Source: Candidatus Gastranaerophilales bacterium
GTDB lineage: Bacteria; Cyanobacteriota; Vampirovibrionia; Gastranaerophilales; Gastranaerophilaceae
Length of the DNA: 64,000 nucleotides
Reading direction: 5' to 3'
Assembly: GCA_944323595.1 (NCBI GenBank)
Contig: CALUTF010000006.1
Span: forward strand, 1 to 64,000
The translations under genes were made by a program, and so were the position numbers. The notes beneath the pieces were generated by a model, which saw only the letters and a list, made by a program, of their open reading frames with translations, was not told where the DNA came from and searched no databases. Shown here one piece after another: positions 1 to 64,000 of this stretch. The first letter of the stretch is position 1. Each line of letters opens with the position of its first letter.

Positions 1-1835
1 TATGTTATCAGTCTGCATCAAAGAGATTTAATCTCTTTTTTAACCTTAGGTTTGTCGGAGTTTTTAGGTTCAGAGCCGAGCATGAAGCGGAAGCCTCCGG
101 TGAGAGCAACACCGTTTCTACCGCCGTTACGAATCATAGCTTGCAAGAAAGCAGTGAATTTATCAGCCCAGTTACGTTGAACACCAACACCGTATTCTAC
201 GTAAGGTTTAACACTCATTTCTGGAAGCTTAACGTTGTTAGCAGTAACTTTGGATTCATTCATTAAGTTCCAAACCATACCGACAGAAGCGTACGGCTGC
301 CAACCGCCCTTGAGGTTCGCAATGAACCTAACACTAGGGTTTAATTGAATAGTGTGCAACGGGTCGGATTCAATGCTAACTCCAGCAGCATTTTTATAAT
401 CAAAGGTGTTAACAAATGTATAAGACAAGAACATAATCGGTTGGATAATGAACTTACCGTCTTTAAATTCAAAGTTGTAACCCGTTTTAGAACCAACACC
501 TGCTAATAAACTAGTATAATCTTCTTTACCGTACATAGTATGAGATTCACCAACAGAAGCACCAGCTGATGCGGTGATGGCAGTCCAGAAGTTACCTTTG
601 TAGAAAGTTTCGGTGAAACCTAATAAGCCGCCGTTCATAGTAGTATCAACGCCGCTATAATTTAAACTAGAGCCCATATAACCTGCATAACCAGTGAAGA
701 CTCTGCTCCAGCCGTTTTTCATTTCTTTGAAATCACCGTCGAAGCCAACAAGCGAACCGTAAGTAATGGCATCGACTTTCGGTCCGTTTTTAATGTTCAT
801 GGTTTCAAAAGTGGTATACGGTCTGAACCAAACGCCTTTGTTATGTAAGTTATCAGCGTATGACGGCAAATTATCGTTAAAGTCAGTACTTAATGCATAT
901 TTGTTAGCATTGATTTTAGCGTAACGTTCCATAGCAGGTAATTGAGTGAACGCATCAGCGTGTTCAAAGACGTATTTGAACGCTTCGTTCATAGCAGCTT
1001 GACCGGCAGCAAGATTACCGACAGGAGTTGCCAGAACAGCAGGGTTGAACGCATCAGACGGGTTGCCTGTGGTTCCGCCACCTGTAGGCGGAATTGGTAA
1101 ATTAGGTTCATCCGGTTCATCTGGTTCGTCGGGCAGAATAATGTCGCCTTTGGCAAAGACAAAGTAACCGCCGTCGCCTTTACCGTCGTATTGATTGTCT
1201 TTGTCGTAGATAACATTGTATTTGTATATAGGTGTGTAAGCAGTTGTTTGGAAGCTGTCGGGAAGATCCCCTGTGCCACCTGAGACCGCGTTAACAACGT
1301 TGTTTTTCAGGTCAGGTTCAGCGAAATAGACAGCGGTGACAGATTCACCCTGAACAGCGTCAGACAAAAGATTCATACCTATGACATTTAAGTTACCGTT
1401 GTGTTCGCCATAGCTATCAGCCGTAAGCCTGTCCATTTCTTTGTTAGCTAAATCGACATCGGCAACAAAATTTGTATCGCCTGTGAGTGTAAAACTATTT
1501 ACATCATAGACGTGTACAGAGTCATTAACGGTATTTAAAGTAGTATTACCAGCAAAGAGGTTGCTGTTTCTGATATCGTTTAGCAAGTAGAACGTAGTAT
1601 TGTTAATATCATCACCTGTAATATTAACTGTATATCCGTCAATACCGTCGATGTTGTCTTTCATAACAACGCTTCCACCGTTTTTCATATTGAAAGATAA
1701 CGTTAAATCGTTACCGTTCATATAAATAGCGTTGTCATCCTTGACCCCGTTTGATTCCGTGTAGTTGCCCTCGAAGACAGTTTGTGCGTTATCTGCGATT
1801 ATATTGAGGTCTTTTGTAGAATAAATAGCGCCGCC
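1..1835. repeat. Long direct repeat, copy 1 (autotransporter 3' part)
   Basis: This stretch matches 19797-21650 at DNA level, with offset 19796 over the first 1.1 kb. Most of it differs by scattered, mainly synonymous changes, but 760-1121 is identical to 20556-20917. It encodes the linker and beta-barrel. The first four bases (TATG) match those after the intergenic repeat at 19617-19796, so the duplication may extend past the left edge. Confidence 0.85.
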
Positions 1836-4076
1836 TTGAGCTTCTCCGTTAGTTGATTGTGCATAGTTGTCAATAAATGAAGAATTAATTATTCCTCCTA
1901 TAATTGTATTGTCATTATCTTTTGCCCCTATGGTGCCGTTGTTATAAATCGCCCCGCCGTAGCTGCTGGCAGAGTTTCCAATAAAGTCACCGGTGATATC
2001 TCCGATTGTGCCGCTGTTGTTATAAATCGCCCCGCCGTAGATGCGGGCAGAGTTACCAATAAAATCACCTGTGATATCGCCTATGGTGCCGCCGTTATAA
2101 ATCGTCCCGCCGGAGTTGGCAGAGTTCCCAATAAAATCGCCAGTGATATCTCCGATGGTGCTGGTATCGTTATAAATCGCCCCGCCGTAGTTGCGGCCAG
2201 AGTTTCCAATAAAGTTACCGGTGATATCTCCGATGGTGCTGCTGGTGTCGTTATAAATCGCCCCGCCATAGCTGCTGGCATAGTTTCCAATAAAGTCACC
2301 GGTGATATCTTCGATGGTGCCGCTGTTCCTATTATTAATCGCCCCGCCGGAGTTGCGGGCAGAGTTTCCAATAAAGTCACCGGTGATATCTCCGATGGTG
2401 CCTCTGTTATTCTCAATCGCCCCGCCGTAGAGGCTGGCAGAGTTTCCAATGAAGTCACCGGTGATATCTCTGATGGTGCCTCTGCTATTTTCAATCGCCC
2501 CGCCGGAGCTGTTGGCAGAGTTTCCAATAAAGTTGCCTGTAATGTTGCCGATGGTACTGTCTTCGTTATAAATTGCCCCGCCGTCGCTGCTGGCAGAATT
2601 TCCAATAAAGTTTCCGGTGATATCTCCGATGGTGCTGCTGTTCCTATTATAAATCGCCCCTCCGTCGCTGCTGGCAGAATTTCCAATAAAGTCACCGGTG
2701 ATATCTCCGATGGTGCCGCTGCTGTTATCAATCGCCCCGCCGGAGTAGCGAGTCGAATTCCCAATAAAATCACCGGTGATATTGCCAATTATAGCATAGA
2801 AGTTAAAAATCGCCCCGCCAGTATTGTCGCTTGAATTTCCAATAAAGTCCCCAGTGATATCTCCGATGGTGGCGCTGTTGTTATTATTAATCGCCCCGCC
2901 ACCGTCTCCGGCAGAATTTCCAATAAAGTCACCGGTGATATCTCCGATGGTGCCGCTGCTGTTATCAATCGCCCCGCTGCTGCTGGCAGAGTTTCCAATA
3001 AAGTCACCGGTGATATTGCCAATTGTACCATGGTAGTTATAAATCGCACCACCACGACCATCAACAGCAGAATTTCCAATAAAATTACCTGTGATATCGC
3101 CGATGGTCTCTCTGTTATAAATCGCCCCGCCACCGTCTCCGGCAGAATTTCCAATAAAGTCACCAGTGATGTTGCCGATAGTGCTGCCCTCGTTACGGAT
3201 CGCACCACCATGGTCTCCGGCAGAATTCCCAATAAAATCACCTGTGATATCGCCAATTGTGCCAACGTTATAAATCGCCCCGGCGGCGCTGTTGGCAGAG
3301 TTTCCAATAAAGTCACCGGTGATATTGCCAATTGTACCATAGTAGTTATAAATCGCCCCGCTGTACCTGTCGGCAGAGTTTCCAATAAAGTCACCGGTGA
3401 TATTGCCAATGGTGCCTCTGTAATTATAAATCGCCCCGCCGACGCTGCCAGAGTTTCCAATAAAGTTACTTGTAATATCGCCGTAATTTGTACCGGAGGT
3501 GATATCTAATCTTCCGGAAGTATTAGTGTTGTCATAAAGCACATTAATAATAACATCTTTGACAGGAGAGTTTTGGAGCGTAATGGTGTATTTTTGATTG
3601 CCCTCGCCGTAAGTTGTCTGCTTTAAATTCCACTGGTAATAAACCGGGGAAGCTTCCTTAAAAACGACTTCCTTGTACTGAACATCGGGCAGTCTGTCTG
3701 CCTCTGCCACTTCTTTGCCAGTCACAGGGTCGTAGTAATGCGTAACCGGCTTGAGCTCGTATTTTGTGATAATGTTGTCACCCGCAGGTGCTGCGCCGTC
3801 CTCGCCTGCAGGAACTTCCGTCAAAGTATAAGCGCTTTCGGGCGCTAAGATAGAGCCGCTTTCTACAAGGTTCCCCTCGTCATCATATTCTGTTTGCGGG
3901 ATTTGTACATTATTTTCGTGCAAATAGTCTAAAGTAGGCTTATTGAGCGGAATTTTACTCAAATCGACATCAGCAAGTTCTGCTGCCATCGCGGGAGTTA
4001 TACCGAGCAGCAAAGCCGCTAAAAGCGTTCTAGAGGTTAGACTGCCCCCCCCCTGTAAGAAATGCTGATTTATCAA
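18..4076 (-). CDS. Giant repeat autotransporter 1 (phase-variable candidate)
   Basis: Predicted type V secreted surface protein. The in-frame ORF has a signal peptide (hydrophobic LLAALLLG core ending TPAMA), a passenger with about 20 copies of a 24-27 residue unit built on DFIGNSA...GGAIYN...TIGDITG, a linker (DEPDEPDEP then a PTGGG stretch) and a C-terminal beta-barrel of about 270 residues starting near GVWFRPYTTFE. The passenger unit resembles beta-helix adhesin repeats; adhesion is an inference. The in-frame ORF begins at a TTG at 4076 that has no ribosome-binding site. The well-placed ATG is at 4098 (GGAGGT, 7-base spacing) but is out of frame because of a run of nine G at 4045-4053. 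Loss of one G joins that ATG to this frame. As sequenced, the gene is therefore probably off. The barrel is nearly identical to that of the autotransporter at 19814-23914. Confidence 0.85.
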   Translation of the reverse strand: MINQHFLQGGGSLTSRTLLAALLLGITPAMAAELADVDLSKIPLNKPTLDYLHENNVQIPQTEYDDEGNLVESGSILAPESAYTLTEVPAGEDGAAPAGDNIITKYELKPVTHYYDPVTGKEVAEADRLPDVQYKEVVFKEASPVYYQWNLKQTTYGEGNQKYTITLQNSPVKDVIINVLYDNTNTSGRLDITSGTNYGDITSNFIGNSGSVGGAIYNYRGTIGNITGDFIGNSADRYSGAIYNYYGTIGNITGDFIGNSANSAAGAIYNVGTIGDITGDFIGNSAGDHGGAIRNEGSTIGNITGDFIGNSAGDGGGAIYNRETIGDITGNFIGNSAVDGRGGAIYNYHGTIGNITGDFIGNSASSSGAIDNSSGTIGDITGDFIGNSAGDGGGAINNNNSATIGDITGDFIGNSSDNTGGAIFNFYAIIGNITGDFIGNSTRYSGGAIDNSSGTIGDITGDFIGNSASSDGGAIYNRNSSTIGDITGNFIGNSASSDGGAIYNEDSTIGNITGNFIGNSANSSGGAIENSRGTIRDITGDFIGNSASLYGGAIENNRGTIGDITGDFIGNSARNSGGAINNRNSGTIEDITGDFIGNYASSYGGAIYNDTSSTIGDITGNFIGNSGRNYGGAIYNDTSTIGDITGDFIGNSANSGGTIYNGGTIGDITGDFIGNSARIYGGAIYNNSGTIGDITGDFIGNSASSYGGAIYNNGTIGAKDNDNTIIGGIINSSFIDNYAQSTNGEAQGGAIYSTKDLNIIADNAQTVFEGNYTESNGVKDDNAIYMNGNDLTLSFNMKNGGSVVMKDNIDGIDGYTVNITGDDINNTTFYLLNDIRNSNLFAGNTTLNTVNDSVHVYDVNSFTLTGDTNFVADVDLANKEMDRLTADSYGEHNGNLNVIGMNLLSDAVQGESVTAVYFAEPDLKNNVVNAVSGGTGDLPDSFQTTAYTPIYKYNVIYDKDNQYDGKGDGGYFVFAKGDIILPDEPDEPDEPNLPIPPTGGGTTGNPSDAFNPAVLATPVGNLAAGQAAMNEAFKYVFEHADAFTQLPAMERYAKINANKYALSTDFNDNLPSYADNLHNKGVWFRPYTTFETMNIKNGPKVDAITYGSLVGFDGDFKEMKNGWSRVFTGYAGYMGSSLNYSGVDTTMNGGLLGFTETFYKGNFWTAITASAGASVGESHTMYGKEDYTSLLAGVGSKTGYNFEFKDGKFIIQPIMFLSYTFVNTFDYKNAAGVSIESDPLHTIQLNPSVRFIANLKGGWQPYASVGMVWNLMNESKVTANNVKLPEMSVKPYVEYGVGVQRNWADKFTAFLQAMIRNGGRNGVALTGGFRFMLGSEPKNSDKPKVKKEIKSL
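1925..3480 (-). repeat. Tandem minisatellite array in autotransporter 1
   Basis: About 20 imperfect direct repeats of 72-81 bp, all multiples of three. The most constant part reads GAGTTTCCAATAAAGTCACC on the plus strand. They encode the FIGNSA/GGAIYN/TIGDITG unit. The conserved length in threes also keeps antisense frames open, which gives spurious ORFs in this region. Recombination between units could change passenger length without breaking the frame. Confidence 0.9.
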
Positions 4077-4098
4077 GGTTTTTGGATGTTTTATACAT
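4030..4098 (-). other. Out-of-frame leader ORF with strong RBS, upstream of autotransporter 1
   Basis: ATG at 4098 follows GGAGGT with 7-base spacing. It reads MYKTSKNLDKSAFLTGGG, then QSNL and a TAG stop at 4030-4032. It runs through the G9 tract in a frame different from the main ORF. With eight G it would instead continue as GSLTSRTLLAALL into the signal peptide. This is probably the real start of the autotransporter gene, read in its OFF state. Confidence 0.75.
4045..4053 (-). repeat. Homopolymeric G9 tract at the autotransporter 1 signal peptide
   Basis: Nine consecutive C on the plus strand are nine G in the coding sense, encoding glycines just before the hydrophobic signal-peptide core. 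Runs this long are prone to slipped-strand mispairing. Eight or eleven G put the ATG at 4098 in frame; nine and ten do not (ten meets TAA). Confidence 0.85.
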
Positions 4099-4217
4099 AA
4101 ATGATACCTCCGTGTTTATTACACATTACATTAATTACTAACGGAAAATTTTTCGAAGAAATTTAATCTTTTTAGAAAATCGTTACATTCTTTTACATTT
4201 TTTTAGCCATAATATAC

Positions 4218-4247
4218 AAAAAGACGGACTATATAAGTCCGTCTTTT
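4218..4247 (-). terminator. Terminator of pgk
   Basis: Stem AAAAGACGGACT / AGTCCGTCTTTT with a 5-base loop. Read on the minus strand it is followed by a T-run. It sits between the pgk stop and the autotransporter 1 start, so the autotransporter should have its own promoter in 4099-4217; I see no clear -35/-10 pair there. Confidence 0.8.
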
Positions 4248-4268
4248 CAATGTGTATGGAGTTTTTTT

Positions 4269-5471
4269 CTACTTGTCATCCAATGCAGCAACACCCGGAA
4301 GTACTTTCCCCTCAATGAATTCCAGAGAAGCACCACCGCCTGTTGATACGTGGGTGAAATCTTCTGCTTTGCAGAATTTCTTAGCTGCAGAAACTGAATC
4401 TCCGCCGCCGATAACTGATACTGCACCGTTTTTAGTTGCTTCTACTATAGCTTCTAATACAGCCTTTGTTCCCTCTGCAAATGCAGGATTTTCAAACGCT
4501 CCTACAGGTCCGTTCATCAGGATTGTTTTTGAAGATTTAAGAACATCAGCAAATGCTTTTCTTGATTCCATACCTGCGTCTACACCTTCAAACCCGTCAG
4601 GAATTTCATTGATTTTGACGAATTTATTTGTGCCGTTGCCTGAAAAATCATCTGTCACAAGAACATCAGTTGCCATAACCAGTTTAACACCTTTATCAGC
4701 AGCTTTCTTTTCGATAGCTTTTGCAACTTCTAACTGATCATCTTCGCAAATAGAGTTACCAATTTTACCGCCGTTTGCCTTAACAAATGTGTATGCCATG
4801 CCGCCGCCGATAATTAAGTTATCAACTTTGTCGATTAAGTTTTCTAAAACACCGATTTTAGAAGAAACTTTTGCTCCGCCTACAACTGCTGTGAATGGTC
4901 TTGTCGGGTTATCAAGTGCTTGTGACAGGCATCTGATTTCTTTTTCCATCAAAAGACCTGACACTGCCGGTTTAAGAACTTTAGCCAACTTAGCAGTTGA
5001 AGTGTGGTTTCTGTGAGCTGCGCCGAAAGCATCGTTTACATAGAAATCACCGAGTTTAGCCAATTCGTTTGCAAAAGTCATGTCGTCATCTTTTGCTTCT
5101 TCTGCTTTATAGAATCTGATGTTTTCCAACAAAGCTACCTGACCGTCTTTGAGTGCTTCAAGAGCTTTGTCAGCGCCTTGACCTACAGGTTCTGAAACGA
5201 ACAGAACATCTTCGCCGAGGACTTTAGATAAATATTTAGCAACAGGAGCCAGAGAAAATTCCATATTCCATTCACCTTTTGGTCTGCCAAGGTGTGCCAT
5301 GAGAATAATCTTAGCGCCTTTATCTTTCAAAAATTTAACTGTCGGCAAAATAGCTTGAATTCTTGTATCATCTGTAACATTTTTGTCAGCGTCCAGAGGA
5401 ACGTTAATGTCTACACGTACAAGAGCTCTTTTACCTTTAATGTCTCCTAAATCGTGAATTGATTTTTTCAT
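4269..5471 (-). CDS. pgk: Phosphoglycerate kinase
   Basis: Glycolytic enzyme that transfers the phosphoryl group of 1,3-bisphosphoglycerate to ADP, giving ATP and 3-phosphoglycerate in the cytosol. The 400-residue length is normal for the family. Visible signatures are VRVDINVPLD near residue 20, LMAHLGRPKG near 60, the nucleotide-site GPVGAFENP and the C-terminal GGGDSVSAAKKF. The start is well supported by AGGAGA before the ATG. It has its own terminator downstream and appears to be a single-gene unit; no gap or other glycolytic gene is adjacent (pgi lies 40 kb away). Confidence 0.98.
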   Translation of the reverse strand: MKKSIHDLGDIKGKRALVRVDINVPLDADKNVTDDTRIQAILPTVKFLKDKGAKIILMAHLGRPKGEWNMEFSLAPVAKYLSKVLGEDVLFVSEPVGQGADKALEALKDGQVALLENIRFYKAEEAKDDDMTFANELAKLGDFYVNDAFGAAHRNHTSTAKLAKVLKPAVSGLLMEKEIRCLSQALDNPTRPFTAVVGGAKVSSKIGVLENLIDKVDNLIIGGGMAYTFVKANGGKIGNSICEDDQLEVAKAIEKKAADKGVKLVMATDVLVTDDFSGNGTNKFVKINEIPDGFEGVDAGMESRKAFADVLKSSKTILMNGPVGAFENPAFAEGTKAVLEAIVEATKNGAVSVIGGGDSVSAAKKFCKAEDFTHVSTGGGASLEFIEGKVLPGVAALDDK

Positions 5472-5714
5472 AAATTTCTCTCCTTTATAAAGTAACGTAT
5501 ACTTTGCAAGACTATTTTACAAAACACAAAGATTTAAGTAAAGCGTTTTTATTATTGTAAAAAATTAAAAAAATATTAAAAAAGTCTTGATTTTAAAAAA
5601 TGTTTATTATACATTAATTCATGCGGGCAAACGAGAGATTGAACGCTAAAGAGATAAAGCACAGTCGACTTAATTTATAGAAGATAGCCAAATCTCGAGA
5701 TGAAAAATAAATAT

Positions 5715-5788
<74 letters not shown>

Positions 5789-5793
5789 GATTT

Positions 5794-5826
5794 AAAAGGA
5801 TGATGACTTTTTTTATCATCCTTTTT
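5794..5826 (+). terminator. Terminator after tRNA-Ile
   Basis: Stem AAAGGATGAT / ATCATCCTTT followed by T-rich sequence, 5 bases after the tRNA. Confidence 0.8.
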
Positions 5827-6043
5827 ATTTTGTAATTAATAGTAATAGGTAATAGGTTTCTGGGTAATAGGTTTCTGGGACATTGAGACAGAGAAAAATT
5901 TAATAAAAAATCAAACAGACAGGACGATTGAGGCTGTTTTTTAGTATTGAGATGTGTCAAATTATCAATTGGCTTAGGATAACAATAAAATATAAATATC
6001 CCTGACAACATTATAAAAAATATTGAAGTATGAAAGAAGCTCT

Positions 6044-6262
6044 TTAAGAGTTATCTTTAAACAACATATAAACTTCCGTGTCAAAATAATTAGCTAGCAT
6101 TTCAATTTTATCTATAGTAATATTTATTTTACCTTTTTCAAGTTTAGAAATATAAGAATTATCGACTCCCAAAATCAAAGATAATTCTTCCCTGCTTAAT
6201 TTTTTCTGTATTCGCAGATTTTTTATATTATCTGATAATATTTGTCTAATATCTTGACTCAT
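6044..6262 (-). CDS. XRE-family helix-turn-helix regulator
   Basis: A 72-residue Cro/C1-type DNA-binding protein consisting only of the HTH domain. Residues 10-65 carry the typical pattern IKNLRIQKKLSREELS...LGVDNSYISKLEKGK...IEMLANYF. It lies divergent to the small HAD-like gene at 6329 with 66 bases between, so it may control both. There is no ribosome-binding site; CATAAT ends exactly 6 bases before the ATG, which suggests a leaderless transcript. Its target is not visible from the sequence. Confidence 0.85.
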   Translation of the reverse strand: MSQDIRQILSDNIKNLRIQKKLSREELSLILGVDNSYISKLEKGKINITIDKIEMLANYFDTEVYMLFKDNS

Positions 6263-6328
6263 ATTCCAATTATGTTATTATGAGTACATTATTAACAGGA
6301 ATGACAGTCCATTTTGTAGGGTAATTTT

Positions 6329-6664
6329 ATGTGTAATAAAAAAATACTTATAGATTTAGATGGAGTATTAAATGAATATGGAAAAGAGAAATTTAATGAA
6401 AATTATATTCCTGAAATTAAAGCCGGGGCTTATGAATTTTTAGAAACTTTATCTCAAAGTGCAGAGCTGTACCTTTTTACGTCAAGAAATTTAATGCTTG
6501 CGACTAAATGGTTAATAAGTAACAACATAGATAAATTTTTTAAAGATGTTACTAATATAAAATTGCCGTCTTATCTTTATATTGATGACAGGACGATTTG
6601 TTTCAAGTGGGATTATCACAAAACTCTTGAAGAAATTGAAAAATTCAAAGTTTATTGGAAATAA
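6329..6664 (+). CDS. Small HAD-superfamily phosphatase-like protein
   Basis: A 111-residue protein with the HAD core: motif I DLDGVLN near residue 9, motif II Thr/Ser in LFTSRN near 50, and an acidic motif IV in LYIDDR near 84. The cap domain is minimal, as in short capsule or nucleotide phosphatases of this superfamily. The substrate cannot be inferred. It is divergent from an XRE regulator and followed by about 100 bases without a gene. A moderate AGGG lies upstream of the ATG. Confidence 0.75.
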   Translation: MCNKKILIDLDGVLNEYGKEKFNENYIPEIKAGAYEFLETLSQSAELYLFTSRNLMLATKWLISNNIDKFFKDVTNIKLPSYLYIDDRTICFKWDYHKTLEEIEKFKVYWK

Positions 6665-6761
6665 TATTTACCACCACTTATATCAAACGCGAATTTCTTA
6701 ATCACGAATTAACAACATAAGCTATTCTGTAATAAAAAATACATAATCTGTATTTTTTTTA

Positions 6762-7388
6762 TTATGATTCTTTTAAATGTTTGAAATGTTTATAAATATA
6801 CAAAACGCCTAGTACTGCAACAACCAGTACAATCAATATGTCAAACTTGTGCCATAGGTGTTTAAACATTTCCATGTTCTGACCGAATTTTACGCCGACA
6901 TATACCAGAAGATAACTCCATACAAGAGAACCTAAAAAGGTTAATGTAAAAAATATTCTTTTTCTGGCTTTTAAAATTCCGGCAGGCAGTGAGATAAATG
7001 TTCTTATAACCGGCAGCATTCTGCATATAAAAAATGCCCAGTCGCCGTATTTTTCTACCCATTTATCAGCATCTTCAAGGTCTTTATGAGAAATCAAAAA
7101 GTATTTCCCGTATTTTTCTATAAACTGACGTCCGCCAAAGTAGCCAAGATAATATGATGGGATTGAACCCAGAACACATCCAAAAGCACCTGCCCACGCC
7201 GCTACATGGAAGTTCATTTCCCCCTTACTTACTATATATCCCGCAAAAGGTAGAATAGCTTCGCTCGGCAGCGGTATATTACAGGATTCTATTGCCATAA
7301 GCAGGCTTATACCAAACGGTCCTAAATATGTAATTACATGTTCTATAAAACTTACAAGATGAGATAAAATCAGATTAATGAATTCCAT
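6762..7388 (-). CDS. DedA-family membrane protein
   Basis: About 208 residues with 5-6 hydrophobic segments. It carries DedA/VTT signatures: ESCNIPLPSE in the first half, GSIPSYYLGYFGG in the middle, and the FFICRMLPVIRTFISLPAG block typical of DedA proteins. Family members translocate undecaprenyl phosphate or other phospholipids across the inner membrane and support proton-motive-force homeostasis. I place the start at the ATG at 7388, preceded by GGGGGAG; an upstream TTG overlaps that ribosome-binding site and is less likely. Confidence 0.9.
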   Translation of the reverse strand: MEFINLILSHLVSFIEHVITYLGPFGISLLMAIESCNIPLPSEAILPFAGYIVSKGEMNFHVAAWAGAFGCVLGSIPSYYLGYFGGRQFIEKYGKYFLISHKDLEDADKWVEKYGDWAFFICRMLPVIRTFISLPAGILKARKRIFFTLTFLGSLVWSYLLVYVGVKFGQNMEMFKHLWHKFDILIVLVVAVLGVLYIYKHFKHLKES

Positions 7389-7478
7389 ATGCTCCCCCAA
7401 TTTTTTGCTTCTTTATCTTACCAGAAACAAGAGAAAATTAAAACTTTTATACAATTCGCAAATTATTAAACGACAAGT

Positions 7479-9023
7479 TTATTTTTGGCTGTCTGTGTTT
7501 GTTTTTAAATAAAATGCAAACGGTATAAGCAAAAATGCTATCAGTGCAAATATCGTAAAAACATCGACATAAGCCATTAAACGTGATTGCGTCAAAAGTG
7601 ATTTGTAAAGATACATGTTTGTCTTTGTGCCGGCAAAGGTTCCGGAGGCATTTGCCATAAATGTGTGCACAAGTGATGAGAATTTTTGTTGAAAAATCAG
7701 GTTGAAATTCGATAAATTTTTGACCAGATAAACCTGATGGATTTGCGCATGACGGGCAACAAGAGTGGATGCTACAGATGCTATTACTGCAGTCATTGTA
7801 CTTTTACATAAATTGTGGAGACTTGCTCCGTTTGTCAGTTCTGATTTTGGTAATGTTCCTAAAACTAACGCCGATACAGGGATAAATGTCATAATAACTC
7901 CAACTCCCATAAGCACCTGGGGAATAGCTATATAAATAAATGATACACTAAGGTTCAGATTTATAAAAAATAAAATTGAAATACCTAAAAAGAAAAAGCC
8001 GAGAGCTATTAATATCCTGTTGTCAAAAATTTTCATTAACGGATTTATAGCAATCATCATTAATACACATGATACTATCCTTGGCGCGAGTGCAAATCCG
8101 CTTAAAATCGCAGTATAACCCATTAGATTCTGCAGAAACTGCGGGATAAGTACAATGCTCGAAAATACAAGCATATTAATTGATGCGCTTAAAATTGTGC
8201 CAATTAGGAAGTTTCTGTCTTTGAATAATCTTAAATTAATCAAAGGTGATTTGCATTCAATTTCCCAAACAATAAAGAATGCAAGTGCGCACGCAGAAAA
8301 ACCTGCAAGCCATGAAATCCAGGCACAATCAAACCAGTTGTATTGCTGCCCCTTGTCCAATACAACCTGCATTGAAAGAAGCCATAATACAAGCGCAACC
8401 ATTCCCGGAAAGTCAGTTTTTGTATGATGTTTTTCGGTTTCAATTTCTTCAATATTAGCATGAACCATTGATATGGAAAGAATTCCCACAGGAATATTAA
8501 CGAGATAAATCCACTGCCAATCCGCGTTATCAACAATAAAGCCGCCGAAAGTCGGGCCTAAAATGGCAAATACCATTACTGCAAGCCCGTACAAGCTCAT
8601 TGCAATACCTCTTTTATCAGGAGGAAATGCAGCAAGCAAAATAGCCTGTGATACAGGTGTCATCGGCCCTCCGCCGATACCTTGTATTAACCGTCCAAGT
8701 ACCATTAAATTCAGGTTAGGCGCCATTGCACAAATAAGTGAACCTATTGTAAATATTCCGATAAATATTTTCAAAAAACGTTTTCTTCCCAAAACGCTCT
8801 CAATCCAGCCTGACATTAGAATAAGACAGGCGTTTGCTATCATATAAGATGTTATAATCCAGTTTGCCTCATCAATTGTTGAGCCGAAATAGCCGGAAAT
8901 ATGCGGGATTGCAACATTAGTTGCCGATGTTGCAAGGCATGAAAATGATGTCGGCAGAAGAATTGAAAATGCCACAAGCCATAACGGTGCGTGGTGAGGT
9001 TTTGAGATAACGGCTGCTTGCAT
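7479..9023 (-). CDS. DHA2-type (EmrB/QacA) multidrug MFS transporter
   Basis: A 514-residue drug:proton antiporter with about 14 membrane segments. Diagnostic blocks are NVAIPHISGYF near the N-terminus, GRLIQGIGGGPMTPVS, and GPTFGGFIVDNADWQWIYLV, all typical of EmrB-like proteins that pump hydrophobic drugs together with an EmrA adaptor and an outer-membrane channel. The 5' end overlaps the remnant of an emrA-like gene: its ATG sits inside the truncated adaptor frame and has no ribosome-binding site, so expression may depend on translation coming through the adaptor fragment. The transporter itself looks intact. Confidence 0.9.
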   Translation of the reverse strand: MQAAVISKPHHAPLWLVAFSILLPTSFSCLATSATNVAIPHISGYFGSTIDEANWIITSYMIANACLILMSGWIESVLGRKRFLKIFIGIFTIGSLICAMAPNLNLMVLGRLIQGIGGGPMTPVSQAILLAAFPPDKRGIAMSLYGLAVMVFAILGPTFGGFIVDNADWQWIYLVNIPVGILSISMVHANIEEIETEKHHTKTDFPGMVALVLWLLSMQVVLDKGQQYNWFDCAWISWLAGFSACALAFFIVWEIECKSPLINLRLFKDRNFLIGTILSASINMLVFSSIVLIPQFLQNLMGYTAILSGFALAPRIVSCVLMMIAINPLMKIFDNRILIALGFFFLGISILFFINLNLSVSFIYIAIPQVLMGVGVIMTFIPVSALVLGTLPKSELTNGASLHNLCKSTMTAVIASVASTLVARHAQIHQVYLVKNLSNFNLIFQQKFSSLVHTFMANASGTFAGTKTNMYLYKSLLTQSRLMAYVDVFTIFALIAFLLIPFAFYLKTNTDSQK

Positions 9024-9259
9024 TTTATAATATTTAAGTTTAATACGGGACCTGCGACTCTCGGTGCTACTGTGATAACGTGACCTTCAACAAATGCGTC
9101 ATCTGTTGATTTGTAATATACAGAGTGTATTGAGTAAAAAATTCCGCAAATCAAAAATATTATAGCAGTTATGCTTGGAACCAGTACTCTTTTTTTCATA
9201 TATTCGGGGCGGGTGTCTTCAACTTCCGTTGTAACTTCGGCTTTTTTATCCTTTTCCAC
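8852..9259 (-). pseudogene. Truncated EmrA/HlyD-type efflux adaptor
   Basis: The first about 75 residues are a normal membrane-fusion-protein start: a charged N-terminus, one membrane helix (VPSITAIIFLICGIFYSIHS), then STDDAFVEGHVITVAPRVAG, the classic beginning of the EmrA barrel. Right after VLNLNI the frame runs into the start of the transporter gene and continues out of frame to a stop. The coiled-coil hairpin, lipoyl and beta-barrel domains (some 250 residues) are missing, as if an internal deletion fused emrA to emrB. The start is a GTG at 9259 after AAAGGAG. It cannot act as an adaptor on its own. Confidence 0.8.
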
Positions 9260-9300
9260 TTTTATCTCCTTTTATATTTGTAAACAGACAAAAAAAGATA

Positions 9301-9314
9301 TTGAGCATGCTCAA
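9301..9314. promoter_or_regulatory. 14-bp perfect palindrome between efflux genes
   Basis: TTGAGCATGCTCAA is its own reverse complement and sits in the divergent gap between the adaptor start (9259) and the outer-membrane factor start (9324). The position suits a dimeric repressor operator, for example a TetR or MarR type efflux regulator; no such regulator gene is adjacent. Confidence 0.45.
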
Positions 9315-9323
9315 AATACCATT

Positions 9324-10604
9324 ATGTATTTAAATCTTGAATGGTGGGAAAATTATAAAGACGATATTTTGACACAGCATTTGAAAGAACTCTATGAATC
9401 CAATTACGATTTGAAGAATGCGGAATTGAAGATTAAAGAGAATGAAAAACTTGTTAAAATGCAATTTGCGGATGAATTGCCGCAGTTATCATTTGACGGA
9501 TATATTGCAAGAACGTTCCGTTCCTCAATACAAAGATACGGAAATATGGTTATCCCGAGTTATGCACAGAACAATTTTCAACTCCCATTGACTGCGAGTT
9601 ATGAAATTGATATCTGGGGTAAAAACAGATTGAAAACAAAAAGTACCGAACAATATCTTGAGATGGTAAAACAGGCAGAAAGAGCAACTTATATAGCCTT
9701 AACCTCTGATTTTGCGGCAGAGTATTTTAATTTAATCAAATGTGACAAACTTTTGTCTATTCAAAAGGAACTCATTGCTATTCAGGAAGAAATTGTTGCA
9801 AAAACCGAAGATAAGTATTCAGCAGGGCTTGCTACGATTAATGACCTTATTGCAGAGCAGAAAATGCTGACAGTTTTAAAAGAAGAAAAGAACAGTATTG
9901 AAAAAAATCAGGAAGTTTTGATAAACAATCTGCGGGTTTATCTCGCTAAAAGCGACGGTGATGTTGAAAGAGCCGATTTTAACAAGATTATTCTTCTGGA
10001 GAATATTCCTCAGGAGATTAATTCCGATATTATAGAGAACAGACCTGATTTTTTGCAGCAGGAGGCAAATATTAAGCGTGCAGGTTATGATGCAAAGGTT
10101 GCCAAAAGGGAATTGCTTCCGAGTATTGTGATTTTCGGGCAGATTGGTTTTAATGCATACAGGCTGAACAGGTTGGTAAATAGTTCTTCCCAGTTATTTA
10201 ACGCGGGGATTATGCCGTCACTTGATATATTTGCCGGCGGAAGAAAAATGGCGTTTTTAAAATTAAGAAAATACCAGTATGATGAAGCTTTGAATGATTA
10301 TCAGAAAACGATTCTGGAAGATATAAAAGAATTAAATATCAGCCTGCATGAATACAAAACAGCTAAAAAAAATTATGAAGAAAGTCTTGCGCGTTTGAAT
10401 CTTCAGGATAAAACTTACAGATTAATGACAGACAAAAAAGATATCGGTTCTGCTTCTGAGCTGGATGTTTTGTATAACAGAGAATCTCTTTTGCTGACAA
10501 CAAAGGAGGAAGTTTCAAATAAAATTAACTGTCTGATTTCGACTATTACGTTGTATAAAGCAACAGGCGGAAAAAATTTGTATGAAACGGCAGCTAATAT
10601 ATAG
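9324..10604 (+). CDS. Outer-membrane efflux factor (TolC/NodT family), N-terminally short
   Basis: About 426 residues with the two OMF repeats rich in long helices. Recognisable are LEWWENYKDDILTQ at the very start (the WW..Y.D motif of NodT-type channels), LPLTASYEIDIWGKNR, SAGLATINDLI, IENRPDFLQQEANIKRAGYDAKVAKRELLPS and GRKMAF. OMF proteins normally have a signal peptide or lipobox and about 30 residues before the WW motif; here none is present. The ORF extends upstream to 9171 only as antisense of the adaptor gene. The gene has therefore probably lost its 5' end, or it starts elsewhere. It forms a broken tripartite pump with the genes at 7479-9259. Confidence 0.75.
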   Translation: MYLNLEWWENYKDDILTQHLKELYESNYDLKNAELKIKENEKLVKMQFADELPQLSFDGYIARTFRSSIQRYGNMVIPSYAQNNFQLPLTASYEIDIWGKNRLKTKSTEQYLEMVKQAERATYIALTSDFAAEYFNLIKCDKLLSIQKELIAIQEEIVAKTEDKYSAGLATINDLIAEQKMLTVLKEEKNSIEKNQEVLINNLRVYLAKSDGDVERADFNKIILLENIPQEINSDIIENRPDFLQQEANIKRAGYDAKVAKRELLPSIVIFGQIGFNAYRLNRLVNSSSQLFNAGIMPSLDIFAGGRKMAFLKLRKYQYDEALNDYQKTILEDIKELNISLHEYKTAKKNYEESLARLNLQDKTYRLMTDKKDIGSASELDVLYNRESLLLTTKEEVSNKINCLISTITLYKATGGKNLYETAANI

Positions 10605-10632
10605 CCAGAACTTATAATTAAAAATTTTTAAT

Positions 10633-10661
10633 AAAAAACGGAGTTTATGGCTCCGTTTTTT
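10633..10661 (+). terminator. Terminator of outer-membrane factor gene
   Basis: Stem AAAAAACGGAG / CTCCGTTTTTT with a 7-base loop and T-run. The convergent cupin gene ends just after it, and the symmetrical A/T flanks allow it to work in both directions. Confidence 0.85.
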
Positions 10662-10681
10662 ATTTTGATTTTTTAACTATA

Positions 10682-11059
10682 CTAACAGAGTTCGGCATCT
10701 CCTAAGCCGTATTGTTCAAGAGAATTTGTTTTTGCCTGTATACAAATAAATTCAAATTCACCATCGCCTGTGTTTTCAATAGTTCTTGATGCCTCAGGCA
10801 TGATTTTAACGGCACTGCCCTCTTTTACACTAACAGCGGTTCCGTCGACGGTAATAATTCCCTCACCTTTAAGAATAATATAAACTTCTTCATTTTGTTT
10901 GTGTTTGTGATTAAAAGGAACTTTAAATCCTTTCGGTACTGCGTTAATTGAAACTTCACAGCTTGTTAATTCAAGTGCATCGTGCAAAAATGCTTTTCCG
11001 TTTTCAAGATTGATTAATTCGTCAATTTTTCCGAGTTCTGTTGTTTTGTAGTTAGTCAT
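10682..11059 (-). CDS. Cupin-domain protein
   Basis: A 125-residue single-domain cupin. Motif 1 is visible as HKHKQNEEVYIILKGEG around residues 52-68 (two His and one Glu as metal ligands), and motif 2 around SVKEGSAVKIMPEASRTIEN is weakly kept. Such small cupins are often metal-binding isomerases, dioxygenases or sugar-binding sensors; the substrate is not clear. It lies downstream of a MarR regulator, and a copy of the regulator's palindrome sits 22 bases before its ATG, so it is probably the MarR target. Confidence 0.85.
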   Translation of the reverse strand: MTNYKTTELGKIDELINLENGKAFLHDALELTSCEVSINAVPKGFKVPFNHKHKQNEEVYIILKGEGIITVDGTAVSVKEGSAVKIMPEASRTIENTGDGEFEFICIQAKTNSLEQYGLGDAELC

Positions 11060-11080
11060 GTTGCCCTCCTTTTTTTGTTT

Positions 11081-11091
11081 GATATCTAACT
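11081..11091. promoter_or_regulatory. Partial MarR operator before the cupin gene
   Basis: On the minus strand AGTTAGATATC matches 11 of the 16 bases of the palindrome upstream of the marR gene (11565-11580). Its place just before the cupin ribosome-binding site suits repression. Confidence 0.55.
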
Positions 11092-11117
11092 ATTTTCCTA
11101 AAATTTTTTGCTTCATT

Positions 11118-11525
11118 CTACAGCATTTTTTCAAGAAGTTTATCAAGCATTGCGCTTTCTTCTTCGTTTAAATTTTTATATAACATTTTGTTTAAATCCT
11201 TTGATATTTCTTCAAATACCGGTTTGAAATCCTCACCTTTAGCCGTTGGCAGAATATAAGTAATTCTGCTGTCTTCTGTTGACTTTTCTCTTTTTACAAA
11301 CCCTAGTTTTTCCAGTTTATCAACAAGTATTGTGACGGTCGGTTTTGTCCGGTGAATTTTGCCGGCAATATCTTTCATTGTTGCTTTTTTTTCCTTGTAA
11401 AGCAATGCAAGGATATCACCGTGACTCGGCACAAGCTCTTCTATTCCGTTTTCTTTTAACTTGTCCGTTATAAAACGGTTACCCTTTTCATGTATTCTTG
11501 ATATTAATGCAAGAGCTTTTTTCAT
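11118..11525 (-). CDS. MarR-family transcriptional regulator
   Basis: A 135-residue winged-helix regulator. The recognition region reads ATMKDIAGKIHRTKPTVTILVDKLEKLGFV (about residues 48-77), followed by a wing with REKSTEDSRITYILPTAKG, which is the standard MarR layout. MarR proteins repress nearby genes and release DNA on binding small ligands or oxidation. A perfect 16-bp palindrome overlaps its own promoter and a partial copy precedes the cupin gene, so autoregulation and control of the cupin are likely. The start is supported by GGAAAG upstream. Confidence 0.92.
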   Translation of the reverse strand: MKKALALISRIHEKGNRFITDKLKENGIEELVPSHGDILALLYKEKKATMKDIAGKIHRTKPTVTILVDKLEKLGFVKREKSTEDSRITYILPTAKGEDFKPVFEEISKDLNKMLYKNLNEEESAMLDKLLEKML

Positions 11526-11564
11526 AACTTTTCGGACTTTCCAAATTAATTATATAAATATTAT

Positions 11565-11580
11565 AGTTAGATATCTAACT
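11565..11580. promoter_or_regulatory. Perfect 16-bp palindromic MarR operator
   Basis: AGTTAGATATCTAACT reads the same on both strands. It ends where a minus-strand TATAAT begins, about 40 bases before the marR start. A DNA-bound MarR dimer here would cover the promoter. Confidence 0.65.
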
Positions 11581-11590
11581 TTTGTCAAGA

Positions 11591-13084
11591 TTATTTTTTA
11601 TCTGGATGTATTTTTATTTGTATTTCCGGACGATTAATAATTTCTTTTGTTAGAACAAAGTTTTTTTCAAGGTTTGCGAGTTTTGGTGAGGGGATATTTT
11701 TTTGCGGAATATTCAATTGGATTTCTGTAGGGATAAATCTGGCATAATTCATGTGGTAAACTTTTCCATCGGCATCAATCAGTCTGTGCATGATGTATTT
11801 ATGGTAGCGTCCCATTTGTTTTAAATCTTCAATAACTGGTTTCATGCTTTCGTCGTATTCTTGCAGAGGGGCTTTTATCCCGAATTCTTCCATAAATTTT
11901 TTCATTCTGCCTGATGAGTTTAATGAAGTGTCAAGATGATTTATTTTCATTATTACATTTGATATTTTTTCATCTATGTCATCTTTGGATTTAATATATT
12001 TTTGTTTACCGTTCAGGTCATCTTTATATAATCCGGCAAGCCTGTCAATTACATCCTCAGCCAGAGAAGCAAGCGATTTTTTATTAAATCCTGCGGCGTT
12101 TTTTGCCTGTGCATCAAAGCATCTTACAAGCATGTGGAATTTAGGGTTATCCAGAAGCGGTGTAAACGTGAACAGGGTATTTGCCATATTATCAACAAAG
12201 CGTGCTCTTAATCTTTTGGTTTTGTCAAAGTCACCGTTTTTAAGAGCTTTTCTTGAAGCAACATAAGAGGCATTAAAGACATTGAATGAAACATTAAAAG
12301 CATTCAGCTTTTCCATATTTTCAGGGCTGGAAAAATATTCTGCGTATTTTTCGGCTCTTGCCTGTAATGCAGGGTTGTTACGATTCCAGCCGGAAGTGTC
12401 AAATGCCGTACGCCTGCCAAGTGAGTCATAAAGTTCGGTGGCAAGTTCTGTAAAGTCATATAATTTGCCGTTTTTATCTTTTATTGCGAGCTCCATACAG
12501 TCTGCATCATAGAAAAGTTCTGTTGTTCTGTAGATTAAATCTTCCTGCGAGATTGGATTGTTCTCTCCAAAAATATCTAGTCCTTGAAATCTTTGGCGAA
12601 GAGTTTTAAACCCTTGTGTTATAGATGTAAAATCTTCCCAGCTCATTTCTCTTTTTTGCGGTTTTGCATCCGCATAACAGTGTGCACACATGTTTTTGCA
12701 TCCGCGTTTCACCGCAATTACGTGAAGATTTTCGCTTAAATATTGAATTTCTTTCATAGTTAAGCCTTTAAAAACATTGATACCGTATTGCAAACCTTCT
12801 AAAGCTTCCATAGAAAAGTCTCTGAGCATGAAATTTTGCTGCTGATCTGTAGCGTCTATGTATCTTTTTAGATTATTAACCGCAGCTCGTGCCCGTACGT
12901 ATTGAAAAGCATGTTGAATTTCTTTAAACGGGTTTGCTCCAAAGCTTATACTTGTTGTTGGTATATGCTGTTCACTGATATAGAGACCGGTATAACCTGT
13001 TGATGGTCTTGCTTGTGTAGATGTATTTGTATTCTTGACCGGTGTGATGGGTCTGTATCCGGCTGTTATATTTTGAATTCTCAT
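11591..13084 (-). CDS. Atypical radical-SAM-like protein
   Basis: A 497-residue protein that I do not recognise as a named family. A radical SAM cluster motif C-x3-C-x2-C (Cys129, Cys133, Cys136) lies in VKRGCKNMCAHCYADAKP, and SWEDF follows as in other radical SAM enzymes. It is preceded by a low-complexity N-terminus with TGYTGLY and SISFG. The middle part has FDTSGWNR, a possible second strand of the SAM barrel. No second cysteine cluster or SPASM domain is visible. It ends with a Pro/Ile-rich tail. It lies alone between the MarR gene and an acyltransferase. The substrate is unknown; peptide or protein modification is one possibility. Confidence 0.7.
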   Translation of the reverse strand: MRIQNITAGYRPITPVKNTNTSTQARPSTGYTGLYISEQHIPTTSISFGANPFKEIQHAFQYVRARAAVNNLKRYIDATDQQQNFMLRDFSMEALEGLQYGINVFKGLTMKEIQYLSENLHVIAVKRGCKNMCAHCYADAKPQKREMSWEDFTSITQGFKTLRQRFQGLDIFGENNPISQEDLIYRTTELFYDADCMELAIKDKNGKLYDFTELATELYDSLGRRTAFDTSGWNRNNPALQARAEKYAEYFSSPENMEKLNAFNVSFNVFNASYVASRKALKNGDFDKTKRLRARFVDNMANTLFTFTPLLDNPKFHMLVRCFDAQAKNAAGFNKKSLASLAEDVIDRLAGLYKDDLNGKQKYIKSKDDIDEKISNVIMKINHLDTSLNSSGRMKKFMEEFGIKAPLQEYDESMKPVIEDLKQMGRYHKYIMHRLIDADGKVYHMNYARFIPTEIQLNIPQKNIPSPKLANLEKNFVLTKEIINRPEIQIKIHPDKK

Positions 13085-13154
13085 TTTTTTACGGCTTTTC
13101 CTTTGTAAGTGTGTATATATAAAGCCTGTAAAAAATTTTTTTGCTAACTGATAG

Positions 13155-14261
13155 TTATTTGTTTTCTGCAGGCAGAAGTTTTGCTGTCAGTTTATCAAAT
13201 GTTTTCTTTTTCAAAAATTTTAAAGCAACGCCTGTATACGTTGTTATTAACATTGTGAGCACAAAATATAAATATGTATTTTGTACCGGATTGTATATCC
13301 AGTAAATGTCATGGGCTTCTATCATATTCAAAGGTAATTTGTTTATAGTAAGAATTGTTATTGTCATCAAATACATAACAAGAAGATGATTTGCCATAAT
13401 ATGATAGGTATTTTCTCCGATAAGTTTGAGGAATTTAATATCTTTAATATATTTGTACGTTACATCAATAAATAATAAAGAGAACCAGATGCCGGTTAAA
13501 CTTGTTAACACGGGAACGATAATCTGGTCATCAAATCTTGCCCAGACCAGTACATAACTTAATCCTATTCCGTGTTCCGGATCGTAATCTCTGTTAAAGT
13601 GCCAGAGTATTGCCTGCAAACATATTACAAATCCCAATATTTTAGGCGAAAATATATTGTATTTCCCTCTTATTTTTTGTACGTAAAAATGCCCGAGGTA
13701 GACAAAAAATAATGAAAACATAATTCTGATTAAAATTAAGTTGACCGGCGTCATATCAATTCCTTTTGATAGCGGAATAGCTGATAAACCGAGTATTGTA
13801 TAAAAAATGCCTCTTACGATTTCGCTCCTGTTTCTCAATAATTTCTGGCAGAATAAAAATGCAATCATTGTCATAAACAACTGCGGTACAAACCACATAG
13901 GGCATGACAAATCAAATTGATGCCCGTTTAAAAACGGTGTAATAAAGAAATTTTTCCAGCTTAATTCCATACCCCAGAATTTGCCGGTATATTTTGCAAT
14001 TATGATTGTAACTATCATATAAAATGCCGAATACAAATAGTATAGAACCAGCAGACTTTTGATACGTCTTTTTATAAAATCGAAAACGGCATCCAAGTAT
14101 TTATCTTTGAACAGCATTCCGGAAATGAAAAAGAATAAGGATAACTGGAATGAATAAGGCGGGAACATTCCAAACAATGAAAATTCAAGATGTCCTGAGA
14201 CAACAAGAGTTATTGCCAGACATTTTAATAGATTTATTTTATCAGAAAAAATTTTGTCCAT
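13155..14261 (-). CDS. Acyltransferase family 3 membrane protein
   Basis: A 368-residue polytopic inner-membrane protein with about 10 hydrophobic helices. The start NLLKCLAITLVVSGH, containing the conserved His, and LSLFFFISGMLFK near residue 40 are the signatures of the acyltransferase-3 (OafA/WecH/NodX-like) family. These enzymes put acetyl or succinyl groups on surface polysaccharides or lipids. The start is supported by AAGGTG 6 bases before the ATG. It is a single-gene unit, so its acceptor glycan is not indicated by neighbours. Confidence 0.88.
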   Translation of the reverse strand: MDKIFSDKINLLKCLAITLVVSGHLEFSLFGMFPPYSFQLSLFFFISGMLFKDKYLDAVFDFIKRRIKSLLVLYYLYSAFYMIVTIIIAKYTGKFWGMELSWKNFFITPFLNGHQFDLSCPMWFVPQLFMTMIAFLFCQKLLRNRSEIVRGIFYTILGLSAIPLSKGIDMTPVNLILIRIMFSLFFVYLGHFYVQKIRGKYNIFSPKILGFVICLQAILWHFNRDYDPEHGIGLSYVLVWARFDDQIIVPVLTSLTGIWFSLLFIDVTYKYIKDIKFLKLIGENTYHIMANHLLVMYLMTITILTINKLPLNMIEAHDIYWIYNPVQNTYLYFVLTMLITTYTGVALKFLKKKTFDKLTAKLLPAENK

Positions 14262-14377
14262 TTTTCACCTTTTTAATATTTGTAGTTTCTTTATACAATT
14301 CCGGAAGCGTCAGGGCACTTCCCCTGTTAGGTTAACTAATATTTAAGTCTATTAAGTTTTATGTGATTTCCTATAAA

Positions 14378-14902
14378 TTATTTCTCTACCGGAAGCCCTA
14401 ATCTTTGCAGCGGAATGTAATTAAAATAATAATCACAGCCGACACTGTGTATGTATGCTAAAACATCTTTGTATTCCGGTTTTTTAAACCAGTCATTCAG
14501 TATATAAATATATTCAACTTCAAAGTTCAAAGTAGCTAATAATCTTTTGTATTGTTTCTTTTTAAAGTCGCAGGTTTGTAATTTTTCATCAACAGAGCCG
14601 CCCACCTGTTGATATTTGCATTCAATAACAAAAAATGTATTATTTAAAATTACATAAATAGAGTCGTCCGGAAGTAATTTTTTAGATAGGTAATCTTGCC
14701 ATTTTACTCCATTTTTGTCTAAAAATCTGTATAAATCATGTTTTACAAAGATCATGCCTACGAGCTTATCTTTAAAAAATACGTTGTTTTCTTCATCAAC
14801 TTTATAATTAGTTATACCATTTAATAATGTTTTTAAATCTGCTTTTGTTTCAAATACTAAACCTGTTGTAGTGTTCCCGCCGCCAATGCCGTCTTTAATC
14901 AT
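14378..14902 (-). CDS. PD-(D/E)xK type II restriction endonuclease
   Basis: A 174-residue protein encoded last in a three-gene restriction-modification operon; its ATG overlaps the stop of the methylase gene by one base. The nuclease core is visible as PDDSIYVILNNTFFVIECKYQ, with Asp80, Glu94 and Lys96 as the probable catalytic set. The location behind two methylases and this motif make it the cleaving partner. It is much shorter than DpnII or MboI enzymes (about 280 residues), so it is either a compact family or a different specificity. The recognition site cannot be read from the sequence. Confidence 0.8.
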   Translation of the reverse strand: MIKDGIGGGNTTTGLVFETKADLKTLLNGITNYKVDEENNVFFKDKLVGMIFVKHDLYRFLDKNGVKWQDYLSKKLLPDDSIYVILNNTFFVIECKYQQVGGSVDEKLQTCDFKKKQYKRLLATLNFEVEYIYILNDWFKKPEYKDVLAYIHSVGCDYYFNYIPLQRLGLPVEK

Positions 14903-15741
14903 TAATAATTCCTCACTAAAACTTCCGTTATCTTGCCTCTCCCTTTGCCGTTAGCATTTATGGCTCTGGATGCAAAAACTTTTTTAATTTCATAATTTGA
15001 ATACAATTCGTTTATTAATTTTGTATCTGAATTTGAAAGCATAAATTTTACACCCATTGAGTCTAATTCATCACATACATCTCTTAACTTAAATTGCATA
15101 TCAATATCAAAACCATCTCTGGTATAAGATGTAAAACTTGAAGTCTCGTTTAATGGTACATATGGTGGGTCAAAATAAACAAAATCATCTTTTTTTACTT
15201 TACTTAAAATTTTTGAAAAGTCGCCACAACAGATTTCCGTATTTTTCAATAATTTAGAACAATTAATTAAGTTTTCTGTGTCAACTATTCTGGGATTTTT
15301 GTAATTCCCGAATGGGACATTAAATTGTCCTTGAGAATTTACTCTATATAAACCATTAAAACAAGTTCTGTTTAAATAAATAAATCTACTTGCTTTTTCA
15401 GTATTTGATAAAGCATTGTATTTTTCTGTTCTATCAAGATTTCTTATCTTTAGAAAATACTCTTTTGAAACCTCATGTTTATTCAAATCATCAATAAGGT
15501 CGTAAATATTATCACGAACAACCATATATAAATTTATTAACTCTTCATTCATATCAGAGATATAGCCGTTTTGCGGCTGTAATTCAAAAAATAGAGCTCC
15601 GCCTCCTATAAACGGCTCAAAATATCTATTATATGATTTTGGCAGGTTTTGGAGAAGCTCAAACATAAGCTGACGTTTTCCGCCAACCCATTTAACAATT
15701 GGATATGTTTTATCTTTTAACTTTTCTAAAACTACTGCCAT
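14902..15741 (-). CDS. DNA adenine methylase, Dam/D12 class
   Basis: A 279-residue N6-adenine methyltransferase. SAM-binding motif I is FEPFIGGGALFFEL (residues 41-54) after the KWVGGKRQL start, and the catalytic DPPY is at residues 191-194. This order is typical of the alpha class (Dam, DpnM, MboI). Members commonly methylate GATC, but some recognise other sites, so specificity is open. It overlaps the second methylase upstream by 10 bases and the endonuclease downstream by one, so all three are likely cotranslated. It protects host DNA from the endonuclease. Confidence 0.93.
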   Translation of the reverse strand: MAVVLEKLKDKTYPIVKWVGGKRQLMFELLQNLPKSYNRYFEPFIGGGALFFELQPQNGYISDMNEELINLYMVVRDNIYDLIDDLNKHEVSKEYFLKIRNLDRTEKYNALSNTEKASRFIYLNRTCFNGLYRVNSQGQFNVPFGNYKNPRIVDTENLINCSKLLKNTEICCGDFSKILSKVKKDDFVYFDPPYVPLNETSSFTSYTRDGFDIDMQFKLRDVCDELDSMGVKFMLSNSDTKLINELYSNYEIKKVFASRAINANGKGRGKITEVLVRNY

Positions 15742-16535
15742 TTTAGTTCCTTATTTGAAAATTGCTGTTCAAATCTTTTAATTGAAAGGTCTAAAAATTC
15801 CTGTTCTAGGTCTATACCAATAAACTTTCTTCCTAACTTTAACGCCATTATACCAGTTGTTGAACTTCCTGTGAATGGATCAAGAATTAAGTCTTCCTTG
15901 TTAGTAGAGGCAAGGATTATCCGTCTTAACAATTCTAAAGGTTTTTGGGTAGGGTGTTTACCGAAAACTTTTTCTGAGGGTTTTGGAGTTCCTATTGCCC
16001 AAACGGAGCGCATTTGTTTGTCAGGTTTCTTGATAAAATCTTCACTCCAGCTGCCATTTTTCATTGCTTCATAGTTAAAAGTATGCTTGGAATTATTGTC
16101 TTTCTTTGCCCATAGCAGTGTTTCATGGCTTGCGGTAAAATATCTGCAGCTCATATTGGGTGAGGCATTTGGCTTAAACCAGCAAATGTCATTTAAGATT
16201 TTAAAACCAGCTTTTTGGAGTGCAAAACCACAAGCATAAATAGAATGATATGTTCCTGAAATCCATATAGTACCATTAGGTTTTAAAACTCTTTTACAGG
16301 CATTAATCCAGGTCTGATGAAATTTAAAATCCTCATCAATCCCATTACTTTCATCCCATTTACCTTTATTTACAGAAACAACTTTTCCGGCATGGCAGGT
16401 AATGCCACCGTTAGATAGCATATAAGGCGGATCTGCAAAAATCATATCAATGGATTCTGCAGATATTTTGTTCAGAATTTCAATACAATCCCCTAAGAAT
16501 AACTGGACATTACATTTTTCATAATACTTCTGCAT
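15732..16535 (-). CDS. Second DNA methyltransferase (DpnA-like, beta class)
   Basis: About 267 residues. The order is catalytic DPPY first (residues 35-38), then target recognition, then the SAM-binding DPFTGSSTTG near residue 225, which is the beta class of N6-adenine or N4-cytosine methylases. A Dam-type enzyme, a second beta-class enzyme and a nuclease in one operon is the DpnII plan, in which the second enzyme can modify single-stranded DNA. I choose the ATG at 16535: it has no ribosome-binding site, but TATAAT ends exactly 6 bases upstream, pointing to a leaderless transcript. The reading frame extends upstream to 16643 without support. Confidence 0.9.
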   Translation of the reverse strand: MQKYYEKCNVQLFLGDCIEILNKISAESIDMIFADPPYMLSNGGITCHAGKVVSVNKGKWDESNGIDEDFKFHQTWINACKRVLKPNGTIWISGTYHSIYACGFALQKAGFKILNDICWFKPNASPNMSCRYFTASHETLLWAKKDNNSKHTFNYEAMKNGSWSEDFIKKPDKQMRSVWAIGTPKPSEKVFGKHPTQKPLELLRRIILASTNKEDLILDPFTGSSTTGIMALKLGRKFIGIDLEQEFLDLSIKRFEQQFSNKELKWQ

Positions 16536-16568
16536 GTATAAATTATAATATAAAAAGAATAGAAAAAA

Positions 16569-16579
16569 CTGATTATCAG
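16569..16579. promoter_or_regulatory. Inverted repeat upstream of restriction-modification operon
   Basis: CTGAT-T-ATCAG is a perfect 5-bp inverted repeat, placed about 22 bases upstream of the TATAAT box of the operon (16542-16547). It overlaps where a -35 element would be; the -35 itself is poor, so control by a bound protein is plausible. Confidence 0.35.
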
Positions 16580-16678
16580 ATTTTAACAATATGTGCTTTT
16601 TTACATTTTGTAAATAAACACTATGCAAAGAGCTTTTTTTCAAGTATGCTATGCGTGAGTATGAATAAGGAGATAATC

Positions 16679-17320
16679 ATGCCTAAATTTAATTTGATGT
16701 CTTATATTATGCCGCCTGAAGACAAGATGTTTTTTACGTATTTTCAGGATAGTGCGGAAATATGCAGGAAGTCAGCCTGTCTTTACGATAACATTATGCA
16801 TAATCAGCTGACAGAGGAATATAAAGAAAAAGCTTTGAAGTATAAGAAAAAAGGTAAACTTTCGTATAGAGCTATTTTGAAACAGTTAAACCGCAGTTTT
16901 ATAACGCCGCTTGAGAGAGAAGATATTCAGACTATTGCGGTACAGCTAAATAAAATTAATAAAAAAATTATTAAAGCCTGTCTTAATTTGGAAGTGTATA
17001 GATTAGATAAATACACGGATGAAATGAAAGAACAGGCTTTAACTTTGGTTCAGGCTACGGAAAAACTCGGTGAAATCGTAAAAATATTTAAGAAAGTTTC
17101 TGATGTGGAACAAATCACCAAGTTAAATATTGAAATGAAAGAAATAGAAGCTCACGGAGATGAAATTCACCGTCGCGCTATGAATAATTTATTTTCCGGA
17201 AAATATGAAGCTCTGGATGTTATTAAACTGAGAGATATGTATAAAGAAATTGAAAACGCTTTTGATGCGTGTTTCTACGTAACTGATACTATCTTAAACG
17301 TTGTATTGAAACAATCGTAG
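16679..17320 (+). CDS. DUF47/PhoU-like phosphate transport accessory protein
   Basis: A 213-residue, almost wholly helical, acidic and basic-rich protein of the DUF47 (TIGR00153) family, distant from PhoU. It is 7 bases from the pit gene, the usual pairing, and is thought to regulate or assist the Pit transporter. Family features are the N-terminal MPKFNLMSYIMPPEDKMFF and the C-terminal YKEIENAFDACFYVTDTI with the conserved E.n.D. motif. The start is at the ATG preceded by AAGGAGA, not at the earlier in-frame ATG at 16646. Confidence 0.9.
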   Translation: MPKFNLMSYIMPPEDKMFFTYFQDSAEICRKSACLYDNIMHNQLTEEYKEKALKYKKKGKLSYRAILKQLNRSFITPLEREDIQTIAVQLNKINKKIIKACLNLEVYRLDKYTDEMKEQALTLVQATEKLGEIVKIFKKVSDVEQITKLNIEMKEIEAHGDEIHRRAMNNLFSGKYEALDVIKLRDMYKEIENAFDACFYVTDTILNVVLKQS

Positions 17321-17327
17321 GTAATTT

Positions 17328-18344
17328 ATGACTATAACAATATTACTTTTAATAGCAGTGGTTGCAATTGCTCTGGTATTTGAATTTATAAACGGTTTTC
17401 ATGACTGTGCAAATGCTATTGCGACAGTAGTTTCTACAAAAGTACTATCTCCTAAACAGGCAGTTTTGTTCGGCGCAAGTTTGGAATTTATCGGTGCTCT
17501 GACAGGTACACACGTTGCAAAGACTATCGGTTCAGGAATAGTTAATGCCGAAATGATTACATTAACGGTAATTTTTTGTGCATTGGCTGCGGCAGTTGTC
17601 TGGAATTTATTTACGTGGTGGTTAGGGCTGCCGTCCAGTTCTTCGCATGCTCTGATTGGCGGGCTTCTGGGGGCTACGATAGTGAAAGCCGGTGTTGATG
17701 CTGTCCATGTTCATACTTTACTGGACAAAGTTATAATCCCGATGTTTACATCGCCGGTTCTGGGATTTTGTGTTGGTTTTACATTGATGCTTTTACTTGC
17801 GTGGGCAATACTTATTACACGTGTACATCCGGATACTATTAATAAAAAGTTCAGAAAGTTGCAGCTTCTGTCCTCAGGATTGATGGCATTAAGCCACGGT
17901 TCAAACGATGCTCAAAAGACAATGGGTATAATCACATTGGCGCTTCTTGCCGGAGGCGTTTTACATAAAAATCCGACAGGTGATTTTGAAATTCCGATTT
18001 ATGTAATTATTGTGTGTGCTCTTACTATGGCGGCAGGAACTATGAATGGCGGCTGGAAGATTATCAAAACAATGGGGCATAAAATTATCAAACTTAAACC
18101 AATACACGGGTTTGCAGCTGAAACTTCTGCTGCCGGTTTGATTTTGACTGCTTCACATTTCGGGATTCCGCTTAGTACTACCCACGTAATCTCAACGGCA
18201 ATTATGGGAGTTGGTTCTACTCTCCATGCGCATGCTGTTAAATGGAATATTGTAGGGAATATTGTTACTGCCTGGGTTTTAACTATTCCGGCATGTATGA
18301 TTATTTCTTCTTTCATTTATTTTCTGATTTATAAAATATTCTAG
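17328..18344 (+). CDS. pit: Low-affinity inorganic phosphate transporter Pit
   Basis: A 338-residue PiT/PHO4-family symporter with about 10 membrane segments. The duplicated family signature is clear: FHDCANAIATVVSTK near residue 24 and LSHGSNDAQKTMGI near residue 187. Other PHO4 blocks are LPSSSSHALIGGLLGA and GIPLSTTHVIS. It imports phosphate with protons or as metal phosphate across the inner membrane. It is cotranscribed with the DUF47 gene just upstream and followed closely by an MBL-fold hydrolase gene. Confidence 0.95.
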   Translation: MTITILLLIAVVAIALVFEFINGFHDCANAIATVVSTKVLSPKQAVLFGASLEFIGALTGTHVAKTIGSGIVNAEMITLTVIFCALAAAVVWNLFTWWLGLPSSSSHALIGGLLGATIVKAGVDAVHVHTLLDKVIIPMFTSPVLGFCVGFTLMLLLAWAILITRVHPDTINKKFRKLQLLSSGLMALSHGSNDAQKTMGIITLALLAGGVLHKNPTGDFEIPIYVIIVCALTMAAGTMNGGWKIIKTMGHKIIKLKPIHGFAAETSAAGLILTASHFGIPLSTTHVISTAIMGVGSTLHAHAVKWNIVGNIVTAWVLTIPACMIISSFIYFLIYKIF

Positions 18345-18355
18345 GATAATGTGGA

Positions 18356-19105
18356 ATGAAAATTACTGTTCTGGCTGAGAATAATTCAAGAATAGATAAT
18401 TACCTGCTTGCAGAACCTGCATTAAGTTTATTTGTTGAAGTTGAAAACAGAAAAATACTTTTTGATACAGGTTACAGCGATGTATTTATAAAGAATGCAG
18501 AACATTTAAATATTGATTTATCAAAAGTCAGTGATATTATCATATCGCACGGGCATAATGACCATACCAGGGGCTTAACTTTTTGGGATATAAAAAATAA
18601 AAAGATAAATTTTATTGCCCATCCTAATATTTTTGATGAAAAAGTCGGAGAGGATAAAATTCATTATGGCTGTCCTGTTTCCCGAAAAGAACTTGAAGAG
18701 AGATTTAATCTTATTCTGTCGTCTGCTCCGTATTTTTTGACAGAAAATTTATGTTTTCTCGGACAAATAGAAAATAATATAAGTTGCGATATTGATGATT
18801 CTGCACTTGTTTACAAATCTTGCGACGGATTAATTGTTATTACCGGCTGTTCACATTCAGGAATAATCAATATATTAAACTACGCTAAAAAAGTTACCGG
18901 CATCAGCAAAATTAAAGGACTTTTGGGCGGATTACATCTTATAAATAAATCTGCAAAAGAGATTGAAACAATAGCAAAAGTTTTACAAAAGGAAAATATA
19001 ACTTATCTATATCCCTGTCATTGCTGTGATTTGAATTCTAAAATCATACTTTCTAAATATTGTAAAATACGGGAAGTCTGCACCGGTGATGTAATTAATT
19101 TTTAA
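18356..19105 (+). CDS. MBL-fold metallo-hydrolase
   Basis: A 249-residue metallo-beta-lactamase-fold protein. The metal motif HGHNDH is at residues 65-70, with later ligands in GCSHSGI, GGLHL and the C-terminal CHCCD. This arrangement matches the branch related to methanopterin-pathway DHPA synthase, whose bacterial members are mostly uncharacterised hydrolases. It starts 11 bases after pit, so it may be in the same transcript. No clear substrate. AGGA lies 8 bases before the ATG. Confidence 0.85.
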   Translation: MKITVLAENNSRIDNYLLAEPALSLFVEVENRKILFDTGYSDVFIKNAEHLNIDLSKVSDIIISHGHNDHTRGLTFWDIKNKKINFIAHPNIFDEKVGEDKIHYGCPVSRKELEERFNLILSSAPYFLTENLCFLGQIENNISCDIDDSALVYKSCDGLIVITGCSHSGIINILNYAKKVTGISKIKGLLGGLHLINKSAKEIETIAKVLQKENITYLYPCHCCDLNSKIILSKYCKIREVCTGDVINF

Positions 19106-19180
19106 GAATTAAAATTTTTTAAGTAGCAAAAAATATTTTTTTCTGATTTTAATATAATACGCACTCAAACGGAGATTAGA

Positions 19181-19504
19181 ATGATTTATAATACCGGATA
19201 TACAGCCCCATCATTTACTGGTTTTTATAAAATTAAAGGCACAGCAAAAGAATTAAAACCTCTTGTTGAGCCAATTAATGACGCATTGCCTGATAGCTTT
19301 GTATTTTTTAAAGATAAATCAAAATGGCAAAGGACATTATATATTTTGACGGGCAAGCATCAGGACAAGTTTGTTTCAAAAATCGGACAGATGGATTTTA
19401 TGGATTTAAAGGAGAAAGTAGAGAAAGTTTTGGCAGAAAAGGCTGTGAAGTTAAAATTTAAAAAAGTCAAAAAACAACTTGAAAACGGAAATTTTAAAAT
19501 ATAG
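19181..19504 (+). CDS. Small hypothetical protein with FTGFY motif
   Basis: A 107-residue protein that I do not recognise. The N-terminal part reads YTAPSFTGFYKIKG, then a mixed-charge body with many Lys ends in KKVKKQLENGNFKI. No signal peptide or membrane segment. The ATG follows GGAGATTAGA, a good ribosome-binding site, so it is probably real. The FTGFY stretch resembles YTGLY in the radical-SAM protein at 11591-13084, possibly a lineage-specific N-terminal tag. Confidence 0.65.
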   Translation: MIYNTGYTAPSFTGFYKIKGTAKELKPLVEPINDALPDSFVFFKDKSKWQRTLYILTGKHQDKFVSKIGQMDFMDLKEKVEKVLAEKAVKLKFKKVKKQLENGNFKI

Positions 19505-19616
19505 TGAAAAAGTAAATAAGTAAATGAGTGAATAGGTGAATAAGTCCTATGATAAATCAGCTATAGAAAAAACTTTGTAGAGCCTGATTTAATAAAAGAA
19601 TACATACACATTAGAA

Positions 19617-19796
19617 CCTCACCCTCTCCCTCTCCTTGAAAAGGAGAGGGAACAATGGTTTATATAAAAGCCGCCAATACAAAGATATTAAAAACTTCTT
19701 GAACACCTAATACAGGCGACTGTTCCGACATTGAAGAGTCATACTGATGCAAAGCTTCGTTTGCCCCTCTCCTAAGTAGGAGAGGGTAGGGTGAGG
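19617..19796. repeat. Intergenic MITE/REP-like element, copy A
   Basis: 180 bp bounded by imperfect inverted ends: CCTCACCCTCTCC at the left and GGAGAGGGTAGGGTGAGG at the right. The inner part has a second hairpin (CTCTCCTT gaaa AAGGAGAG) and TATATAAAAGCCGCCAATACA, shared with copy D at 24604. It contains GATGCAAAGCTTCGTTTGCCCC, a motif found twice more at 24480-24610. It has no ORF of its own and ends 17 bases from the autotransporter 2 stop codon. The remainder of this intergenic stretch (19505-19616) is AT-rich with short degenerate repeats and no gene. Confidence 0.75.
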
Positions 19797-21650
19797 TATG
19801 TTATCAGTCTGCATCAAAGAGATTTAATCTCTTTTTTAACCTTAGGTTTGTCGGAGTTTTTAGGTTCAGAGCCAAGCATGAAACGGAAGCCGCCTGTGAG
19901 AGCAACACCGTTTCTGCCGCCGTTACGAATCATAGCTTGCAAGAACGCAGTGAACTTGTCAGCCCAGTTACGTTGAACACCAACACCGTATTCTACGTAA
20001 GGTTTAACACTCATTTCAGGGAGTTTAACGTTATTAGCGGTAACTTTGGATTCATTCATTAAATTCCAAACCATACCAACAGAAGCGTACGGCTGCCAAC
20101 CGCCTTTGAGGTTTGCAATGAATCTTACACTCGGGTTTAATTGGATTGTATGCAGCGGGTCGCTTTCGATATTTACACCAGCAGCGTTTTTGTAGTCAAA
20201 AGTGTTCACAAATGTATAAGACAAGAACATAATCGGCTGGATAATGAACTTACCGTCTTTAAATTCAAAGTTGTAACCGGTTTTAGACCCGACACCAGCA
20301 AGCAGTGAAGTATAATCTTCTTTGCCGTACATGGTGTGTGATTCACCAACAGAAGCACCTGCAGACGCAGTGATAGCAGTCCAGAAATTACCTTTGTAGA
20401 AAGTTTCGGTGAAGCCTAACAAACCTCCGTTCATAGTAGTATCAACACCGGAGTAATTCAAAGAAGAACCCATGTAACCGGCATAACCAGTGAAGACTCT
20501 ACTCCAGCCGTTTTTCATTTCTTTGAAATCACCATCGAAGCCAACTAGACTACCATAAGTAATGGCATCGACTTTCGGTCCGTTTTTAATGTTCATGGTT
20601 TCAAAAGTGGTATACGGTCTGAACCAAACGCCTTTGTTATGTAAGTTATCAGCGTATGACGGCAAATTATCGTTAAAGTCAGTACTTAATGCATATTTGT
20701 TAGCATTGATTTTAGCGTAACGTTCCATAGCAGGTAATTGAGTGAACGCATCAGCGTGTTCAAAGACGTATTTGAACGCTTCGTTCATAGCAGCTTGACC
20801 GGCAGCAAGATTACCGACAGGAGTTGCCAGAACAGCAGGGTTGAACGCATCAGACGGGTTGCCTGTGGTTCCGCCACCTGTAGGCGGAATTGGTAAATTA
20901 GGTTCATCCGGTTCATCGGGTTCGTCGGGCAGGATAATGTCGCCTTTGGCAAAGACAAAGTAACCGCCGTCACCTTTACCATCATATTGATTGTCTTTGT
21001 CGTAGATAACATTGTATTTGTAGATAGGTGTGTAAGCAGTTGTTTGGAAACTGTCGGGAAGATCCCCTGTGCCGCCGGAGATAGCGTTAACAACGTTGTT
21101 TTTCAAGTCAGGTTCAGCGAAATAGACAGCGGTGACAGATTCACCCTGAACAGCGTCAGACAAAAGATTCATACCTATGACATTTAAGTTACCGTTATGT
21201 TCGCCATAACTGTCAGCAGTAAGCCTGTCCATTTCTTTGTTAGCTAAATCAACGTCGGCAACAAAGTTTGTATCATCAGTGAGAGTAAAACTATTTACAT
21301 CATAGACATGTACAGAGTTATTAACGGTATTTAAAGTAGTATTACCGGCAAAGAGGTTACTGTTTCTGATATCGTTAAACATGTAGAAAGTAGTATTATC
21401 TTTATTATCGCCAGTAATATTAACATTATAACCGTCAACACCGTCAATATTATCAGCCATAACAATGCTACCGTTATTTTTTAGATTGAAGTTTAAAGCA
21501 GCATCAGCCGCATCAAGATAGATAGCATTATCATCTCTGGAAATATTACCATTGTCATCAATAGTTTCAGTGTAGTTGCCTGAAAAAACACTTTGTGCGT
21601 TATCAGCGATAATATTCAGGTCAGTTGTAGAATAAATAGCGCCGCCCTTA
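19797..21650. repeat. Long direct repeat, copy 2 (autotransporter 3' part)
   Basis: Second copy of the sequence at 1-1835. Perfect identity runs from 20556 to 20917 and is lower on both sides, with many third-position changes. It encodes the linker and beta-barrel of autotransporter 2. Confidence 0.85.
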
Positions 21651-23914
21651 GCAATCGCGTAATTATTTTCATTTTGGACATTGGTATGATCCACTTTAGT
21701 AAAGTTGTTTATAAATGAGGCGTTTAAAATCTCTTTGATAGTTCCAGTGTTATATATTGCGCCACCAAGACTTTTATTTGTAAGGTTATTATTGTTAGTT
21801 TCTGCAGTAGCAATAAGAATAGCACTGTTACTAATAAAATCACCAGAGATAGTTTCAATAGTATCTTTGTTAAGAATGGCACCTCCTATGGCGAGGTAAG
21901 TACCGTATGAACGATCATTGCTGCTTGATACGCTATTATTGACGAAATTGCCAATAATATTTTGAATTATTGCTGAATTATTAGATTTTCCTTCGTTGTA
22001 AATAGCTCCACCTTGACTTGCACTATTATTAATAAAATCGCCAGTAATGGTTTCAATAGTCCCTGTGTCGTTATCAATCGCCCCGCCGTTCTGTGATGCT
22101 GTATTACCAATAAAATTACCAGTAATAGTTTCAACTGTTCCTGCGTTATAAATCGCTCCGCCTAGTTTTGCAGAATTTCCGATGAAATTACCAATAATAT
22201 TTTTAATTAATCCGGAGGAATGACTATCAGTATCACTGTTAAAAATTGCCCCCCCTATTGCCTCAGATGACATGTTTACTGAATTGTTAATAAAGTCCCC
22301 TGAGATAGCGTCAATAGTTCCGCTGTTGTAAATCGCTCCACCGTAGGAGCCATAAGTCCCTGATGCATTATTCTCAATGAAGTTTCCAATAATTGCTTTA
22401 ATTAGTCCGGAATTATATATTGCTCCTCCATATGCATAGGTTGATTCATATGTATAGTTTGGGGCATAGGCACTAGTACTATTATTAATAAAATCACCAG
22501 TGATGTTACCTATTGTGCCGTCGTTATCAATAGCCCCGCCAGTAGCAGAGCCTCCTCCCCACCAGCCGGTTTCTTCATTAATAGAAATAGCACTATTATT
22601 AATAAAATCACCTGTAATAATTCCAATGAATCCATAACTAGAAATCGCTCCGCCTGAATTATCTGCCGAATTACTAATAAAATCACCTATAATAGTTTTA
22701 ATAAGTTCAGAATTATCAATCGCCCCGCCGTCGTAGTCTGCAGAATTGCCAATAAAATCACCAGTGATGTTACCTATTGTGCCGTCGTTATCAATAGCCC
22801 CGCCTGAACTATTTGCCGAATTACTAATAAAATCACCGGTGATATCGCCGATGGTGCCTCTGTTATAAATAGCTCCGCCTGAACTATCTGCCGAATTACT
22901 AATAAAATCGCCAGTGATAGTATTAATGACAGCAGTTTCTGTATTATAAATAGCTCCGCCTCTATTACTGTCTCCTGTTGAATTAGCAATGAAATCTCCG
23001 GTGATATTTTCAATCGTGTTACTGTTGTATATCGCCCCGCCACCAGCCCCATAACTACCAGCGCCATTCTCAATGAAGTTTCCAATAATAGCTTTAATTA
23101 TCCCAGAATTAGCAATAGCTCCACCATTCTGTGCATAATTACTAATAAAATCAGCATTCAGATTCGTGATACTGCCTGAATTATATAATGCCCCGCCATA
23201 AGCGTATATGTCGCCGCTATCTCTGTAGCTTCCCCTACGATAGCTAAGATTAATGGAATTGTTAATAAAATCCCCGCTGAGAGTATCAATATCTGCGGAG
23301 TTGTTTAGGGCACCTCCAAGAATATCGACATCGGTACCTGCTCCATTATTAAGATCCAGATAAACATCAGTTATATTATCCTTAAACAGTACATTTTCAA
23401 AATTTGTAACGCTAGAGACACCTCCAACATGTTGGTAATGATTGTCAGAAGACCCATCAGGATTTTCCAGAGTAACGGGTTGTACCTGATTTATGTATTC
23501 AGAGGTATAATTCCCGCCTGCATTGGTATCCGGTGTAATGTATCTATAAGTGATAGTTACCGGATCAGTAGGGGCGTTGACTTGAAAAGTGAGTGTAGTA
23601 ACGTTATCAGGATTAGTATCAGAAACCCCATACTCAGTTTGTTTAAGACTCATTTGATAGTAAACGGGTGTAAACTCACCAGTTTCGCTGTTATAATTGA
23701 ATTTAGTAATGATATTATCACCGACAGGTGCAGCCCCGTCTTCCCCGGCAGGAACAGGAGTCAAAGAATAAGCGCTATCAGGATAGTAGATTACAGGATC
23801 AGTATCCGGAATAGCCTGACCAGCAAGATTGTCAAGCGTAGGTGTCGCTAAATCATCGGCATAAACAGGAGCCGCTCCGATTAATAAAGCAGCTAAAAGC
23901 ATCTTGGAAGTCAA
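19814..23914 (-). CDS. Giant repeat autotransporter 2 (phase-variable candidate)
   Basis: A 1366-residue paralogue of the protein at 18-4076: signal-peptide core LLAALLIGAAPVYA, a passenger of FINNSA/FISNSA...GGAIYN...IGDITG units that are more diverged and more spaced than in copy 1, the same DEPDEPDEP linker and a nearly identical C-terminal barrel ending VKKEIKSL. It is probably a surface-displayed beta-helix. The in-frame ORF starts only at a TTG (23914) without a ribosome-binding site. The plausible start is ATG 23988 with GAGGA upstream, but the G9 tract at 23919-23927 throws it out of frame. Gain of one G would link them. As sequenced, the gene is therefore probably off. Confidence 0.85.
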   Translation of the reverse strand: MTSKMLLAALLIGAAPVYADDLATPTLDNLAGQAIPDTDPVIYYPDSAYSLTPVPAGEDGAAPVGDNIITKFNYNSETGEFTPVYYQMSLKQTEYGVSDTNPDNVTTLTFQVNAPTDPVTITYRYITPDTNAGGNYTSEYINQVQPVTLENPDGSSDNHYQHVGGVSSVTNFENVLFKDNITDVYLDLNNGAGTDVDILGGALNNSADIDTLSGDFINNSINLSYRRGSYRDSGDIYAYGGALYNSGSITNLNADFISNYAQNGGAIANSGIIKAIIGNFIENGAGSYGAGGGAIYNSNTIENITGDFIANSTGDSNRGGAIYNTETAVINTITGDFISNSADSSGGAIYNRGTIGDITGDFISNSANSSGGAIDNDGTIGNITGDFIGNSADYDGGAIDNSELIKTIIGDFISNSADNSGGAISSYGFIGIITGDFINNSAISINEETGWWGGGSATGGAIDNDGTIGNITGDFINNSTSAYAPNYTYESTYAYGGAIYNSGLIKAIIGNFIENNASGTYGSYGGAIYNSGTIDAISGDFINNSVNMSSEAIGGAIFNSDTDSHSSGLIKNIIGNFIGNSAKLGGAIYNAGTVETITGNFIGNTASQNGGAIDNDTGTIETITGDFINNSASQGGAIYNEGKSNNSAIIQNIIGNFVNNSVSSSNDRSYGTYLAIGGAILNKDTIETISGDFISNSAILIATAETNNNNLTNKSLGGAIYNTGTIKEILNASFINNFTKVDHTNVQNENNYAIAKGGAIYSTTDLNIIADNAQSVFSGNYTETIDDNGNISRDDNAIYLDAADAALNFNLKNNGSIVMADNIDGVDGYNVNITGDNKDNTTFYMFNDIRNSNLFAGNTTLNTVNNSVHVYDVNSFTLTDDTNFVADVDLANKEMDRLTADSYGEHNGNLNVIGMNLLSDAVQGESVTAVYFAEPDLKNNVVNAISGGTGDLPDSFQTTAYTPIYKYNVIYDKDNQYDGKGDGGYFVFAKGDIILPDEPDEPDEPNLPIPPTGGGTTGNPSDAFNPAVLATPVGNLAAGQAAMNEAFKYVFEHADAFTQLPAMERYAKINANKYALSTDFNDNLPSYADNLHNKGVWFRPYTTFETMNIKNGPKVDAITYGSLVGFDGDFKEMKNGWSRVFTGYAGYMGSSLNYSGVDTTMNGGLLGFTETFYKGNFWTAITASAGASVGESHTMYGKEDYTSLLAGVGSKTGYNFEFKDGKFIIQPIMFLSYTFVNTFDYKNAAGVNIESDPLHTIQLNPSVRFIANLKGGWQPYASVGMVWNLMNESKVTANNVKLPEMSVKPYVEYGVGVQRNWADKFTAFLQAMIRNGGRNGVALTGGFRFMLGSEPKNSDKPKVKKEIKSL

Positions 23915-23988
23915 TTTGCCCCCCCCCTCTCTGAGAAAAGGCTATTATTGCTTAATTTGGGCAGTGTAGTAAAAACCGTGTTTGACAT
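23911..23988 (-). other. Out-of-frame leader ORF with RBS, upstream of autotransporter 2
   Basis: ATG 23988 lies 7 bases after GAGGA (another in-frame ATG at 23994 is too close). It reads MSNTVFTTLPKLSNN...SERGG and meets TGA at 23911-23913 just after the G9 tract. With ten G it would read SERGGGKLTSKMLLAALL into the signal peptide, matching the layout GGGSLTSRTLLAALL of autotransporter 1. Confidence 0.72.
23919..23927 (-). repeat. Homopolymeric G9 tract at the autotransporter 2 signal peptide
   Basis: Nine C on the plus strand, nine G in the coding sense. Ten or seven G bring ATG 23988 into frame with the autotransporter; nine and eight do not. It sits at the same place, relative to the signal peptide, as the tract of autotransporter 1. 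Confidence 0.85.
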
Positions 23989-24022
23989 AAACATATCCTC
24001 GCAAGATAAAGTATATATCTAT

Positions 24023-24051
24023 ACTATATACTATATTTTATAAAAATTCAA
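24023..24051 (-). promoter_or_regulatory. Promoter of autotransporter 2
   Basis: Minus-strand TTGAAT, 17-base spacer, TATAGT, about 35 bases before the ATG at 23988. Confidence 0.6.
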
Positions 24052-24226
24052 GTGTTTAGAGTGCACATTTAATAAAAATTTACAAAACGAATGGGCTTAG
24101 TTAGGGGTATTTGTAAAGTGTGGCAAAGGTTTTCGACAGAAAAAAGTTTTTTAAGAAAAGATTAAGAAATATGTAGAATTGTTAAGGAAATGCCACATCA
24201 AGGGGCAAGGCTTTCCCCACATCTTA

Positions 24227-24735
24227 CCTCACCCCTAAAAGCCCCTCACCCTAACCCTGTCTTGGATTTGCTCCACGCTCACAGAGACTCGACAAAAAGC
24301 CTGGCGGCCTAGTTGTCTCGTTCCGCTCGCTATCCGGACTAACTTCGTGTCGTCCGTCCGCAAATCCGCTCTCCTACTAAGGCGAGGGGTATATGTTTTC
24401 TCCAAAAGCCGGCATTTTAAAGATTTTTAAAATGTGTAGAACATCTAATACAGGCGCCAATTCCAATGTTGATGAGTAGTGTTGATGCAAACATCATGTT
24501 TGCCCCTCCCTTACTCACTCCCCTCACAGAGGTCAATCTGACGGGGGAGGGAAATGCAATTCCAGCCTTGAGGAGTCGTTCTGATGCAAACGTAACGTTT
24601 GCACCTCACCCCTACCCCCTCTCCTTAACAAGGAGAGGGGAAAAAGGTTTATATAAAAGTCACCATTACAAAGATATTTAAAACTTTTTGAACACCTATT
24701 ACAGGCGACTTTTTGAAAGTTGAGCAGTATTGCTG
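24227..24735. repeat. Cluster of intergenic MITE/REP-like elements (copies B, C, D)
   Basis: This gene-free stretch between autotransporter 2 and bcp holds at least three degenerate copies of the family at 19617-19796. Copy B starts CCTCACCCC at 24227 and ends near GGCGAGGGG. Copy C (about 24381-24546) has AACATCTAATACAGGCGCC and GATGCAAACATCATGTTTGC. Copy D (about 24604-24735) has CCTCACCCCTACCCCCTCTCC, TATATAAAAGTCACCATTAC and AACACCTATTACAGGCGAC. The family therefore flanks autotransporter 2 on both sides. No coding capacity seen. The rest (24052-24226) is AT-rich with nothing recognised. Confidence 0.7.
24264..24367. repeat. 104-bp GC-richer insert with inverted ends
   Basis: Bounded by GGATTTGC and GCAAATCC, perfect inverted 8-mers, within copy B of the intergenic repeat. 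The inside (CTCCACGCTCACAGAGACTC ... CTCGTTCCGCTCGCTATCCGG) is clearly richer in G+C than its surroundings and has no ORF. It looks like a small element nested in another. Confidence 0.5.
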
Positions 24736-24759
24736 TAAATAATATGTTTTGTATATAAT
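24730..24759 (+). promoter_or_regulatory. Promoter of bcp
   Basis: TTGCTG, 18-base spacer, TATAAT, 21 bases before the ATG. The -35 lies at the end of intergenic repeat copy D. Confidence 0.55.
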
Positions 24760-24780
24760 TATAAAAAAAGGAGTTATGTT

Positions 24781-25236
24781 ATGGATTTTAAAGATATAAA
24801 ATTAACAGGTATAGACGCTGACGGTATAGAAAAAGAATTTACACTTGCTGATTTTAAAGGTCAGGATGTTGTGCTGTATTTTTATCCGAAAGATAATACG
24901 TCCGGATGCACTCAGGAAGCATGTGACTTTCGTGATAATTTCAACAGAATTTCTTCCCGTGCTGTTGTAATCGGTGTTAGCCCGGATAGTATTAAAAGTC
25001 ATTTAAAATTTAAAGAAAATCACGGGCTTAATTTTATTCTTCTTTCAGATCCTGAACATAAATTGTCTGAATTACTGGGTGCATGGGGAGAAAAATCCAT
25101 GTATGGCAAAAAATATATGGGAATTATCCGCTCAACTTTTATTCTTGATAAAGACGGCTCTGTAGAAAAAGAATGGCGTAAAGTTAAGGTTAAAGGTCAC
25201 GTTGATGAAGTTTTGGATTATTTGTTAAATAAATAG
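24781..25236 (+). CDS. bcp: Thiol peroxidase of the Bcp/PrxQ family
   Basis: A 151-residue cytosolic peroxiredoxin that reduces hydrogen peroxide and organic peroxides using thioredoxin-type donors. The active site is YPKDNTSGCTQEACDF, with peroxidatic Cys43 and resolving Cys48, the pattern of the PrxQ alpha-2 type. SDPEHKLSELLGAWGEKSMYGK and GIIRSTFILDKDG are further family blocks. AAAGGAG precedes the ATG. A DJ-1-family gene follows in the same direction 79 bases later, so both may serve the oxidative stress response. Confidence 0.95.
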   Translation: MDFKDIKLTGIDADGIEKEFTLADFKGQDVVLYFYPKDNTSGCTQEACDFRDNFNRISSRAVVIGVSPDSIKSHLKFKENHGLNFILLSDPEHKLSELLGAWGEKSMYGKKYMGIIRSTFILDKDGSVEKEWRKVKVKGHVDEVLDYLLNK

Positions 25237-25315
25237 CCGGAGAGAAAATACATTATACCGATTAAAATTTTCAATATTTATTATTTACTCAAAAAGTAAA
25301 AAAAGGAGTGAAAAA

Positions 25316-25978
25316 ATGACAAAGAAAATTTTAATGGTAGTAAGCAATGTGTCGGAGATTAACACTGAAACTAAGACAGGCGTATGGTTTGAAGAATTTG
25401 CGGTTCCGTATCTGGGCTTTGAACATAATGATTTTGAAATACTTGTTTCAAGTCTAAAGGGCGGTGTTGCTCCTGTTGATGCAGATAGTTACGATTGTTC
25501 AAGTCCTACTGAATGGGATACTACAAAAATTCATCTTGATAACACGGTGATGCTTAAAGATGTAAAACATGAAGATTATGATGCTATAGTCTTTCCCGGC
25601 GGTCATGCACCTATGTTTGACCTGGCGGAAAGCGATTATCTTGCAGATATTGTAAGTTATTTTTATAAAACCGGACGTCTTGTCGCTGCTATCTGTCATG
25701 GACCAGCTGCTTTGATTAATGCAAGAAAAGAAAACGGTGAACCTCTTGTAAAAGGTTTACGCTTGACATCGTTTACAAATATGGAGGAACATATTGTTCA
25801 TAAAGATGAACTGATGCCGTTTATGCTTCAAACCAAACTTGTTTCGCTCGGTGCGCGTTTTGTGGAAGAAAAGCCATGGAGTGAGCATGTAGAAGTTGAC
25901 GGTAATCTTATCACCGCACAAAATCAGAAGTCAGCATATGTATTCACTGACGCAATAATCGACTGGTTTAAGAAATAA
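25316..25978 (+). CDS. DJ-1/PfpI family protein
   Basis: A 220-residue protein of the class I glutamine amidotransferase-like fold. The nucleophile elbow is VAAICHGPAAL with Cys127-His128, and the acidic partner region is in VFPGGHAPMFDLAES; TSFTNMEE...GVKLTPF-type blocks place it near the Hsp31/YDR533c branch. Members act as glyoxalases, deglycases or holding chaperones under stress. AAAAAAGGAG lies before the ATG. It follows bcp. Confidence 0.9.
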   Translation: MTKKILMVVSNVSEINTETKTGVWFEEFAVPYLGFEHNDFEILVSSLKGGVAPVDADSYDCSSPTEWDTTKIHLDNTVMLKDVKHEDYDAIVFPGGHAPMFDLAESDYLADIVSYFYKTGRLVAAICHGPAALINARKENGEPLVKGLRLTSFTNMEEHIVHKDELMPFMLQTKLVSLGARFVEEKPWSEHVEVDGNLITAQNQKSAYVFTDAIIDWFKK

Positions 25979-26011
25979 ATAATGTACCTGTTTGGATAAA
26001 ATCATACATAT

Positions 26012-26048
26012 AAAAATTCCTCTCAATGATTTTATGAGAGGAATTTTT
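26012..26048 (+). terminator. Bidirectional terminator between DJ-1 and OmpH genes
   Basis: Stem AAAAATTCCTCTCA / TGAGAGGAATTTTT with a 9-base loop, between two converging genes. Confidence 0.85.
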
Positions 26049-26082
26049 GTGGATTTTGAAATTATTGTATCAAGAGCCGCTT

Positions 26083-26547
26083 TTATTTAATGGCTTTAGC
26101 GATTTCTGCTGTTATATCATCCCCGCCGTAAAGGACGAAATTTTTTGGTAAAACAAGATTGTAATTCATCGCACGCGCTTTTTCTATTACAATCGATTTT
26201 ATATTATTGTCGATTTTTGTAACTTTACTGCTATATTCATTATCCAGAGATTGTTTTTGTGCATTAACTTCTTTTCTGTATTTTTCTTCAAGTGCGGCAA
26301 TTTTTGACGGGTCTGTTTCTTTTGCTATATCTTCGCGGGCTTTCTGAAGAGTAGCCTGCATTTGCTTAATTTTATTTTCCTGATCGGTTTTGAGTTTTTG
26401 GATTTCCTGTGAATTTGTAACAAGCTGTTTTATATCAACAACTGCGACTTTGAAATCTGCTGTGTCTGAAATTGCAATGTTATTGAGTGAAAATCCCAGT
26501 ACAAGTGCGCCTAAAACGGCAAATGTTATACCTGCTTTTTTTAACAT
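26083..26547 (-). CDS. OmpH/Skp-family periplasmic chaperone
   Basis: A 154-residue exported protein: signal peptide MLKKAGITFAVLGALVLGFS, then FKVAVVDIKQLVTNSQEIQ (typical Skp beginning), a long Lys/Glu/Gln-rich coiled coil (about residues 50-115), and a closing strand YNLVLPKNFVLYGGDDIT. Skp holds unfolded outer-membrane proteins during transit. Here likely clients are the large autotransporter barrels. It is not in the usual bamA-lpxD context in this window. Confidence 0.88.
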   Translation of the reverse strand: MLKKAGITFAVLGALVLGFSLNNIAISDTADFKVAVVDIKQLVTNSQEIQKLKTDQENKIKQMQATLQKAREDIAKETDPSKIAALEEKYRKEVNAQKQSLDNEYSSKVTKIDNNIKSIVIEKARAMNYNLVLPKNFVLYGGDDITAEIAKAIK

Positions 26548-26779
26548 AATGTTTCCTTTCTTTTAACTACAAAAAAGGATAAACCGGAAGCTTAAGAAAT
26601 CAAATTATCCACTTGGATATGAATAGAGTAAGAAAAACTATGCTCAAAGTGTTTGTTTATTACGAAATCAGTCTTTCTTGTTTTATACGTCAGGAACAAT
26701 TATACTTACTTTACAATATTGCATAAATTTCATTTTTAATGTAAAATTTCTTTACTGTAATTAGCTTATCGGAGGAATT

Positions 26780-27031
26780 ATGGCTCAACAATTTTCATCA
26801 CAAAATATTAAAAAAAGAACGGCTGTTCTTGTCTTTTTGAAAGGCTCAACAGCTCCTCTGGTTCTTTATGTAGACGCACCGCAGGATTTGTATGCAGAAG
26901 TCGTTAATCTAATGAAAAGCCCGACTGCTGTTATGATTGAGAAAGAAACTTCAGGTCCGTTGAAAAAAGTTTGCTTTATCTCTAATCAGGTTGCAGCGGT
27001 TGCTATGCAGGAAGAACAGTTTATTCAGTAG
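26780..27031 (+). CDS. Small conserved-looking hypothetical protein
   Basis: An 83-residue protein (starts AQQFSSQNIKKRTAVLVFLKG) that I do not recognise. It has short beta-rich stretches (TAVLVFLKGSTAPLVLYVD, VCFISNQVAAVAM), no signal peptide and no membrane segment. CGGAGGAATT before the ATG is an excellent ribosome-binding site. It begins the yceD-rpmF-plsX-fabH gene run, 15 bases before yceD. Confidence 0.75.
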   Translation: MAQQFSSQNIKKRTAVLVFLKGSTAPLVLYVDAPQDLYAEVVNLMKSPTAVMIEKETSGPLKKVCFISNQVAAVAMQEEQFIQ

Positions 27032-27052
27032 TTTGCGGCGGGTTCTTTGAAT

Positions 27053-27544
27053 ATGTACAAAATCAGTATCGATGAACTTGAAAATTCTGCCGATAAGACT
27101 TTAAACCTCACGTTTGAAGATTTTATTAGTGAAATTAATTGCGTTACACCAATTCATGCTGATATCGTCATTAGATCCCTCGGTGAATTTATTGAAGCAA
27201 AAGGGCATGTTTCAGGTACAGTTAAGCTCGAATGTGATTTATGTCTGAAAGAATTTGACTATAACCTTGATTTTGATATTGATGAACTCTTTGCAAAAAA
27301 CTCTCTTCTGGAAGAATACGGACAAGAGCTGGAACTCAAAGACGGACAGTTTGTTACCGACCTTGACGGCTCTGATGAAATTGATATTTATGACTTATTG
27401 TATCAATCTGTAATATTAAATTTACCAAATAAGAAAGTTTGTGGTATAAATTGTAAGGGGGGTAATTTTCTCAAAGAAGAAAATTTATCAGACCCGAGAT
27501 TAGATGTCTTTAAAAACATCCAAATTAAACCGAAAAATAAGTAG
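27053..27544 (+). CDS. yceD: YceD-like DUF177 protein
   Basis: About 163 residues. DUF177 proteins are encoded next to rpmF in most bacteria and are linked to 23S rRNA processing or ribosome assembly. Seen here are the DUF177 core GHVSGTVKLECDLCLKEFDYNLDFDIDELF and the C-terminal EIDIYDLLYQSVILNLPNKKVCGINCKG with its Cys pair. The frame could start at a TTG at 27047; the ATG at 27053 is more likely. The gene ends 29 bases before rpmF. Confidence 0.9.
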   Translation: MYKISIDELENSADKTLNLTFEDFISEINCVTPIHADIVIRSLGEFIEAKGHVSGTVKLECDLCLKEFDYNLDFDIDELFAKNSLLEEYGQELELKDGQFVTDLDGSDEIDIYDLLYQSVILNLPNKKVCGINCKGGNFLKEENLSDPRLDVFKNIQIKPKNK

Positions 27545-27573
27545 TACACAAGGAAATAAAAAGGAAAAAAGAA

Positions 27574-27927
27574 ATGGCAGTACCAAAGAAAAGAACAGGA
27601 CATTCCGCACAAGGACACAGAAGAAGCAACTGGAAAGCTACTAAACCTGAAACAACAAAATGCCCTAATTGCGGTGAAACAGTGTTAACACATACAGTAT
27701 GTACAGCATGCGGTTACTATAAAGGCGAACCTGTACGTTTGAAAGATAAAGCTGAAGCAGCAGTTAAAGAAAAACCGGCTAAAAAATCAGCTAAAAAAGC
27801 AGCTCCTAAAGCAGAAGAAGTTAAAGCTGAAACTAAAGTAGAAGAAACTAAGGTTGAAGAAACTCCTGCAGCAGAAGCAAAAGAAGAAGTTGCAGAAGAA
27901 AAAACTTCTGACGATAAAGCTGAATAA
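27574..27927 (+). CDS. rpmF: Ribosomal protein L32 with long acidic/basic C-terminal tail
   Basis: Residues 1-56 are a normal zinc-ribbon L32: MAVPKKRTGHSAQGHRRS, then Cys30-x2-Cys33 and Cys43-x2-Cys46, part of the large ribosomal subunit. Standard L32 ends soon after the second pair (55-65 residues), but this protein continues for about 60 residues of Ala/Lys/Glu-rich low-complexity sequence with VEETKVEET repeats. Such a tail would stick out of the ribosome and is unusual. AAGGAAAAAAGA precedes the ATG. It lies between yceD and plsX. Confidence 0.95.
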   Translation: MAVPKKRTGHSAQGHRRSNWKATKPETTKCPNCGETVLTHTVCTACGYYKGEPVRLKDKAEAAVKEKPAKKSAKKAAPKAEEVKAETKVEETKVEETPAAEAKEEVAEEKTSDDKAE

Positions 27928-28015
27928 ATTTTGATAAACTGATAATTTTCTGCCGGTTAATTCCGGCGGAAAATTAAAGGGATATAAGTAAGAGAAGACT
28001 TTGTGAGAGGGTAAA

Positions 28016-29071
28016 ATGACAAGAATAGCTATAGATGCAATGGGCGGAGATCACGCACCGCATGAGATTGTCGCAGGTGCCGTATGGGCGGCGCAAGATT
28101 ACGGCGTTGCTTTAGAGTTAGTCGGCAAGCAGGACAGAATTGAACAGGAGCTTGACAGAATTGCTCAGGAAGGTATTATGTCCGATTGCGGAACAGGTGC
28201 CCGTCAAAGACGTGTGAAAATTGATTTGTCCAAATTGGATATAAAAATTACGCATGCTTCTGAGATTATTGAAATGGGCGAAGCTCCGGGTCAGGCAATA
28301 CGTAAAAAGAAAAAATCATCTATAGTTTTAGCGGTGGATGCCGTTGCACACGGCAGCTCAGATGCTGTTGTTGCCGCCGGTTCAACAGGTGCCGCTATGG
28401 CAGCAAGTTTGTTCGGTCTGGGGCGTCTCCCTGGAATTGACAGACCGGCCATTGCTGTTACCCTCCCGACAATGAAAAAACCTATTGTCGTTATCGATGG
28501 TGGTGCTAACAGTAATTGTACTCCGGAAATGTTATATCAATTCGCTATTATGGGACAGACTTTTTCTAAGAATGTCCTCGGAATTGAAAAACCGCGTGTC
28601 GGTGTTCTAAATATCGGTGAAGAAGCCGGTAAAGGTAATGAACTAGCACAGGCAACTTATAAACTGCTTGAAGAACATCAGGAGAAAATTCACTTTGTAG
28701 GTAATATTGAGGGTAAAGAAATTTTCCTCAGTGTTTGTGATGTTGTTGTTTGTGACGGTTTTGTCGGTAATGTTGCTCTTAAAATTACCGAGGGAACTTC
28801 TTCAATGCTTTTCAGAATGCTTAAGAACGAGTTTAAGTCAGATCTCGCCGGTAAAATTATCGGTCTATTGTCTAAACCGTTTATGAAAAGAATTTATACA
28901 AAAATTAATTATGAAGAATTTGGCGGCGCTCTTCTTCTTGGTGTTAAAGGCATAACGGTTATTTCTCACGGCAGAAGTAAGGCTTATGCTATTAAAAATG
29001 CTGTAAGAGTTGCAAAAGAAGCCGTCGAAACAGGCGTTAACGAAAAAATAGCTAAGTTTTATGAGGAGTAA
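28016..29071 (+). CDS. plsX: Phosphate acyltransferase PlsX
   Basis: A 351-residue peripheral enzyme that turns acyl-ACP into acyl-phosphate for the PlsY pathway of glycerolipid synthesis. The start RIAIDAMGGDHAP is diagnostic, and SEIIEMGEAPGQAIRKKKKSSI, AAGSTGAAMA, VCDGFVGNVALK and the C-terminal GGALLLGVKGITVISHG are all PlsX blocks. GAGAGGG precedes the ATG. fabH follows after 7 bases. Its partner plsY is at 57634-58239. Confidence 0.97.
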   Translation: MTRIAIDAMGGDHAPHEIVAGAVWAAQDYGVALELVGKQDRIEQELDRIAQEGIMSDCGTGARQRRVKIDLSKLDIKITHASEIIEMGEAPGQAIRKKKKSSIVLAVDAVAHGSSDAVVAAGSTGAAMAASLFGLGRLPGIDRPAIAVTLPTMKKPIVVIDGGANSNCTPEMLYQFAIMGQTFSKNVLGIEKPRVGVLNIGEEAGKGNELAQATYKLLEEHQEKIHFVGNIEGKEIFLSVCDVVVCDGFVGNVALKITEGTSSMLFRMLKNEFKSDLAGKIIGLLSKPFMKRIYTKINYEEFGGALLLGVKGITVISHGRSKAYAIKNAVRVAKEAVETGVNEKIAKFYEE

Positions 29072-29078
29072 ATAGTAA

Positions 29079-30095
29079 ATGGCTGATAAATTAATTCCGT
29101 TAAGAATTGCCGGTGTAGGGTACAGCTTACCTGAAACTGTAATAACAAATGATGATTTGACTAAATTATACGAAACTTCCGATGAGTGGATATATACCCG
29201 TACAGGTATTAAAGAAAGACGTGTATGTTCAGGAAGCGAAGACGCTATAGAGCTTGGTTTGAAAGCTGCACAAAATGCGCTTGAAAAATCAGGGATTAAA
29301 CCGGAAGAACTTGATTTAATAATTGCGGCATCTTCTGCGCCTCCTCAATTATATCCTGCTATTGCCTGCCATATTCAGGCCCGTCTGGGTATTGAAACCG
29401 ATATTCCCGCTTTTGATATCACCGCTGCATGTTCCGGTCTGATTTACGGTTTGCAGGTTGCTAAGGGATTTATTAATTCAGGTATTTATAAAAATATTCT
29501 TATTGTTGCAACTGATAACAACACGAGATATTTAGACTGGTCAGACAGAGGAACTTCAATACTCTTCGGGGATGGTGCCGGTGCTATGGTTGTTACCGTA
29601 GCTGAAGACGGAATTGATGACGTACTTGCTATTGATATCAAAGCAAAAGGTTCTATAGGCGAATATATTTACAAAGATAACGTCGGTCAAAACTGCCCGC
29701 TTGTTGAACCATGTCCTGAACATGACGGATTTATTCATATGAATGGTAAAGAAGTATACAAATTCGTTGTAAAAATTCTTCCGCCATACATTGAAGAAAT
29801 TATTGAACAAGCAGGGTTGAAAGCTGAAGATATAGAATATCTTATCCCGCATCAGGCTAATTTAAGAATAATTCAGGCTGTTCAGGAAAGATTGCAATAT
29901 TCTGATGAAAAAGTTATTACAAATATCAAATATTACGGAAATACATCAGCAGCTTCTGTTCCTATCGCACTTGCAGAGGGTGTTGAAAACGGTACAGTTA
30001 AACTCGGCAAAGATACAAAAGCCATACTTTGCGGATTCGGAGCCGGTATGACCTGGGGGGCTGCAATCGTCCGTCTTAGAGAAGGTATTTGTTAA
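29079..30095 (+). CDS. fabH: 3-oxoacyl-ACP synthase III FabH
   Basis: A 338-residue beta-ketoacyl-ACP synthase that starts fatty-acid synthesis by condensing acetyl-CoA (or another short acyl-CoA) with malonyl-ACP. The catalytic triad is Cys118 in DITAACSG, His258 in LIPHQANLRI and Asn288 in YYGNTSAAS. TSDEWIYTRTGIKERR and the closing GFGAGMTWGA are typical FabH signatures. It is coupled to plsX and has a terminator right behind it, so fabD must have its own promoter. Confidence 0.97.
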   Translation: MADKLIPLRIAGVGYSLPETVITNDDLTKLYETSDEWIYTRTGIKERRVCSGSEDAIELGLKAAQNALEKSGIKPEELDLIIAASSAPPQLYPAIACHIQARLGIETDIPAFDITAACSGLIYGLQVAKGFINSGIYKNILIVATDNNTRYLDWSDRGTSILFGDGAGAMVVTVAEDGIDDVLAIDIKAKGSIGEYIYKDNVGQNCPLVEPCPEHDGFIHMNGKEVYKFVVKILPPYIEEIIEQAGLKAEDIEYLIPHQANLRIIQAVQERLQYSDEKVITNIKYYGNTSAASVPIALAEGVENGTVKLGKDTKAILCGFGAGMTWGAAIVRLREGIC

Positions 30096-30116
30096 AATTT
30101 GTTTTTTTATATTACA

Positions 30117-30146
30117 AAGAGCGGAGTTTTACTTCGCTCTTTTTTA
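30117..30146 (+). terminator. Terminator after fabH
   Basis: Stem AAAGAGCG / CGCTCTTT with a run of T. It separates plsX-fabH from the HEPN/MNT pair. Confidence 0.8.
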
Positions 30147-30147
30147 A

Positions 30148-30176
30148 TTGAAATTTTACGGTTAATATGGTAAAAT
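30148..30176 (+). promoter_or_regulatory. Promoter of the HEPN/MNT pair
   Basis: TTGAAA, 17-base spacer, TAAAAT; the -10 ends exactly 6 bases before the ATG at 30183 and no ribosome-binding site exists, so transcription probably begins at the ATG. Confidence 0.6.
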
Positions 30177-30182
30177 TACACT

Positions 30183-30593
30183 ATGACAAATCTTGATTTA
30201 ACAGCATTGGAAAATTCTTTGAAAAGACTCGGTGAAGTAATGGAACGTTACCGGAAAGATACTTCTGATGATGCAATTAGAGATTCAGTTATTCAACGTT
30301 TTGAATTTACTTATTCGATTACTTTAAAGATATTAAGAAAATATTTTATAGAACGGGCTTTCATCGTTGAAGATGTAAATCAAATGTCTTTTAACGATAT
30401 GATAAGGACGGCTAATCAAATGCAACTTTTAAAATCAAATCTGGAGGTTTGGTCTAAATTCAGGGAGATGAGAAATATGACCTCCCATACCTATGATGAA
30501 AATATTGCGTTAAAAGTTGTAAGTATTATTCCTGATTTTTATACTGAAATTGATTTTCTTTTAAATAAGTTAAAAAAAGGTTCTGATGTCTAA
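30183..30593 (+). CDS. HEPN-type protein (HI0074/HepT-like)
   Basis: A 136-residue helical protein. Residues 97-102 (RNMTSH) give the HEPN ribonuclease motif R-x4-H, followed by TY. The NTase-substrate-binding (HI0074) family shape is clear: ALENSLKRLGEVMERY at the start and VIQRFEFTYSITLKILRKYF. Partner is the nucleotidyltransferase gene that overlaps its end by 8 bases. In such pairs the HEPN protein is an RNase toxin and the MNT protein neutralises it, often by adding AMP near the HEPN motif. The location inside a fab cluster suggests insertion. Confidence 0.85.
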   Translation: MTNLDLTALENSLKRLGEVMERYRKDTSDDAIRDSVIQRFEFTYSITLKILRKYFIERAFIVEDVNQMSFNDMIRTANQMQLLKSNLEVWSKFREMRNMTSHTYDENIALKVVSIIPDFYTEIDFLLNKLKKGSDV

Positions 30594-30885
30594 ACTTAAA
30601 TTGGAAAATAAGTACAAAGAGTTTATAGTAAATACGATAAAAAATATTATACCGGAAGTTAATATTTATATTTACGGATCCAGAGTGAAAGGCACTTCTC
30701 AAGAATATTCCGACGTGGATATTGCATTGCAGGCAGGAATTATTCTCCCGCCGGAACAATTATTTCAGATAAAAGCCGTTTTTCAAAATTCAATCTTTCC
30801 TTATAAAGTTGATATTATTGATTTGAACAGTATCAGCGAGAGTTTTTTGAATATAATTAAAAATGATATGGTCAAGATTAATTAA
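30586..30885 (+). CDS. MNT-type minimal nucleotidyltransferase
   Basis: A 99-residue protein of the polymerase-beta-like nucleotidyltransferase superfamily. The signature is YGSRVKGTSQEYSDVDIAL: GSR at residues 31-33 and the metal-binding Asp43/Asp45 of DVD. There is no extra domain, as in antitoxins of HEPN/MNT modules (HI0073, MntA). It overlaps the HEPN gene by 8 bases, so the two are translationally coupled. Likely the antitoxin. Confidence 0.87.
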   Translation: MSKLKLENKYKEFIVNTIKNIIPEVNIYIYGSRVKGTSQEYSDVDIALQAGIILPPEQLFQIKAVFQNSIFPYKVDIIDLNSISESFLNIIKNDMVKIN

Positions 30886-30977
30886 AATAAGTAAGTTTTG
30901 TGAACAGGTTTACTTTTGGCGTGTTTATTGTATAATTGTCCTATAGTAATAAAGAGAGCGAATAGAGGGATATGGAT

Positions 30978-31928
30978 ATGACAAAAAAGATTGCATTTAT
31001 TTTCCCGGGACAGGGTTCACAGGCTGTAGGTATGGGAAAAGATTTGTATGAAAATTATTCTGATGCAAAGATTGTTTTTGATACTGCAGATAGTGTTCTC
31101 GGTAAAAGTATTTCAACTTTATGTTTTGAAGGTCCTGAAGATGCTTTGAAACAAACAGTTAATACACAGCCTTGCATTGTTACAATGTCAATAGCAGCGC
31201 TTCAAGCTTTGAAGTCAGAATTGGATATTGAACCTGCATATACAGCAGGTCATAGTTTGGGTGAATATTGTGCAATGTATGCTGCTGGGGTTATGTCTTT
31301 AGAAACTGCTCTTAAAGCTATCCAAAAGAGAGCTGATTTGATGAATGAATCTGCAACAGGCGGCGCTATGGCTGCTATTTTGAATGCTTCCGAAGAACAG
31401 TTGAAAGCAGGACTTGCAGAGGGCACAAAGGTTGGTTATGTCGATGTAGCAAATTATAATTCACCTGCACAGGTAGTTATTACAGGCGATGAAAAAGCTG
31501 TTAAAGCCGCTGGAGATTATATGCTTGCAAACGGGGTCAGAAGAGTTGTACCGCTTGCGGTATCAGGTGCTTTCCACTCTAAATTTATGGAAAAAGCAAG
31601 TGCTGGTTTTGCAGAATTTGCATCATCTCTTGATTTGAATGATGCATCTTGTCCTGTAATTACTAACGTGGATGCCCAACCGACCACTTCCGCTGAAGAT
31701 TTCAGGACTAAAATGCCGAAACAAATTTGTTCTTCAGTTTATTGGACACAAACCATCCAAAAGATGACTGCAGACGGCGTGGATACATTCATTGAAATTG
31801 GTCCGGGTAAGGTTCTGGCAGGGTTGAATAAGAAAATAGCTCCGGAAGCCGCTGTTTATAATGTATTTGATAAAGCTTCTCTTGAAGCAACTTTATCTGC
31901 ATTGAAAGAGCAAATGGCAGGGGTATAG
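30978..31928 (+). CDS. fabD: Malonyl-CoA:ACP transacylase FabD
   Basis: A 316-residue enzyme that loads malonyl units from CoA onto ACP. Seen are IAFIFPGQGSQAVGMGKDLY at the start, the active-site GHSLGEYCAMYAAG with Ser93, and the His of VSGAFHSKFM near residue 203. Of two in-frame ATGs, 30978 is favoured because GAGGG is 8 bases upstream; from the first (30972) the spacing would be only 2. A TATAAT lies some 40 bases upstream, so it begins a new transcript that may include fabG. Confidence 0.97.
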   Translation: MTKKIAFIFPGQGSQAVGMGKDLYENYSDAKIVFDTADSVLGKSISTLCFEGPEDALKQTVNTQPCIVTMSIAALQALKSELDIEPAYTAGHSLGEYCAMYAAGVMSLETALKAIQKRADLMNESATGGAMAAILNASEEQLKAGLAEGTKVGYVDVANYNSPAQVVITGDEKAVKAAGDYMLANGVRRVVPLAVSGAFHSKFMEKASAGFAEFASSLDLNDASCPVITNVDAQPTTSAEDFRTKMPKQICSSVYWTQTIQKMTADGVDTFIEIGPGKVLAGLNKKIAPEAAVYNVFDKASLEATLSALKEQMAGV

Positions 31929-31995
31929 TTTAAAAAATAAAAATGTAGCTCGGGTATATCTATCCGACAATTAATTAAAAATAAGGAGAAATTTA

Positions 31996-32727
31996 ATGAC
32001 AGAAAGAAAAATTGCATTAGTAACAGGCGGTTCCCGCGGTATAGGTCTTGCTTGCGCTCTGGAACTTGCTAAAGCAGGATGTGATATCATTATCAACGAT
32101 ATCTGCGACGCTGAAAAAGCTCAACCGGCTTTGGATGAAATTAAAGCTTGCGGTGCAAACGCATATTTCTATAGCTTTGATGTTTCTGATGATAAAGCTG
32201 TTCAGGAAAATGTTGACAAGATGATTGCAGAACACGGTAAAATTGATATTCTGCTTAACAACGCCGGTATCACTAAAGACGGTCTTTTTGTAAGAATGGA
32301 TATGGAACAATGGGAAAGAGTTATTAAAATTAACCTGACAAGTGCTTACTGTGTAACCCACGCTGTAATCAAATATATGATGAAAGCACGTCAGGGTTCT
32401 ATTATCAATATGTCAAGTATTGTCGGACGTCACGGTAATGCAGGTCAGGCAAATTATTCTGCTTCTAAAGCAGGTCTTATAGGTTTGACTCAAACCCTTG
32501 CAAAAGAATTCGGCTCAAGAGGTATCAGAGTTAACGCAGTTTGCCCTGGTTTCATCCAAACAGCAATGACACACGACCTTGCTAACATTGATGAATACCT
32601 GAAAGCAATTCCGATGAAAAGACTCGGTACTCCGGAAGATATTGCTAAAGTTGTTAAATTCCTTGCTCTTGATACTGACTATGTTACAGGTCAGGCTATC
32701 GAAGTTGCAGGCGGCTTGATGTTATAA
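31996..32727 (+). CDS. fabG: 3-oxoacyl-ACP reductase FabG
   Basis: A 243-residue short-chain dehydrogenase that reduces 3-oxoacyl-ACP with NADPH, the first reduction of each elongation cycle. The cofactor loop is TGGSRGIGLA (residues 10-19), the NNAG motif is at 88-91, and the catalytic set is Ser141, Tyr154 and Lys158 in YSASKAG. The GGxxL end VTGQAIEVAGGLML is usual for FabG. AAGGAG precedes the ATG, 67 bases after fabD. Confidence 0.96.
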   Translation: MTERKIALVTGGSRGIGLACALELAKAGCDIIINDICDAEKAQPALDEIKACGANAYFYSFDVSDDKAVQENVDKMIAEHGKIDILLNNAGITKDGLFVRMDMEQWERVIKINLTSAYCVTHAVIKYMMKARQGSIINMSSIVGRHGNAGQANYSASKAGLIGLTQTLAKEFGSRGIRVNAVCPGFIQTAMTHDLANIDEYLKAIPMKRLGTPEDIAKVVKFLALDTDYVTGQAIEVAGGLML

Positions 32728-32830
32728 TCAAGAAAAATCTTTCTCTGAATAGCAAGCACGTATAGTAAGTAATCTATTCAATAAAAAAAGTAAAGATTTT
32801 TAACAATCTGCGCTCTGGAATGTAAATTCC

Positions 32831-32858
32831 TTGCAAAAAAAAATTAACAAGGTATAAT
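32831..32858 (+). promoter_or_regulatory. Promoter of acpP
   Basis: TTGCAA, 16-base spacer, TATAAT, about 110 bases before the acpP start. The leader between has G+C-richer stretches with repeated AAGCGAG and CGAGCGA that might fold; no known riboswitch is recognised. Confidence 0.6.
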
Positions 32859-32967
32859 TATTTTAGAGTAAAAGCGAGTCGAGGGAGAAAAGTGTAAAAA
32901 CTAATCCCGTTTAAAGCGAGCGAGCGACTTAATATAGTGTAGTAATACAATAAATGAGGAAAAAAAA

Positions 32968-33198
32968 ATGAGTACATTTGACAAAGTAAAAAAAGTTGTT
33001 GTTGATCAATTAAGCGTAGATGAAGCTTTAGTAACTCCGGAAGCTAGCTTCACAGCTGACCTTGGTGCTGATTCATTAGATACAGTTGAATTGGTTATGG
33101 CATTTGAAGAAGAATTCGGATGCGAAATTCCTGATGAAGATGCTGAAAAAATCCAAACAGTTAAAGATGCTGTAGATTATATTGATTCACATTCGTAG
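32968..33198 (+). CDS. acpP: Acyl carrier protein
   Basis: A 76-residue acidic carrier protein. The phosphopantetheine attachment site is [19 protein letters not shown] with Ser36. It carries growing acyl chains between the Fab enzymes and PlsX. It has its own promoter and leader, which fits its usual high expression, and a hairpin after the gene. GAGGAAAAAAAAA is upstream of the ATG. Confidence 0.98.
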
Positions 33199-33245
33199 GA
33201 ATTACTTAATATTTGTTTTAAACAAATAAACTGTTATAAAAACTT

Positions 33246-33281
33246 GCGAGGGTGCAAAAATAATATTTTTTTCGCCCTCGT
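33246..33281 (+). terminator. Weak terminator or attenuator between acpP and fabF
   Basis: GCGAGGG / GCCCTCG stem with a 20-base A/T loop and a short T-rich tail; it may only reduce read-through into fabF. Confidence 0.5.
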
Positions 33282-33314
33282 AAATTTATCAGGATAGTAT
33301 AAAAAGGTAAAGAG

Positions 33315-34565
33315 ATGAGTAAAAGACGAGTAGTAATCACAGGTATGGGTGCAGTTACACCGTTTGGTGTCGGTGTTGATAAGTTATGGTCCAGCCTGGT
33401 AGAAGGTAAAAGCGGTATAAGTACAACAGAGGCTATTGATATCTCTAAACACGTTGTCAAGATTTCCGGTGAAGTTAAAGATTTTAATCCGGAAGATTAT
33501 CTTGATCCTAAAGAAGCTAAAAAAATGGACAGATTTATTCAGTTTGCAATGGTTGCTGCTGATGAAGCAATGAATGATTCTAAACTGGATATGGAAAAAG
33601 AAGACCCTTACAGAGTTGGTGTTATTGTAAGTTCTGCCGCCGGCGGTTATAAAACTTTTGAAGAAAATCACGTAAGAATTCTTGAAAAAGGTCCTAACAA
33701 ATGTTCGCCGTTTACTATCCCTATGATGATTGTAAACATGCCATCAGGCAGAATTTCCATTAAATATGGATGCAAAGGTCTTAATAAAGTCGTAGTTTCA
33801 GCTTGTGCAACCGGTTCTCATTCAATCGGTGATGCATTCCGTTCAATTCAATACGGCGACGCCGATGTAATTCTTGCAGGCGGCTGCGAAGCTACTATTT
33901 GCGATGTAGGTGTCGGTGCATTTTCAAGTGCAAGAACATTGTCAAAACGCAATGATGAACCGACAAAAGCATCCCGTCCTTATGACAAAGACAGAGACGG
34001 ATTTGTTATGTCAGAAGGTGCAGGTGTTCTTGTTCTTGAAGAATATGAACATGCAAAAAAACGTGGTGCAAAGATTTATGCAGAAATTGTCGGCTACGGT
34101 CAGACAGCTGATGCTTATGATGTTGTTGCCCCTTGTCCGGAAGGCAAAGGTGCTACGAAATCAATGGAATTTGCACTCGCAGATGCAGGTATGAAACCTG
34201 AAGAAATTCAATATATTAATACGCACGGTACAAGCACAGGCTTGGGTGATGTCGCAGAATCTAAAGCTGTTGCTAATGTCTTTGGCGATTTGGATAAAAA
34301 TCCTAACCTGCTAGTAAGTTCTACAAAAAGTATGCACGGGCATATTCTTGGTGCTACAGGTGCTATTGAAGCTATTGTTTGCGTAAAAACAATTAATGAA
34401 CATATTGTTCCGCCAACTATTAATCTTGATAATCAGGATGAAAATGTTGCTAATCTGAATTATGTTCCGCATAAAGCCGTTAAGGCTGATGTTCATGCGG
34501 CATTAAGCAACTCTTTCGGTTTTGGTGGTCAGAACGCTACTCTTGTTATTAAAGAGGTTAAATAA
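33315..34565 (+). CDS. fabF: 3-oxoacyl-ACP synthase II FabF
   Basis: A 416-residue elongating condensing enzyme. Active-site Cys164 is in VSACATGSHSIGD; the two His are in INTHGTSTGLGD (about 304) and KSMHGHILGATGA (about 340); the C-terminal SFGFGGQNATL is a family mark. It extends acyl-ACP with malonyl-ACP and influences chain length and saturation. AAAGAG precedes the ATG, and a strong terminator closes the cluster. Confidence 0.97.
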   Translation: MSKRRVVITGMGAVTPFGVGVDKLWSSLVEGKSGISTTEAIDISKHVVKISGEVKDFNPEDYLDPKEAKKMDRFIQFAMVAADEAMNDSKLDMEKEDPYRVGVIVSSAAGGYKTFEENHVRILEKGPNKCSPFTIPMMIVNMPSGRISIKYGCKGLNKVVVSACATGSHSIGDAFRSIQYGDADVILAGGCEATICDVGVGAFSSARTLSKRNDEPTKASRPYDKDRDGFVMSEGAGVLVLEEYEHAKKRGAKIYAEIVGYGQTADAYDVVAPCPEGKGATKSMEFALADAGMKPEEIQYINTHGTSTGLGDVAESKAVANVFGDLDKNPNLLVSSTKSMHGHILGATGAIEAIVCVKTINEHIVPPTINLDNQDENVANLNYVPHKAVKADVHAALSNSFGFGGQNATLVIKEVK

Positions 34566-34584
34566 TAAAACAGCTATTATAAAG

Positions 34585-34628
34585 AAATTCTTCGCAGTGT
34601 ATTTTAGATATCTGCGAAGAATTTTTTT
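34585..34628 (+). terminator. Terminator of fabF
   Basis: Stem AAATTCTTCGCAG / CTGCGAAGAATTT with a 14-base loop, followed by T7. Confidence 0.88.
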
Positions 34629-34714
34629 GCAATTGCAAGATGTTATTCTCTCTACAGGGCAATTTTTTAAGTCGAAATGTTTTTATATATATAATATATA
34701 ATCGAGGAATAGCT

Positions 34715-35392
34715 ATGCCTGGAGACTTGGACAGTTTCATAGACATTTTAAAAAGCCGTGATGGCGATGATGTTTTGCTTAATGATGCTAAAAATGAATA
34801 TAGCGCTGAATTAAGCAGAGTTGAAACTTTTGCGCGTGATTTGGGGGATAATATTGTCGACGGGTTGAAAAATACTTTCTCAAATAAAGATAAAAAGACC
34901 GTTACACCTGCATCAAATGAGCCTCTTCCATTAACTCAAAAACAAAAAGGAAATAATCTTTTTAATGACGTCGGCTGTGATTTTAAAGGTACTTACTTTC
35001 GACTGGAAAAACCGATTACAAAGAATAAAAAGACATCTATTTATACTGATTTAGGCCCGCGTAAACAGGATATTGGTATAGAATATGAAAACAATGATTC
35101 AAGAATTCGTGTCGGGGTGGAACATAAGCATTCAGTCGGTGCTGCAGTTGTAAATTATAATTATGATACCGGTTTGGGAAATCTTTCAGTAGAAGCAAAG
35201 GCATCTAAGGATGTTAGCGGAATAGGGGCATCTTATAGGGCTAAAGGCTTAAAGATTAATGCGTCCGTCTGGGAGGGCGATGGTATGTTGATTAATTTTG
35301 AAAAAAATATGAAAATTAAAAAAAGTGAGCTTACCATCGGCGGAGTTGTTTCTGATGATTACGGGGTTGTATATGCCCGTCTGGTGCTGTAA
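34715..35392 (+). CDS. Hypothetical protein with beta-rich C-terminal half
   Basis: About 225 residues, not recognised. Residues 1-60 are helical and charged (LDSFIDILKSRDGDD, LSRVETFARDLG). Residues 105-225 consist of short alternating strands with Tyr/Gly/Val (IGIEYENNDSRIRVGVE, AVVNYNYDTGLGNLSVEAK, GASYRAKGLKINASVWEG), like the strands of a small beta-barrel or sheet stack. There is no signal peptide, so membrane insertion is doubtful. I choose the ATG with GAGG upstream rather than the frame opening at 34640. Confidence 0.65.
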   Translation: MPGDLDSFIDILKSRDGDDVLLNDAKNEYSAELSRVETFARDLGDNIVDGLKNTFSNKDKKTVTPASNEPLPLTQKQKGNNLFNDVGCDFKGTYFRLEKPITKNKKTSIYTDLGPRKQDIGIEYENNDSRIRVGVEHKHSVGAAVVNYNYDTGLGNLSVEAKASKDVSGIGASYRAKGLKINASVWEGDGMLINFEKNMKIKKSELTIGGVVSDDYGVVYARLVL

Positions 35393-35510
35393 GAAGCCCT
35401 GCCTATTGCATAATTTTAAAATATACTGTATAATTCATTAGACAAGAGGAATTTAATACTTAAAAACTACTAGATTTCTTTTCAAAGATACTTTAAAACG
35501 GAGAAGAACT

Positions 35511-35795
35511 ATGTACCAAGACGAAAAATTAGTCTGTGAAGATTGTGGAAAAGAATTCATTTTCACAGCCGGTGAACAAGAATTTTATGCTGAAAAAGGT
35601 CTTGTTAACAAACCGAAAAGATGTCCTGAATGCCGTAAAGCACGCAGACAAAAAAACAGAAGCAAAAGAAAAATGTATGATGCTGTGTGTTCTAAATGCG
35701 GTGCAGCAACTCAGGTGCCATTCAAACCTATAGAAGGAAAAGAAGTCTATTGTAAAGATTGCTTTGCTCAGGTTAATGCAGCAGCGGGTGTTTAA
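35511..35795 (+). CDS. Double zinc-ribbon protein
   Basis: A 94-residue basic protein with two four-cysteine zinc sites: Cys9-x2-Cys12 with Cys38-x2-Cys41, and Cys60-x2-Cys63 with Cys81-x2-Cys84, joined by a Lys/Arg-rich segment (CRKARRQKNRSKRKMY). The first half matches the probable zinc-ribbon family (zf-trcl) and the second half the CxxC-CxxC type seen in cyanobacterial and Chloroflexi proteins. It may bind nucleic acid through the basic linker. ACGGAG precedes the ATG. Confidence 0.8.
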   Translation: MYQDEKLVCEDCGKEFIFTAGEQEFYAEKGLVNKPKRCPECRKARRQKNRSKRKMYDAVCSKCGAATQVPFKPIEGKEVYCKDCFAQVNAAAGV

Positions 35796-35814
35796 AATTA
35801 AATAGTTATTTGGT

Positions 35815-35848
35815 AAAAGGGGATGATTTATATTAATCATCCCCTTTT
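35815..35848 (+). terminator. Bidirectional terminator
   Basis: A 14-bp stem AAAAGGGGATGATT / AATCATCCCCTTTT with a 6-base loop, lying between two converging genes. Confidence 0.88.
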
Positions 35849-35849
35849 A

Positions 35850-36158
35850 TTATTGCGAAATGCAATTATTGAGATATTCAATGGTGCTTATTTTCTCATC
35901 ATACAGATATTTAATAAAGCTTAAATATGCTGCATCATAAGAAGATATAATGAGATTAATCTCAAAGCCATCCGTGCAGAATGGTTCATAATCATAAACA
36001 ACATAGCTGTTATATTTACTTTTCCATTCTTTGCGTTCTATATGGCTGTTGTTTTCTTCAACAATGTCTTCAAGCCAGGCAACCATGTTTTTATTAACAT
36101 TTTTCATTTCCATACGATTATATTTACCGCAATCGTGACAGTCGTTTCCCATAATCAT
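35850..36158 (-). CDS. Small hypothetical protein
   Basis: A 102-residue protein that I do not recognise. A CHDCG near the N-terminus could be half of a metal site. The rest is acidic and aromatic (YVVYDYEPFCTDGFEINLIISSYDAAY). No signal peptide or membrane helix. GGAG lies 8 bases before the ATG and a terminator follows, so it is probably real. Confidence 0.6.
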   Translation of the reverse strand: MIMGNDCHDCGKYNRMEMKNVNKNMVAWLEDIVEENNSHIERKEWKSKYNSYVVYDYEPFCTDGFEINLIISSYDAAYLSFIKYLYDEKISTIEYLNNCISQ

Positions 36159-36260
36159 AGTAAATACTCCAAAATATATCTTTATACAAAAATTGTAAAT
36201 GTTTTTGGAGTTTAAATAATCCCCTTTAGGGATAAGACAACATAGTATGATTTGCTAATT

Positions 36261-36638
36261 TCAATTTAAAATTCTGTAACTTTCAGGTAATTGGCATGCA
36301 GCTTTCGGGATGTATAAGACTCCGTATTTTTCTGCAATAAGCCTGATATTATAGGTTGCAGAGATGATTACGATTCTTGTATTAATATATTCTTTAAAAG
36401 ATTGAATCTGGCGTATAAACCATTCTCCTGCGTATAGCGGTGCAAAATCGGTTTCCATTTGCATATCGGTTAAGATTATGTCAAAAGGGCTGTCAATATT
36501 AAAAGTTATGCAATCAAGACCTTGACGTGCGGAGTTTGCGGTTGTAATTTCAGCATCTTCTCCGAAAAGTTCAAGAACCATTTTTTTGTGGTATTCAACC
36601 CATTTTTGTGAGTCATCAACTATCAGGATTTTTTTCAT
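36261..36638 (-). CDS. Stand-alone response-regulator receiver protein
   Basis: A 125-residue CheY-like receiver domain without an output domain. Visible are the acidic pair in ILIVDDS (Asp8, Asp9), the phospho-acceptor Asp58 in IILTDMQ, Ser/Thr in VIISATYN and the conserved Lys in YIPKAA. It could relay phosphate or bind a target protein when phosphorylated; a histidine kinase is encoded nearby at 38919-39650. There is no ribosome-binding site; extended -10 TGTTATAAT ends 6 bases before the ATG, a likely leaderless start. Confidence 0.87.
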   Translation of the reverse strand: MKKILIVDDSQKWVEYHKKMVLELFGEDAEITTANSARQGLDCITFNIDSPFDIILTDMQMETDFAPLYAGEWFIRQIQSFKEYINTRIVIISATYNIRLIAEKYGVLYIPKAACQLPESYRILN

Positions 36639-36656
36639 AATTTTATTATAACAGAT

Positions 36657-36686
36657 AAAAAGACAGGATTATAGTATCCTGCCTTT
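36657..36686 (-). terminator. Terminator of the Hsp20-like gene
   Basis: Read on the minus strand: AAAGGCAGGAT / ATCCTGTCTTT followed by T-run. It ends immediately before the promoter of the receiver gene. Confidence 0.75.
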
Positions 36687-36728
36687 GTTTATGAATTTAT
36701 GTTTGAATGCGGGTTTATATATTTATAA

Positions 36729-37283
36729 TTAGTCATTGTCAGCCGGAATTGTTATAACAAGAGCATCTCCGACTTTTTCTTTTGTCATCTCCGACAGCTT
36801 AACGTTGTCATCAAAAGAATAGTTTTGCATAAATTTATAAATAGCTTCGCCCTTTCTGCCGTTTCTGACTCCGGCTGCATTGATACTAAGCGTATCACCG
36901 TTTGCTTTCACTTCAACATTTTTTTCGTCATTATCAAAAGGTTTCAGGTCAATAATAATTTTGTAAGCGTCCGGTGTTTTTTCCATGTGAGTGATTTCAC
37001 CGACTTTCTTTTCCATCATAAAATCCTTTTTCATGTGTTTTTTGAAGGCTCTTTCCATATTACGTTCCTGATTCATCATCATATGATCCATTTTACGAAT
37101 CTGGTAGACAGGATCATACAATCTTTTGAAATGCCAGTCAGATACTGCATAAAATGCACAAAACGCCCCTAAGAATACAAGCAGTGCAGTTATAAGATGT
37201 CTCATCACGTGATGATTACATAAAAAACAATCCTCATCACGTCTGTGTTCATGCCTTTCTTCTTCTCTGATATTTTCGTCCAT
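36729..37283 (-). CDS. Membrane-anchored Hsp20/alpha-crystallin-like protein
   Basis: A 184-residue protein: charged His/Glu/Arg-rich N-terminus with CFLCNHH, one membrane helix (HLITALLVFLGAFCAFYAV, about residues 29-47), a Met/Lys/Glu-rich linker, then a C-terminal alpha-crystallin-type domain: YKIIIDLKPFDNDEKNVEVKANGDTLSINA ... FDDNVKLSEMTKEKVGDALVITIPA. Small heat-shock proteins hold unfolded clients, but they are normally soluble and oligomeric, so a membrane tether is unusual. Its direction points the domain either into the periplasm or the cytosol; the positive-inside rule does not settle it. Confidence 0.75.
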   Translation of the reverse strand: MDENIREEERHEHRRDEDCFLCNHHVMRHLITALLVFLGAFCAFYAVSDWHFKRLYDPVYQIRKMDHMMMNQERNMERAFKKHMKKDFMMEKKVGEITHMEKTPDAYKIIIDLKPFDNDEKNVEVKANGDTLSINAAGVRNGRKGEAIYKFMQNYSFDDNVKLSEMTKEKVGDALVITIPADND

Positions 37284-37443
37284 AACAAACTCCTTTCTTA
37301 TGATATGATTATTTTATTGCAATTAAATTAAAAATGTCCATAGTTAAACAGGGTATTTTTATAGAATAATTTATTGCAAAAGATTTTAAAAGATGTTATA
37401 ATGTATAATAAAGGTAATTTTAATATATATGGAGTATAAACAC

Positions 37444-37632
37444 ATGGCCAAAGTTTTAGTTACAATGCCCGATGAATTCTTGAGCAAAGTTGACAGTATT
37501 GCTATCAATGAACAAAGAACAAGAAGCGAACTCATTAGAGAAGCGCTCAGAACTTATTTTAGAAGAGTGTCTGTGCAACAGTCACAAAAAGCTGTTGATG
37601 ATGCCAGAATTCTTGATGATTTAATCGGATAA
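37444..37632 (+). CDS. Ribbon-helix-helix (CopG-type) DNA-binding protein
   Basis: About 62 residues: strand AKVLVTMPDEFLSKVDSIA, then helices with EQRTRSELIREALRTYFRR, the pattern of CopG/MetJ-fold repressors and type II antitoxins. No toxin gene follows in the same direction; the next gene is the convergent response regulator. It may therefore be a free-standing regulator. I choose the second ATG, with GGAG 11 bases before; a first in-frame ATG lies at 37429. TATAAT is upstream near 37397. Confidence 0.82.
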   Translation: MAKVLVTMPDEFLSKVDSIAINEQRTRSELIREALRTYFRRVSVQQSQKAVDDARILDDLIG

Positions 37633-38931
37633 TCAAAGATTTACTTCCCGAATAAAGGTATCCACCCATTTGATAAGCATTGCAATGTCATAGGGTTTTG
37701 GGATATACAAATCAGCGCCGGAATTTAAGATTAGCTCTTTATCATGAATTACAGATGTCATGATAAATTTGGTTTTTCTGTAATTATCAAGTTTTTTCAA
37801 TTTCTTACAGATGTCAAGACCGTTGAGTTCATCTGCTTTTCCTGCGTCCAGTATTACAACCGCGGGGGAAGATGATTCTATGTTTTTTATGTCCGATACA
37901 GTTTCTGCGTCATACCCCTGAATTCCAAGAATTGTATGTAAAAGCAGGGTCATAGATTCATCCGGTTCCATTATTAAGACTTTTTTGTTAAAGACCTCTT
38001 GGGCGATGGAGTTTTCTGCGGTGATTTTAGGTCTTTCCATCAGGTAATTTGATTTTGACGGGATATCTGCCAGATTATGAATTTGTGAAAGTGCACTGAG
38101 CAGTTGTTGCGGGTCTTTGTATTTGTATAGTTTATTGGTAACGATACCTATTGTTGTGTGCACAAAATCGGCACGTCTTCCTGCTACGTCATCTCCGCTC
38201 ATTATGATATAGCCGCGTTTGTTGTCAGGAATGGAATAGAACTTTGTACGGACAGAATCAAATGCAAAGGTCAGGAAGTTGGCAATTTTTTCAGCTTTTA
38301 TAGAATCTGTTATTATAAGAAATTTATTTTCTGAGATTTCTCCGAGGTAATCAGTTTCATTCAGTGCTGAATTTATTATTGCAACATAGGTTTGTATAAG
38401 CTTGTCCGCTGCGAGTTCAGTATAATTTTCTTTGTAGCTGTTGTAATTCTCAATACTCAAAAGCATGCACGCCCAGTCTGAATTTGAGTGAATTATACGT
38501 TTAATCGCGCGCATTGAGTAATTTTTATTTGGCATCAGCTTTTTGTAATCAAGATTTGATTCAAATTCGCGTCTGAGGTGGGCAAAAATCCTCATAACGA
38601 ATTCATCCGGATTAACAGGCTCTGAGATAAAATCATCGGCACCATTCTGGAGAACCTTTAGTCTGTCCTGTAATTCAGCGGACTTTGACATTCCTATTAT
38701 AATAGGACGTGTATTGTATGTGAGGGCTCTGATTTTCTTACAGTAATCCGACAGGTCATTGTCTATGCTGTCAGAGATTAGAATAATGTCAGGTTCTTTG
38801 TCCTGAATGGTTTTCATCGCTGAAATCAAATCTTTTGTTACAATAACAATATTCCCCGCGCTTGCAAGAAGTTTTTTGTATTTGGTGGAAAGTTCCCGTC
38901 TTTTATCAATTATCAATGTTACTGACTGCAT
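37633..38931 (-). CDS. Double-receiver protein with degenerate GGDEF domain
   Basis: A 432-residue response regulator with the layout receiver - GGDEF-like - receiver. The first receiver has SDSIDNDL near residue 55 and the conserved ISEPV. The middle (about 130-300) has the fold of a diguanylate cyclase, but the signature loop reads LGEISENKF instead of GGDEF, so it should not make cyclic di-GMP. The last receiver is typical (VLIMEPDES, VVILDAGKADELNG, LYIPKPYD). It overlaps the histidine kinase gene by 13 bases, so the two form a two-component pair. Confidence 0.85.
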   Translation of the reverse strand: MQSVTLIIDKRRELSTKYKKLLASAGNIVIVTKDLISAMKTIQDKEPDIILISDSIDNDLSDYCKKIRALTYNTRPIIIGMSKSAELQDRLKVLQNGADDFISEPVNPDEFVMRIFAHLRREFESNLDYKKLMPNKNYSMRAIKRIIHSNSDWACMLLSIENYNSYKENYTELAADKLIQTYVAIINSALNETDYLGEISENKFLIITDSIKAEKIANFLTFAFDSVRTKFYSIPDNKRGYIIMSGDDVAGRRADFVHTTIGIVTNKLYKYKDPQQLLSALSQIHNLADIPSKSNYLMERPKITAENSIAQEVFNKKVLIMEPDESMTLLLHTILGIQGYDAETVSDIKNIESSSPAVVILDAGKADELNGLDICKKLKKLDNYRKTKFIMTSVIHDKELILNSGADLYIPKPYDIAMLIKWVDTFIREVNL

Positions 38932-39650
38932 TTTGCCCTCGCGTAATCTTCAACATTGCCGATTGGCAAAAGTACCTCAAAAGTTGTGGTTTTATTTTCT
39001 GATTTTACGGAGATGCATCCGTTCATTTTCTCTACTATATTTTTTGTGATATAGAGTCCAAGCCCGCTTCCCTGAACTTTTCTGGTCAGAGGGCTGTCTA
39101 TTCTTGAAAATTTAGTGAATATTTTTTCGTAATCTTTTTCATCAATTCCAACGCCGGTATCAGTTACTTTTAAAGATACATGCTGCGCTGAATCTGTCAG
39201 TGAAACGGTTATATAAACAGTTGTGTTATCATTGGAATATTTTGCGGCGTTTTCTATAAGGTTTGTCATTATCTGCTGGAATTTATCTTTATCAGTGAAT
39301 ATAGGCGGTACTGATTTGTTGAAATTCAGTTCAAACTTGTGTGTTTTATACTGGTTTTTCACAATAGAGATTGTTTGTTCTATCAGTGGTTTTAGATTTG
39401 TTTCTTTGTAGACAAAATTATCTTTTGCTGATTGAAGTTTTGTGACTGAGAGCATATTTTCCACAAGGCTTATCAATCTGTTTGATTGTTCTTCAATGAT
39501 TTTGAGGAATTTTTTTTTGCTTTCGTCATCAATTTTATCCCAGGATTGAAGCATAGTTTGGGAAAAGCCGCGTATTGAAGTCAACGGTGTTCTCAATTCA
39601 TGGCTTACTGTTGATATAAAATCTTCGTAATTTTGCTCTGTTTTTTCCAT
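38919..39650 (-). CDS. Soluble sensor histidine kinase
   Basis: About 243 residues with only the kinase core. HisKA: FISTVSHELRTPLTSIRGFSQT with phospho-acceptor His17. HATPase: N box NLIENAAKYS, G1 DTGVGIDEKD, F box FSRIDSPL and G2 GSGLGLYITK. No sensor, PAS or membrane segment precedes them, so input must come through a partner. Overlap with the downstream regulator gene argues for a pair. I place the start at the ATG at 39650: TGTTATAAT ends 6 bases before it, with no ribosome-binding site; the frame opening at 39716 has no support. Confidence 0.92.
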   Translation of the reverse strand: MEKTEQNYEDFISTVSHELRTPLTSIRGFSQTMLQSWDKIDDESKKKFLKIIEEQSNRLISLVENMLSVTKLQSAKDNFVYKETNLKPLIEQTISIVKNQYKTHKFELNFNKSVPPIFTDKDKFQQIMTNLIENAAKYSNDNTTVYITVSLTDSAQHVSLKVTDTGVGIDEKDYEKIFTKFSRIDSPLTRKVQGSGLGLYITKNIVEKMNGCISVKSENKTTTFEVLLPIGNVEDYARAKCSQ

Positions 39651-39709
39651 ATGCTCATTATAACAGATTTTCCGGATATTCATATATTTATTAATCTTTT
39701 GTTTAGAAT

Positions 39710-39738
39710 TTGACAAAAAGCCTGCCGGATTTTAGTAT
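39710..39738 (+). promoter_or_regulatory. Promoter of the fucosyltransferase gene
   Basis: TTGACA (consensus -35), 17-base spacer, TAGTAT; the -10 ends 7 bases before the ATG at 39746. The transcript would have almost no leader. The TTG that could serve as an early start codon is part of this -35. Confidence 0.7.
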
Positions 39739-39745
39739 TAATTTT

Positions 39746-40657
39746 ATGGAAAAGAGTACGGTTAAAATAAATTATCACGGTTTTTGGCCCGGATTTGATA
39801 CACATGATAATCTGCTTATAAATGCATTGGAGAAAAATTTTAATGTAGAAATTTCAGACAAGCCGGATTTTGTTTTCTGTTCCTGGTTTGATAAATCGCA
39901 ATGCAGGTTTAATGATTGTATAAAAATTTTTTATTCTCATGAAAATCATTCATTAAATATGTTTGTGCACGGTTATAATTATGCAATCGGTTTGAGGTGG
40001 CTTTCGGTTGATAATAGCGGTAAAGGCAGGTATTTGAGGCATTGTGTTTGTCCTGAGATTTCTGTTGAGCACAGGAAAAATCTTTCTGAAAATTTGGCAA
40101 AAAGAAAATTTTGTAATTTTATTTACAGCAACCAAAGCCGCGGCAACAATGTTCAAAACAGAATTATATTTTGTCAGCAGCTGCAGAAATATAAACAGGT
40201 GGATTGTCCCGGGACAGTTTTGCACAATACTCAACCTATTTCACAACAAAATAGCACTAATCCTGAAGATTGGGTTGCTGAAAAACTTAACTATATAAAA
40301 AATTATAAATTTACAATTGCTTTTGAAAACAGTATTGCAAACGGTTATGCTACGGAAAAAATCTGGCATCCGTTTATGGCGGACTCAATTCCTGTTTATA
40401 TGGGAAGCCCCTCAATTGCAGATGATTTTAATCCTAAAGCTTTCATAAATGTGGCGGACTATAAAAATTTTGATGAAGTTATTGAAAAGATTCTAGAACT
40501 TGATAATAACGACGAGCTTTATATGCAAATGCTCAGAGAACCTGTTTATTTGAAAGAGCCTGAGTATGACAAACGTTTGGAAAAATTTTTGTATGATATC
40601 GTAACCCGCGGGAATACCACTTCCGCAAGATTTATTAAACCGTTTTTCAATACATAA
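39746..40657 (+). CDS. Family 10 glycosyltransferase (alpha-1,3/4-fucosyltransferase-like)
   Basis: A 303-residue protein. The GT10 donor-binding motif is at residues 191-219: FENSIANGYATEK, then IWHPFMADSIPVYMGSPSI. The N-terminal part carries YSHENHSL, the equivalent of the acceptor-side motif in bacterial fucosyltransferases. These enzymes move fucose from GDP-fucose to GlcNAc in surface glycans and in gut bacteria can build Lewis-type host-like antigens. No GDP-fucose synthesis or glycan operon is adjacent; it stands alone, divergent from the histidine kinase gene. No membrane segment, so it acts in the cytosol. Confidence 0.9.
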   Translation: MEKSTVKINYHGFWPGFDTHDNLLINALEKNFNVEISDKPDFVFCSWFDKSQCRFNDCIKIFYSHENHSLNMFVHGYNYAIGLRWLSVDNSGKGRYLRHCVCPEISVEHRKNLSENLAKRKFCNFIYSNQSRGNNVQNRIIFCQQLQKYKQVDCPGTVLHNTQPISQQNSTNPEDWVAEKLNYIKNYKFTIAFENSIANGYATEKIWHPFMADSIPVYMGSPSIADDFNPKAFINVADYKNFDEVIEKILELDNNDELYMQMLREPVYLKEPEYDKRLEKFLYDIVTRGNTTSARFIKPFFNT

Positions 40658-40745
40658 AAAAAAGCCGTCTTATAAGAAGAACGGCTACCAGACTTGGGGA
40701 GGAGGTATGAAAAACTTTCGTTTTTCATATCTATACTCAATAAGT
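40655..40745 (+). ncRNA. Candidate structured leader RNA
   Basis: Two hairpins surround a very strong ribosome-binding site. The first (40663-40686) pairs AGCCGTCTT with AAGAACGGCT, with one bulge. Then comes GGGGAGGAGGT and a perfect 9-bp hairpin that contains the start codon: ATGAAAAAC TTTC GTTTTTCAT (40707-40728). The start codon would be hidden unless the hairpin opens. The A8 stretch before the first hairpin would also make it a terminator on the minus strand. Confidence 0.35.
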
Positions 40746-40802
40746 CGGTTACTTTTGATGAAAACTTTTGTTTTAATGTTAAATATCATACATATAGAGT
40801 AG
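40707..40802 (+). CDS. Possible 31-residue small protein
   Basis: ATG after GGGGAGGAGGT, one of the best ribosome-binding sites in the window. It reads MKNFRFSYLYSISRLLL, then MKTFVLMLNIIHIE and TAG. It is basic and hydrophobic, and could be a small membrane peptide, a leader peptide or a type I toxin. Its start codon lies in a hairpin. No homologue is known to me; without conservation data this remains tentative. Confidence 0.35.
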   Translation: MKNFRFSYLYSISRLLLMKTFVLMLNIIHIE

Positions 40803-40901
40803 TTCTGTATAACAAAATTTTATAAAAAATGAACTTAAAAAAAATTTTTTCGTTATAATAATAGAATTCAATGTAGGAAGATTAGAAAAAGAGGAATTTA
40901 T

Positions 40902-41300
40902 ATGATTAAAAGATTTTTATCATTTTTTATGTGTGCAAGCATTTTGTTTGCCGGATTAGGATTGAATTCGGATGCTTTTGCTGAATCTGGGCATAAAGCA
41001 AATCATTCACAACACCACTTTATAAAACATAAAAAACAAAAGCATAAACAACCTGTAGTTAAGAAAAAACATAATGACAAACATAAATTTTTAAAAAAAC
41101 GTCCAAAACATAAAACAAAAGATATTAAAAGGGATAAAAAGCATTCAAAGTTCTTTTTTAAGAAAAAACATGATAAAAATCTAAAACATAAGAAGAAAGT
41201 GTTTAAAAAACATCACAAAGAAAGAAAACAAGTTCAAAGAAACAGAAACCAAAATCATCCGAAACGCGGCTTCTTCCATAGAATATTCAGAAGAAAATAA
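40902..41300 (+). CDS. Secreted Lys/His-rich protein
   Basis: A 132-residue protein with a signal peptide (IKRFLSFFMCASILFAGLGL, cleaved after SDAFA) and a mature part that is about two-thirds Lys, His and Arg with Asp/Gln/Phe between them (KHKKQKHKQPVVKKKH; FFFKKKHDKNLKHKKK). Not recognised. The extreme charge suggests binding to polyanions such as nucleic acid, LPS/teichoic-type polymers or mucin glycans; the His content also allows metal binding. GAGGAATTTAT precedes the ATG and a terminator follows. Confidence 0.75.
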   Translation: MIKRFLSFFMCASILFAGLGLNSDAFAESGHKANHSQHHFIKHKKQKHKQPVVKKKHNDKHKFLKKRPKHKTKDIKRDKKHSKFFFKKKHDKNLKHKKKVFKKHHKERKQVQRNRNQNHPKRGFFHRIFRRK

Positions 41301-41313
41301 CTCGCAATTTGTT

Positions 41314-41351
41314 AAAGCACATCCAATCAGGCTGTGCTTTTTATTTTTTTT
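41314..41351 (+). terminator. Terminator of Lys/His-rich protein gene
   Basis: Stem AAAGCACA / TGTGCTTT with an 11-base loop and T-rich tail. A second stem, AAAGCATGTA / TACATGCTTT at about 41356-41391, may serve the convergent prs. Confidence 0.75.
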
Positions 41352-41420
41352 AAACAAAGCATGTAATCATTATTTTAATGCTACATGCTTTATTAATTAA
41401 AAAATTTATTTTATTTTTAT

Positions 41421-42434
41421 TTATAATACATTCATTTCTTTTTCAAATCCAAACAGAGAGCTTACGGATTCATCGTCATGGATTCTTGAAATTGCCTGTC
41501 CTAGAAGCGGTGCTATTGAAAGCTGTTTAATATTAGGAGGCATTTTGTCCATATCAAGCGGAATGGTATTAGTAACTATGCATTCTTTGATAGGAGCATC
41601 AGCCAGTCTTTGAAGTGCAGGACCTGAAAATACCGGATGTGCTGCACATACATAAACATCTTTTGCACCTTCTCTTTTGAGAAGTTTAGCAGCTTCGCAG
41701 ATAGTACCTGCAGTATCAATAATATCATCAAACATAACACATACTTTATCTTTAACTTCACCTATAACATGTGAAGCAATGGCTTCGTTGTGTTTATCTC
41801 TGCGTTTGTCAATAATAGCAAGAGAGCAGCCTATTGCCTTCGCAAAGTGTCGTGTTCTTTGAACACCGCCTGTATCAGGGCTTACTGCAACCATATCATC
41901 AGGATTTATGTCAAGATTTTTTATGTAATTAACCAGAATAGGAGTTGCAAAAATATGATCTACTAAAATATTGAAGAATCCTTGAATTTGACCGGTATGC
42001 AAATCCATTGCCAGAACTCTTGTAGCGCCTGCAGTTGTTAACAAATCTGCAACCAGTTTAGCAGTGATAGCTTCTCGACCGGAGGTTTTTCTGTCCTGTC
42101 TTGCGTAGCCGTAGTATGGAATAACAGCAGTAATGGTTTTAGCACTGGCACGTTTGAAAGCGTCAATTATAATAAGCAATTCCATAAGGTTTTCGTTAAC
42201 AGGGTTACAAAGCGGTTGTATAATGAAAACATCATCTCCGCGGACACTTTCCTGAACCTGAACGTATATTTCTCCATCTGCAAAATTTTTAATAACCATA
42301 GGTCCGATAGATGTACCGAGATAATCGGCAATTTCCTGAGCCAGTTTTGAATTGGCGCGTCCCGCAAACAATTTAATGTCATGAGTAGGGTTTATTGCCC
42401 TGTCTAACTGCGGGAAAGTCATTTCTACAACCAT
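41421..42434 (-). CDS. prs: Ribose-phosphate pyrophosphokinase
   Basis: A 337-residue enzyme making PRPP from ribose 5-phosphate and ATP for nucleotide, His and Trp synthesis. Signatures are IKLFAGRANSKLAQEIADYLG, FADGEIYVQVQESVRGDDVFIIQP, YYGYARQDRK, and the PRPP loop VMFDDIIDTAGTICEAA. Start at the ATG at 42434 preceded by AAAGGATTCAACAG; the frame reaches 42464. The body is of normal length. Confidence 0.97.
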   Translation of the reverse strand: MVVEMTFPQLDRAINPTHDIKLFAGRANSKLAQEIADYLGTSIGPMVIKNFADGEIYVQVQESVRGDDVFIIQPLCNPVNENLMELLIIIDAFKRASAKTITAVIPYYGYARQDRKTSGREAITAKLVADLLTTAGATRVLAMDLHTGQIQGFFNILVDHIFATPILVNYIKNLDINPDDMVAVSPDTGGVQRTRHFAKAIGCSLAIIDKRRDKHNEAIASHVIGEVKDKVCVMFDDIIDTAGTICEAAKLLKREGAKDVYVCAAHPVFSGPALQRLADAPIKECIVTNTIPLDMDKMPPNIKQLSIAPLLGQAISRIHDDESVSSLFGFEKEMNVL

Positions 42435-42621
42435 TCTGTTGAATCCTTTCTGTATCTTTTTCATGTTAATTATAGAACGTTGAGGGTATTACATCAATAT
42501 TTCTTTAAGTTATATTAATGTTTGTATCAGATTAAAAAACGAACAAGAAATTTTTTGCTATGTAAAAATCTTTGAGATAAATGTTTTAGTATAAAAGGTT
42601 TTTCCATGCCCTGTAAGTACA

Positions 42622-43098
42622 TTAAACTTTTTTCAATAGAACAACAGAGTGAGCTTCTATGGCAAGTTTCTGCCCTACTGCGTCCATTTTTTCGTTAGTT
42701 TTGGCTTTGATTGACAAATCTTCGTGCTTCATTTCAAGTATTTTACATAAAACTTCTTTCATTTTCGGGATATAAGGCATCATCTTCGGCTCCTGTGCAA
42801 TTATATTGGAGTCGATATTATTTATTGTATAGCCTTTTTGGCGGATTTTTTCGTAAACTTTGCCGAGTAAGACCGTGCTGTCTGCGTCTTTATATTTTTT
42901 GTCAGTATCAGGAAAAAGGGTTCCTATATCAGTCAAAGCAAGGGCGCCTAACATCCCGTCAATTATCGCATGAATAAGTACATCTGCATCTGAATGACCC
43001 AGAAGCCCTTTTTCGTGCGTAATTTTTACTCCGCCGATTATTAAATCTCTGCCGGTTGTCAGTTGATGTATATCGTAGCCCAAACCTATTCTGTACAT
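42622..43098 (-). CDS. ispF: 2-C-methyl-D-erythritol 2,4-cyclodiphosphate synthase
   Basis: A 158-residue trimeric zinc enzyme of the MEP isoprenoid pathway; it closes CDP-ME 2-phosphate to the cyclodiphosphate. Metal ligands are visible in GYDIHQL (Asp, His) and GHSDADVLIHAI (His); DIGTLFPD and the later KAKTNEKMDAVG complete the active site. AAGGAGATATT precedes the ATG. It is 52 bases from tdk, which is transcribed in the same direction upstream. Confidence 0.96.
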   Translation of the reverse strand: MYRIGLGYDIHQLTTGRDLIIGGVKITHEKGLLGHSDADVLIHAIIDGMLGALALTDIGTLFPDTDKKYKDADSTVLLGKVYEKIRQKGYTINNIDSNIIAQEPKMMPYIPKMKEVLCKILEMKHEDLSIKAKTNEKMDAVGQKLAIEAHSVVLLKKV

Positions 43099-43149
43099 AA
43101 TATCTCCTTAATTTCTTTAATTATAGCATATTTTAGAGATAAAGTCCGT

Positions 43150-43770
43150 TTATTTGTGCTGGAATTGCAAGAGCTTAAGTCCGCGTTTTTGTTTTTCATG
43201 CAGTGCGTCAGGAAGTTCGTAACATTGAATGCATCTGGCTTCGTAAGTTTCATCTCCGCCAATCATAATGAGCGGAGAATTTTTGTCTGCAGGTTTGCCG
43301 TCAATTAATCTCTGGGTTCTTGTTGCATGATCACAGCCGCATTTCATACATACCGCGTGTAGCTTGTCAACTTTTGTTGCTATACACATAAGTTCAGGCA
43401 TGCTGCCGAATGGTTCAGCTTTGAAATCAAGTTCAAGCCCTGTTCCTATAACTTTTTTGCCGTCTTCCATAAGTTTTGTGATGACTTTTACAATATTTGA
43501 GTCAAAAAATTGCAATTCATCAATGGCTACAACTTCATCTTCAGGTTTTACGATACTCATAATTTGGATGGCATGCTTAACCTTTATTGCATCAAGCCAG
43601 AGTCCGTTTCTTGATTCTATATAATCTCCTTTTGCCCGTGTATCTATATCCGGAGAAATCACTTTAACCTTTTTCTTTGCTATAATACAGCGTCTGATTC
43701 GTCTTAAAAGTTCTTCTGTTTTCCCGCAGCTCATCGGACCTGTAATTATTTCAAAACTATAACCTTGCAT
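43150..43770 (-). CDS. tdk: Thymidine kinase (type II)
   Basis: About 206 residues. The Walker A motif is ITGPMSCGKTEELLRRI near residue 10, the DELQFF motif near 96 (Walker B, substrate Asp/Glu) and four Cys of the structural zinc are in CMKCGC and ARCIQC. It phosphorylates thymidine with ATP for salvage. Start at ATG 43770 with GGGGAG; a GTG one codon earlier is possible. The 260 bases upstream (43774-44036) hold a minus-strand TATAAT and no supported gene. Confidence 0.96.
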   Translation of the reverse strand: MQGYSFEIITGPMSCGKTEELLRRIRRCIIAKKKVKVISPDIDTRAKGDYIESRNGLWLDAIKVKHAIQIMSIVKPEDEVVAIDELQFFDSNIVKVITKLMEDGKKVIGTGLELDFKAEPFGSMPELMCIATKVDKLHAVCMKCGCDHATRTQRLIDGKPADKNSPLIMIGGDETYEARCIQCYELPDALHEKQKRGLKLLQFQHK

Positions 43771-43984
43771 CACTTCTCCCCGTTTAATTTCTTTTTCTTC
43801 TCGTTCCGGTTTGTTTTACCGTTTGATTTTATTGTTTTTCCGGTATCCCACTTTATACCGGCTTCCGTTTCCAGAGTCTGAATATTGTTCTTCTTACACT
43901 TTTCATTATACGACCGGCAGGTTGTTTTGAGAAGTAAACGTAAAAAAATGTTACGTCGGATTTTATACTGAAAAATTCCGTAAA

Positions 43985-44019
43985 AAATACCTCCTAAATT
44001 TTTTATTTAGGAGGTATTT
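43985..44019 (-). terminator. Terminator of pgi
   Basis: A 15-bp perfect stem AAATACCTCCTAAAT / ATTTAGGAGGTATTT with T-run on the minus strand, 18 bases after the pgi stop. Confidence 0.88.
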
Positions 44020-44036
44020 GTATTATAAAATAGTCG

Positions 44037-45353
44037 TTATTCAGAAATTCTTCCCGGAACAACTACTCCGCCTTTAAGGTTCTTTTTGTAGAACTCAACG
44101 TGTGGCTGGAGTACACTGTCAAGAACTTCAGGGAAAGCAATTCCTTTAACTGTTTTTTCAACAATTTCCTGATAAACTGTTGCGTAAGCTCTTAATTGTG
44201 TCATAGCGCCTGCAGCTTTCGGAGTTAAGCCCATGCCTCTTGTGTTAACTTCTTCGTTAAAGAAATTACCGGAGCTTATATAAGATTTATCAAGCGCGCC
44301 TATGTAAGCTTCAGCGTTTTCTCTGCAAACACCGTTATCTTTCGGTACTGTGAGGGCGAATGCAAATTTATTTGCAGGGTTGAAGTGTGCTTCTGCACTG
44401 TGGTGCATTGCATCAGGAACTTTTGCAACTTGTTTCAGAGTGTCTTTTACTGATTCATTTTGCATTTGTGCGTGCCAGTATACGGTATTTTCAAAGATAG
44501 AACCCATATATTGATGCACTGATGCGTCTATTCCGTTTAACTTTGCATCAGCCCAGAATATACCTTCTTTTAACGCATCGTTTACGTTCAAATCCGCAGT
44601 CAGTGACAGGGCAGACATATCCTGTGCAGCCTGAAGCATTTCAATCATATCTTCTTTTTTCATACCTGCGTATGCAAGAGCAAAAAGCGCATGATCGTCA
44701 AATGCTGAAAATCTTCCGCCTACGTCATCGTGGATGTATAAATCACCGAGCCAGCCATTTTCGTTAGAAGTTCTGCGAAGTTCACTTTTTTCTGCATTTG
44801 CGTCTGTTACTGCAATAAAGTGTTTATTTGCAGATTTTTTAGCTTCTTCTGCTGATTGACCTTTCGCTTTGTATGCGTCTTCAAGCATTGCCCATACTCT
44901 TAAAAATCCGTCTTTTGTTTCAAAAGTTGAGCCGGATTTTGAAGCAATCATAAAGTTTGCAGATGTTACATCATTGCCTAATTTGTATAAGAAGCGTTCA
45001 AGACTTGCTGAATCCACATCTGAATAAAATTCAACGCTTTCTGAACATACATTTAAGCCGTTGATGCTTAACATGTGTTCAACGGTGTGTTTTGAACCAC
45101 CGATACCCATTACGCAGAGTTTTGAGGCATTTGTTTGTTTTTTTAATTTATCTGCCAGAGTGTACAATTCATTTACTCTTGTCAATTGTAGTTGCGGCAG
45201 GTTAACCCAGTTTAGAAATTGACCTTTCTGGTTTGCACGTTTTGAAAATTCGTTTACAAAATCTGAAATTTTTGATTCATATTTTGAAAAATCAACGCCT
45301 GTAAATTTAACGTTGATGTCAGAGATTTTTTTTACCATAGTTTCGTTTACCAT
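44037..45353 (-). CDS. pgi: Glucose-6-phosphate isomerase
   Basis: About 438 residues, the length of the short bacterial Pgi type. It interconverts glucose 6-phosphate and fructose 6-phosphate. Seen are VMGIGGSKHTVEHML, the phosphate site in IASKSGSTFETKDGF, DVGGRFSAF, and the catalytic segment near AEAHFNPANKFAFALTV. Start at ATG 45353 with AAAGGGTG before it; the ORF opens at 45419, upstream of any ribosome-binding site. Divergent from the third autotransporter. Confidence 0.94.
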   Translation of the reverse strand: MVNETMVKKISDINVKFTGVDFSKYESKISDFVNEFSKRANQKGQFLNWVNLPQLQLTRVNELYTLADKLKKQTNASKLCVMGIGGSKHTVEHMLSINGLNVCSESVEFYSDVDSASLERFLYKLGNDVTSANFMIASKSGSTFETKDGFLRVWAMLEDAYKAKGQSAEEAKKSANKHFIAVTDANAEKSELRRTSNENGWLGDLYIHDDVGGRFSAFDDHALFALAYAGMKKEDMIEMLQAAQDMSALSLTADLNVNDALKEGIFWADAKLNGIDASVHQYMGSIFENTVYWHAQMQNESVKDTLKQVAKVPDAMHHSAEAHFNPANKFAFALTVPKDNGVCRENAEAYIGALDKSYISSGNFFNEEVNTRGMGLTPKAAGAMTQLRAYATVYQEIVEKTVKGIAFPEVLDSVLQPHVEFYKKNLKGGVVVPGRISE

Positions 45354-45463
45354 AACACCCTTTCCTTTCTTAAACATATTATAAGATAAAAATAGCAAAT
45401 TGTATAAAAAACTGCACAACCGGTTAATAGAAGAGTGAATTTTTAAATTTTATTATCATTGAT

Positions 45464-48331
45464 ATGAAAACTTATAATAAAATTTTACTTACTGCGACAA
45501 TTGTTTTTTTGCTAACATCCAAAACTTATGCAAATGACATTCAGGTTGCGACATTTAGAGAGTTAATGGATTCTCACCCCGCAAGCGGTGATGTCCTTGA
45601 ATTTACTGATGATATGACTTCTGACGAAACAATAGGTCAGAATTTTTATAACCTGGATATAACATTTGAGGGGAATAATCATTCTATAGATGGCAGATAT
45701 GTTTTTGGAGGTTTTGTACTTAATGAAGAAAGTTTGTTCAATCATGTGAGGATTTTAAATTGTAAAGGTCAGGAATATAACAGGTCAAATTTTGCAGGTG
45801 CAATATATAACAGCGGTGGAAATCTGGATATAGAAGAGTCTGCATTCAGCGGAAATTTTACGGATGCTGCAGGATTTAATTTTGGTGTTGGCGGGGCTGT
45901 TTATAATTTGAACGGCGGAACTATTACTATCAACAGAGCACTATTTGAGGATAATTATTCAAACGGTGCATCGTCTTATGGCGGTGCTGTTGCAAACGGT
46001 TATCAACAGGGTGCGGTAGCGGAGATGTCAATCAGTAATTCTGTATTTGATAATAATTATGTCTACGGGTCATTAATTCCTCACGGCGGTGCACTTTATA
46101 ATAATGGGAATTTAAGCATAACAGGTTCTCAATTTAATGGTAATTATTCCGAAGGTCCTGATGGAGCTTACGGTTATGGCGGCGCTTTTGCCAATGAAGG
46201 TACAGGAAATATTGATAACAGCAGTTTTTCTGATAATTATGTAAAAGCCGGTAATTATTCACTTGCCTATGGCGGTAGTATTAGCAATACCACTACGTTA
46301 GATATAAAAAATTCAACATTTGAAAATAATTATGTCCAGACTGTTTCTGATGCAAGGAGTGTTGGCGGCGGGATTTATAATTCCGGAACTCTTACATTAG
46401 ATAACAATTTATTTAAACAAAATTCTTCGACAGGTAATGCTGAAGCTTTTGGCGGTGCTTTATACAATGAAACGGGCGGAAATGTTACAATAAATAATAC
46501 TGTTTGGGAAGATAATACGGTTTCGGGAGCACAAAGCGGCGGTGGTGCTATATATAATCTGGGGACAATGACATTAGACGGCGGTACATTTAGCGGAAAT
46601 TCCGGAATCGGCAGTGAAAATTCCTACGGTGGTGTATTGTATAACGGCACAAGTGGTCATATTACTATCAAGAATGCAATATTAGCAAGTAACAGGATTT
46701 CTGCACCGACCGGAGAGGGGGGAGCTGTTTATAATGCCGGAAGATTAATTTTTGAAAACAGTACATTACGGGATAATACAGGCAAAGCCGGTGAATTAAA
46801 CGATATTTACAATGATAACGGTACTGTAGAATTCGGAGGCAGCGGTACAAATTCAGTTGAAAGCGGAATAGCAGGCAGCGGAGACATAATTAAGACGGGC
46901 AGCGGTATTTTTAACATCGGCGGGGATAATAAAAACTACACTGGAAATTTTAGTCTTAATGGGGGAACGGTTCATCTTCTTGCCAACAGCAGTTATTTTT
47001 CAGCGCAGAATACTTTTTTTGAAAATAACACTAATTTCGATATGCAAAATAATGAAATTAACAATATTAATTTCGAAAATCTTCACCTGAATGGCAGAAC
47101 AAATATTCAGGCTGATTTAGACTTTAACACGCGAACAATGGACAGAATAAATGCATCAGGCGTAAGCGGCAGCGGTTCACTTTTTGTAAATAATCTTGCA
47201 ATGACCGGAGCTCCGGAGGGTGAAAGTTTTTCTATTCCTTTTGCGGACAGTGTTTTGAAAGATTATGTTGATTATAATACAACAACAATAAAAACTCCGA
47301 TATTTAATTATCGTGCAAGTTATAATTCTTCAAACGGTGACTTTGATTTTACGCGTGAAACTTTTAATACTGCTATATTTGCTCCTGCTGTGGCTGCTCA
47401 ATTAGCAGGTTATTTGACACAGTTGGAAACTTACAAGAATGTTTTTGCCAATCTTGATATGGTTATGATTACCCCGCCTGATACAAGAGGAGGGTATTCA
47501 ATTCAGAACAAAACCGCTGCAGCAGGGCAATTTTCTTTCTCACCTTTTGCCATGCCCGAACAGCGCAACGGTATCTGGTTTAAGCCTTATACGACATTTG
47601 AAAATGTTCCTTTGAAAAACGGACCGAAGGTTTCAAACGTAAGTTACGGCGCTATAATAGGCGGAGAAAGCGGACTTCACAAACTTTCAAAAGACTGGTA
47701 CACTTTATACGGTGCGTATGCAGCTTATAACGGTTCTCATCAGAGTTATGACGGAAATGGTATTTATAATAACGGTGGCTTAATCGGTGTTGATGCTGTA
47801 TTTTATAGGGGGAGATTCTTTACTGCCTGGACTGCAGATGTCGGTGCAAATGCAGCAGAAGCAAATACTATTGACGGGAGGGATGAATTCGGTATGTTAA
47901 ATACCGGAATTGCCCAAAAAACAGGGTATAATTTTGAAATACTTGACAGAAAATTAATAATTCAGCCGAGTTTTATAGCTTCATATACCTTTATTAACAC
48001 GTTTAATTACACAACTTCTTCTGATGTAAGCATAAATGCTGAGCCGTTGCATGCAATTCATATTGAGCCACAGATAAAATTAATAGGAAATTTCAAAAAT
48101 TATTTGCAGCCCTACATAAGTGTTTCTATGATTTGGAATATAATAGATGACACTAAATTCCAGGCGAATGATGTTTACCTGCCGGAATTGTCTGTCAAAC
48201 CTTTTGTACAGTATGGCGCAGGTGTGCAAAAACGCTGGGGAGACAGAGTTACCGGATTTTTGGAAGCAATGATACGTAACGGCGGCAGAAACGGTATTGC
48301 GCTTATGTTTGGTTTAAGAATCAGTATTTAG
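45464..48331 (+). CDS. Autotransporter 3
   Basis: A 955-residue surface protein. Signal peptide MKTYNKILLTATIVFLLTSKTYA; passenger of beta-helix units such as NSVFDNNYV...GGALYNNGNLSI and TFSGNSG...GGVLYN, on a 30-50 residue period (about residues 90-450); then a Gly/Asn-rich beta-helix end and a C-terminal barrel (about 700-955) homologous to those of autotransporters 1 and 2 (GIWFKPYTTFENVPLKNGPKV...GGRNGIAL). It has no G tract and no KKEIKSL tail, so it is a constitutive-looking relative. There is no ribosome-binding site; TATTAT ends 7 bases before the ATG. Confidence 0.9.
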   Translation: MKTYNKILLTATIVFLLTSKTYANDIQVATFRELMDSHPASGDVLEFTDDMTSDETIGQNFYNLDITFEGNNHSIDGRYVFGGFVLNEESLFNHVRILNCKGQEYNRSNFAGAIYNSGGNLDIEESAFSGNFTDAAGFNFGVGGAVYNLNGGTITINRALFEDNYSNGASSYGGAVANGYQQGAVAEMSISNSVFDNNYVYGSLIPHGGALYNNGNLSITGSQFNGNYSEGPDGAYGYGGAFANEGTGNIDNSSFSDNYVKAGNYSLAYGGSISNTTTLDIKNSTFENNYVQTVSDARSVGGGIYNSGTLTLDNNLFKQNSSTGNAEAFGGALYNETGGNVTINNTVWEDNTVSGAQSGGGAIYNLGTMTLDGGTFSGNSGIGSENSYGGVLYNGTSGHITIKNAILASNRISAPTGEGGAVYNAGRLIFENSTLRDNTGKAGELNDIYNDNGTVEFGGSGTNSVESGIAGSGDIIKTGSGIFNIGGDNKNYTGNFSLNGGTVHLLANSSYFSAQNTFFENNTNFDMQNNEINNINFENLHLNGRTNIQADLDFNTRTMDRINASGVSGSGSLFVNNLAMTGAPEGESFSIPFADSVLKDYVDYNTTTIKTPIFNYRASYNSSNGDFDFTRETFNTAIFAPAVAAQLAGYLTQLETYKNVFANLDMVMITPPDTRGGYSIQNKTAAAGQFSFSPFAMPEQRNGIWFKPYTTFENVPLKNGPKVSNVSYGAIIGGESGLHKLSKDWYTLYGAYAAYNGSHQSYDGNGIYNNGGLIGVDAVFYRGRFFTAWTADVGANAAEANTIDGRDEFGMLNTGIAQKTGYNFEILDRKLIIQPSFIASYTFINTFNYTTSSDVSINAEPLHAIHIEPQIKLIGNFKNYLQPYISVSMIWNIIDDTKFQANDVYLPELSVKPFVQYGAGVQKRWGDRVTGFLEAMIRNGGRNGIALMFGLRISI

Positions 48332-48387
48332 CATAGTGCTGTGTTTCTGATAGAATATAAATGTTATTCTATCAGGAGTTAAGGAAA

Positions 48388-51300
48388 ATGTTTTTTTATG
48401 CGGACTTACATATCCATTCAAAGTACTCTCGGGCAACCAGCAAAAGCTGTAACCTTGAAGAACTGGCTCTATGGGCGCAGAAAAAAGGTCTTAGTGTAAT
48501 ATCCACGGGCGACTTCACCCATCCTGCGTGGTTTGCGGAAATTCAGGAAAAACTTACTCCTGCGGGCAACGGTGTTTTCAGGCTTAAGCCGGAGATAGAA
48601 AAACAGGTGCTTAAAGATGGTGGCAAGCCTGTATATTTTATTCTTTCCGTTGAAATTTCAACTATTTATAAAAAAGGAGATAAAACCAGAAAAGTTCACC
48701 ATGTATGTTTTGTGCCTGATATGGCGTCTGCAGGAAATTTCAGAAATAAACTTGGCGCAATCGGCAACATAAATTCTGACGGTCGTCCTATTTTGGGACT
48801 TGATTCAAGAAATCTTCTGGAAACGGTTCTGGAATCCGGTGAAAATTCATTTATAATTCCTGCCCATATCTGGACTCCATGGTTTTCTGTACTTGGTTCA
48901 AAATCAGGATTTGACTCTATTGAAGATTGCTACGGCGATCTTGCGGATAATATTTTTGCGGTAGAAACAGGGCTTTCCTCAGATCCTGAAATGAACTGGA
49001 AAGTGTCTAAACTGGATAAATTCAGGCTTGTTTCAAATTCCGATGCTCACTCGCCGTCAAAACTTGCACGCGAAGCAACTGTTTTTGACACTACTCCTGA
49101 CTATTTCGGGATAATGAATGCGCTAAAAACAGGCGACGGTTATGTTGGTACGGTAGAATTTTTTCCGGAAGAGGGAAAATATCACGAAGATGGGCATAGA
49201 AAATGTAATGTCTGCCTCACTCCGGAAGAGACCAAACAACTCGGCGGGATTTGCCCTGTATGCGGCAAGCCGCTTACAATAGGCGTTTCTTACAGGGTAC
49301 ATGAACTTTCTGACAGACCGTTTACCTCTGATTTTAAGCCCTCAACTGCAGGAAAAGTTTACAGTCTGGTGCCGCTTCAGGAAATCATATCAGAAATCAT
49401 GCAGTGCGGACCGTCCAGCAAGTCTGTTGTTTCGGAATATGAAAGACTTGTGCATAAACTCGGGTCGGAGCTTTCTATTTTGCAGGACGTACCTGTTGAT
49501 GAAATCTCCGGAGAATCAACACTTCTGGGTGAGGGGATTTCCCGTCTCCGTCAAGGAAAAGTAATTAAGCAGGCAGGGTACGACGGAGAATACGGCGTCA
49601 TAAGATTATTTCATGATGGGGAATTAAATAAGAAAAAATCAGCGGTGAATTTACGGCTTAACATTGATATTCCGCTCCAAAAAGAGAATAATGCAACAAA
49701 AACATGGACAGTGCCGCAGTCTGTTCGTGAAATTGCAGCGGACAATCATAACAGGAAAAAAGGGCTTGATGAATATCAGCAGGCTGCAGTTGAAAATTCC
49801 AATAACCGGATTTTAATTATAGCAGGTCCGGGGTCGGGCAAAACCACTGTTCTTACAAGAAGAATTGCGCATTTAATAAATTATTGCAATGTCGCACCGG
49901 AAAACTGTCTTGCGATTACCTTTACCCGTCGTGCCGCAGAAGAGATGCGCGCAAGGTTAGCGCTTCTTGTTCCTGAAAAATCATCAAAAATTAATATCCA
50001 TACCTTTCACTCGCTGTGCTTTTCAATCCTGAAAGAGAACCGCGAAAAGGCCGGTCTTGAAGAAAATTTTTCTGTAATCAGCGAACAGGAAAAGGCTCTT
50101 TATAATGAAAATGAACTACCGGAAAACATTCTAACCTTTGATGATTTGATAACGTTGACTGTTAAACTGTTTGAGGAAAATCCGCAGATAAGAGATGCTT
50201 ACAGGAACCGTTATAAATATTTATCGGTTGATGAATATCAGGATATAGACGAAAATCAATATAAACTTATCCGTCTTCTAGCCCCCGATAACGGGAATAT
50301 TTGTGCAATCGGTGACCCTAATCAGGCTATTTACGCTTTCCGCGGCGGAAATTCCAAATTCTTCAACAACTTCAAAGATGACTATAAAGATGTTGAAATT
50401 ATTAATCTGAAAAACAACTACCGCTCTACAGAAAGTATTGTAAATGCCTCAAACCAGATGATTGAATGTTATAGCACCGTATCTCAATATGTGAAAGGGC
50501 ACGAAAAAATAACAATCCATACAGCACCGACAGATAAAGCTGAGGCGGAATTTATTGTAAGTACAATAGAAAATCTTATAGGCGGGCACAGCTTTTTCTC
50601 AATAGATTCAAACCGTTCACAGGGGCAGGAAGAAGACTATTCGTTCTCGGATTTTGCTGTCTTATACAGAACATCAGCCCAGCTTAAACCTGTTATTGAA
50701 GCCTTAGAGCGTTCCGGCATGCCGTTTGTGAAACTTTCTGACGATTTGTTGTGTGAGAAAAAATCTGTTAAAGCACTCCTTAAATCGCTGGTGGAAGATG
50801 TACCTGTCGCAGAGCAGCTTAATAATTTGCCGGAAGATATTAGTGCAGGGATTGAAGATTACATAATGAAGTATTTAAAATCTCTTGCTGAAAAAACACC
50901 GCGCAGAATTGACTTTATACACGAAGTATCGTTGATAAAAGAATCAGATACACTTGACAAACGTGCAGACAGAATCTCCTTGATGACACTTCACTCTTCA
51001 AAAGGTCTTGAGTACAGATGCGTGTTTATTGCAGGGTTGGAAGACGGTATTCTGCCTCTGTATCGTGCTCAAACTGCCGAAGAAATTGAGGAAGAAAGGC
51101 GGCTTTTATATGTCGGGATGACGCGTGCAAAACAGCGATTATTTTTAAGCCGTGCAGAAAAAAGATTTATCTACGGAGAAAAGAAATCCCTTGGAATTTC
51201 ACCGTTCCTTGCCAAAATTGAAAACGACCTTTTGACTTTATCAAAATACGAACGGGAACAGAAAGAAAAAGAACACGCAAACCAGCTCAGTTTGTTCTAA
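48388..51300 (+). CDS. EndoQ-like PHP nuclease fused to UvrD/PcrA-type helicase
   Basis: A 970-residue fusion. N-terminal 400 residues: endonuclease-Q-like PHP domain with metal ligands in YADLHIHSKYSRATS, STGDFTHPAWF, PAHIWTPWFS and SNSDAHSP, plus a zinc knuckle (CNVC...CPVCGKP). Then a superfamily 1 helicase: Walker A GPGSGKTTVLTRRIA near residue 480, motif II VDEYQDID, motif III GDPNQAIYAFRGG, motif V TLHSSKGLEYRCVFIAG and motif VI LYVGMTRAKQR. EndoQ cuts 5' of deaminated bases, and UvrD unwinds from nicks, so one protein could cut and unwind damaged DNA. AGGAG/AAGGAAA precedes the ATG. The helicase part is compact. Confidence 0.92.
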   Translation: MFFYADLHIHSKYSRATSKSCNLEELALWAQKKGLSVISTGDFTHPAWFAEIQEKLTPAGNGVFRLKPEIEKQVLKDGGKPVYFILSVEISTIYKKGDKTRKVHHVCFVPDMASAGNFRNKLGAIGNINSDGRPILGLDSRNLLETVLESGENSFIIPAHIWTPWFSVLGSKSGFDSIEDCYGDLADNIFAVETGLSSDPEMNWKVSKLDKFRLVSNSDAHSPSKLAREATVFDTTPDYFGIMNALKTGDGYVGTVEFFPEEGKYHEDGHRKCNVCLTPEETKQLGGICPVCGKPLTIGVSYRVHELSDRPFTSDFKPSTAGKVYSLVPLQEIISEIMQCGPSSKSVVSEYERLVHKLGSELSILQDVPVDEISGESTLLGEGISRLRQGKVIKQAGYDGEYGVIRLFHDGELNKKKSAVNLRLNIDIPLQKENNATKTWTVPQSVREIAADNHNRKKGLDEYQQAAVENSNNRILIIAGPGSGKTTVLTRRIAHLINYCNVAPENCLAITFTRRAAEEMRARLALLVPEKSSKINIHTFHSLCFSILKENREKAGLEENFSVISEQEKALYNENELPENILTFDDLITLTVKLFEENPQIRDAYRNRYKYLSVDEYQDIDENQYKLIRLLAPDNGNICAIGDPNQAIYAFRGGNSKFFNNFKDDYKDVEIINLKNNYRSTESIVNASNQMIECYSTVSQYVKGHEKITIHTAPTDKAEAEFIVSTIENLIGGHSFFSIDSNRSQGQEEDYSFSDFAVLYRTSAQLKPVIEALERSGMPFVKLSDDLLCEKKSVKALLKSLVEDVPVAEQLNNLPEDISAGIEDYIMKYLKSLAEKTPRRIDFIHEVSLIKESDTLDKRADRISLMTLHSSKGLEYRCVFIAGLEDGILPLYRAQTAEEIEEERRLLYVGMTRAKQRLFLSRAEKRFIYGEKKSLGISPFLAKIENDLLTLSKYEREQKEKEHANQLSLF

Positions 51301-51330
51301 GATTACAGAATGTTTAATCTATTGCCATTC

Positions 51331-52164
51331 TTAGGCTTGCTGACCGCAGATTACACGCTCTATACCAGCTAAATCTTTGATAATTTCAATATTTTTAAAT
51401 CCGTTTTGCTCCATAAGTTGTTTGACCTCTCCGGATTGTCCCATCCCGAGCTCATACAACAGCCACCCTTGCGGTTTTAAAATCTTCGGAGCGTCTTTTG
51501 TGATTTTTTCGTAAAATTCCAACCCGTTCGGGTCTGATGTGAAAAGTGCAATTTCAGGATCAAATTTGACTTCTGTTTGGATATTGCTTTTTTCCTTCGG
51601 CGGGATGTAAGGCGGGTTAGAAACTATTATGTCAAAGCTTTCGCCCGGTTTTACGTTAGAAAATACATCGGATTTTCTGAAAATGGCTTTATTAAAAAGG
51701 TTTAACCGTGATGCATTGTCAAGCGCCGTGTTTAGTGCATCTTTTGATATATCAAGCCCTATAATCTGACAGTCTGTATATTTTGCAATCATACAGGCTA
51801 TGCATCCGCTTCCTGTGCCCACATCCAGAGCCATTTTAAATCCGTTTTGATTTATAAGTTCAATAGCTTTTCTGACCAGAATTTCCGTTTCATCTCGGGG
51901 AATCAGAACAGACGGATTAACAATAAATTTCTCCCCCATAAAATCGGCAAATCCTATAATATGCTGAATCGGCTGTCGTGTACGTGCGCGGAGCTTAGCT
52001 TTTTCTTCAACAATTTTCAGCTTTTCGCTGTCAAGCTTTTTACCCATTATAATATCAGCGGCAGTATACCCGCAAAAATGTTCTATAAGCATTTTTACTT
52101 CTATATTTGCTTCATTAGGCTCTATGCCGCTTTCTGTTAAGATTTTTACTATATCCTGTATCAT
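51331..52164 (-). CDS. prmC: Peptide chain release factor N5-glutamine methyltransferase
   Basis: A 277-residue SAM-dependent enzyme that methylates the GGQ glutamine of release factors. The SAM motif is ALDVGTGSGCIACMIAK, the catalytic motif is VSNPPYIPPKE (about residue 186), and the N-terminal helical domain contains LIPRDETEILV. In many genomes prmC follows prfA; here two short unknown genes precede it, overlapping almost completely in spacing (3 and 2 bases). Confidence 0.94.
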   Translation of the reverse strand: MIQDIVKILTESGIEPNEANIEVKMLIEHFCGYTAADIIMGKKLDSEKLKIVEEKAKLRARTRQPIQHIIGFADFMGEKFIVNPSVLIPRDETEILVRKAIELINQNGFKMALDVGTGSGCIACMIAKYTDCQIIGLDISKDALNTALDNASRLNLFNKAIFRKSDVFSNVKPGESFDIIVSNPPYIPPKEKSNIQTEVKFDPEIALFTSDPNGLEFYEKITKDAPKILKPQGWLLYELGMGQSGEVKQLMEQNGFKNIEIIKDLAGIERVICGQQA

Positions 52165-52167
52165 TTT

Positions 52168-52674
52168 TTATTCTTCTGTATCACTAATGTTTCTAAAATC
52201 GTGTTCGCTGATTATCCTGTCTATCTCGTTTCTGGCTTCAAGTTTTGAGGATAATTCTTTTTTCTCTATATTATATTTTTTGCACAAACGGTCATAATAA
52301 TAAAGCTGCTTTTTGGTAGGAGCGTCTTTTGACATTTTGACTTCCTGCAAGAATTTGCGCTTTTGCTTTTCAAATTCTTTTTGTGCCTGAATGTAGGGCT
52401 CCTGACTCTTTTTGTAATCGTAATACCTGCGGCATTCTTTCAAATATTCTCTGGTATCTTCTAAAAACGCTTCATCCTCAAGCTTTTCACCTAAAAATTC
52501 AAATCTTGATGCATTTATCTCAAGATAATATTTTTCATCCTCTATAAATTTTTCCAGAATGTCTTCAACACCGGATTCCGGCGATTTTTTAACCAGTGCA
52601 CGCAAAAAATTACACAAAGCTGATTTTTGTGTTTTAGTAAGATTAAGATATATTCTGTTTTTTACTTCATACAT
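52168..52674 (-). CDS. Hypothetical helical protein upstream of prmC
   Basis: A 168-residue, highly charged, helical protein (Lys/Glu/Tyr-rich; long stretch RRYYDYKKSQEPYIQAQKEFEKQKRKFLQ likely coiled-coil). No signal peptide, membrane part or known motif. It ends 3 bases before prmC and begins 2 bases after the 60-residue gene, so all three form an operon. Confidence 0.7.
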   Translation of the reverse strand: MYEVKNRIYLNLTKTQKSALCNFLRALVKKSPESGVEDILEKFIEDEKYYLEINASRFEFLGEKLEDEAFLEDTREYLKECRRYYDYKKSQEPYIQAQKEFEKQKRKFLQEVKMSKDAPTKKQLYYYDRLCKKYNIEKKELSSKLEARNEIDRIISEHDFRNISDTEE

Positions 52675-52676
52675 GG

Positions 52677-52859
52677 TTATTTTTTGAATAAATCTTTTAC
52701 AGAAAACTTCTTAGCGATTTGTTCCTGATGAAATTCCAACAGTTTTTTTGCTATCGGATTTGTTACGTGTCCGGCAGCAGGCGAAACGATTTCTTCTCCC
52801 TTTTCAAGAAGTTCCTTGTTTTCAATTACTGTTAAGTTGTTTTCTGTTCTCTCATCCAT
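52677..52859 (-). CDS. Short hypothetical protein, first gene of prmC operon
   Basis: 60 residues, mixed charge, with EIVSPAAGHVTNPIAKKLLEF in the middle. Not recognised. It is directly coupled to the next gene; a minus-strand TATAAT-like box lies near 52866. Its small size makes it uncertain, but the operon spacing supports it. Confidence 0.55.
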   Translation of the reverse strand: MDERTENNLTVIENKELLEKGEEIVSPAAGHVTNPIAKKLLEFHQEQIAKKFSVKDLFKK

Positions 52860-52979
52860 GTATTATATTATACCTCGTTATATTTATATAAAAAAGTTAT
52901 TTACAAAAAAATTGACTAATTTATGCATAAAAAATATATATTGTTACAAAGGTTAATAATTAGATAATTCCGTCCGTTG

Positions 52980-53008
52980 TTCACAATTCCCTTTTTTTAT
53001 GGTAAAAT
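52980..53008 (+). promoter_or_regulatory. Promoter of ctpA
   Basis: TTCACA, 17-base spacer, TAAAAT, about 100 bases before the ctpA start. Confidence 0.6.
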
Positions 53009-53111
53009 TAAAAGCATAAATACCCGGCTGATTTTTGGAAACTTTTTTTAAGAAATTACATCATAATAAAAAAAGACAAAGATTAGCGGAGTGTGGAGGG
53101 AATTTTAAAGA

Positions 53112-54335
53112 ATGAGAAACATTATGAAGAAAAGCGCAATTTTAATGGGTGCATTTGTACTCGTATTCGGCTGGATAGTAAAGAATAACGTATTTGCATA
53201 TTCTCCTGTGGACTTATATGACAATGTATGGCGCCTTATCAATACAAAGTTTGTTGATCAGACTAATAACTCTCAGGATTGGTCAAAATGGAGACATAAG
53301 TATGACAGTAAGATTCAAACAAATGAAGACGCTTATGTTGCCATAAATACAATGATTGCAAGTTTGAACGATCCATATACAAAATTTTTAGACCCGAAAG
53401 AATTTGCGGAAGAAACAAGTTCAATCAAAGGCTCGCTCAAAGGTATCGGTATACAAATCGGTGTTAAAGACGGCAAATTAATGGTAATTGCTCCTATAGA
53501 AGATACTCCGGCAGAAAAAGCGGGACTTCTTGCTGATGATGAAATTCTTGAAATTGACGGCGTAAGCACCAAAGGGATTACTGTTGACAAAGCCGCAGAT
53601 AAAATCAGAGGTAAAGAGGGAACACAGGTCAGACTGTTGATTAAACGTAAAGATGTTACTCCTAACAAACTTTATACAATTACCCGTGCTGAAATTGAGA
53701 TTAAATCTATATCTCAGAAAGTTCCTGCAGAAACCAAAATACCTGATGATATCGCATATATCAGACTGAGTTCATTTATCAGCCGTAATGCAGCCAGTGA
53801 ATTTGCCCAAATTCTGAATGCAAATAAAGATAAAAAAGGCTTTATTGTAGACCTTCGTTCAAATCCGGGCGGACTTTTGACAAATGCTATCTATATATCA
53901 GACATGTTCCTTGATGGTAAAGTTATAGTAAGCACTGTAGACCGTGACGGTTATAAAGAAACACAGAAAGCCAACCGCGGTATGGTTACAAATAAACCGC
54001 TTGTTGTATTGATTAACAAGGGTTCAGCATCAGCAAGCGAAATCTTCTCAGGCGCAATGAAAGATAACGGACGTGCTGTTATCGTAGGCGAGCAATCTTT
54101 CGGAAAAGGTCTTGTTCAGGAAGTAAACAAACTTCCTTATGATGCCGGTATTAATATAACTATTCAAAAATATCTGACACCAAGCGGTACAGATATTAAT
54201 AAAAAAGGTATTACACCTGATGTAGTTGTTGAGCTTACGGAAGAACATGTAAAGAATAAAGATGATGTTCAATTGAAAAAAGCCGTTGAAATTCTTGAAC
54301 AAATGTCAGCCGGCAGAACAGTTGCATCTTACTAA
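53112..54335 (+). CDS. ctpA: C-terminal processing protease (S41 family)
   Basis: A 407-residue exported serine protease: N-terminal membrane/signal segment (KKSAILMGAFVLVFGWIV), PDZ domain (SIKGSLKGIGIQIGVKDG...AGLLADDEILEIDGVS, about residues 100-190), and the tail-specific protease core with Ser in NKGSASASEIFSGAMKD and Lys in GEQSFGKGLVQ. In cyanobacteria CtpA matures photosystem II D1; in non-photosynthetic relatives it acts on other exported proteins. GGAGGG precedes the ATG. Confidence 0.94.
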   Translation: MRNIMKKSAILMGAFVLVFGWIVKNNVFAYSPVDLYDNVWRLINTKFVDQTNNSQDWSKWRHKYDSKIQTNEDAYVAINTMIASLNDPYTKFLDPKEFAEETSSIKGSLKGIGIQIGVKDGKLMVIAPIEDTPAEKAGLLADDEILEIDGVSTKGITVDKAADKIRGKEGTQVRLLIKRKDVTPNKLYTITRAEIEIKSISQKVPAETKIPDDIAYIRLSSFISRNAASEFAQILNANKDKKGFIVDLRSNPGGLLTNAIYISDMFLDGKVIVSTVDRDGYKETQKANRGMVTNKPLVVLINKGSASASEIFSGAMKDNGRAVIVGEQSFGKGLVQEVNKLPYDAGINITIQKYLTPSGTDINKKGITPDVVVELTEEHVKNKDDVQLKKAVEILEQMSAGRTVASY

Positions 54336-54357
54336 TAAAACCAACAAAATATACAAG

Positions 54358-54392
54358 AAAAGAACCGGAATTAATAACTCCGGTTCTTTTTT
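54358..54392 (+). terminator. Terminator of ctpA
   Basis: Stem AAAAGAACCGGA / TCCGGTTCTTTT with T-run, before the convergent SLH gene. Confidence 0.85.
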
Positions 54393-54418
54393 GATCAGCT
54401 CTTACAAAATCAAGAGCG

Positions 54419-56476
54419 TTACTCGCTGCAGCCAAAAGCGATGGTGATATGTTCTCTAGGGTTAACAGCGGATATTTTGTATCCTTTAGGGTCCACAAGG
54501 TAAGCAAATTCATCGCCTGTTGTTTGGAATAAGCCCATTGTACCTGATAAAGCTGTTCTTGTAACGTCAACAGGAGCTTTAACAGTTTCCCACAATCCGT
54601 CGCCGAGGTTTCTTGCAGCAGCGCCGAATTTACCCTGGAATGCGTGTCCTAACATATAACCTGCGTCGTTAGAAACGTTTTCAGCAGCGTTACCAACGTT
54701 AGTTAATATACCGCCTGCTGTTCTGCCTACTATACCCACAAGTGAACCTGCGAGTGTAAACGGCATTTCAACAAGTCTTGCAACAGGGTTAACTTGTTTT
54801 GACTTGTTAACCTGTGCCTGCAGGATTTGTTTTGGCAGGTGAGCTTTGCAATCGCCGTTTTTGATTGTTGTGAATGACAATTTTAAAGCACCTTTATCGC
54901 ATCCTGACGGTCTGATAACTTCTACTACCTGACCTGTAACTGTTGAGCCGCAAGGGTAAGTTACGCCGTCAATAGTTACATCTTCAAGGGTATTTGCTCT
55001 GAAGTACTGACCTACGTGAGATGATTTAGCTGTAAGCTGGTCAATCATTGCTAATTTCAAAGTAGGAATTTTAACGATTTCTTCTTGTTCAATGAAAGCA
55101 TTTTTCTCTATAGGACAAGCAGGGCAAATGTTGTTTGCGGTTTTCGGATTTGTGTCATAACCGAGTTCTACGCGGACAGTTTGCATCATAGAAGCAATTT
55201 CTGCTCTGGATGCATCTTTATTAGGCGCAATAGTGTTCGGGTTAGGCATATCTTTCAATGCACCTGCCTGAAGTGATTTAGCGATAGGTATTCTTGCCCA
55301 GTTAGGAACTGAAGCACCGTCGCAGTACTGGCTTAAGATTTCATCTGCTTTACAGTTATCAATGTCGCAGGTAATACCTTTGGCGATAGAAGTTAACGCT
55401 TCTGCTCTTGTTACAGGGTTTTGCGGTTTAAATTGACCGCCGGGGTAGCCTGCAAGTAAGTCTTCGTCAACTGCTTTGGCAATTGCTCCGTTTGCCCAGT
55501 TGCTGGCAGGTACGTCTGTAAAGAGATTATCTCTGCAGCCGCAAGGCTCCATGTTGAAACCTTTTACAAGAATTGTTGCAAATTCTGCACGGGTAATATC
55601 TTTATTAGGTTTGAACATTCCGTCAGGATAGCCTACTACTACGTCATTTATTGCTAATTTATCGATATCGCAGGAAGCCCAATAGCTTTCCGGAACATCA
55701 GGAAACTGACATCCGCCTGATGATAAATTAGCTGCAGCACCTGTCGGGGCAGGTTCTGTTATTGTATAGGGTACGAAATTTCTTTTAATGGCATCAATAG
55801 AGTTTGCTGTTTGCATATCAATAGCACAATTGTTGCCATCCATAGTCATTTCGTTTCTCATAATCGGAATACCGTTATGTCTTGTCGGAGCTTCATTAAG
55901 TGACGGAAGTTCGCTTGCTGCACCTGTTACCTGACCTTGAGAAGCAACGGTGACACCGCTTATGTTAGATGACATTCTGCTTGCAGGGCATCCGTTCATG
56001 ATATTTTCTGTAGAAAGTATTGAATTTGCAGGTTCACCAACATAATTGTTAGAACCGTATATTGCACTTGGATATCCGTAAACCTGTTTCATATCTTTTC
56101 TGTCGGGTTTACCGGTTTGCGGGCAAAGTGCACAAGCCGGCTCTGCAGGTTTGTCACAGCTTACTTCATCGTTGCAGCCGCAGTCTGATTTTTGCGGCGG
56201 GCATGGATCGTCATCTTTGCAAGGGTCCTTGCATGGATCCTTACAAGGATCCGGTTTTTTGCAGCCACAATCCGGAGCCGGTTTTTTGCACTTGCTGCAA
56301 GTTGATTGATCTTTAGTAATCGGACATGCAGGTCCTGTAACTACAGGCAATGGTTCTGCGCATGGTGCAGGGGTTTCCGGTGCTGCACATGGACAAGCTG
56401 CCATTGCTTGATTCAAGGAACACGTTGCTATTCCAACGGCAATTGCAGCTGCCACAGTAAGTTTTTTAATAGTCAT
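54419..56476 (-). CDS. SLH-domain cell-surface protein with Cys-rich N-terminus
   Basis: A 685-residue exported protein. Signal peptide (KLTVAAAIAVGIATCSLNQAMA) after a consensus AAGGAGG site. Residues 27-125 are rich in Cys, Pro and Asp, including tandem DPCK repeats. Three S-layer homology domains span about 255-435 (FPDVPESYWASCDIDKLAINDVVVGYPDGMF; TDVPASNWANGAIAKAVDEDLLAGYPGGQF). A beta domain near 480-560 (TYPCGSTVTGQVVEVI) follows, and then a Gly/Ala helix-rich end. SLH domains hold proteins to peptidoglycan-linked polymers. This is the layout of cyanobacterial envelope proteins, although no porin barrel is obvious. Confidence 0.85.
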   Translation of the reverse strand: MTIKKLTVAAAIAVGIATCSLNQAMAACPCAAPETPAPCAEPLPVVTGPACPITKDQSTCSKCKKPAPDCGCKKPDPCKDPCKDPCKDDDPCPPQKSDCGCNDEVSCDKPAEPACALCPQTGKPDRKDMKQVYGYPSAIYGSNNYVGEPANSILSTENIMNGCPASRMSSNISGVTVASQGQVTGAASELPSLNEAPTRHNGIPIMRNEMTMDGNNCAIDMQTANSIDAIKRNFVPYTITEPAPTGAAANLSSGGCQFPDVPESYWASCDIDKLAINDVVVGYPDGMFKPNKDITRAEFATILVKGFNMEPCGCRDNLFTDVPASNWANGAIAKAVDEDLLAGYPGGQFKPQNPVTRAEALTSIAKGITCDIDNCKADEILSQYCDGASVPNWARIPIAKSLQAGALKDMPNPNTIAPNKDASRAEIASMMQTVRVELGYDTNPKTANNICPACPIEKNAFIEQEEIVKIPTLKLAMIDQLTAKSSHVGQYFRANTLEDVTIDGVTYPCGSTVTGQVVEVIRPSGCDKGALKLSFTTIKNGDCKAHLPKQILQAQVNKSKQVNPVARLVEMPFTLAGSLVGIVGRTAGGILTNVGNAAENVSNDAGYMLGHAFQGKFGAAARNLGDGLWETVKAPVDVTRTALSGTMGLFQTTGDEFAYLVDPKGYKISAVNPREHITIAFGCSE

Positions 56477-56620
56477 TTTTACCTCCTTGTGTTTGAGAGT
56501 TTTTTATCTAAAAACCCTAAAAAAATATTTAAAAAACAAACTTATACCTGATTATGTATTTTTGTAAGGCGATAAACATTGCCAAAAGCGGTTATCTTGT
56601 CAGGCTATTTATGTCTGGAA

Positions 56621-56638
56621 ATTATAGTCCGTGACGGA
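56621..56638 (-). promoter_or_regulatory. Possible promoter with operator for the SLH gene
   Basis: Minus-strand TATAAT (56621-56626), with the inverted repeat TCCGT-C-ACGGA (56628-56638) immediately upstream. The -35 is poor, so a bound regulator might be needed. It implies a leader of about 140 bases. The rest of 56477-56749 contains no gene I can support. Confidence 0.4.
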
Positions 56639-56749
56639 GATGCACATTCTGGAAGTTCCCTCAAATCAATGATAAACACAATTTGGGGAAAATAATTTAA
56701 CGGATAAAATTTTATATTATAAGAATAAAGGTTATACGAAAAAAATTTA

Positions 56750-56779
56750 TTGACAGGGCTTTAATCTTTAAAGTATTAT
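56750..56779 (+). promoter_or_regulatory. Promoter of solute-binding lipoprotein gene
   Basis: TTGACA (consensus), 18-base spacer, TATTAT, 23 bases before the ATG. Confidence 0.75.
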
Positions 56780-56802
56780 AAACAGAAAAAAGAGGGTTGC
56801 TG

Positions 56803-57591
56803 ATGTTAAAAAAGATATTACTGATACTGATACTATGCATGGTTGTAATATTGAGCGGATGCGGTAAAAAGCAAAAAGATGAACCTAAAGACTTGCTGGA
56901 TACCGTAAAAGCCCGCGGCAAAATAATTGTCGGGGTAAAGACCGATACAAAGCCGTTCGGATTTTTAGATAAAGATGGTAATAACATAGGCTATGATATT
57001 GATATCGCAAAAAAAATTGCATATATGATATTCGGGAATGAAAATCAGATAGAATTTGTTCCGGTAACACCATCAAACAGGATAATGAAATTAAGTTCCG
57101 GCGCCGTAGATATACTTGTTGCAACAATGTCAGTAACCTCACAGCGTTTACAGCTAATAGATTTTTCTTCAACATACCATATTGCAGGGCAGGCTATAAT
57201 GGTTCGTAAAGGGAGTCCTGTAACTTCTCTCAAGGAATTAAACAAAAAGAAAGTAATCATAGTATATGGCTCTACAAGTGAAAAGAACTTACGCCTTGCC
57301 GTACCTGAGGCAATAGTTATAGGCTACAAAACTTATCCGGAAGCGTATAATGCTTTAAAAGCAGGAAAAGCAGAGGCAATAGTAGCCGATGATACAATAC
57401 TTTTAAGATTTGCCATAGATGATCCGTCTGTGGAAATTTTATCAAAACGCTATTCAATGGAGCACTATGCGGTTGCTTTCAGAAAAGGTCCAAAATCCGA
57501 ACGCCTTTTGGAACGTGTTAATTTTATGATAGAAACTATGGTTCGTTCCGGAGAAATAAGCCGTATGCAGGAACAGTGGGGTATAAAGTAG
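56803..57591 (+). CDS. Family 3 amino-acid-type solute-binding lipoprotein
   Basis: About 262 residues. Lipobox LSGC after a strong hydrophobic segment, then a periplasmic binding protein of the SBP_bac_3 family: IIVGVKTDTKPFGFLDKDGNNIGYDIDIAKKIA near the start, FVPVTPSNRIMKLSSGAVDILVATMSVTSQR, and VAFRKGPKSERLLERVNFMI at the end. It should bind amino acids or a similar ligand on the outer face of the inner membrane. No permease or ATPase gene is adjacent, so it serves a transporter elsewhere. Start ATG 56803 with GAGGG. Confidence 0.92.
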   Translation: MLKKILLILILCMVVILSGCGKKQKDEPKDLLDTVKARGKIIVGVKTDTKPFGFLDKDGNNIGYDIDIAKKIAYMIFGNENQIEFVPVTPSNRIMKLSSGAVDILVATMSVTSQRLQLIDFSSTYHIAGQAIMVRKGSPVTSLKELNKKKVIIVYGSTSEKNLRLAVPEAIVIGYKTYPEAYNALKAGKAEAIVADDTILLRFAIDDPSVEILSKRYSMEHYAVAFRKGPKSERLLERVNFMIETMVRSGEISRMQEQWGIK

Positions 57592-57633
57592 AATTCTAAT
57601 TCTGAAAATTTTCAGATTTACTGTTATAGGATG

Positions 57634-58239
57634 TTAACGAACTTTGTTTTCTTCACCTTTTAGCAGCCGTTTAATGTTTTCTCTGTGCAAATATATGATG
57701 TATACTGCTCCAAGTGCACAATAGCCTATATACGCAACAGGTGCTTTCAAGCCCCACATGATGAACGGCGACAACGCCAGCGCAATTATAGAACCGAGAG
57801 ATACATATTTTGAGGTGTATGTTATTATTCCCCATACAACCGCTATGATAAGACCTGCAATCCAGTTGAGTGCCAGAATTGTTCCTACGCCTGAGGCAAC
57901 AGATTTGCCGCCTGTGAATTTAAGGAAGATTGATTTACTGTGCCCTAAAATTACAGCAACAGCCGCTAATACCGGTAATAATCCTATTCCGGTAAAAGAT
58001 GTAGTGAAAAGTTTTGCCAGTACGACAGGCAATGCCCCTTTAAATGCATCCAGCAGCATTACAATGAAAAACCATTTTTTCCCCATTACACGTTTTACAT
58101 TTGTTGCCCCTGTTGAACCGGAACCTATTGTTCTTATATCCTGTCCGGTAAATAGTTTGACTATTATATAACCCGTCGGGATTGAACCTATTAAGTATGC
58201 TGCAATAACTACTATAGCTGTTTCTATAATTTTTTCCAT
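57634..58239 (-). CDS. plsY: Glycerol-3-phosphate acyltransferase PlsY
   Basis: A 201-residue polytopic membrane enzyme that puts the acyl group of acyl-phosphate (from PlsX) on glycerol 3-phosphate. Family motifs: YLIGSIPTGYIIVKLFTGQDIRTIGSGSTGATN (motif 1), GHSKSIFLKFTGGKSVASGVGT (motif 2) and the C-terminal HRENIKRLLKGEENK (motif 3). It completes the phospholipid entry pathway with the plsX-fab cluster. Confidence 0.96.
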   Translation of the reverse strand: MEKIIETAIVVIAAYLIGSIPTGYIIVKLFTGQDIRTIGSGSTGATNVKRVMGKKWFFIVMLLDAFKGALPVVLAKLFTTSFTGIGLLPVLAAVAVILGHSKSIFLKFTGGKSVASGVGTILALNWIAGLIIAVVWGIITYTSKYVSLGSIIALALSPFIMWGLKAPVAYIGYCALGAVYIIYLHRENIKRLLKGEENKVR

Positions 58240-58353
58240 CTCTTCCTCTTTAATTTAAAATGAACAATTTGTTTTCAAATTCGTTATATTATTTATAACA
58301 CAAAGCCACTATACAGGCAATGTATTTAATGCTAAAATGTATGTATAGGAAGC

Positions 58354-59289
58354 GTGATAAGGTTACTTAATTTGGTAAAAAAAATTCTGTCAATAATAAT
58401 CTGTTTCACATTGCTTGCCGCACCGGTTCTTGCTGCGGAAACTTCTGAAGTGCAATATGATTTCAGTGATGAAGCGCAAATGAAATTTAATCAAAGTGAA
58501 GATATTTATAAACCTCTTAATAATACAAATACAATTGATAATACCTTTCAGGAAAATTTAAATAATCCTCAGGGACATAAATTTAAACGAACAAAAGAAA
58601 AAAAACATGAAGAAATAGAAGAGGTTCATCTGGATGCTCCGGCAGAAATTCCGCAAATTCAGGTGCCGAAATATGACCCGAAAGCACAGCAGCTTCAGGG
58701 AAGAGTTGTTTACGTACCGCAGGGAACTGTCGTCAATATTCAGCTTCAATCGGGTATAAGTTCCGGCAGTTTGGACGAAAATGACAGATTGACTGCAATT
58801 TTACCTGAAAACTGGGTTTATAACGGTAATTTAATTGCACCGGCAGGCAGCCTTGTTTACGGTACTGCCATTGATGCAACACCTGCAGGTTATGCTTACG
58901 GAAGCGGCGCTATGGAACTTATTTTTGATAAGATTATGACTCCTGACGGACAGGTTTATAATATTAATGCAGAAAAAATCAGGCTGGAAGCTGACAGCAG
59001 CCGCGGTAAAAATATGACAAGAGATGTCCTAGTAGGTGCGGGAATAGGGCTTCTTGCAGGATTGTTAATGACGGCTCTCGGGGCTAATTTTTACGGCGGT
59101 GACAATAATTATGCACAGGCAATGCTTATATACGGAGCTGCCGGTGCTGCAGGTGGCGGAATTAAAGGCGTGGCTTCCCGCGGCGATGACGTATCTATTG
59201 ATCCGAATACCGTTATTCAGCTTAAACTGCTTGAACCGCTCCAGGTTGTTCCGCAAAACGTCGATACACAATTGCCTGCTCAGTTTTAA
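58354..59289 (+). CDS. Secreted glycine-zipper protein with TrbI/VirB10-like body
   Basis: A 311-residue exported protein: signal peptide ending in TLLAAPVLA; Asn/Glu/Lys-rich linker (residues 30-110); a beta domain with VPQGTVVNIQLQSGISSGSLDENDRLTAILPENWVYNGNLIAPAGSLVYGTAI, resembling VirB10/TrbI-type barrels; and a glycine-zipper helix (DVLVGAGIGLLAGLLMTALGANFYGG). It probably sits in the envelope. The start is a GTG after GGAAG. It opens a run of five same-direction genes to 63587. Confidence 0.75.
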   Translation: MIRLLNLVKKILSIIICFTLLAAPVLAAETSEVQYDFSDEAQMKFNQSEDIYKPLNNTNTIDNTFQENLNNPQGHKFKRTKEKKHEEIEEVHLDAPAEIPQIQVPKYDPKAQQLQGRVVYVPQGTVVNIQLQSGISSGSLDENDRLTAILPENWVYNGNLIAPAGSLVYGTAIDATPAGYAYGSGAMELIFDKIMTPDGQVYNINAEKIRLEADSSRGKNMTRDVLVGAGIGLLAGLLMTALGANFYGGDNNYAQAMLIYGAAGAAGGGIKGVASRGDDVSIDPNTVIQLKLLEPLQVVPQNVDTQLPAQF

Positions 59290-59324
59290 TATGTTACAAT
59301 TTATGCAAATAAAGGATGTTTTTT

Positions 59325-59993
59325 ATGAATAAAAGATTAATTACTTTAGGGTTGATAATTCTGGCAGTTTCTCTGGTGCTTGCTCTTGTGGTGTCACTTG
59401 CCAGAAAGATTAAAATTGATGACTTCAAGCCTGCGGCAGTAATTTTTGTGGTGGATTCTTCCGCCTCCAATCAGGAAAAACTCCCTGAACAAAAGAAAAC
59501 TCTGAGGCAAATTTGTAATATTTTAGATCCGGAAGATCAAATAAAAATTATTAAAGTATCTGAAGATTCTTATTTGATATATGAAGGAACGCCGCATAAC
59601 GGCAGCGGTATTACAAAAGCAATGGATGCTTTTACTGAATTTGAGCCTGATGATTACGGCACAGCATACGGTGTCGGATTGAAAAAAGCTATGAACCATG
59701 CACTTACAATGTACGGCGAGGGATATATTCCAGCGGTTGTCGTAATCGGTGATTTGGAAAATGAGGGCGCTGTGGATAAACAAATTAACTGGGATACTTT
59801 AGCGCAAAATGTTGCTAATGTTAAAGCACAGGCTCCTGAATTGGCTATGATGTTTTTGTATGCCCATCCGGAAAAACTGGATAAGGTGAAAGAGCTGCTT
59901 TCTCCTGTTCTCGGGGAAACTAAACTTGTTATTTCTCCGGAACAAACTATTGATAAATCTGTTAGAAAATTTCTTCACGCTATCGGAAGATAA
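59325..59993 (+). CDS. Membrane-anchored VWA-domain-like protein
   Basis: About 222 residues: N-terminal membrane anchor (RLITLGLIILAVSLVLALVVSL), then a von Willebrand A-like domain. The MIDAS motif is DSSAS at residues 44-48, a later Thr/Gly segment reads YGTAYGVGLKKAM, and VVVIGDLENEG is the third part. Such domains bind metal ions and protein ligands. ATG 59325 has GGATG before it. It lies 20 bases before the FHA-like gene. Confidence 0.8.
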   Translation: MNKRLITLGLIILAVSLVLALVVSLARKIKIDDFKPAAVIFVVDSSASNQEKLPEQKKTLRQICNILDPEDQIKIIKVSEDSYLIYEGTPHNGSGITKAMDAFTEFEPDDYGTAYGVGLKKAMNHALTMYGEGYIPAVVVIGDLENEGAVDKQINWDTLAQNVANVKAQAPELAMMFLYAHPEKLDKVKELLSPVLGETKLVISPEQTIDKSVRKFLHAIGR

Positions 59994-60013
59994 GAAAAAG
60001 AGGTAAATAAAAT

Positions 60014-61630
60014 ATGACAATTGTAATTTCTTCTTCTAAAAATGAAAAAATCTTTATTGATAAAGATATGATTAACATCGGTACTAATCCTAATTGTGAT
60101 TTTCAACTGGATTTGGATTTTGATTTGTTGATAACTGTGCAGTATATCAAGGCTGATAATAAATGTATAGTTATGAACACATTCCACAGCGACAAGATTT
60201 TCTTTAAGGGCGAACCTTTCGGCAAAATTGAAGTCGGAAATATTTGTAAACTTATGACGGCGGATTCTTCCGAGTTTATAAGTATAAGAGTTTTGTCAGA
60301 AGAAAACGATTCTCCAAGAAAAACTATCAAAGCTATCGGGGAAGAAGATTTTACAGAAAACGATATTAAACGCCTCTACGGAAGTGATTCCGATCCTATT
60401 ACCCGTGTGAAAATCGAAAAGCAGAAAGAAGATATTGAAAGCGCACGTGTTGCTATTATTAAACAATCTGGATATACAATTTCAGATTTAAAACAGAAGC
60501 TCTCTTCAAATTTTAAGACAAGTTTATTTTTACATATAGCAATGTTTTTCGGCGCTGTTATGTGTGCATTTGGGTTATCAAATTATTTGATGGGCTTATC
60601 TATTGCGGATTCCGCAAATTATATGCATTTGCCGACTAATATTAAAATCTGGTTTGTATATTCAATTCTTGTTTACGGAATATGTCTTCTTATGAAACAG
60701 GGTGTTTACCAGTCACTGGTTAATAAATCTGTTAGGGAAGTGCTGCCGACATCAAGATTTGCTGAAACTTTCTTCATCGGTTTTGCTTCAATATTAATGC
60801 TCGGCGTTTATGCAATAAACCTTGTTTATTTTATGAATGTTAAGGATTTTGTTGTCTTTGCCATATTTATTTCATTGTTCTTTGCCGGTTTGACTGCCGG
60901 ACTTGCTGTCGGATGCGGGTATTTCAAATTTAACGGACATGCACTGTCTCTTAATCTCAACAAATTTGAGTACAGGGAAGATTTCGAAGCTGTTTTGAAA
61001 GCATACAGACAGTGGATTGAAAGATATATTAATAACCTTGGTAAGACTAAAATTCAATATATTAAAGATAAATTATTCAATTTACAGATAAAATCTGTTT
61101 TTGAAATAGTTATCGGGCTTTTGACAGCTCCGTTTCTGGCATACGGTGTTTCTAATACTCTTGCAATGTGCTTCCCTGAAGCTGCCGGATGGGTTAGAAT
61201 TTCCGGTTTGAGGATAAGTCCTGTGTTCCTTGTACTGGCTACATTCTTGATTATTTTTGCATTTTTCTCTTTTGTAAGCGCTTTTACAGCTACGAAGAAA
61301 ATTCAGGCATCAGAAGTAATCAAACATGATGGTTTTAGTGATTTTATGCATCACGGTGTAGATATATACGGGCTTGAGGGTGTTAGAAAAATTAATTCTG
61401 ATAAAATTCGTGCGCTTGCAATTGCATGTTCAATAATTTTTATTGAATTTGCGATGAACGTTTCGTATTTTATGACAGAGATAGGCGGTGATTTACAGGG
61501 AATTTTCCTCAGTTTGATTGCAGCTCTTGTTCCGACTGCACTTTTGATTGCAGAAACCTTGATGCTCAGTCAGACCCGTTTTGAAATTTTTGCCTGCGAT
61601 GAACTGATTTCTAAAATAGATAAAGATTAG
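60014..61630 (+). CDS. Polytopic membrane protein with N-terminal FHA-like domain
   Basis: A 538-residue protein. Residues 1-100 look like a forkhead-associated domain (SKNEKIFIDKDMINIGTNPNCDFQLD, with the GTNPNCDFQL strand similar to GRxxxCDI), followed by a charged linker and then about 8 membrane helices with two amphipathic stretches (about 170-525). FHA domains read phospho-threonine, so this may be a signalling or gating membrane protein. The gene is coupled to the TonB-like gene downstream by 2 bases and follows the VWA gene. The FHA call is moderate because the Ser/His ligands are incomplete. Confidence 0.65.
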   Translation: MTIVISSSKNEKIFIDKDMINIGTNPNCDFQLDLDFDLLITVQYIKADNKCIVMNTFHSDKIFFKGEPFGKIEVGNICKLMTADSSEFISIRVLSEENDSPRKTIKAIGEEDFTENDIKRLYGSDSDPITRVKIEKQKEDIESARVAIIKQSGYTISDLKQKLSSNFKTSLFLHIAMFFGAVMCAFGLSNYLMGLSIADSANYMHLPTNIKIWFVYSILVYGICLLMKQGVYQSLVNKSVREVLPTSRFAETFFIGFASILMLGVYAINLVYFMNVKDFVVFAIFISLFFAGLTAGLAVGCGYFKFNGHALSLNLNKFEYREDFEAVLKAYRQWIERYINNLGKTKIQYIKDKLFNLQIKSVFEIVIGLLTAPFLAYGVSNTLAMCFPEAAGWVRISGLRISPVFLVLATFLIIFAFFSFVSAFTATKKIQASEVIKHDGFSDFMHHGVDIYGLEGVRKINSDKIRALAIACSIIFIEFAMNVSYFMTEIGGDLQGIFLSLIAALVPTALLIAETLMLSQTRFEIFACDELISKIDKD

Positions 61631-61632
61631 TC

Positions 61633-62460
61633 ATGAACATTTTAAAATTTCTTTCATTAACAATCTTAATTTTAATTGTGACCGCCGCTATTGTCCTTAC
61701 AAAACCGGCGATGCATAAACCTGCGGTATTGGAGGATGCATCATTTACTCTCGCGTCTCTGGAAAAGAAAGTCCCTGTAAAAAAGGTGGAAACAGATTTT
61801 CAAACTCCGCTTCCTCCTGCACAAAAGACAGTTGTCGAAAAACCTGCGCCGGTGGTTAAAAGGATTGTAAAGATTGTTCGGCAGGAAGTTCCGGCACCTG
61901 TTCAGAATGTTGTTGTAAAAGAACAGCCGGTAAAGCAAAAAACAGAAACAGTTAAGAACGTAAAAACTGAAAAGCCGGCAGTAACACTGCCTGTTAAAAC
62001 AGTTCAGGCAGCAAATGAACCGGTTGAAATTGAACAGCCGGTTAAACTGGAGGTGGAAGAAAAACCGGTTAAAGTTGTAACAACTCCGGTTAGTACCGCT
62101 CCATTGACGGAAAAAGAAGAGATTATTGCATGGAATAAATGGCGTAGTGATTTGCAAAATAAAGTTATGCGCGATTCCAGAATAAGTGCACCTGTCGGAA
62201 CTACTTTTTATTTTTCATGTACTGTGGATAAATTCGGGAATATCTCAAACATAAATACATGGTCTGATAATGATTATTACACTCCGCTTGCCAAACGGGT
62301 TATAAAACCTGTTCTCAGCAGTTATCAAAACCAGCCTATTTTAAAATTTCCTGACAGAACACGGCGGACTATTACAAATGTAAACGGGTCTTTTACTATG
62401 GCGTTTACTGACAGGTATTCAACTCCGGCAGATTATTCGGATTATGAAAGGATAAAATAG
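61633..62460 (+). CDS. TonB-like protein 1
   Basis: A 275-residue protein with TonB organisation: one N-terminal membrane helix (LSLTILILIVTAAIVLT), a Pro/Lys/Val-rich spacer of some 130 residues (VKQKTETVKNVKTEKPAV type), and a C-terminal globular domain with WNKWRSDLQNKVM and the FYFSCTVDKFGNISNINTWSDN block. The spacer would cross the periplasm. ExbB/ExbD genes are not adjacent, although the FHA-like membrane protein might be a partner. It is adjacent to the following 45-residue gene without a gap. Confidence 0.75.
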   Translation: MNILKFLSLTILILIVTAAIVLTKPAMHKPAVLEDASFTLASLEKKVPVKKVETDFQTPLPPAQKTVVEKPAPVVKRIVKIVRQEVPAPVQNVVVKEQPVKQKTETVKNVKTEKPAVTLPVKTVQAANEPVEIEQPVKLEVEEKPVKVVTTPVSTAPLTEKEEIIAWNKWRSDLQNKVMRDSRISAPVGTTFYFSCTVDKFGNISNINTWSDNDYYTPLAKRVIKPVLSSYQNQPILKFPDRTRRTITNVNGSFTMAFTDRYSTPADYSDYERIK

Positions 62461-62598
62461 ATGAGCAAAAATAAAATTTTCGTGCTTTTAATAATCATCG
62501 CAGCAATTTTTATAACGGCTGCCGCAGTTTATACAAGACCGGAACTGCATAAAACTTTTGAAATACAGATTTTGAAATTTATAAAGGCTGATAACTGA
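62461..62598 (+). CDS. 45-residue single-helix membrane protein
   Basis: Too short for usual gene finders. It reads MSKNKIFVLLIIIAAIFI, then TAAAVYTRPELHKTFEIQIL and FIKADN. One membrane helix is followed by TRPELHK, which parallels VLTKPAMHK just after the helix of TonB-like protein 1. It begins right after that gene's stop and shares its TGA with the ATG of the next gene (TGATG). It looks like the anchor of a TonB-like protein without the spacer and C-terminal domain. Confidence 0.7.
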   Translation: MSKNKIFVLLIIIAAIFITAAAVYTRPELHKTFEIQILKFIKADN

Positions 62599-63587
62599 TG
62601 TATAAATGTTCTGACTGCGGAAAAATTACCGATGAAAAACCTCAATACTGTGATTGCGGGAACAATGTTTTTATAGAAGTTGAACCTGAATCCGGTGTAT
62701 CTTCTGTTGGAAAGAAAGATACAACTGTACCTAAATCTTCGCCTCTTTCCTCTCAGGAGAAATTATCACTTGCTATATTTATACTCTGCCTTGTATGTGC
62801 GGTAATACCATGGTTTTTTGTGTTGCGTCCGCTTCCGGAAAATGAAGTTAAACATTCTGTTAAACCTGTTGAGGTTAAAAAAGATATACCTGCTTTTGAA
62901 ACATTATGGGATGATACTCCTGTAAAAGCAGCGGTACAGGAACCTGAACCTGTTGTTCAGACCGTTGAGGAGCCGCAGACAATTATAGAATATGTAACCC
63001 AGATTGTGCAGGTGCCGCGTCAGGAACCTAAAGCAGTATCACCTGCGCCTAAAACTCAGTCCAAACCTAAAAATACACAAACACAATCTGCCGCAAAACC
63101 AAAAACACAATCTCAAACAACAAACAAACCGCAAAGTCAGAATAAACCGGATGTTATTAACAGAATTGAGAAAAATTTGTCCCAAAATTCAGGACAGCAC
63201 ACTTCACATAGCAATACAACGGCCCAGAGTGCTTCAAAACAACAGCAGACAAAACCGGCGGTTGTAAAACCTAAACCTACTGCAGAGGAACTTGCAGCTC
63301 TTAATCAGTATAAAAACAATCTCCGTATGGTTTTACTTTCAAAATTAAATGTACAAAGCATTATTGGCGAGGGGGATTGTGATATTGAATTTGCTATTGA
63401 TTCAAACGGAAAACTTATCAATAGAAAATTTGCCAGACAATCTTCAAACAAAACTCTTAATGATGCTGTCTATTATATGCTGATGAGTGTTCCGGTTTAT
63501 CAAATTCCGCCAAAAGCTTATAAAGGTGAGACAATAAAGCTGCATTTTTATATCAATAACGGATATTACGAAATTAGTTTCAAATAA
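62598..63587 (+). CDS. TonB-like protein 2 with N-terminal zinc ribbon
   Basis: A 329-residue protein. Residues 1-25 form a small zinc ribbon (Cys4-x2-Cys7, Cys18-x-Cys20), then a membrane helix (LAIFILCLVCAVIPWFFVL, about 55-75), a Pro/Lys/Gln/Thr-rich spacer of about 150 residues (KPKTQSQTTNKPQSQNKP), and a TonB C-terminal-like fold with EGDCDIEFAIDSNGKLINRKFA and LPVYQIPPKAYKGETIKLHF-like blocks. The ribbon would lie in the cytosol. Translationally coupled to the preceding gene. Confidence 0.75.
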   Translation: MYKCSDCGKITDEKPQYCDCGNNVFIEVEPESGVSSVGKKDTTVPKSSPLSSQEKLSLAIFILCLVCAVIPWFFVLRPLPENEVKHSVKPVEVKKDIPAFETLWDDTPVKAAVQEPEPVVQTVEEPQTIIEYVTQIVQVPRQEPKAVSPAPKTQSKPKNTQTQSAAKPKTQSQTTNKPQSQNKPDVINRIEKNLSQNSGQHTSHSNTTAQSASKQQQTKPAVVKPKPTAEELAALNQYKNNLRMVLLSKLNVQSIIGEGDCDIEFAIDSNGKLINRKFARQSSNKTLNDAVYYMLMSVPVYQIPPKAYKGETIKLHFYINNGYYEISFK

Positions 63588-63588
63588 T

Positions 63589-63620
63589 AAAAAAGCCGAA
63601 AAATTTAATTCCGGCTTTTT
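63589..63620 (+). terminator. Bidirectional terminator
   Basis: Stem AAAAAGCCG / CGGCTTTTT with a 13-base loop, between the TonB-like gene and the converging partial gene. Confidence 0.8.
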
Positions 63621-63627
63621 GTTGTTA

Positions 63628-64000
63628 TTATTTATTTCCGTATTCAATTAGCATTTCAAGATGCTGCGGGAATTTTTGCGGGAATTTGTCAAATGGTGCC
63701 GTTCCTTTTACGATATCAAGAATTTCCTTATCAATTTCTTCGTTTCCGGAGCTTTGCTGTAGTGCACTTTTGATAAGTTTTCCGTCAGAATTTATGTCAA
63801 GATATATTTTTACCTGCGTTTCAGGTTTTGTCGAGAGATTTTTATTTAATCTTCTTGTTAATCTCAAGCTTATATTTGACATGTACGCTCTATCCGTATA
63901 CAGGCTTCCGTAAGGCATATATTTTACAAATGAATTGCTTGCCCCGTCAAAAACCTGAATGTATTTCAGTCTGCCTGTCGGATAATCATATATTGCATCA
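63628..64000 (-). CDS. TonB-like protein 3 (partial, 5' end outside the window)
   Basis: At least 124 residues remain. The frame stays open from the right edge (AIYDYPTGRLKYIQVFDGAS...). The C-terminal domain has VKIYLDINSDGKLIKSALQQSSGNEEIDKEILDIV and the closing LEMLIEYGNK, the same fold as the C-termini at 61633-63587 and common to TonB/AgmX-type energy transducers. Its N-terminal part cannot be seen. Confidence 0.75.
   Translation of the reverse strand, partial: DAIYDYPTGRLKYIQVFDGASNSFVKYMPYGSLYTDRAYMSNISLRLTRRLNKNLSTKPETQVKIYLDINSDGKLIKSALQQSSGNEEIDKEILDIVKGTAPFDKFPQKFPQHLEMLIEYGNK

Follow-up and report, generated by a model that had tools for sequence, protein, structure and literature searches.

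Poly-G phase variation is a classical mechanism, with known examples in Campylobacter, Neisseria, and the chlamydial Pmp proteins. Neisseria genomes each contain few phase-variable autotransporters, and pilus-related genes in the same genus are switched by homopolymer tracts. In C. jejuni, 18–39 phase-variable genes have been counted per genome, and one doylei isolate has 81 (PhasomeIt, PMC6321876). Long poly-G tracts are also found in the pmp genes of C. psittaci 6BC, where separate sequencing efforts disagreed by frameshifts, the nature of which the authors left open (PMC3323650). Phase and antigenic variation of the Neisseria pilus is the topic of PMC5610331, and PMC3723659 describes NalP and MspA as phase-variable autotransporters switched by homopolymeric tracts in the coding sequence.

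Such switching appears to be previously unreported in the Gastranaerophilales; no paper joining this group with phase variation was found in open-access full text, where only a flagellin survey names both Melainabacteria and phase variation. We analyzed a window of 64,000 nucleotides (positions 1 to 64,000 of contig CALUTF010000006.1, assembly GCA_944323595.1) from a Candidatus Gastranaerophilales bacterium, an uncultured gut organism, in which a G9 tract at the start of one gene very probably (about nine chances in ten) acts as a contingency switch that turns translation of a type Va autotransporter, hereafter autotransporter 1, ON or OFF. The mechanism is of a known kind; what is new is the group of bacteria in which it occurs, how large the repertoire is, and that the tract usually sits in a leader expected to be removed on export. 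The features of the locus are as follows.

4045..4053, minus strand: G9 tract, the proposed slipped-strand switch (sequence; in silico length change; G11 in the sibling orthologue)
4096..4098, minus strand: ATG, functional start of autotransporter 1 in the ON phase (used by the in-frame orthologue and a tract-less homologue)
4106..4111, minus strand: Shine-Dalgarno sequence GGAGGT, 7-base spacer to ATG 4098 (identical in the G003 orthologue)
4030..4098, minus strand: 22-codon truncated ORF made at G9, with TAG stop at 4032–4030 (translation)
18..4076, minus strand: long frame encoding autotransporter 1, a passenger with Pmp-type GGAI repeats followed by a beta-domain; 1,352 aa if counted from TTG 4076, a start that lacks support (PF02415 Chlam_PMP, 65.3 bits)
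21..1061, minus strand: C-terminal translocator, helix plus 12-stranded beta-barrel (PF03797; AlphaFold2; Foldseek)
4217..4249, minus strand: intrinsic-terminator-like hairpin separating pgk from autotransporter 1
4269..5471, minus strand: pgk (phosphoglycerate kinase, by eye), upstream neighbor of autotransporter 1, which makes the G003 copy a syntenic orthologue

The tract and the frames can be read directly. The ATG at 4098 lies 45 bases, or 15 codons, ahead of the tract on the minus strand, and reading from it at G9 gives MYKTSKNLDKSAFLTGGGQSNL followed by the TAG at 4032–4030. Upstream of the tract, the long frame has TTG 4076 as its only start, with no Shine-Dalgarno sequence there. When the tract was altered in silico, the product from ATG 4098 was 1,359 aa at G8 and 1,360 aa at G11, compared to 19–20 aa at G7 or G10. 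The ON-frame N-terminus, MYKTSKNLDKSAFLTGGG(G)SLTSRTLLAALLLGITPAMAAE, resembles by eye a long-leadered signal peptide; its putative Sec signal peptide, SLTSRTLLAALLLGITPAMA (also by eye), is joined to the start codon only at in-frame tract lengths, and the tract itself encodes glycines only, ahead of the hydrophobic core. A preliminary description of this DNA had placed the tract, ATG, GGAGGT, and stop at these positions, and its coordinates and frame arithmetic were exact; sequence and frames likewise agree with its account of a large ORF in another frame with a sole TTG lacking a ribosome-binding site, and its proposal that one G less or two more would join the two frames is borne out by the G8 and G11 products, which would begin with a putative signal peptide (by eye). 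Across the window, G runs of 4, 5, 6, and 7 bases number 114, 12, 3, and 1, respectively, and there are two G9 matches against 0.08 expected from dinucleotide shuffles (2 of 100 shuffles also had two). A search just upstream of autotransporter 1 for a sigma-70-like promoter gave no match above chance.

The encoded protein is a type Va autotransporter according to Pfam, structure, and fold search. Scanned by themselves, its last 347 residues score 60.1 bits against PF03797 (Autotransporter; cut-off 26), whereas the Pfam scan of the whole protein had missed the beta-domain. The AlphaFold2 model of the C-terminus consists of a helix followed by a 12-stranded barrel (pLDDT 80), for which the top Foldseek matches are the EspP, AIDA-I, BrkA, and NalP translocators. 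PF02415, the GGA[ILV] repeat of Chlamydia Pmp proteins, scores 65.3 bits in autotransporter 1 and 32.3 bits in its paralog autotransporter 2 (cut-off 20.6). Because the chlamydial Pmps with poly-G tracts have the same repeat type as the autotransporter 1 passenger, the earlier remark that such tracts were not known for this protein group needs correcting. The chlamydial proteins too are autotransporters that combine GGAI-type repeats with long poly-G tracts, with the reservation that the repeats are short and the likeness could be convergent. They differ in belonging to another phylum; in our genome it is the putative signal-peptide leader that contains the tract, and the device is also found on prepilins and glycan genes. 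NalP and MspA, autotransporters switched by homopolymers, resemble autotransporter 1 with its proposed switch, but again come from a different phylum.

Comparison with a sibling species (G003; CALUQN01, Candidatus Gastranaerophilales bacterium BRZ_AE__bin22) gives the strongest test of whether the tract is a switch. The orthologue in this genome (L219) lies downstream of the same pgk and is therefore syntenic; ~200 bp around the tract, including the ribosome-binding site, ATG, and leader, are identical, with 0 mismatches in 80 flanking bases, and the sole difference near the tract is G11 in place of G9, which puts the orthologue in frame. A second homologue in G003 (L209) has no tract, keeps the ribosome-binding site and ATG leader (MYKKPKNLDKSAFS...), and is open from that ATG, the opposite of what the preliminary description had named as speaking against a switch, namely tract-less homologues starting at another codon; the comparison of tract length among relatives that it had proposed gave G11 against G9, a difference between species. 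Because the G003 orthologue is in frame at G11 and tract-less or interrupted homologues use the same type of ATG leader, we consider ATG 4098 to be the real start and the tract to be the frame switch. It is most improbable that the long frame truly starts at TTG 4076 and that the tract is neutral: this TTG is in frame with the long ORF, but besides lacking a Shine-Dalgarno sequence it is at odds with the ATG leader used by tract-less and in-frame homologues. The same evidence, with homologues open from one type of ATG leader, supports the reading of a phase-variable switch put forward at the outset and suggests that the locus is a slipped-strand (poly-G) translational phase-variable locus, at which switching would govern expression. 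A pattern search for alleles with the same leader in viral contigs found none.

Further copies of the device occur in the same genome, beginning with autotransporter 2 in the window.

23919..23927, minus strand: the other G9 tract of the window, near the beginning of autotransporter 2 and likewise out of frame; G7 or G10 would restore the frame
23986..23994, minus strand: two in-frame ATGs (23994, 23988) with GAGG upstream, start region of autotransporter 2
19814..23914, minus strand: long frame of autotransporter 2, which is nearly identical to autotransporter 1 over the C-terminal domain

Autotransporter 2 (contig handle C6, G9, out of frame) has 248 identical bases upstream in common with its C3 paralog (G10, in frame), and the C16 copy (G11, out of frame) shows 98.75% identity over 80 bases. 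Length differences were thus seen directly in near-identical alleles, both between species and between paralogs; at most 6 close paralog pairs, including the G9/G11 pair, could be used to compare tract variability with flanking substitutions, too few for statistics. Two tracts interrupted by a T are held in frame (GGGGGTGGGGGGG in C4 and GGGGTGGGGGGG in C16), and the leader of one T-interrupted paralog is very similar to that of the C9 copy (G12, out of frame); the interruption would be expected to stabilize the tract. Several autotransporter paralogs have no tract, so the family does not depend on switching. A third, more distant autotransporter in the window (45431–48328, 966-aa frame) has no G tract and is apparently not switchable.

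The C-terminal domains of three paralogs are 98–100% identical (window 21–1130 and 19817–20926; L016:2790–3899) and their passengers differ, a pattern suggesting that gene conversion, or recent duplication with passenger exchange, may have occurred. These domains also weigh on whether autotransporter 1 is decaying into a pseudogene, its frameshift having arisen by chance. The gene is out of frame in the assembly, as a pseudogene might be, but the frame stays open for more than 1,340 codons downstream, two paralogs share its C-terminal domain at 98–100% identity, the orthologue is in frame, and the leader is conserved, so we regard decay as a very remote prospect.

Genome-wide (2.05 Mb, 77 contigs), we detected 13 tracts of G9–G12 and only 7 of G7–G8, a length distribution that looks bimodal. 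All 13 tracts of at least G9 are in genes, as G on the coding (sense) strand: five in autotransporters, three in prepilins (PF07963, one just below the Pfam cut-off), and five in glycan-related genes, comprising a two-domain GT2, an SDR in a sugar-biosynthesis cluster, two glycosyltransferases (one without a Pfam match and named by context and paralog), and an AlgX/DHHW-type acetylation protein. Four of the 13 leave the gene in frame and eight put it out of frame; the remaining one affects only the C-terminal tail. Nine are found in roughly the first 40 codons. Near the 3′ end of a glycosyltransferase gene (L014 tract 6900, G000:C10:18889), the length of a G11 tract would alter the C-terminal tail only, much as in C-terminal switching. 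A mid-gene G11 (L014 tract 4197, G000:C10:16186) splits a glycosyltransferase-like gene that has an intact, tract-less paralog directly downstream.

Tracts of at least G9 recur across the family, with a median of 13 and a maximum of 176 among 141 genomes of at least 90% completeness; 33 genomes have at least 50 and 10 have at least 100, and 12 genomes from other families of the order have 0–6. In one relative (G012) with 115 tracts, 45 of the 56 distinct ones read precede a prepilin motif within 170 codons in a long frame, and only one has an antisense frame of at least 100 codons. A pattern of G9, up to 30 bases, and the prepilin motif gave ~297 matches in 37/146 genomes (a few matches in genome G056 being counted twice), and the reversed pattern gave none. 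Placement on the sense strand and in leaders, together with this recurrence, is a matter of direct observation. Since the tracts keep to the sense strand, turn up repeatedly in leaders, and are found in many assemblies, the poly-G is unlikely to be a sequencing artefact. Tracts reach G20 in G023. Because some tracts in G001 and G003 lie away from long frames and resemble parts of interspersed repeats, not every poly-G tract is a switch.

The prepilin paralogs of G012 (L056–L084 even numbers, L130–L169) number in the dozens, with almost identical N-termini and a poly-G tract each; their leaders vary in length and their tracts are mostly out of frame. In L142, L158, L061, and L081, the leader is lengthened between tract and prepilin motif by in-frame stretches that look like translated interspersed repeats.

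The OFF call for autotransporter 1 hangs on a single base in the consensus of a draft assembly; an error of one base in the G9 consensus would flip the ON/OFF state and leave the mechanism unchanged. It is conceivable, if rather unlikely, that a homopolymer error has put the assembled length of a real tract off by one, the gene being simply ON and the tract perhaps still variable. Long homopolymers are error-prone, and some tracts in G056 have NN inside or beside them in the assembly. On the other hand, out-of-frame lengths recur (8/12 switchable tracts here; 36 of 44 prepilin tracts in G012, the other 8 being in frame), in shares fairly near the two thirds that random frames would give, and all three frames are occupied among orthologues and paralogs.

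Homopolymer runs can also cause transcriptional slippage. Programmed slippage of RNA polymerase or the ribosome at the G-run could yield some full-length protein from the G9 allele, with the tract setting the expression level in place of a genetic switch, and the fully intact downstream frame at G9 is compatible with it. Such slippage should conserve both length and frame, however, whereas tracts of 9–12 in all frames occur in this genome, some homologues are tract-less, and some interrupted ones are held in frame; we judge it improbable.

A genetic frame switch is our preferred reading. Ribosomes would initiate at ATG 4098, and slipped-strand mispairing in replication would alter the tract by one base. 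At G8, G11, or G14, the leader would join the long frame to give the extended signal peptide MYKTSKNLDKSAFLTGGG(G)SLTSRTLLAALLLGITPAMA, the Pmp-type passenger, and the beta-barrel, and at other lengths translation would end after some 22 codons at most. Export should remove the leader that contains the glycines, so tracts that are in frame and differ by three bases should give the same mature protein. We infer the slippage, its reversibility and rate, the surface display, and the removal of the glycine stretch on export. Loss of mismatch repair was considered as a cause of slippage and rejected: this genome and nearly all relatives have both MutS1 and MutL, and slippage is therefore not raised by mismatch-repair loss. 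One relative (G005, 98% complete) is an exception in the family, with a MutS1 match under the cut-off and no MutL match. Autotransporter 1 belongs to a larger group of tract-bearing loci in the genome, prepilins and glycan genes among them, which is expanded across the family, and the outcome would be surface diversity in the gut population.

This set resembles the Campylobacter poly-G/C phasome in having poly-G as the dominant repeat, in its surface and glycan genes, and in frame switching, but the 18–39 genes of C. jejuni compare with 100–176 tracts of at least G9 in some Gastranaerophilales relatives, in which MutS1 and MutL are present. Unlike the Neisseria pilus, the prepilins here comprise dozens of paralogs with a tract in each leader. 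We lean, with some reserve, towards the view that this family has among the largest poly-G phase-variation repertoires in bacteria (some species have 100–176 tracts in a 2-Mb genome), with dozens of prepilin paralogs that are mostly silent and each have their own leader tract. In a clonal gut population, the subsets of pili, autotransporters, and glycans that are expressed may then change continually despite MutS/MutL.

The usual position of the tract, inside a leader expected to be removed on export, is a design feature of interest for other lineages, and the tracts described here show where to look in existing metagenomic reads. The switchable set also means that the presence of a gene in Gastranaerophilales genomes does not imply its expression. 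The Gastranaerophilales are gut members of the cyanobacterial phylum that are not regarded as pathogenic and whose host interactions are little known, and so large a switchable set, covering pili, autotransporters, and glycan enzymes, is a sign of strong selection by host immunity, phage, or competitors.

Follow-up and report, generated by a model that had tools for sequence, protein, structure and literature searches.

What does an envelope operon do that joins TonB-like arms, a tethered VWA domain and an FHA-fold membrane protein, with no exbB/exbD motor genes beside it? The window analysed here, 64,000 nucleotides long, comes from a Gastranaerophilaceae (Melainabacteria) genome and contains six co-directional genes at 58354-63587, bounded by plsY, which is divergent, and by a terminator. 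Their products are a TrbI-like protein (P0001; 58354..59289, plus strand, GTG start, 311 aa), a VWA protein (P0002; 59325..59993, plus, with an ATG start and an alternative in-frame ATG at 59316), an FHA-fold protein with eight transmembrane (TM) helices (P0003; 60014..61630, plus, 538 aa), a TolA/TonB-like protein (P0004; 61633..62460, plus, 275 aa), a 45-aa TM protein (62461..62598, plus) and a zinc-ribbon TonB-like protein (62598..63587, plus, 329 aa). The first five genes are separated by gaps of 35 (counted to the inner ATG at 59325), 20, 2 and 0, and the 45-aa ORF overlaps the zinc-ribbon gene in TGATG; these are the positions that a sequence-only reading of the window had given. A stem-loop terminator (63590..63620, no strand assigned; 12-pair stem with A and T runs on either side) sits between the operon and a converging gene for a secreted TonB_C protein of 239 aa. 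This gene occupies 63628..64000 of the window on the minus strand and, on extension past 64000, is complete at C6:63628-64347. The VirB10-like, VWA, FHA-like, TonB-like, zinc-ribbon and converging TonB-like components named in that reading are all present. Together they are an undescribed envelope set that is kept in relatives; our literature search turned up no relevant account of it in Gastranaerophilales/Melainabacteria.

A VWA gene lies near all 57 full-length P0003 copies examined (tethered in 53, of the secreted kind only in 4), and a TonB-like gene lies near 56 of the 57, the exception (L043) ending close to a contig edge. Of 117 genomes, 78 have both full-length P0003 and the tethered VWA and the other 39 have neither, an agreement of 117/117 within a sample that consists mostly of MAGs and in which relatives are non-independent observations. 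Since the set is retained over ~18 genera and the two proteins agree so completely, the operon grouping goes beyond chance. P0003 was not found outside Gastranaerophilaceae in the genomes searched. The module is missing from 19 sampled genomes of the family and is thus dispensable within it; in some operon copies one arm or the adjoining TrbI-like gene is missing. Homologues of the converging TonB_C gene face the operon in many relatives. Gene order is therefore not lost among relatives, and profile searches bear out part of the domain assignments, VWA scoring above its Pfam cut-off and TonB_2 matching the zinc-ribbon orthologues and the converging gene, but FHA finding no Pfam match. Conserved order and co-occurrence establish functional linkage, not a complex.

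P0003 has no sequence match in Pfam, NCBIfam or the PDB, and PDB sequence searches with P0003 and FHA-domain profiles gave no usable match. Its AF2 model (mean pLDDT 82.6) nevertheless shows the polytopic FHA-like protein that had been proposed, with eight TM helices and an FHA-fold domain at residues 1-95 (60014..60298, plus) that aligns with 6ccd at Z 12.9 and an rmsd of 2.2 Å over 93 residues. Almost all structural matches listed for these residues are FHA domains, and this domain dominated the structural searches with P0003; the Foldseek hits to the TM region, among them MATE and ABC exporters, were set aside as unreliable. The charged loops, as judged from sequence, are consistent with an N-in/C-in topology. 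Conservation is concentrated in a TM5-TM8 core (residues 344-525; 61043..61588, plus), which holds 45 invariant residues at 78% mean conservation, against 4 and 58% in TM1-4, and in which the invariant E478, N482, T508 and E514 are buried. TM1-4 aligned to TM5-8 with an hhalign score of 28.9, compared with 12.9-14.3 for reversed controls, and about one third of 27 sequences exceeded block-shuffled scores at the ~5% level, a likeness that is no more than suggestive of an internal duplication.

P0002 matches PF13519 (32.4 bits, cut-off 27), has a TM segment at residues 8-26 and retains an intact MIDAS (D47, S49, S51, T116 and D146, numbered from the start at 59316). D47, S49 and T116 are invariant in 25 VWA sequences and S51 and D146 are conserved in at least 90%, so the membrane-held MIDAS domain described earlier stands; a PDB sequence search with the VWA profile gave no usable match. 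Arrays of secreted VWA genes adjoin some paralogous operons, with four such genes in L073. P0004, in its AF2 model, consists of a TM segment (2-23), a disordered Pro/Lys-rich linker (30-158) and a C-terminal domain (160-262) whose best 20 structural matches are all TolA/TonB C-terminal domains (top Z 7.8), although it has no Pfam match and its profile found no usable match in a PDB sequence search. The second arm has the layout C4xxC7...C18xC20G, TM, Pro-rich linker, TonB_C, and all four cysteines are invariant in 32 sequences. The copy in this operon falls below the TonB_2/TonB_C cut-offs, but TonB_2 matches 31 of the 32 orthologues at E<=1 (best 1.3e-8) and TonB CTD chains came out on top of a PDB sequence search (E 0.02). 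With the converging protein at 33.7 bits against TonB_2 (PF13103, cut-off 22), TonB-like proteins with proline-rich spacers and a converging relative are confirmed. The 45-aa protein and the N-terminus of P0004 have in common a TM segment and a P-x-[M/L]-H-K motif; in many genera a counterpart of 43-49 aa is encoded between the pair of TonB-like genes, and about half of these counterparts score 17-22 bits against the A4 profile (E<=1e-3). The association of P0003 with a VWA gene and with TonB/TolA-like arms long enough to span the periplasm suggests an unknown envelope-spanning machine.

P0001 begins with a signal-like segment followed further on by two glycine-rich segments. Its residues 120-206 match PF03743 at 25.7 bits (E 1.2e-5), below the cut-off of 35, and the TrbI profile matches 18 of 28 homologues; a PDB sequence search for the TrbI-like protein returned a weak cupin match only. 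The VirB10-like label may accordingly hold for this secreted glycine-zipper protein, although P0001 itself does not reach the cut-off. A paralogue in the same genome does (37.2 bits), and because it heads a TrbI-like/TonB/ExbB/ExbD/ExbD locus on contig C16, the TrbI-like family is tied to TonB systems in this lineage. The genome was searched family by family with profiles. Its sole ExbB match lies in that locus, beside the two ExbD genes, which qualifies the claim of no exbB/exbD and no receptor: neither is found at the operon, and the genome has no match to the TonB-dependent receptor plug PF07715 (controls positive), but a motor is encoded elsewhere. Nutrient uptake through TonB-dependent receptors was rejected for this genome on the PF07715 result.

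With moderate confidence, we propose that the operon specifies a trans-envelope assembly peculiar to Gastranaerophilaceae, in which P0003 is the inner-membrane hub for VWA and TonB/TolA-like partners. We favour this because P0003 has VWA (57/57) and TonB-like (56/57) neighbours, shares its 78 of 117 genomes with the VWA gene and carries an FHA fold; because the partners show a TolA/TonB fold, TonB_2 similarity in the zinc-ribbon arm, an intact MIDAS and a common TM/PxMHK cassette; and because of the 45 invariant residues of TM5-8, the N-in/C-in loops, the TrbI-like paralogue and the lack of a receptor plug. The degenerate FHA-fold domain would serve as a cytoplasmic protein-interaction platform, and at least one single-TM partner would dock on P0003: the tethered VWA protein, the TolA/TonB-like arm with its disordered linker, the TM-only companion or the zinc-ribbon arm, whose zinc ribbon would lie on the cytoplasmic side. 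The VWA and TonB/TolA-like domains would then work in the periplasm upon envelope or surface clients, the best candidates being products of nearby genes: the TrbI-like protein and the secreted proteins with TonB_C or VWA domains. The set might, as the sequence-only reading had it, power or assemble a surface structure. We infer one complex, its topology and the pairing of P0003 with the arms from these observations; the client assignments are guesses. Any force might come from the invariant TM5-8 core or from the single ExbBD motor elsewhere, or no force may be involved.

The TonB/TolA-type force transducers that have been studied well are partnered with ExbB/TolQ-type motors. Both arms could be alternative outputs of the single ExbB-ExbD-ExbD motor, with P0003 and VWA only directing or regulating them, a reading that we consider unlikely. 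ExbB was matched in 58/58 class genomes sampled, exactly once in each Gastranaerophilaceae genome among them, and alongside the motor genes lie a separate TrbI-like gene and a TonB whose TM segment carries the SxxxH motif. That motif is absent from the TM segments of all P0004-type (0/36), zinc-ribbon (0/32) and VWA (0/25) sequences, the last also having no His, Asp or Glu there, and the arms are grouped with P0003, away from the motor.

A surface adhesion or gliding apparatus akin to Myxococcus Agl-Glt, with VWA as an adhesin-like or load-bearing part, seems improbable. Agl-Glt combines FHA and TonB-C-like domains (GltG, GltJ; PMC3169522) and also has a VWA adhesin, CglB (Islam 2023 as cited in PMC12204202), so that the two systems compare at the level of domain content; the secreted VWA arrays beside some paralogous operons would fit such a role. 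However, the operon has no motor genes, there being no adjoining AglRQS-like genes and no MotA_ExbB match within it, and its FHA domain is joined to eight TM helices and sits on a different protein from TonB_C, whereas in GltG the two are joined.

Slightly more doubtful is the idea that P0003 itself acts as an inner-membrane engine of a previously unknown kind, with no sequence relationship to ExbB/TolQ/MotA, which would be driven by ions passing along the buried E478, N482, T508 and E514 and would power the TonB/TolA-like and VWA arms. The TM5 string TAPFLAYGVSNTL looks like APFLGLFGTVVRI of ExbB. As a homologue of ExbB at the sequence level P0003 was rejected, because hhalign profile-profile scores against an ExbB alignment equalled those of reversed and PlsY controls; a PF01618 search of the genome did not pick it up either.

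Phospho-signal-controlled assembly, which had been read from the pairing of FHA with VWA, is very improbable. Residues 1-95 have the fold of FHA domains such as Rv1747 FHA-1 (6ccd), but at ~5% identity and without the phosphothreonine-binding arginine: at this position in the 'GR' turn, which was located from the order of strands in the model and not by residue-level structural alignment, 24 P0003 sequences have T (14), S (9) or N (1) and never Arg. PF00498 matches neither P0003 nor anything else in the genome, which also has no Pkinase-profile match. Least likely of all is that the set descends from a type IV secretion (VirB10) system or is related to one: P0001 has some similarity to PF03743, but against this stand its signal-like start and glycine-rich segments, the place of its paralogue in a TonB/ExbBD locus and the lack of any further T4SS gene noticed in the operon or its surroundings.

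Gene order and co-occurrence tie TonB/TolA-like arms and a tethered VWA protein to a different kind of polytopic protein, the undescribed P0003, in a common family of gut bacteria. Should the proposed complex exist, it would either link inner membrane and outer envelope in a second way or be a passive scaffold made from the same parts; either outcome would broaden knowledge of envelope machines in non-photosynthetic relatives of Cyanobacteria. Known systems resemble it piece by piece. P0001 has a weak profile match to the TrbI/VirB10 C-terminal domain but differs in being secreted, glycine-rich and found in TonB-type gene contexts. P0002 resembles the motor-driven vWA transducers tethered by a single TM segment, for which a trans-envelope action has been proposed (PMC12204202, Mol Biol Evol 2025). 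Those proteins carry an SHLS motif or a transpore Asp in the TM segment and lie beside tolQ (PMC12204202), whereas P0002 has neither (0/25) and adjoins P0003 in an operon that has no tolQ-like gene. The arms are built like TonB/TolA transducers, P0004 in its TM segment, disordered Pro-rich linker and C-terminal fold, and the zinc-ribbon protein, as read from its sequence, in its TM segment, Pro-rich linker and TonB_2 profile. They differ from them in having no SxxxH motif, linked ExbB/TolQ or ExbD/TolR, or receptor; instead they are accompanied by P0003, and one of them carries a presumably cytoplasmic zinc ribbon.

The best-supported reading of the operon at 58354-63587 (forward strand) is a trans-envelope assembly with P0003, a 538-aa protein (60014-61630), as its hub. 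Assembled on this hub, the VWA protein and the TolA/TonB-like arms would work on the periplasmic side, with clients in the envelope or at the surface. Gene linkage, folds and motif absences are observed; the complex itself, its topology and its clients are inferred, and any energy source is hypothetical.

The window spans positions 1-64000 of the 78,175-bp contig C6 of a 2.05-Mb, 98% complete genome, whose nearest relatives with a name are Candidatus Gastranaerophilales MAGs. The genes and spacing given by the sequence-only reading were both reproduced. At its start the operon is flanked by the divergent plsY (57634-58239) and at its far end by a stem-loop terminator (63590-63620), beyond which a convergent gene for a secreted TonB_C protein ends outside the window. 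An SLH-domain protein encoded at 54419-56476 (reverse strand) carries Cys-rich PCKDPCKDPCKD repeats near its N-terminus. Close to the operon, a gene at contig positions 66505-67548 (L002:8506-9549, reverse strand) encodes a protein whose glycine loop (ELGSGQFGTVYKIDDEYALKLP) is kinase-like and which has no match in Pfam. It shares a short N-terminal motif (INFKS, VNFCA or PNFCG), possibly a family-wide signal, with the products of L002:6426-7268 and 7289-7618 on the same strand.

P0003 has no profile match, and its comparison with an ExbB profile scored no better than reversed controls, so that kinship with ExbB at sequence level was rejected. In an AlphaFold2 model, residues 1-95 adopt an FHA fold (6ccd; Z 12.9, 2.2 Å over 93 residues); the rest of the chain forms long helices and crosses the membrane in eight TM segments. 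TM5-8 contain 45 invariant residues versus four in TM1-4; E478, N482, T508 and E514, within the membrane or adjoining it, are all invariant. That P0003 is itself a motor is an unlikely reading, whose support is the TM5-8 conservation. The proposal of phospho-signal control through FHA fares poorly: the place of the canonical phosphothreonine-binding Arg, located in the model by the order of its strands, is taken by Thr, Ser or Asn in 24/24 sequences, and neither PF00498 nor PF00069 has a match in the genome, control genomes being positive. A degenerate FHA fold in phospho-independent binding is more likely.

Relatives of P0003 were found by sequence search in 82 of the 117 genomes searched from the order, all in one family; four retain the FHA-like domain alone. 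Profile searches of 146 class and 244 phylum genomes gave no match outside that family. Near 57 full-length copies lie genes for VWA (57/57), TonB-like (56/57), zinc-ribbon (49/57) and TrbI-like (43/57) proteins, and the tethered VWA coincides exactly with full-length P0003 across genomes: 78 have both and the other 39 have neither. Many genomes have a second, paralogous operon; immediately downstream of one paralogous operon lies an MlaD/MCE-like gene (L071:10315-11199). Free-standing 99-aa proteins equal to the P0003 FHA-like domain are encoded at L082:6021-6320 and L086:6539-6838 (both reverse strand), each adjoining a TolC-type outer-membrane efflux gene, in a genus most members of which lack the remaining module.

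Four P0003 copies without a tethered VWA have secreted VWA genes nearby on the opposite strand, a state requiring two changes on a tree of 27 P0003 proteins. Replacement of the tethered by the secreted form is not proven, because these genomes hold another P0003 copy with a tethered VWA. In one case four secreted VWA genes stand in tandem, at L073:1672-5439 (reverse strand), divergent from a paralogous operon, and related genes for secreted VWA proteins occur near six other copies.

Among the other operon products, P0001 (58354-59289) resembles TrbI/VirB10, is secreted and contains glycine-rich segments, and P0002 (59325-59993) is a VWA protein with one TM segment and an intact MIDAS. P0004 (61633-62460) has no Pfam match; in its model a single TM helix is joined through a disordered linker rich in Pro and Lys to a C-terminal domain that is predicted well. 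Without exception, the best 20 structural matches of this domain are to the C-terminal domains of TolA or TonB. The top Z of 7.8 is modest, so the argument for this fold rests on the consistency of the match list. Four cysteines of the zinc-ribbon protein are invariant, and 31/32 orthologues contain a TonB_2 domain (E<=1). Sequence comparison identifies the 45-aa ORF between these two genes as a real gene, because counterparts of 43-49 aa occupy the same position in many genera and the P0004-family profile scores about half of them; they share its TM segment and P-x-[M/L]-H-K ending.

The reported lack of exbB/exbD holds near the operon and fails genome-wide. The genome's single MotA_ExbB match, its sole motor by that profile, lies on contig C16 (L091:5139-8733, reverse strand), where a TrbI-like glycine-zipper gene, itself a paralogue of the P0001 gene, TonB, ExbB, two ExbD and ftsH follow one another. 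On contig C41 (L127:1384-3012, reverse strand), genes for a MotA-like polytopic protein and then a MotB/ZorB-like protein with an OmpA domain may encode a second 5:2 motor, overlooked by PF01618. The C16 TonB has S-T-I-L-H at its TM segment; SxxxH there is absent from all 93 VWA, P0004-type and zinc-ribbon sequences, and VWA TM segments lack Asp or Glu. As had been claimed of receptors, a search of the genome found no TonB-dependent receptor plug. The arms (P0004 and the zinc-ribbon protein) thus resemble TonB/TolA in architecture but differ in the tested coupling features.

Literature searches found no published work on the operon's gene set. A 2025 survey of periplasmic force transducers describes tethered vWA transducers next to tolQ-like genes (PMC12204202), whose motor features are absent from the P0002-type VWA. 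The Myxococcus Agl-Glt machine brings together FHA, TonB-C-like and VWA parts with a motor (PMC3169522); the operon has the same types of part, but Agl-Glt combines them differently and adds the motor.
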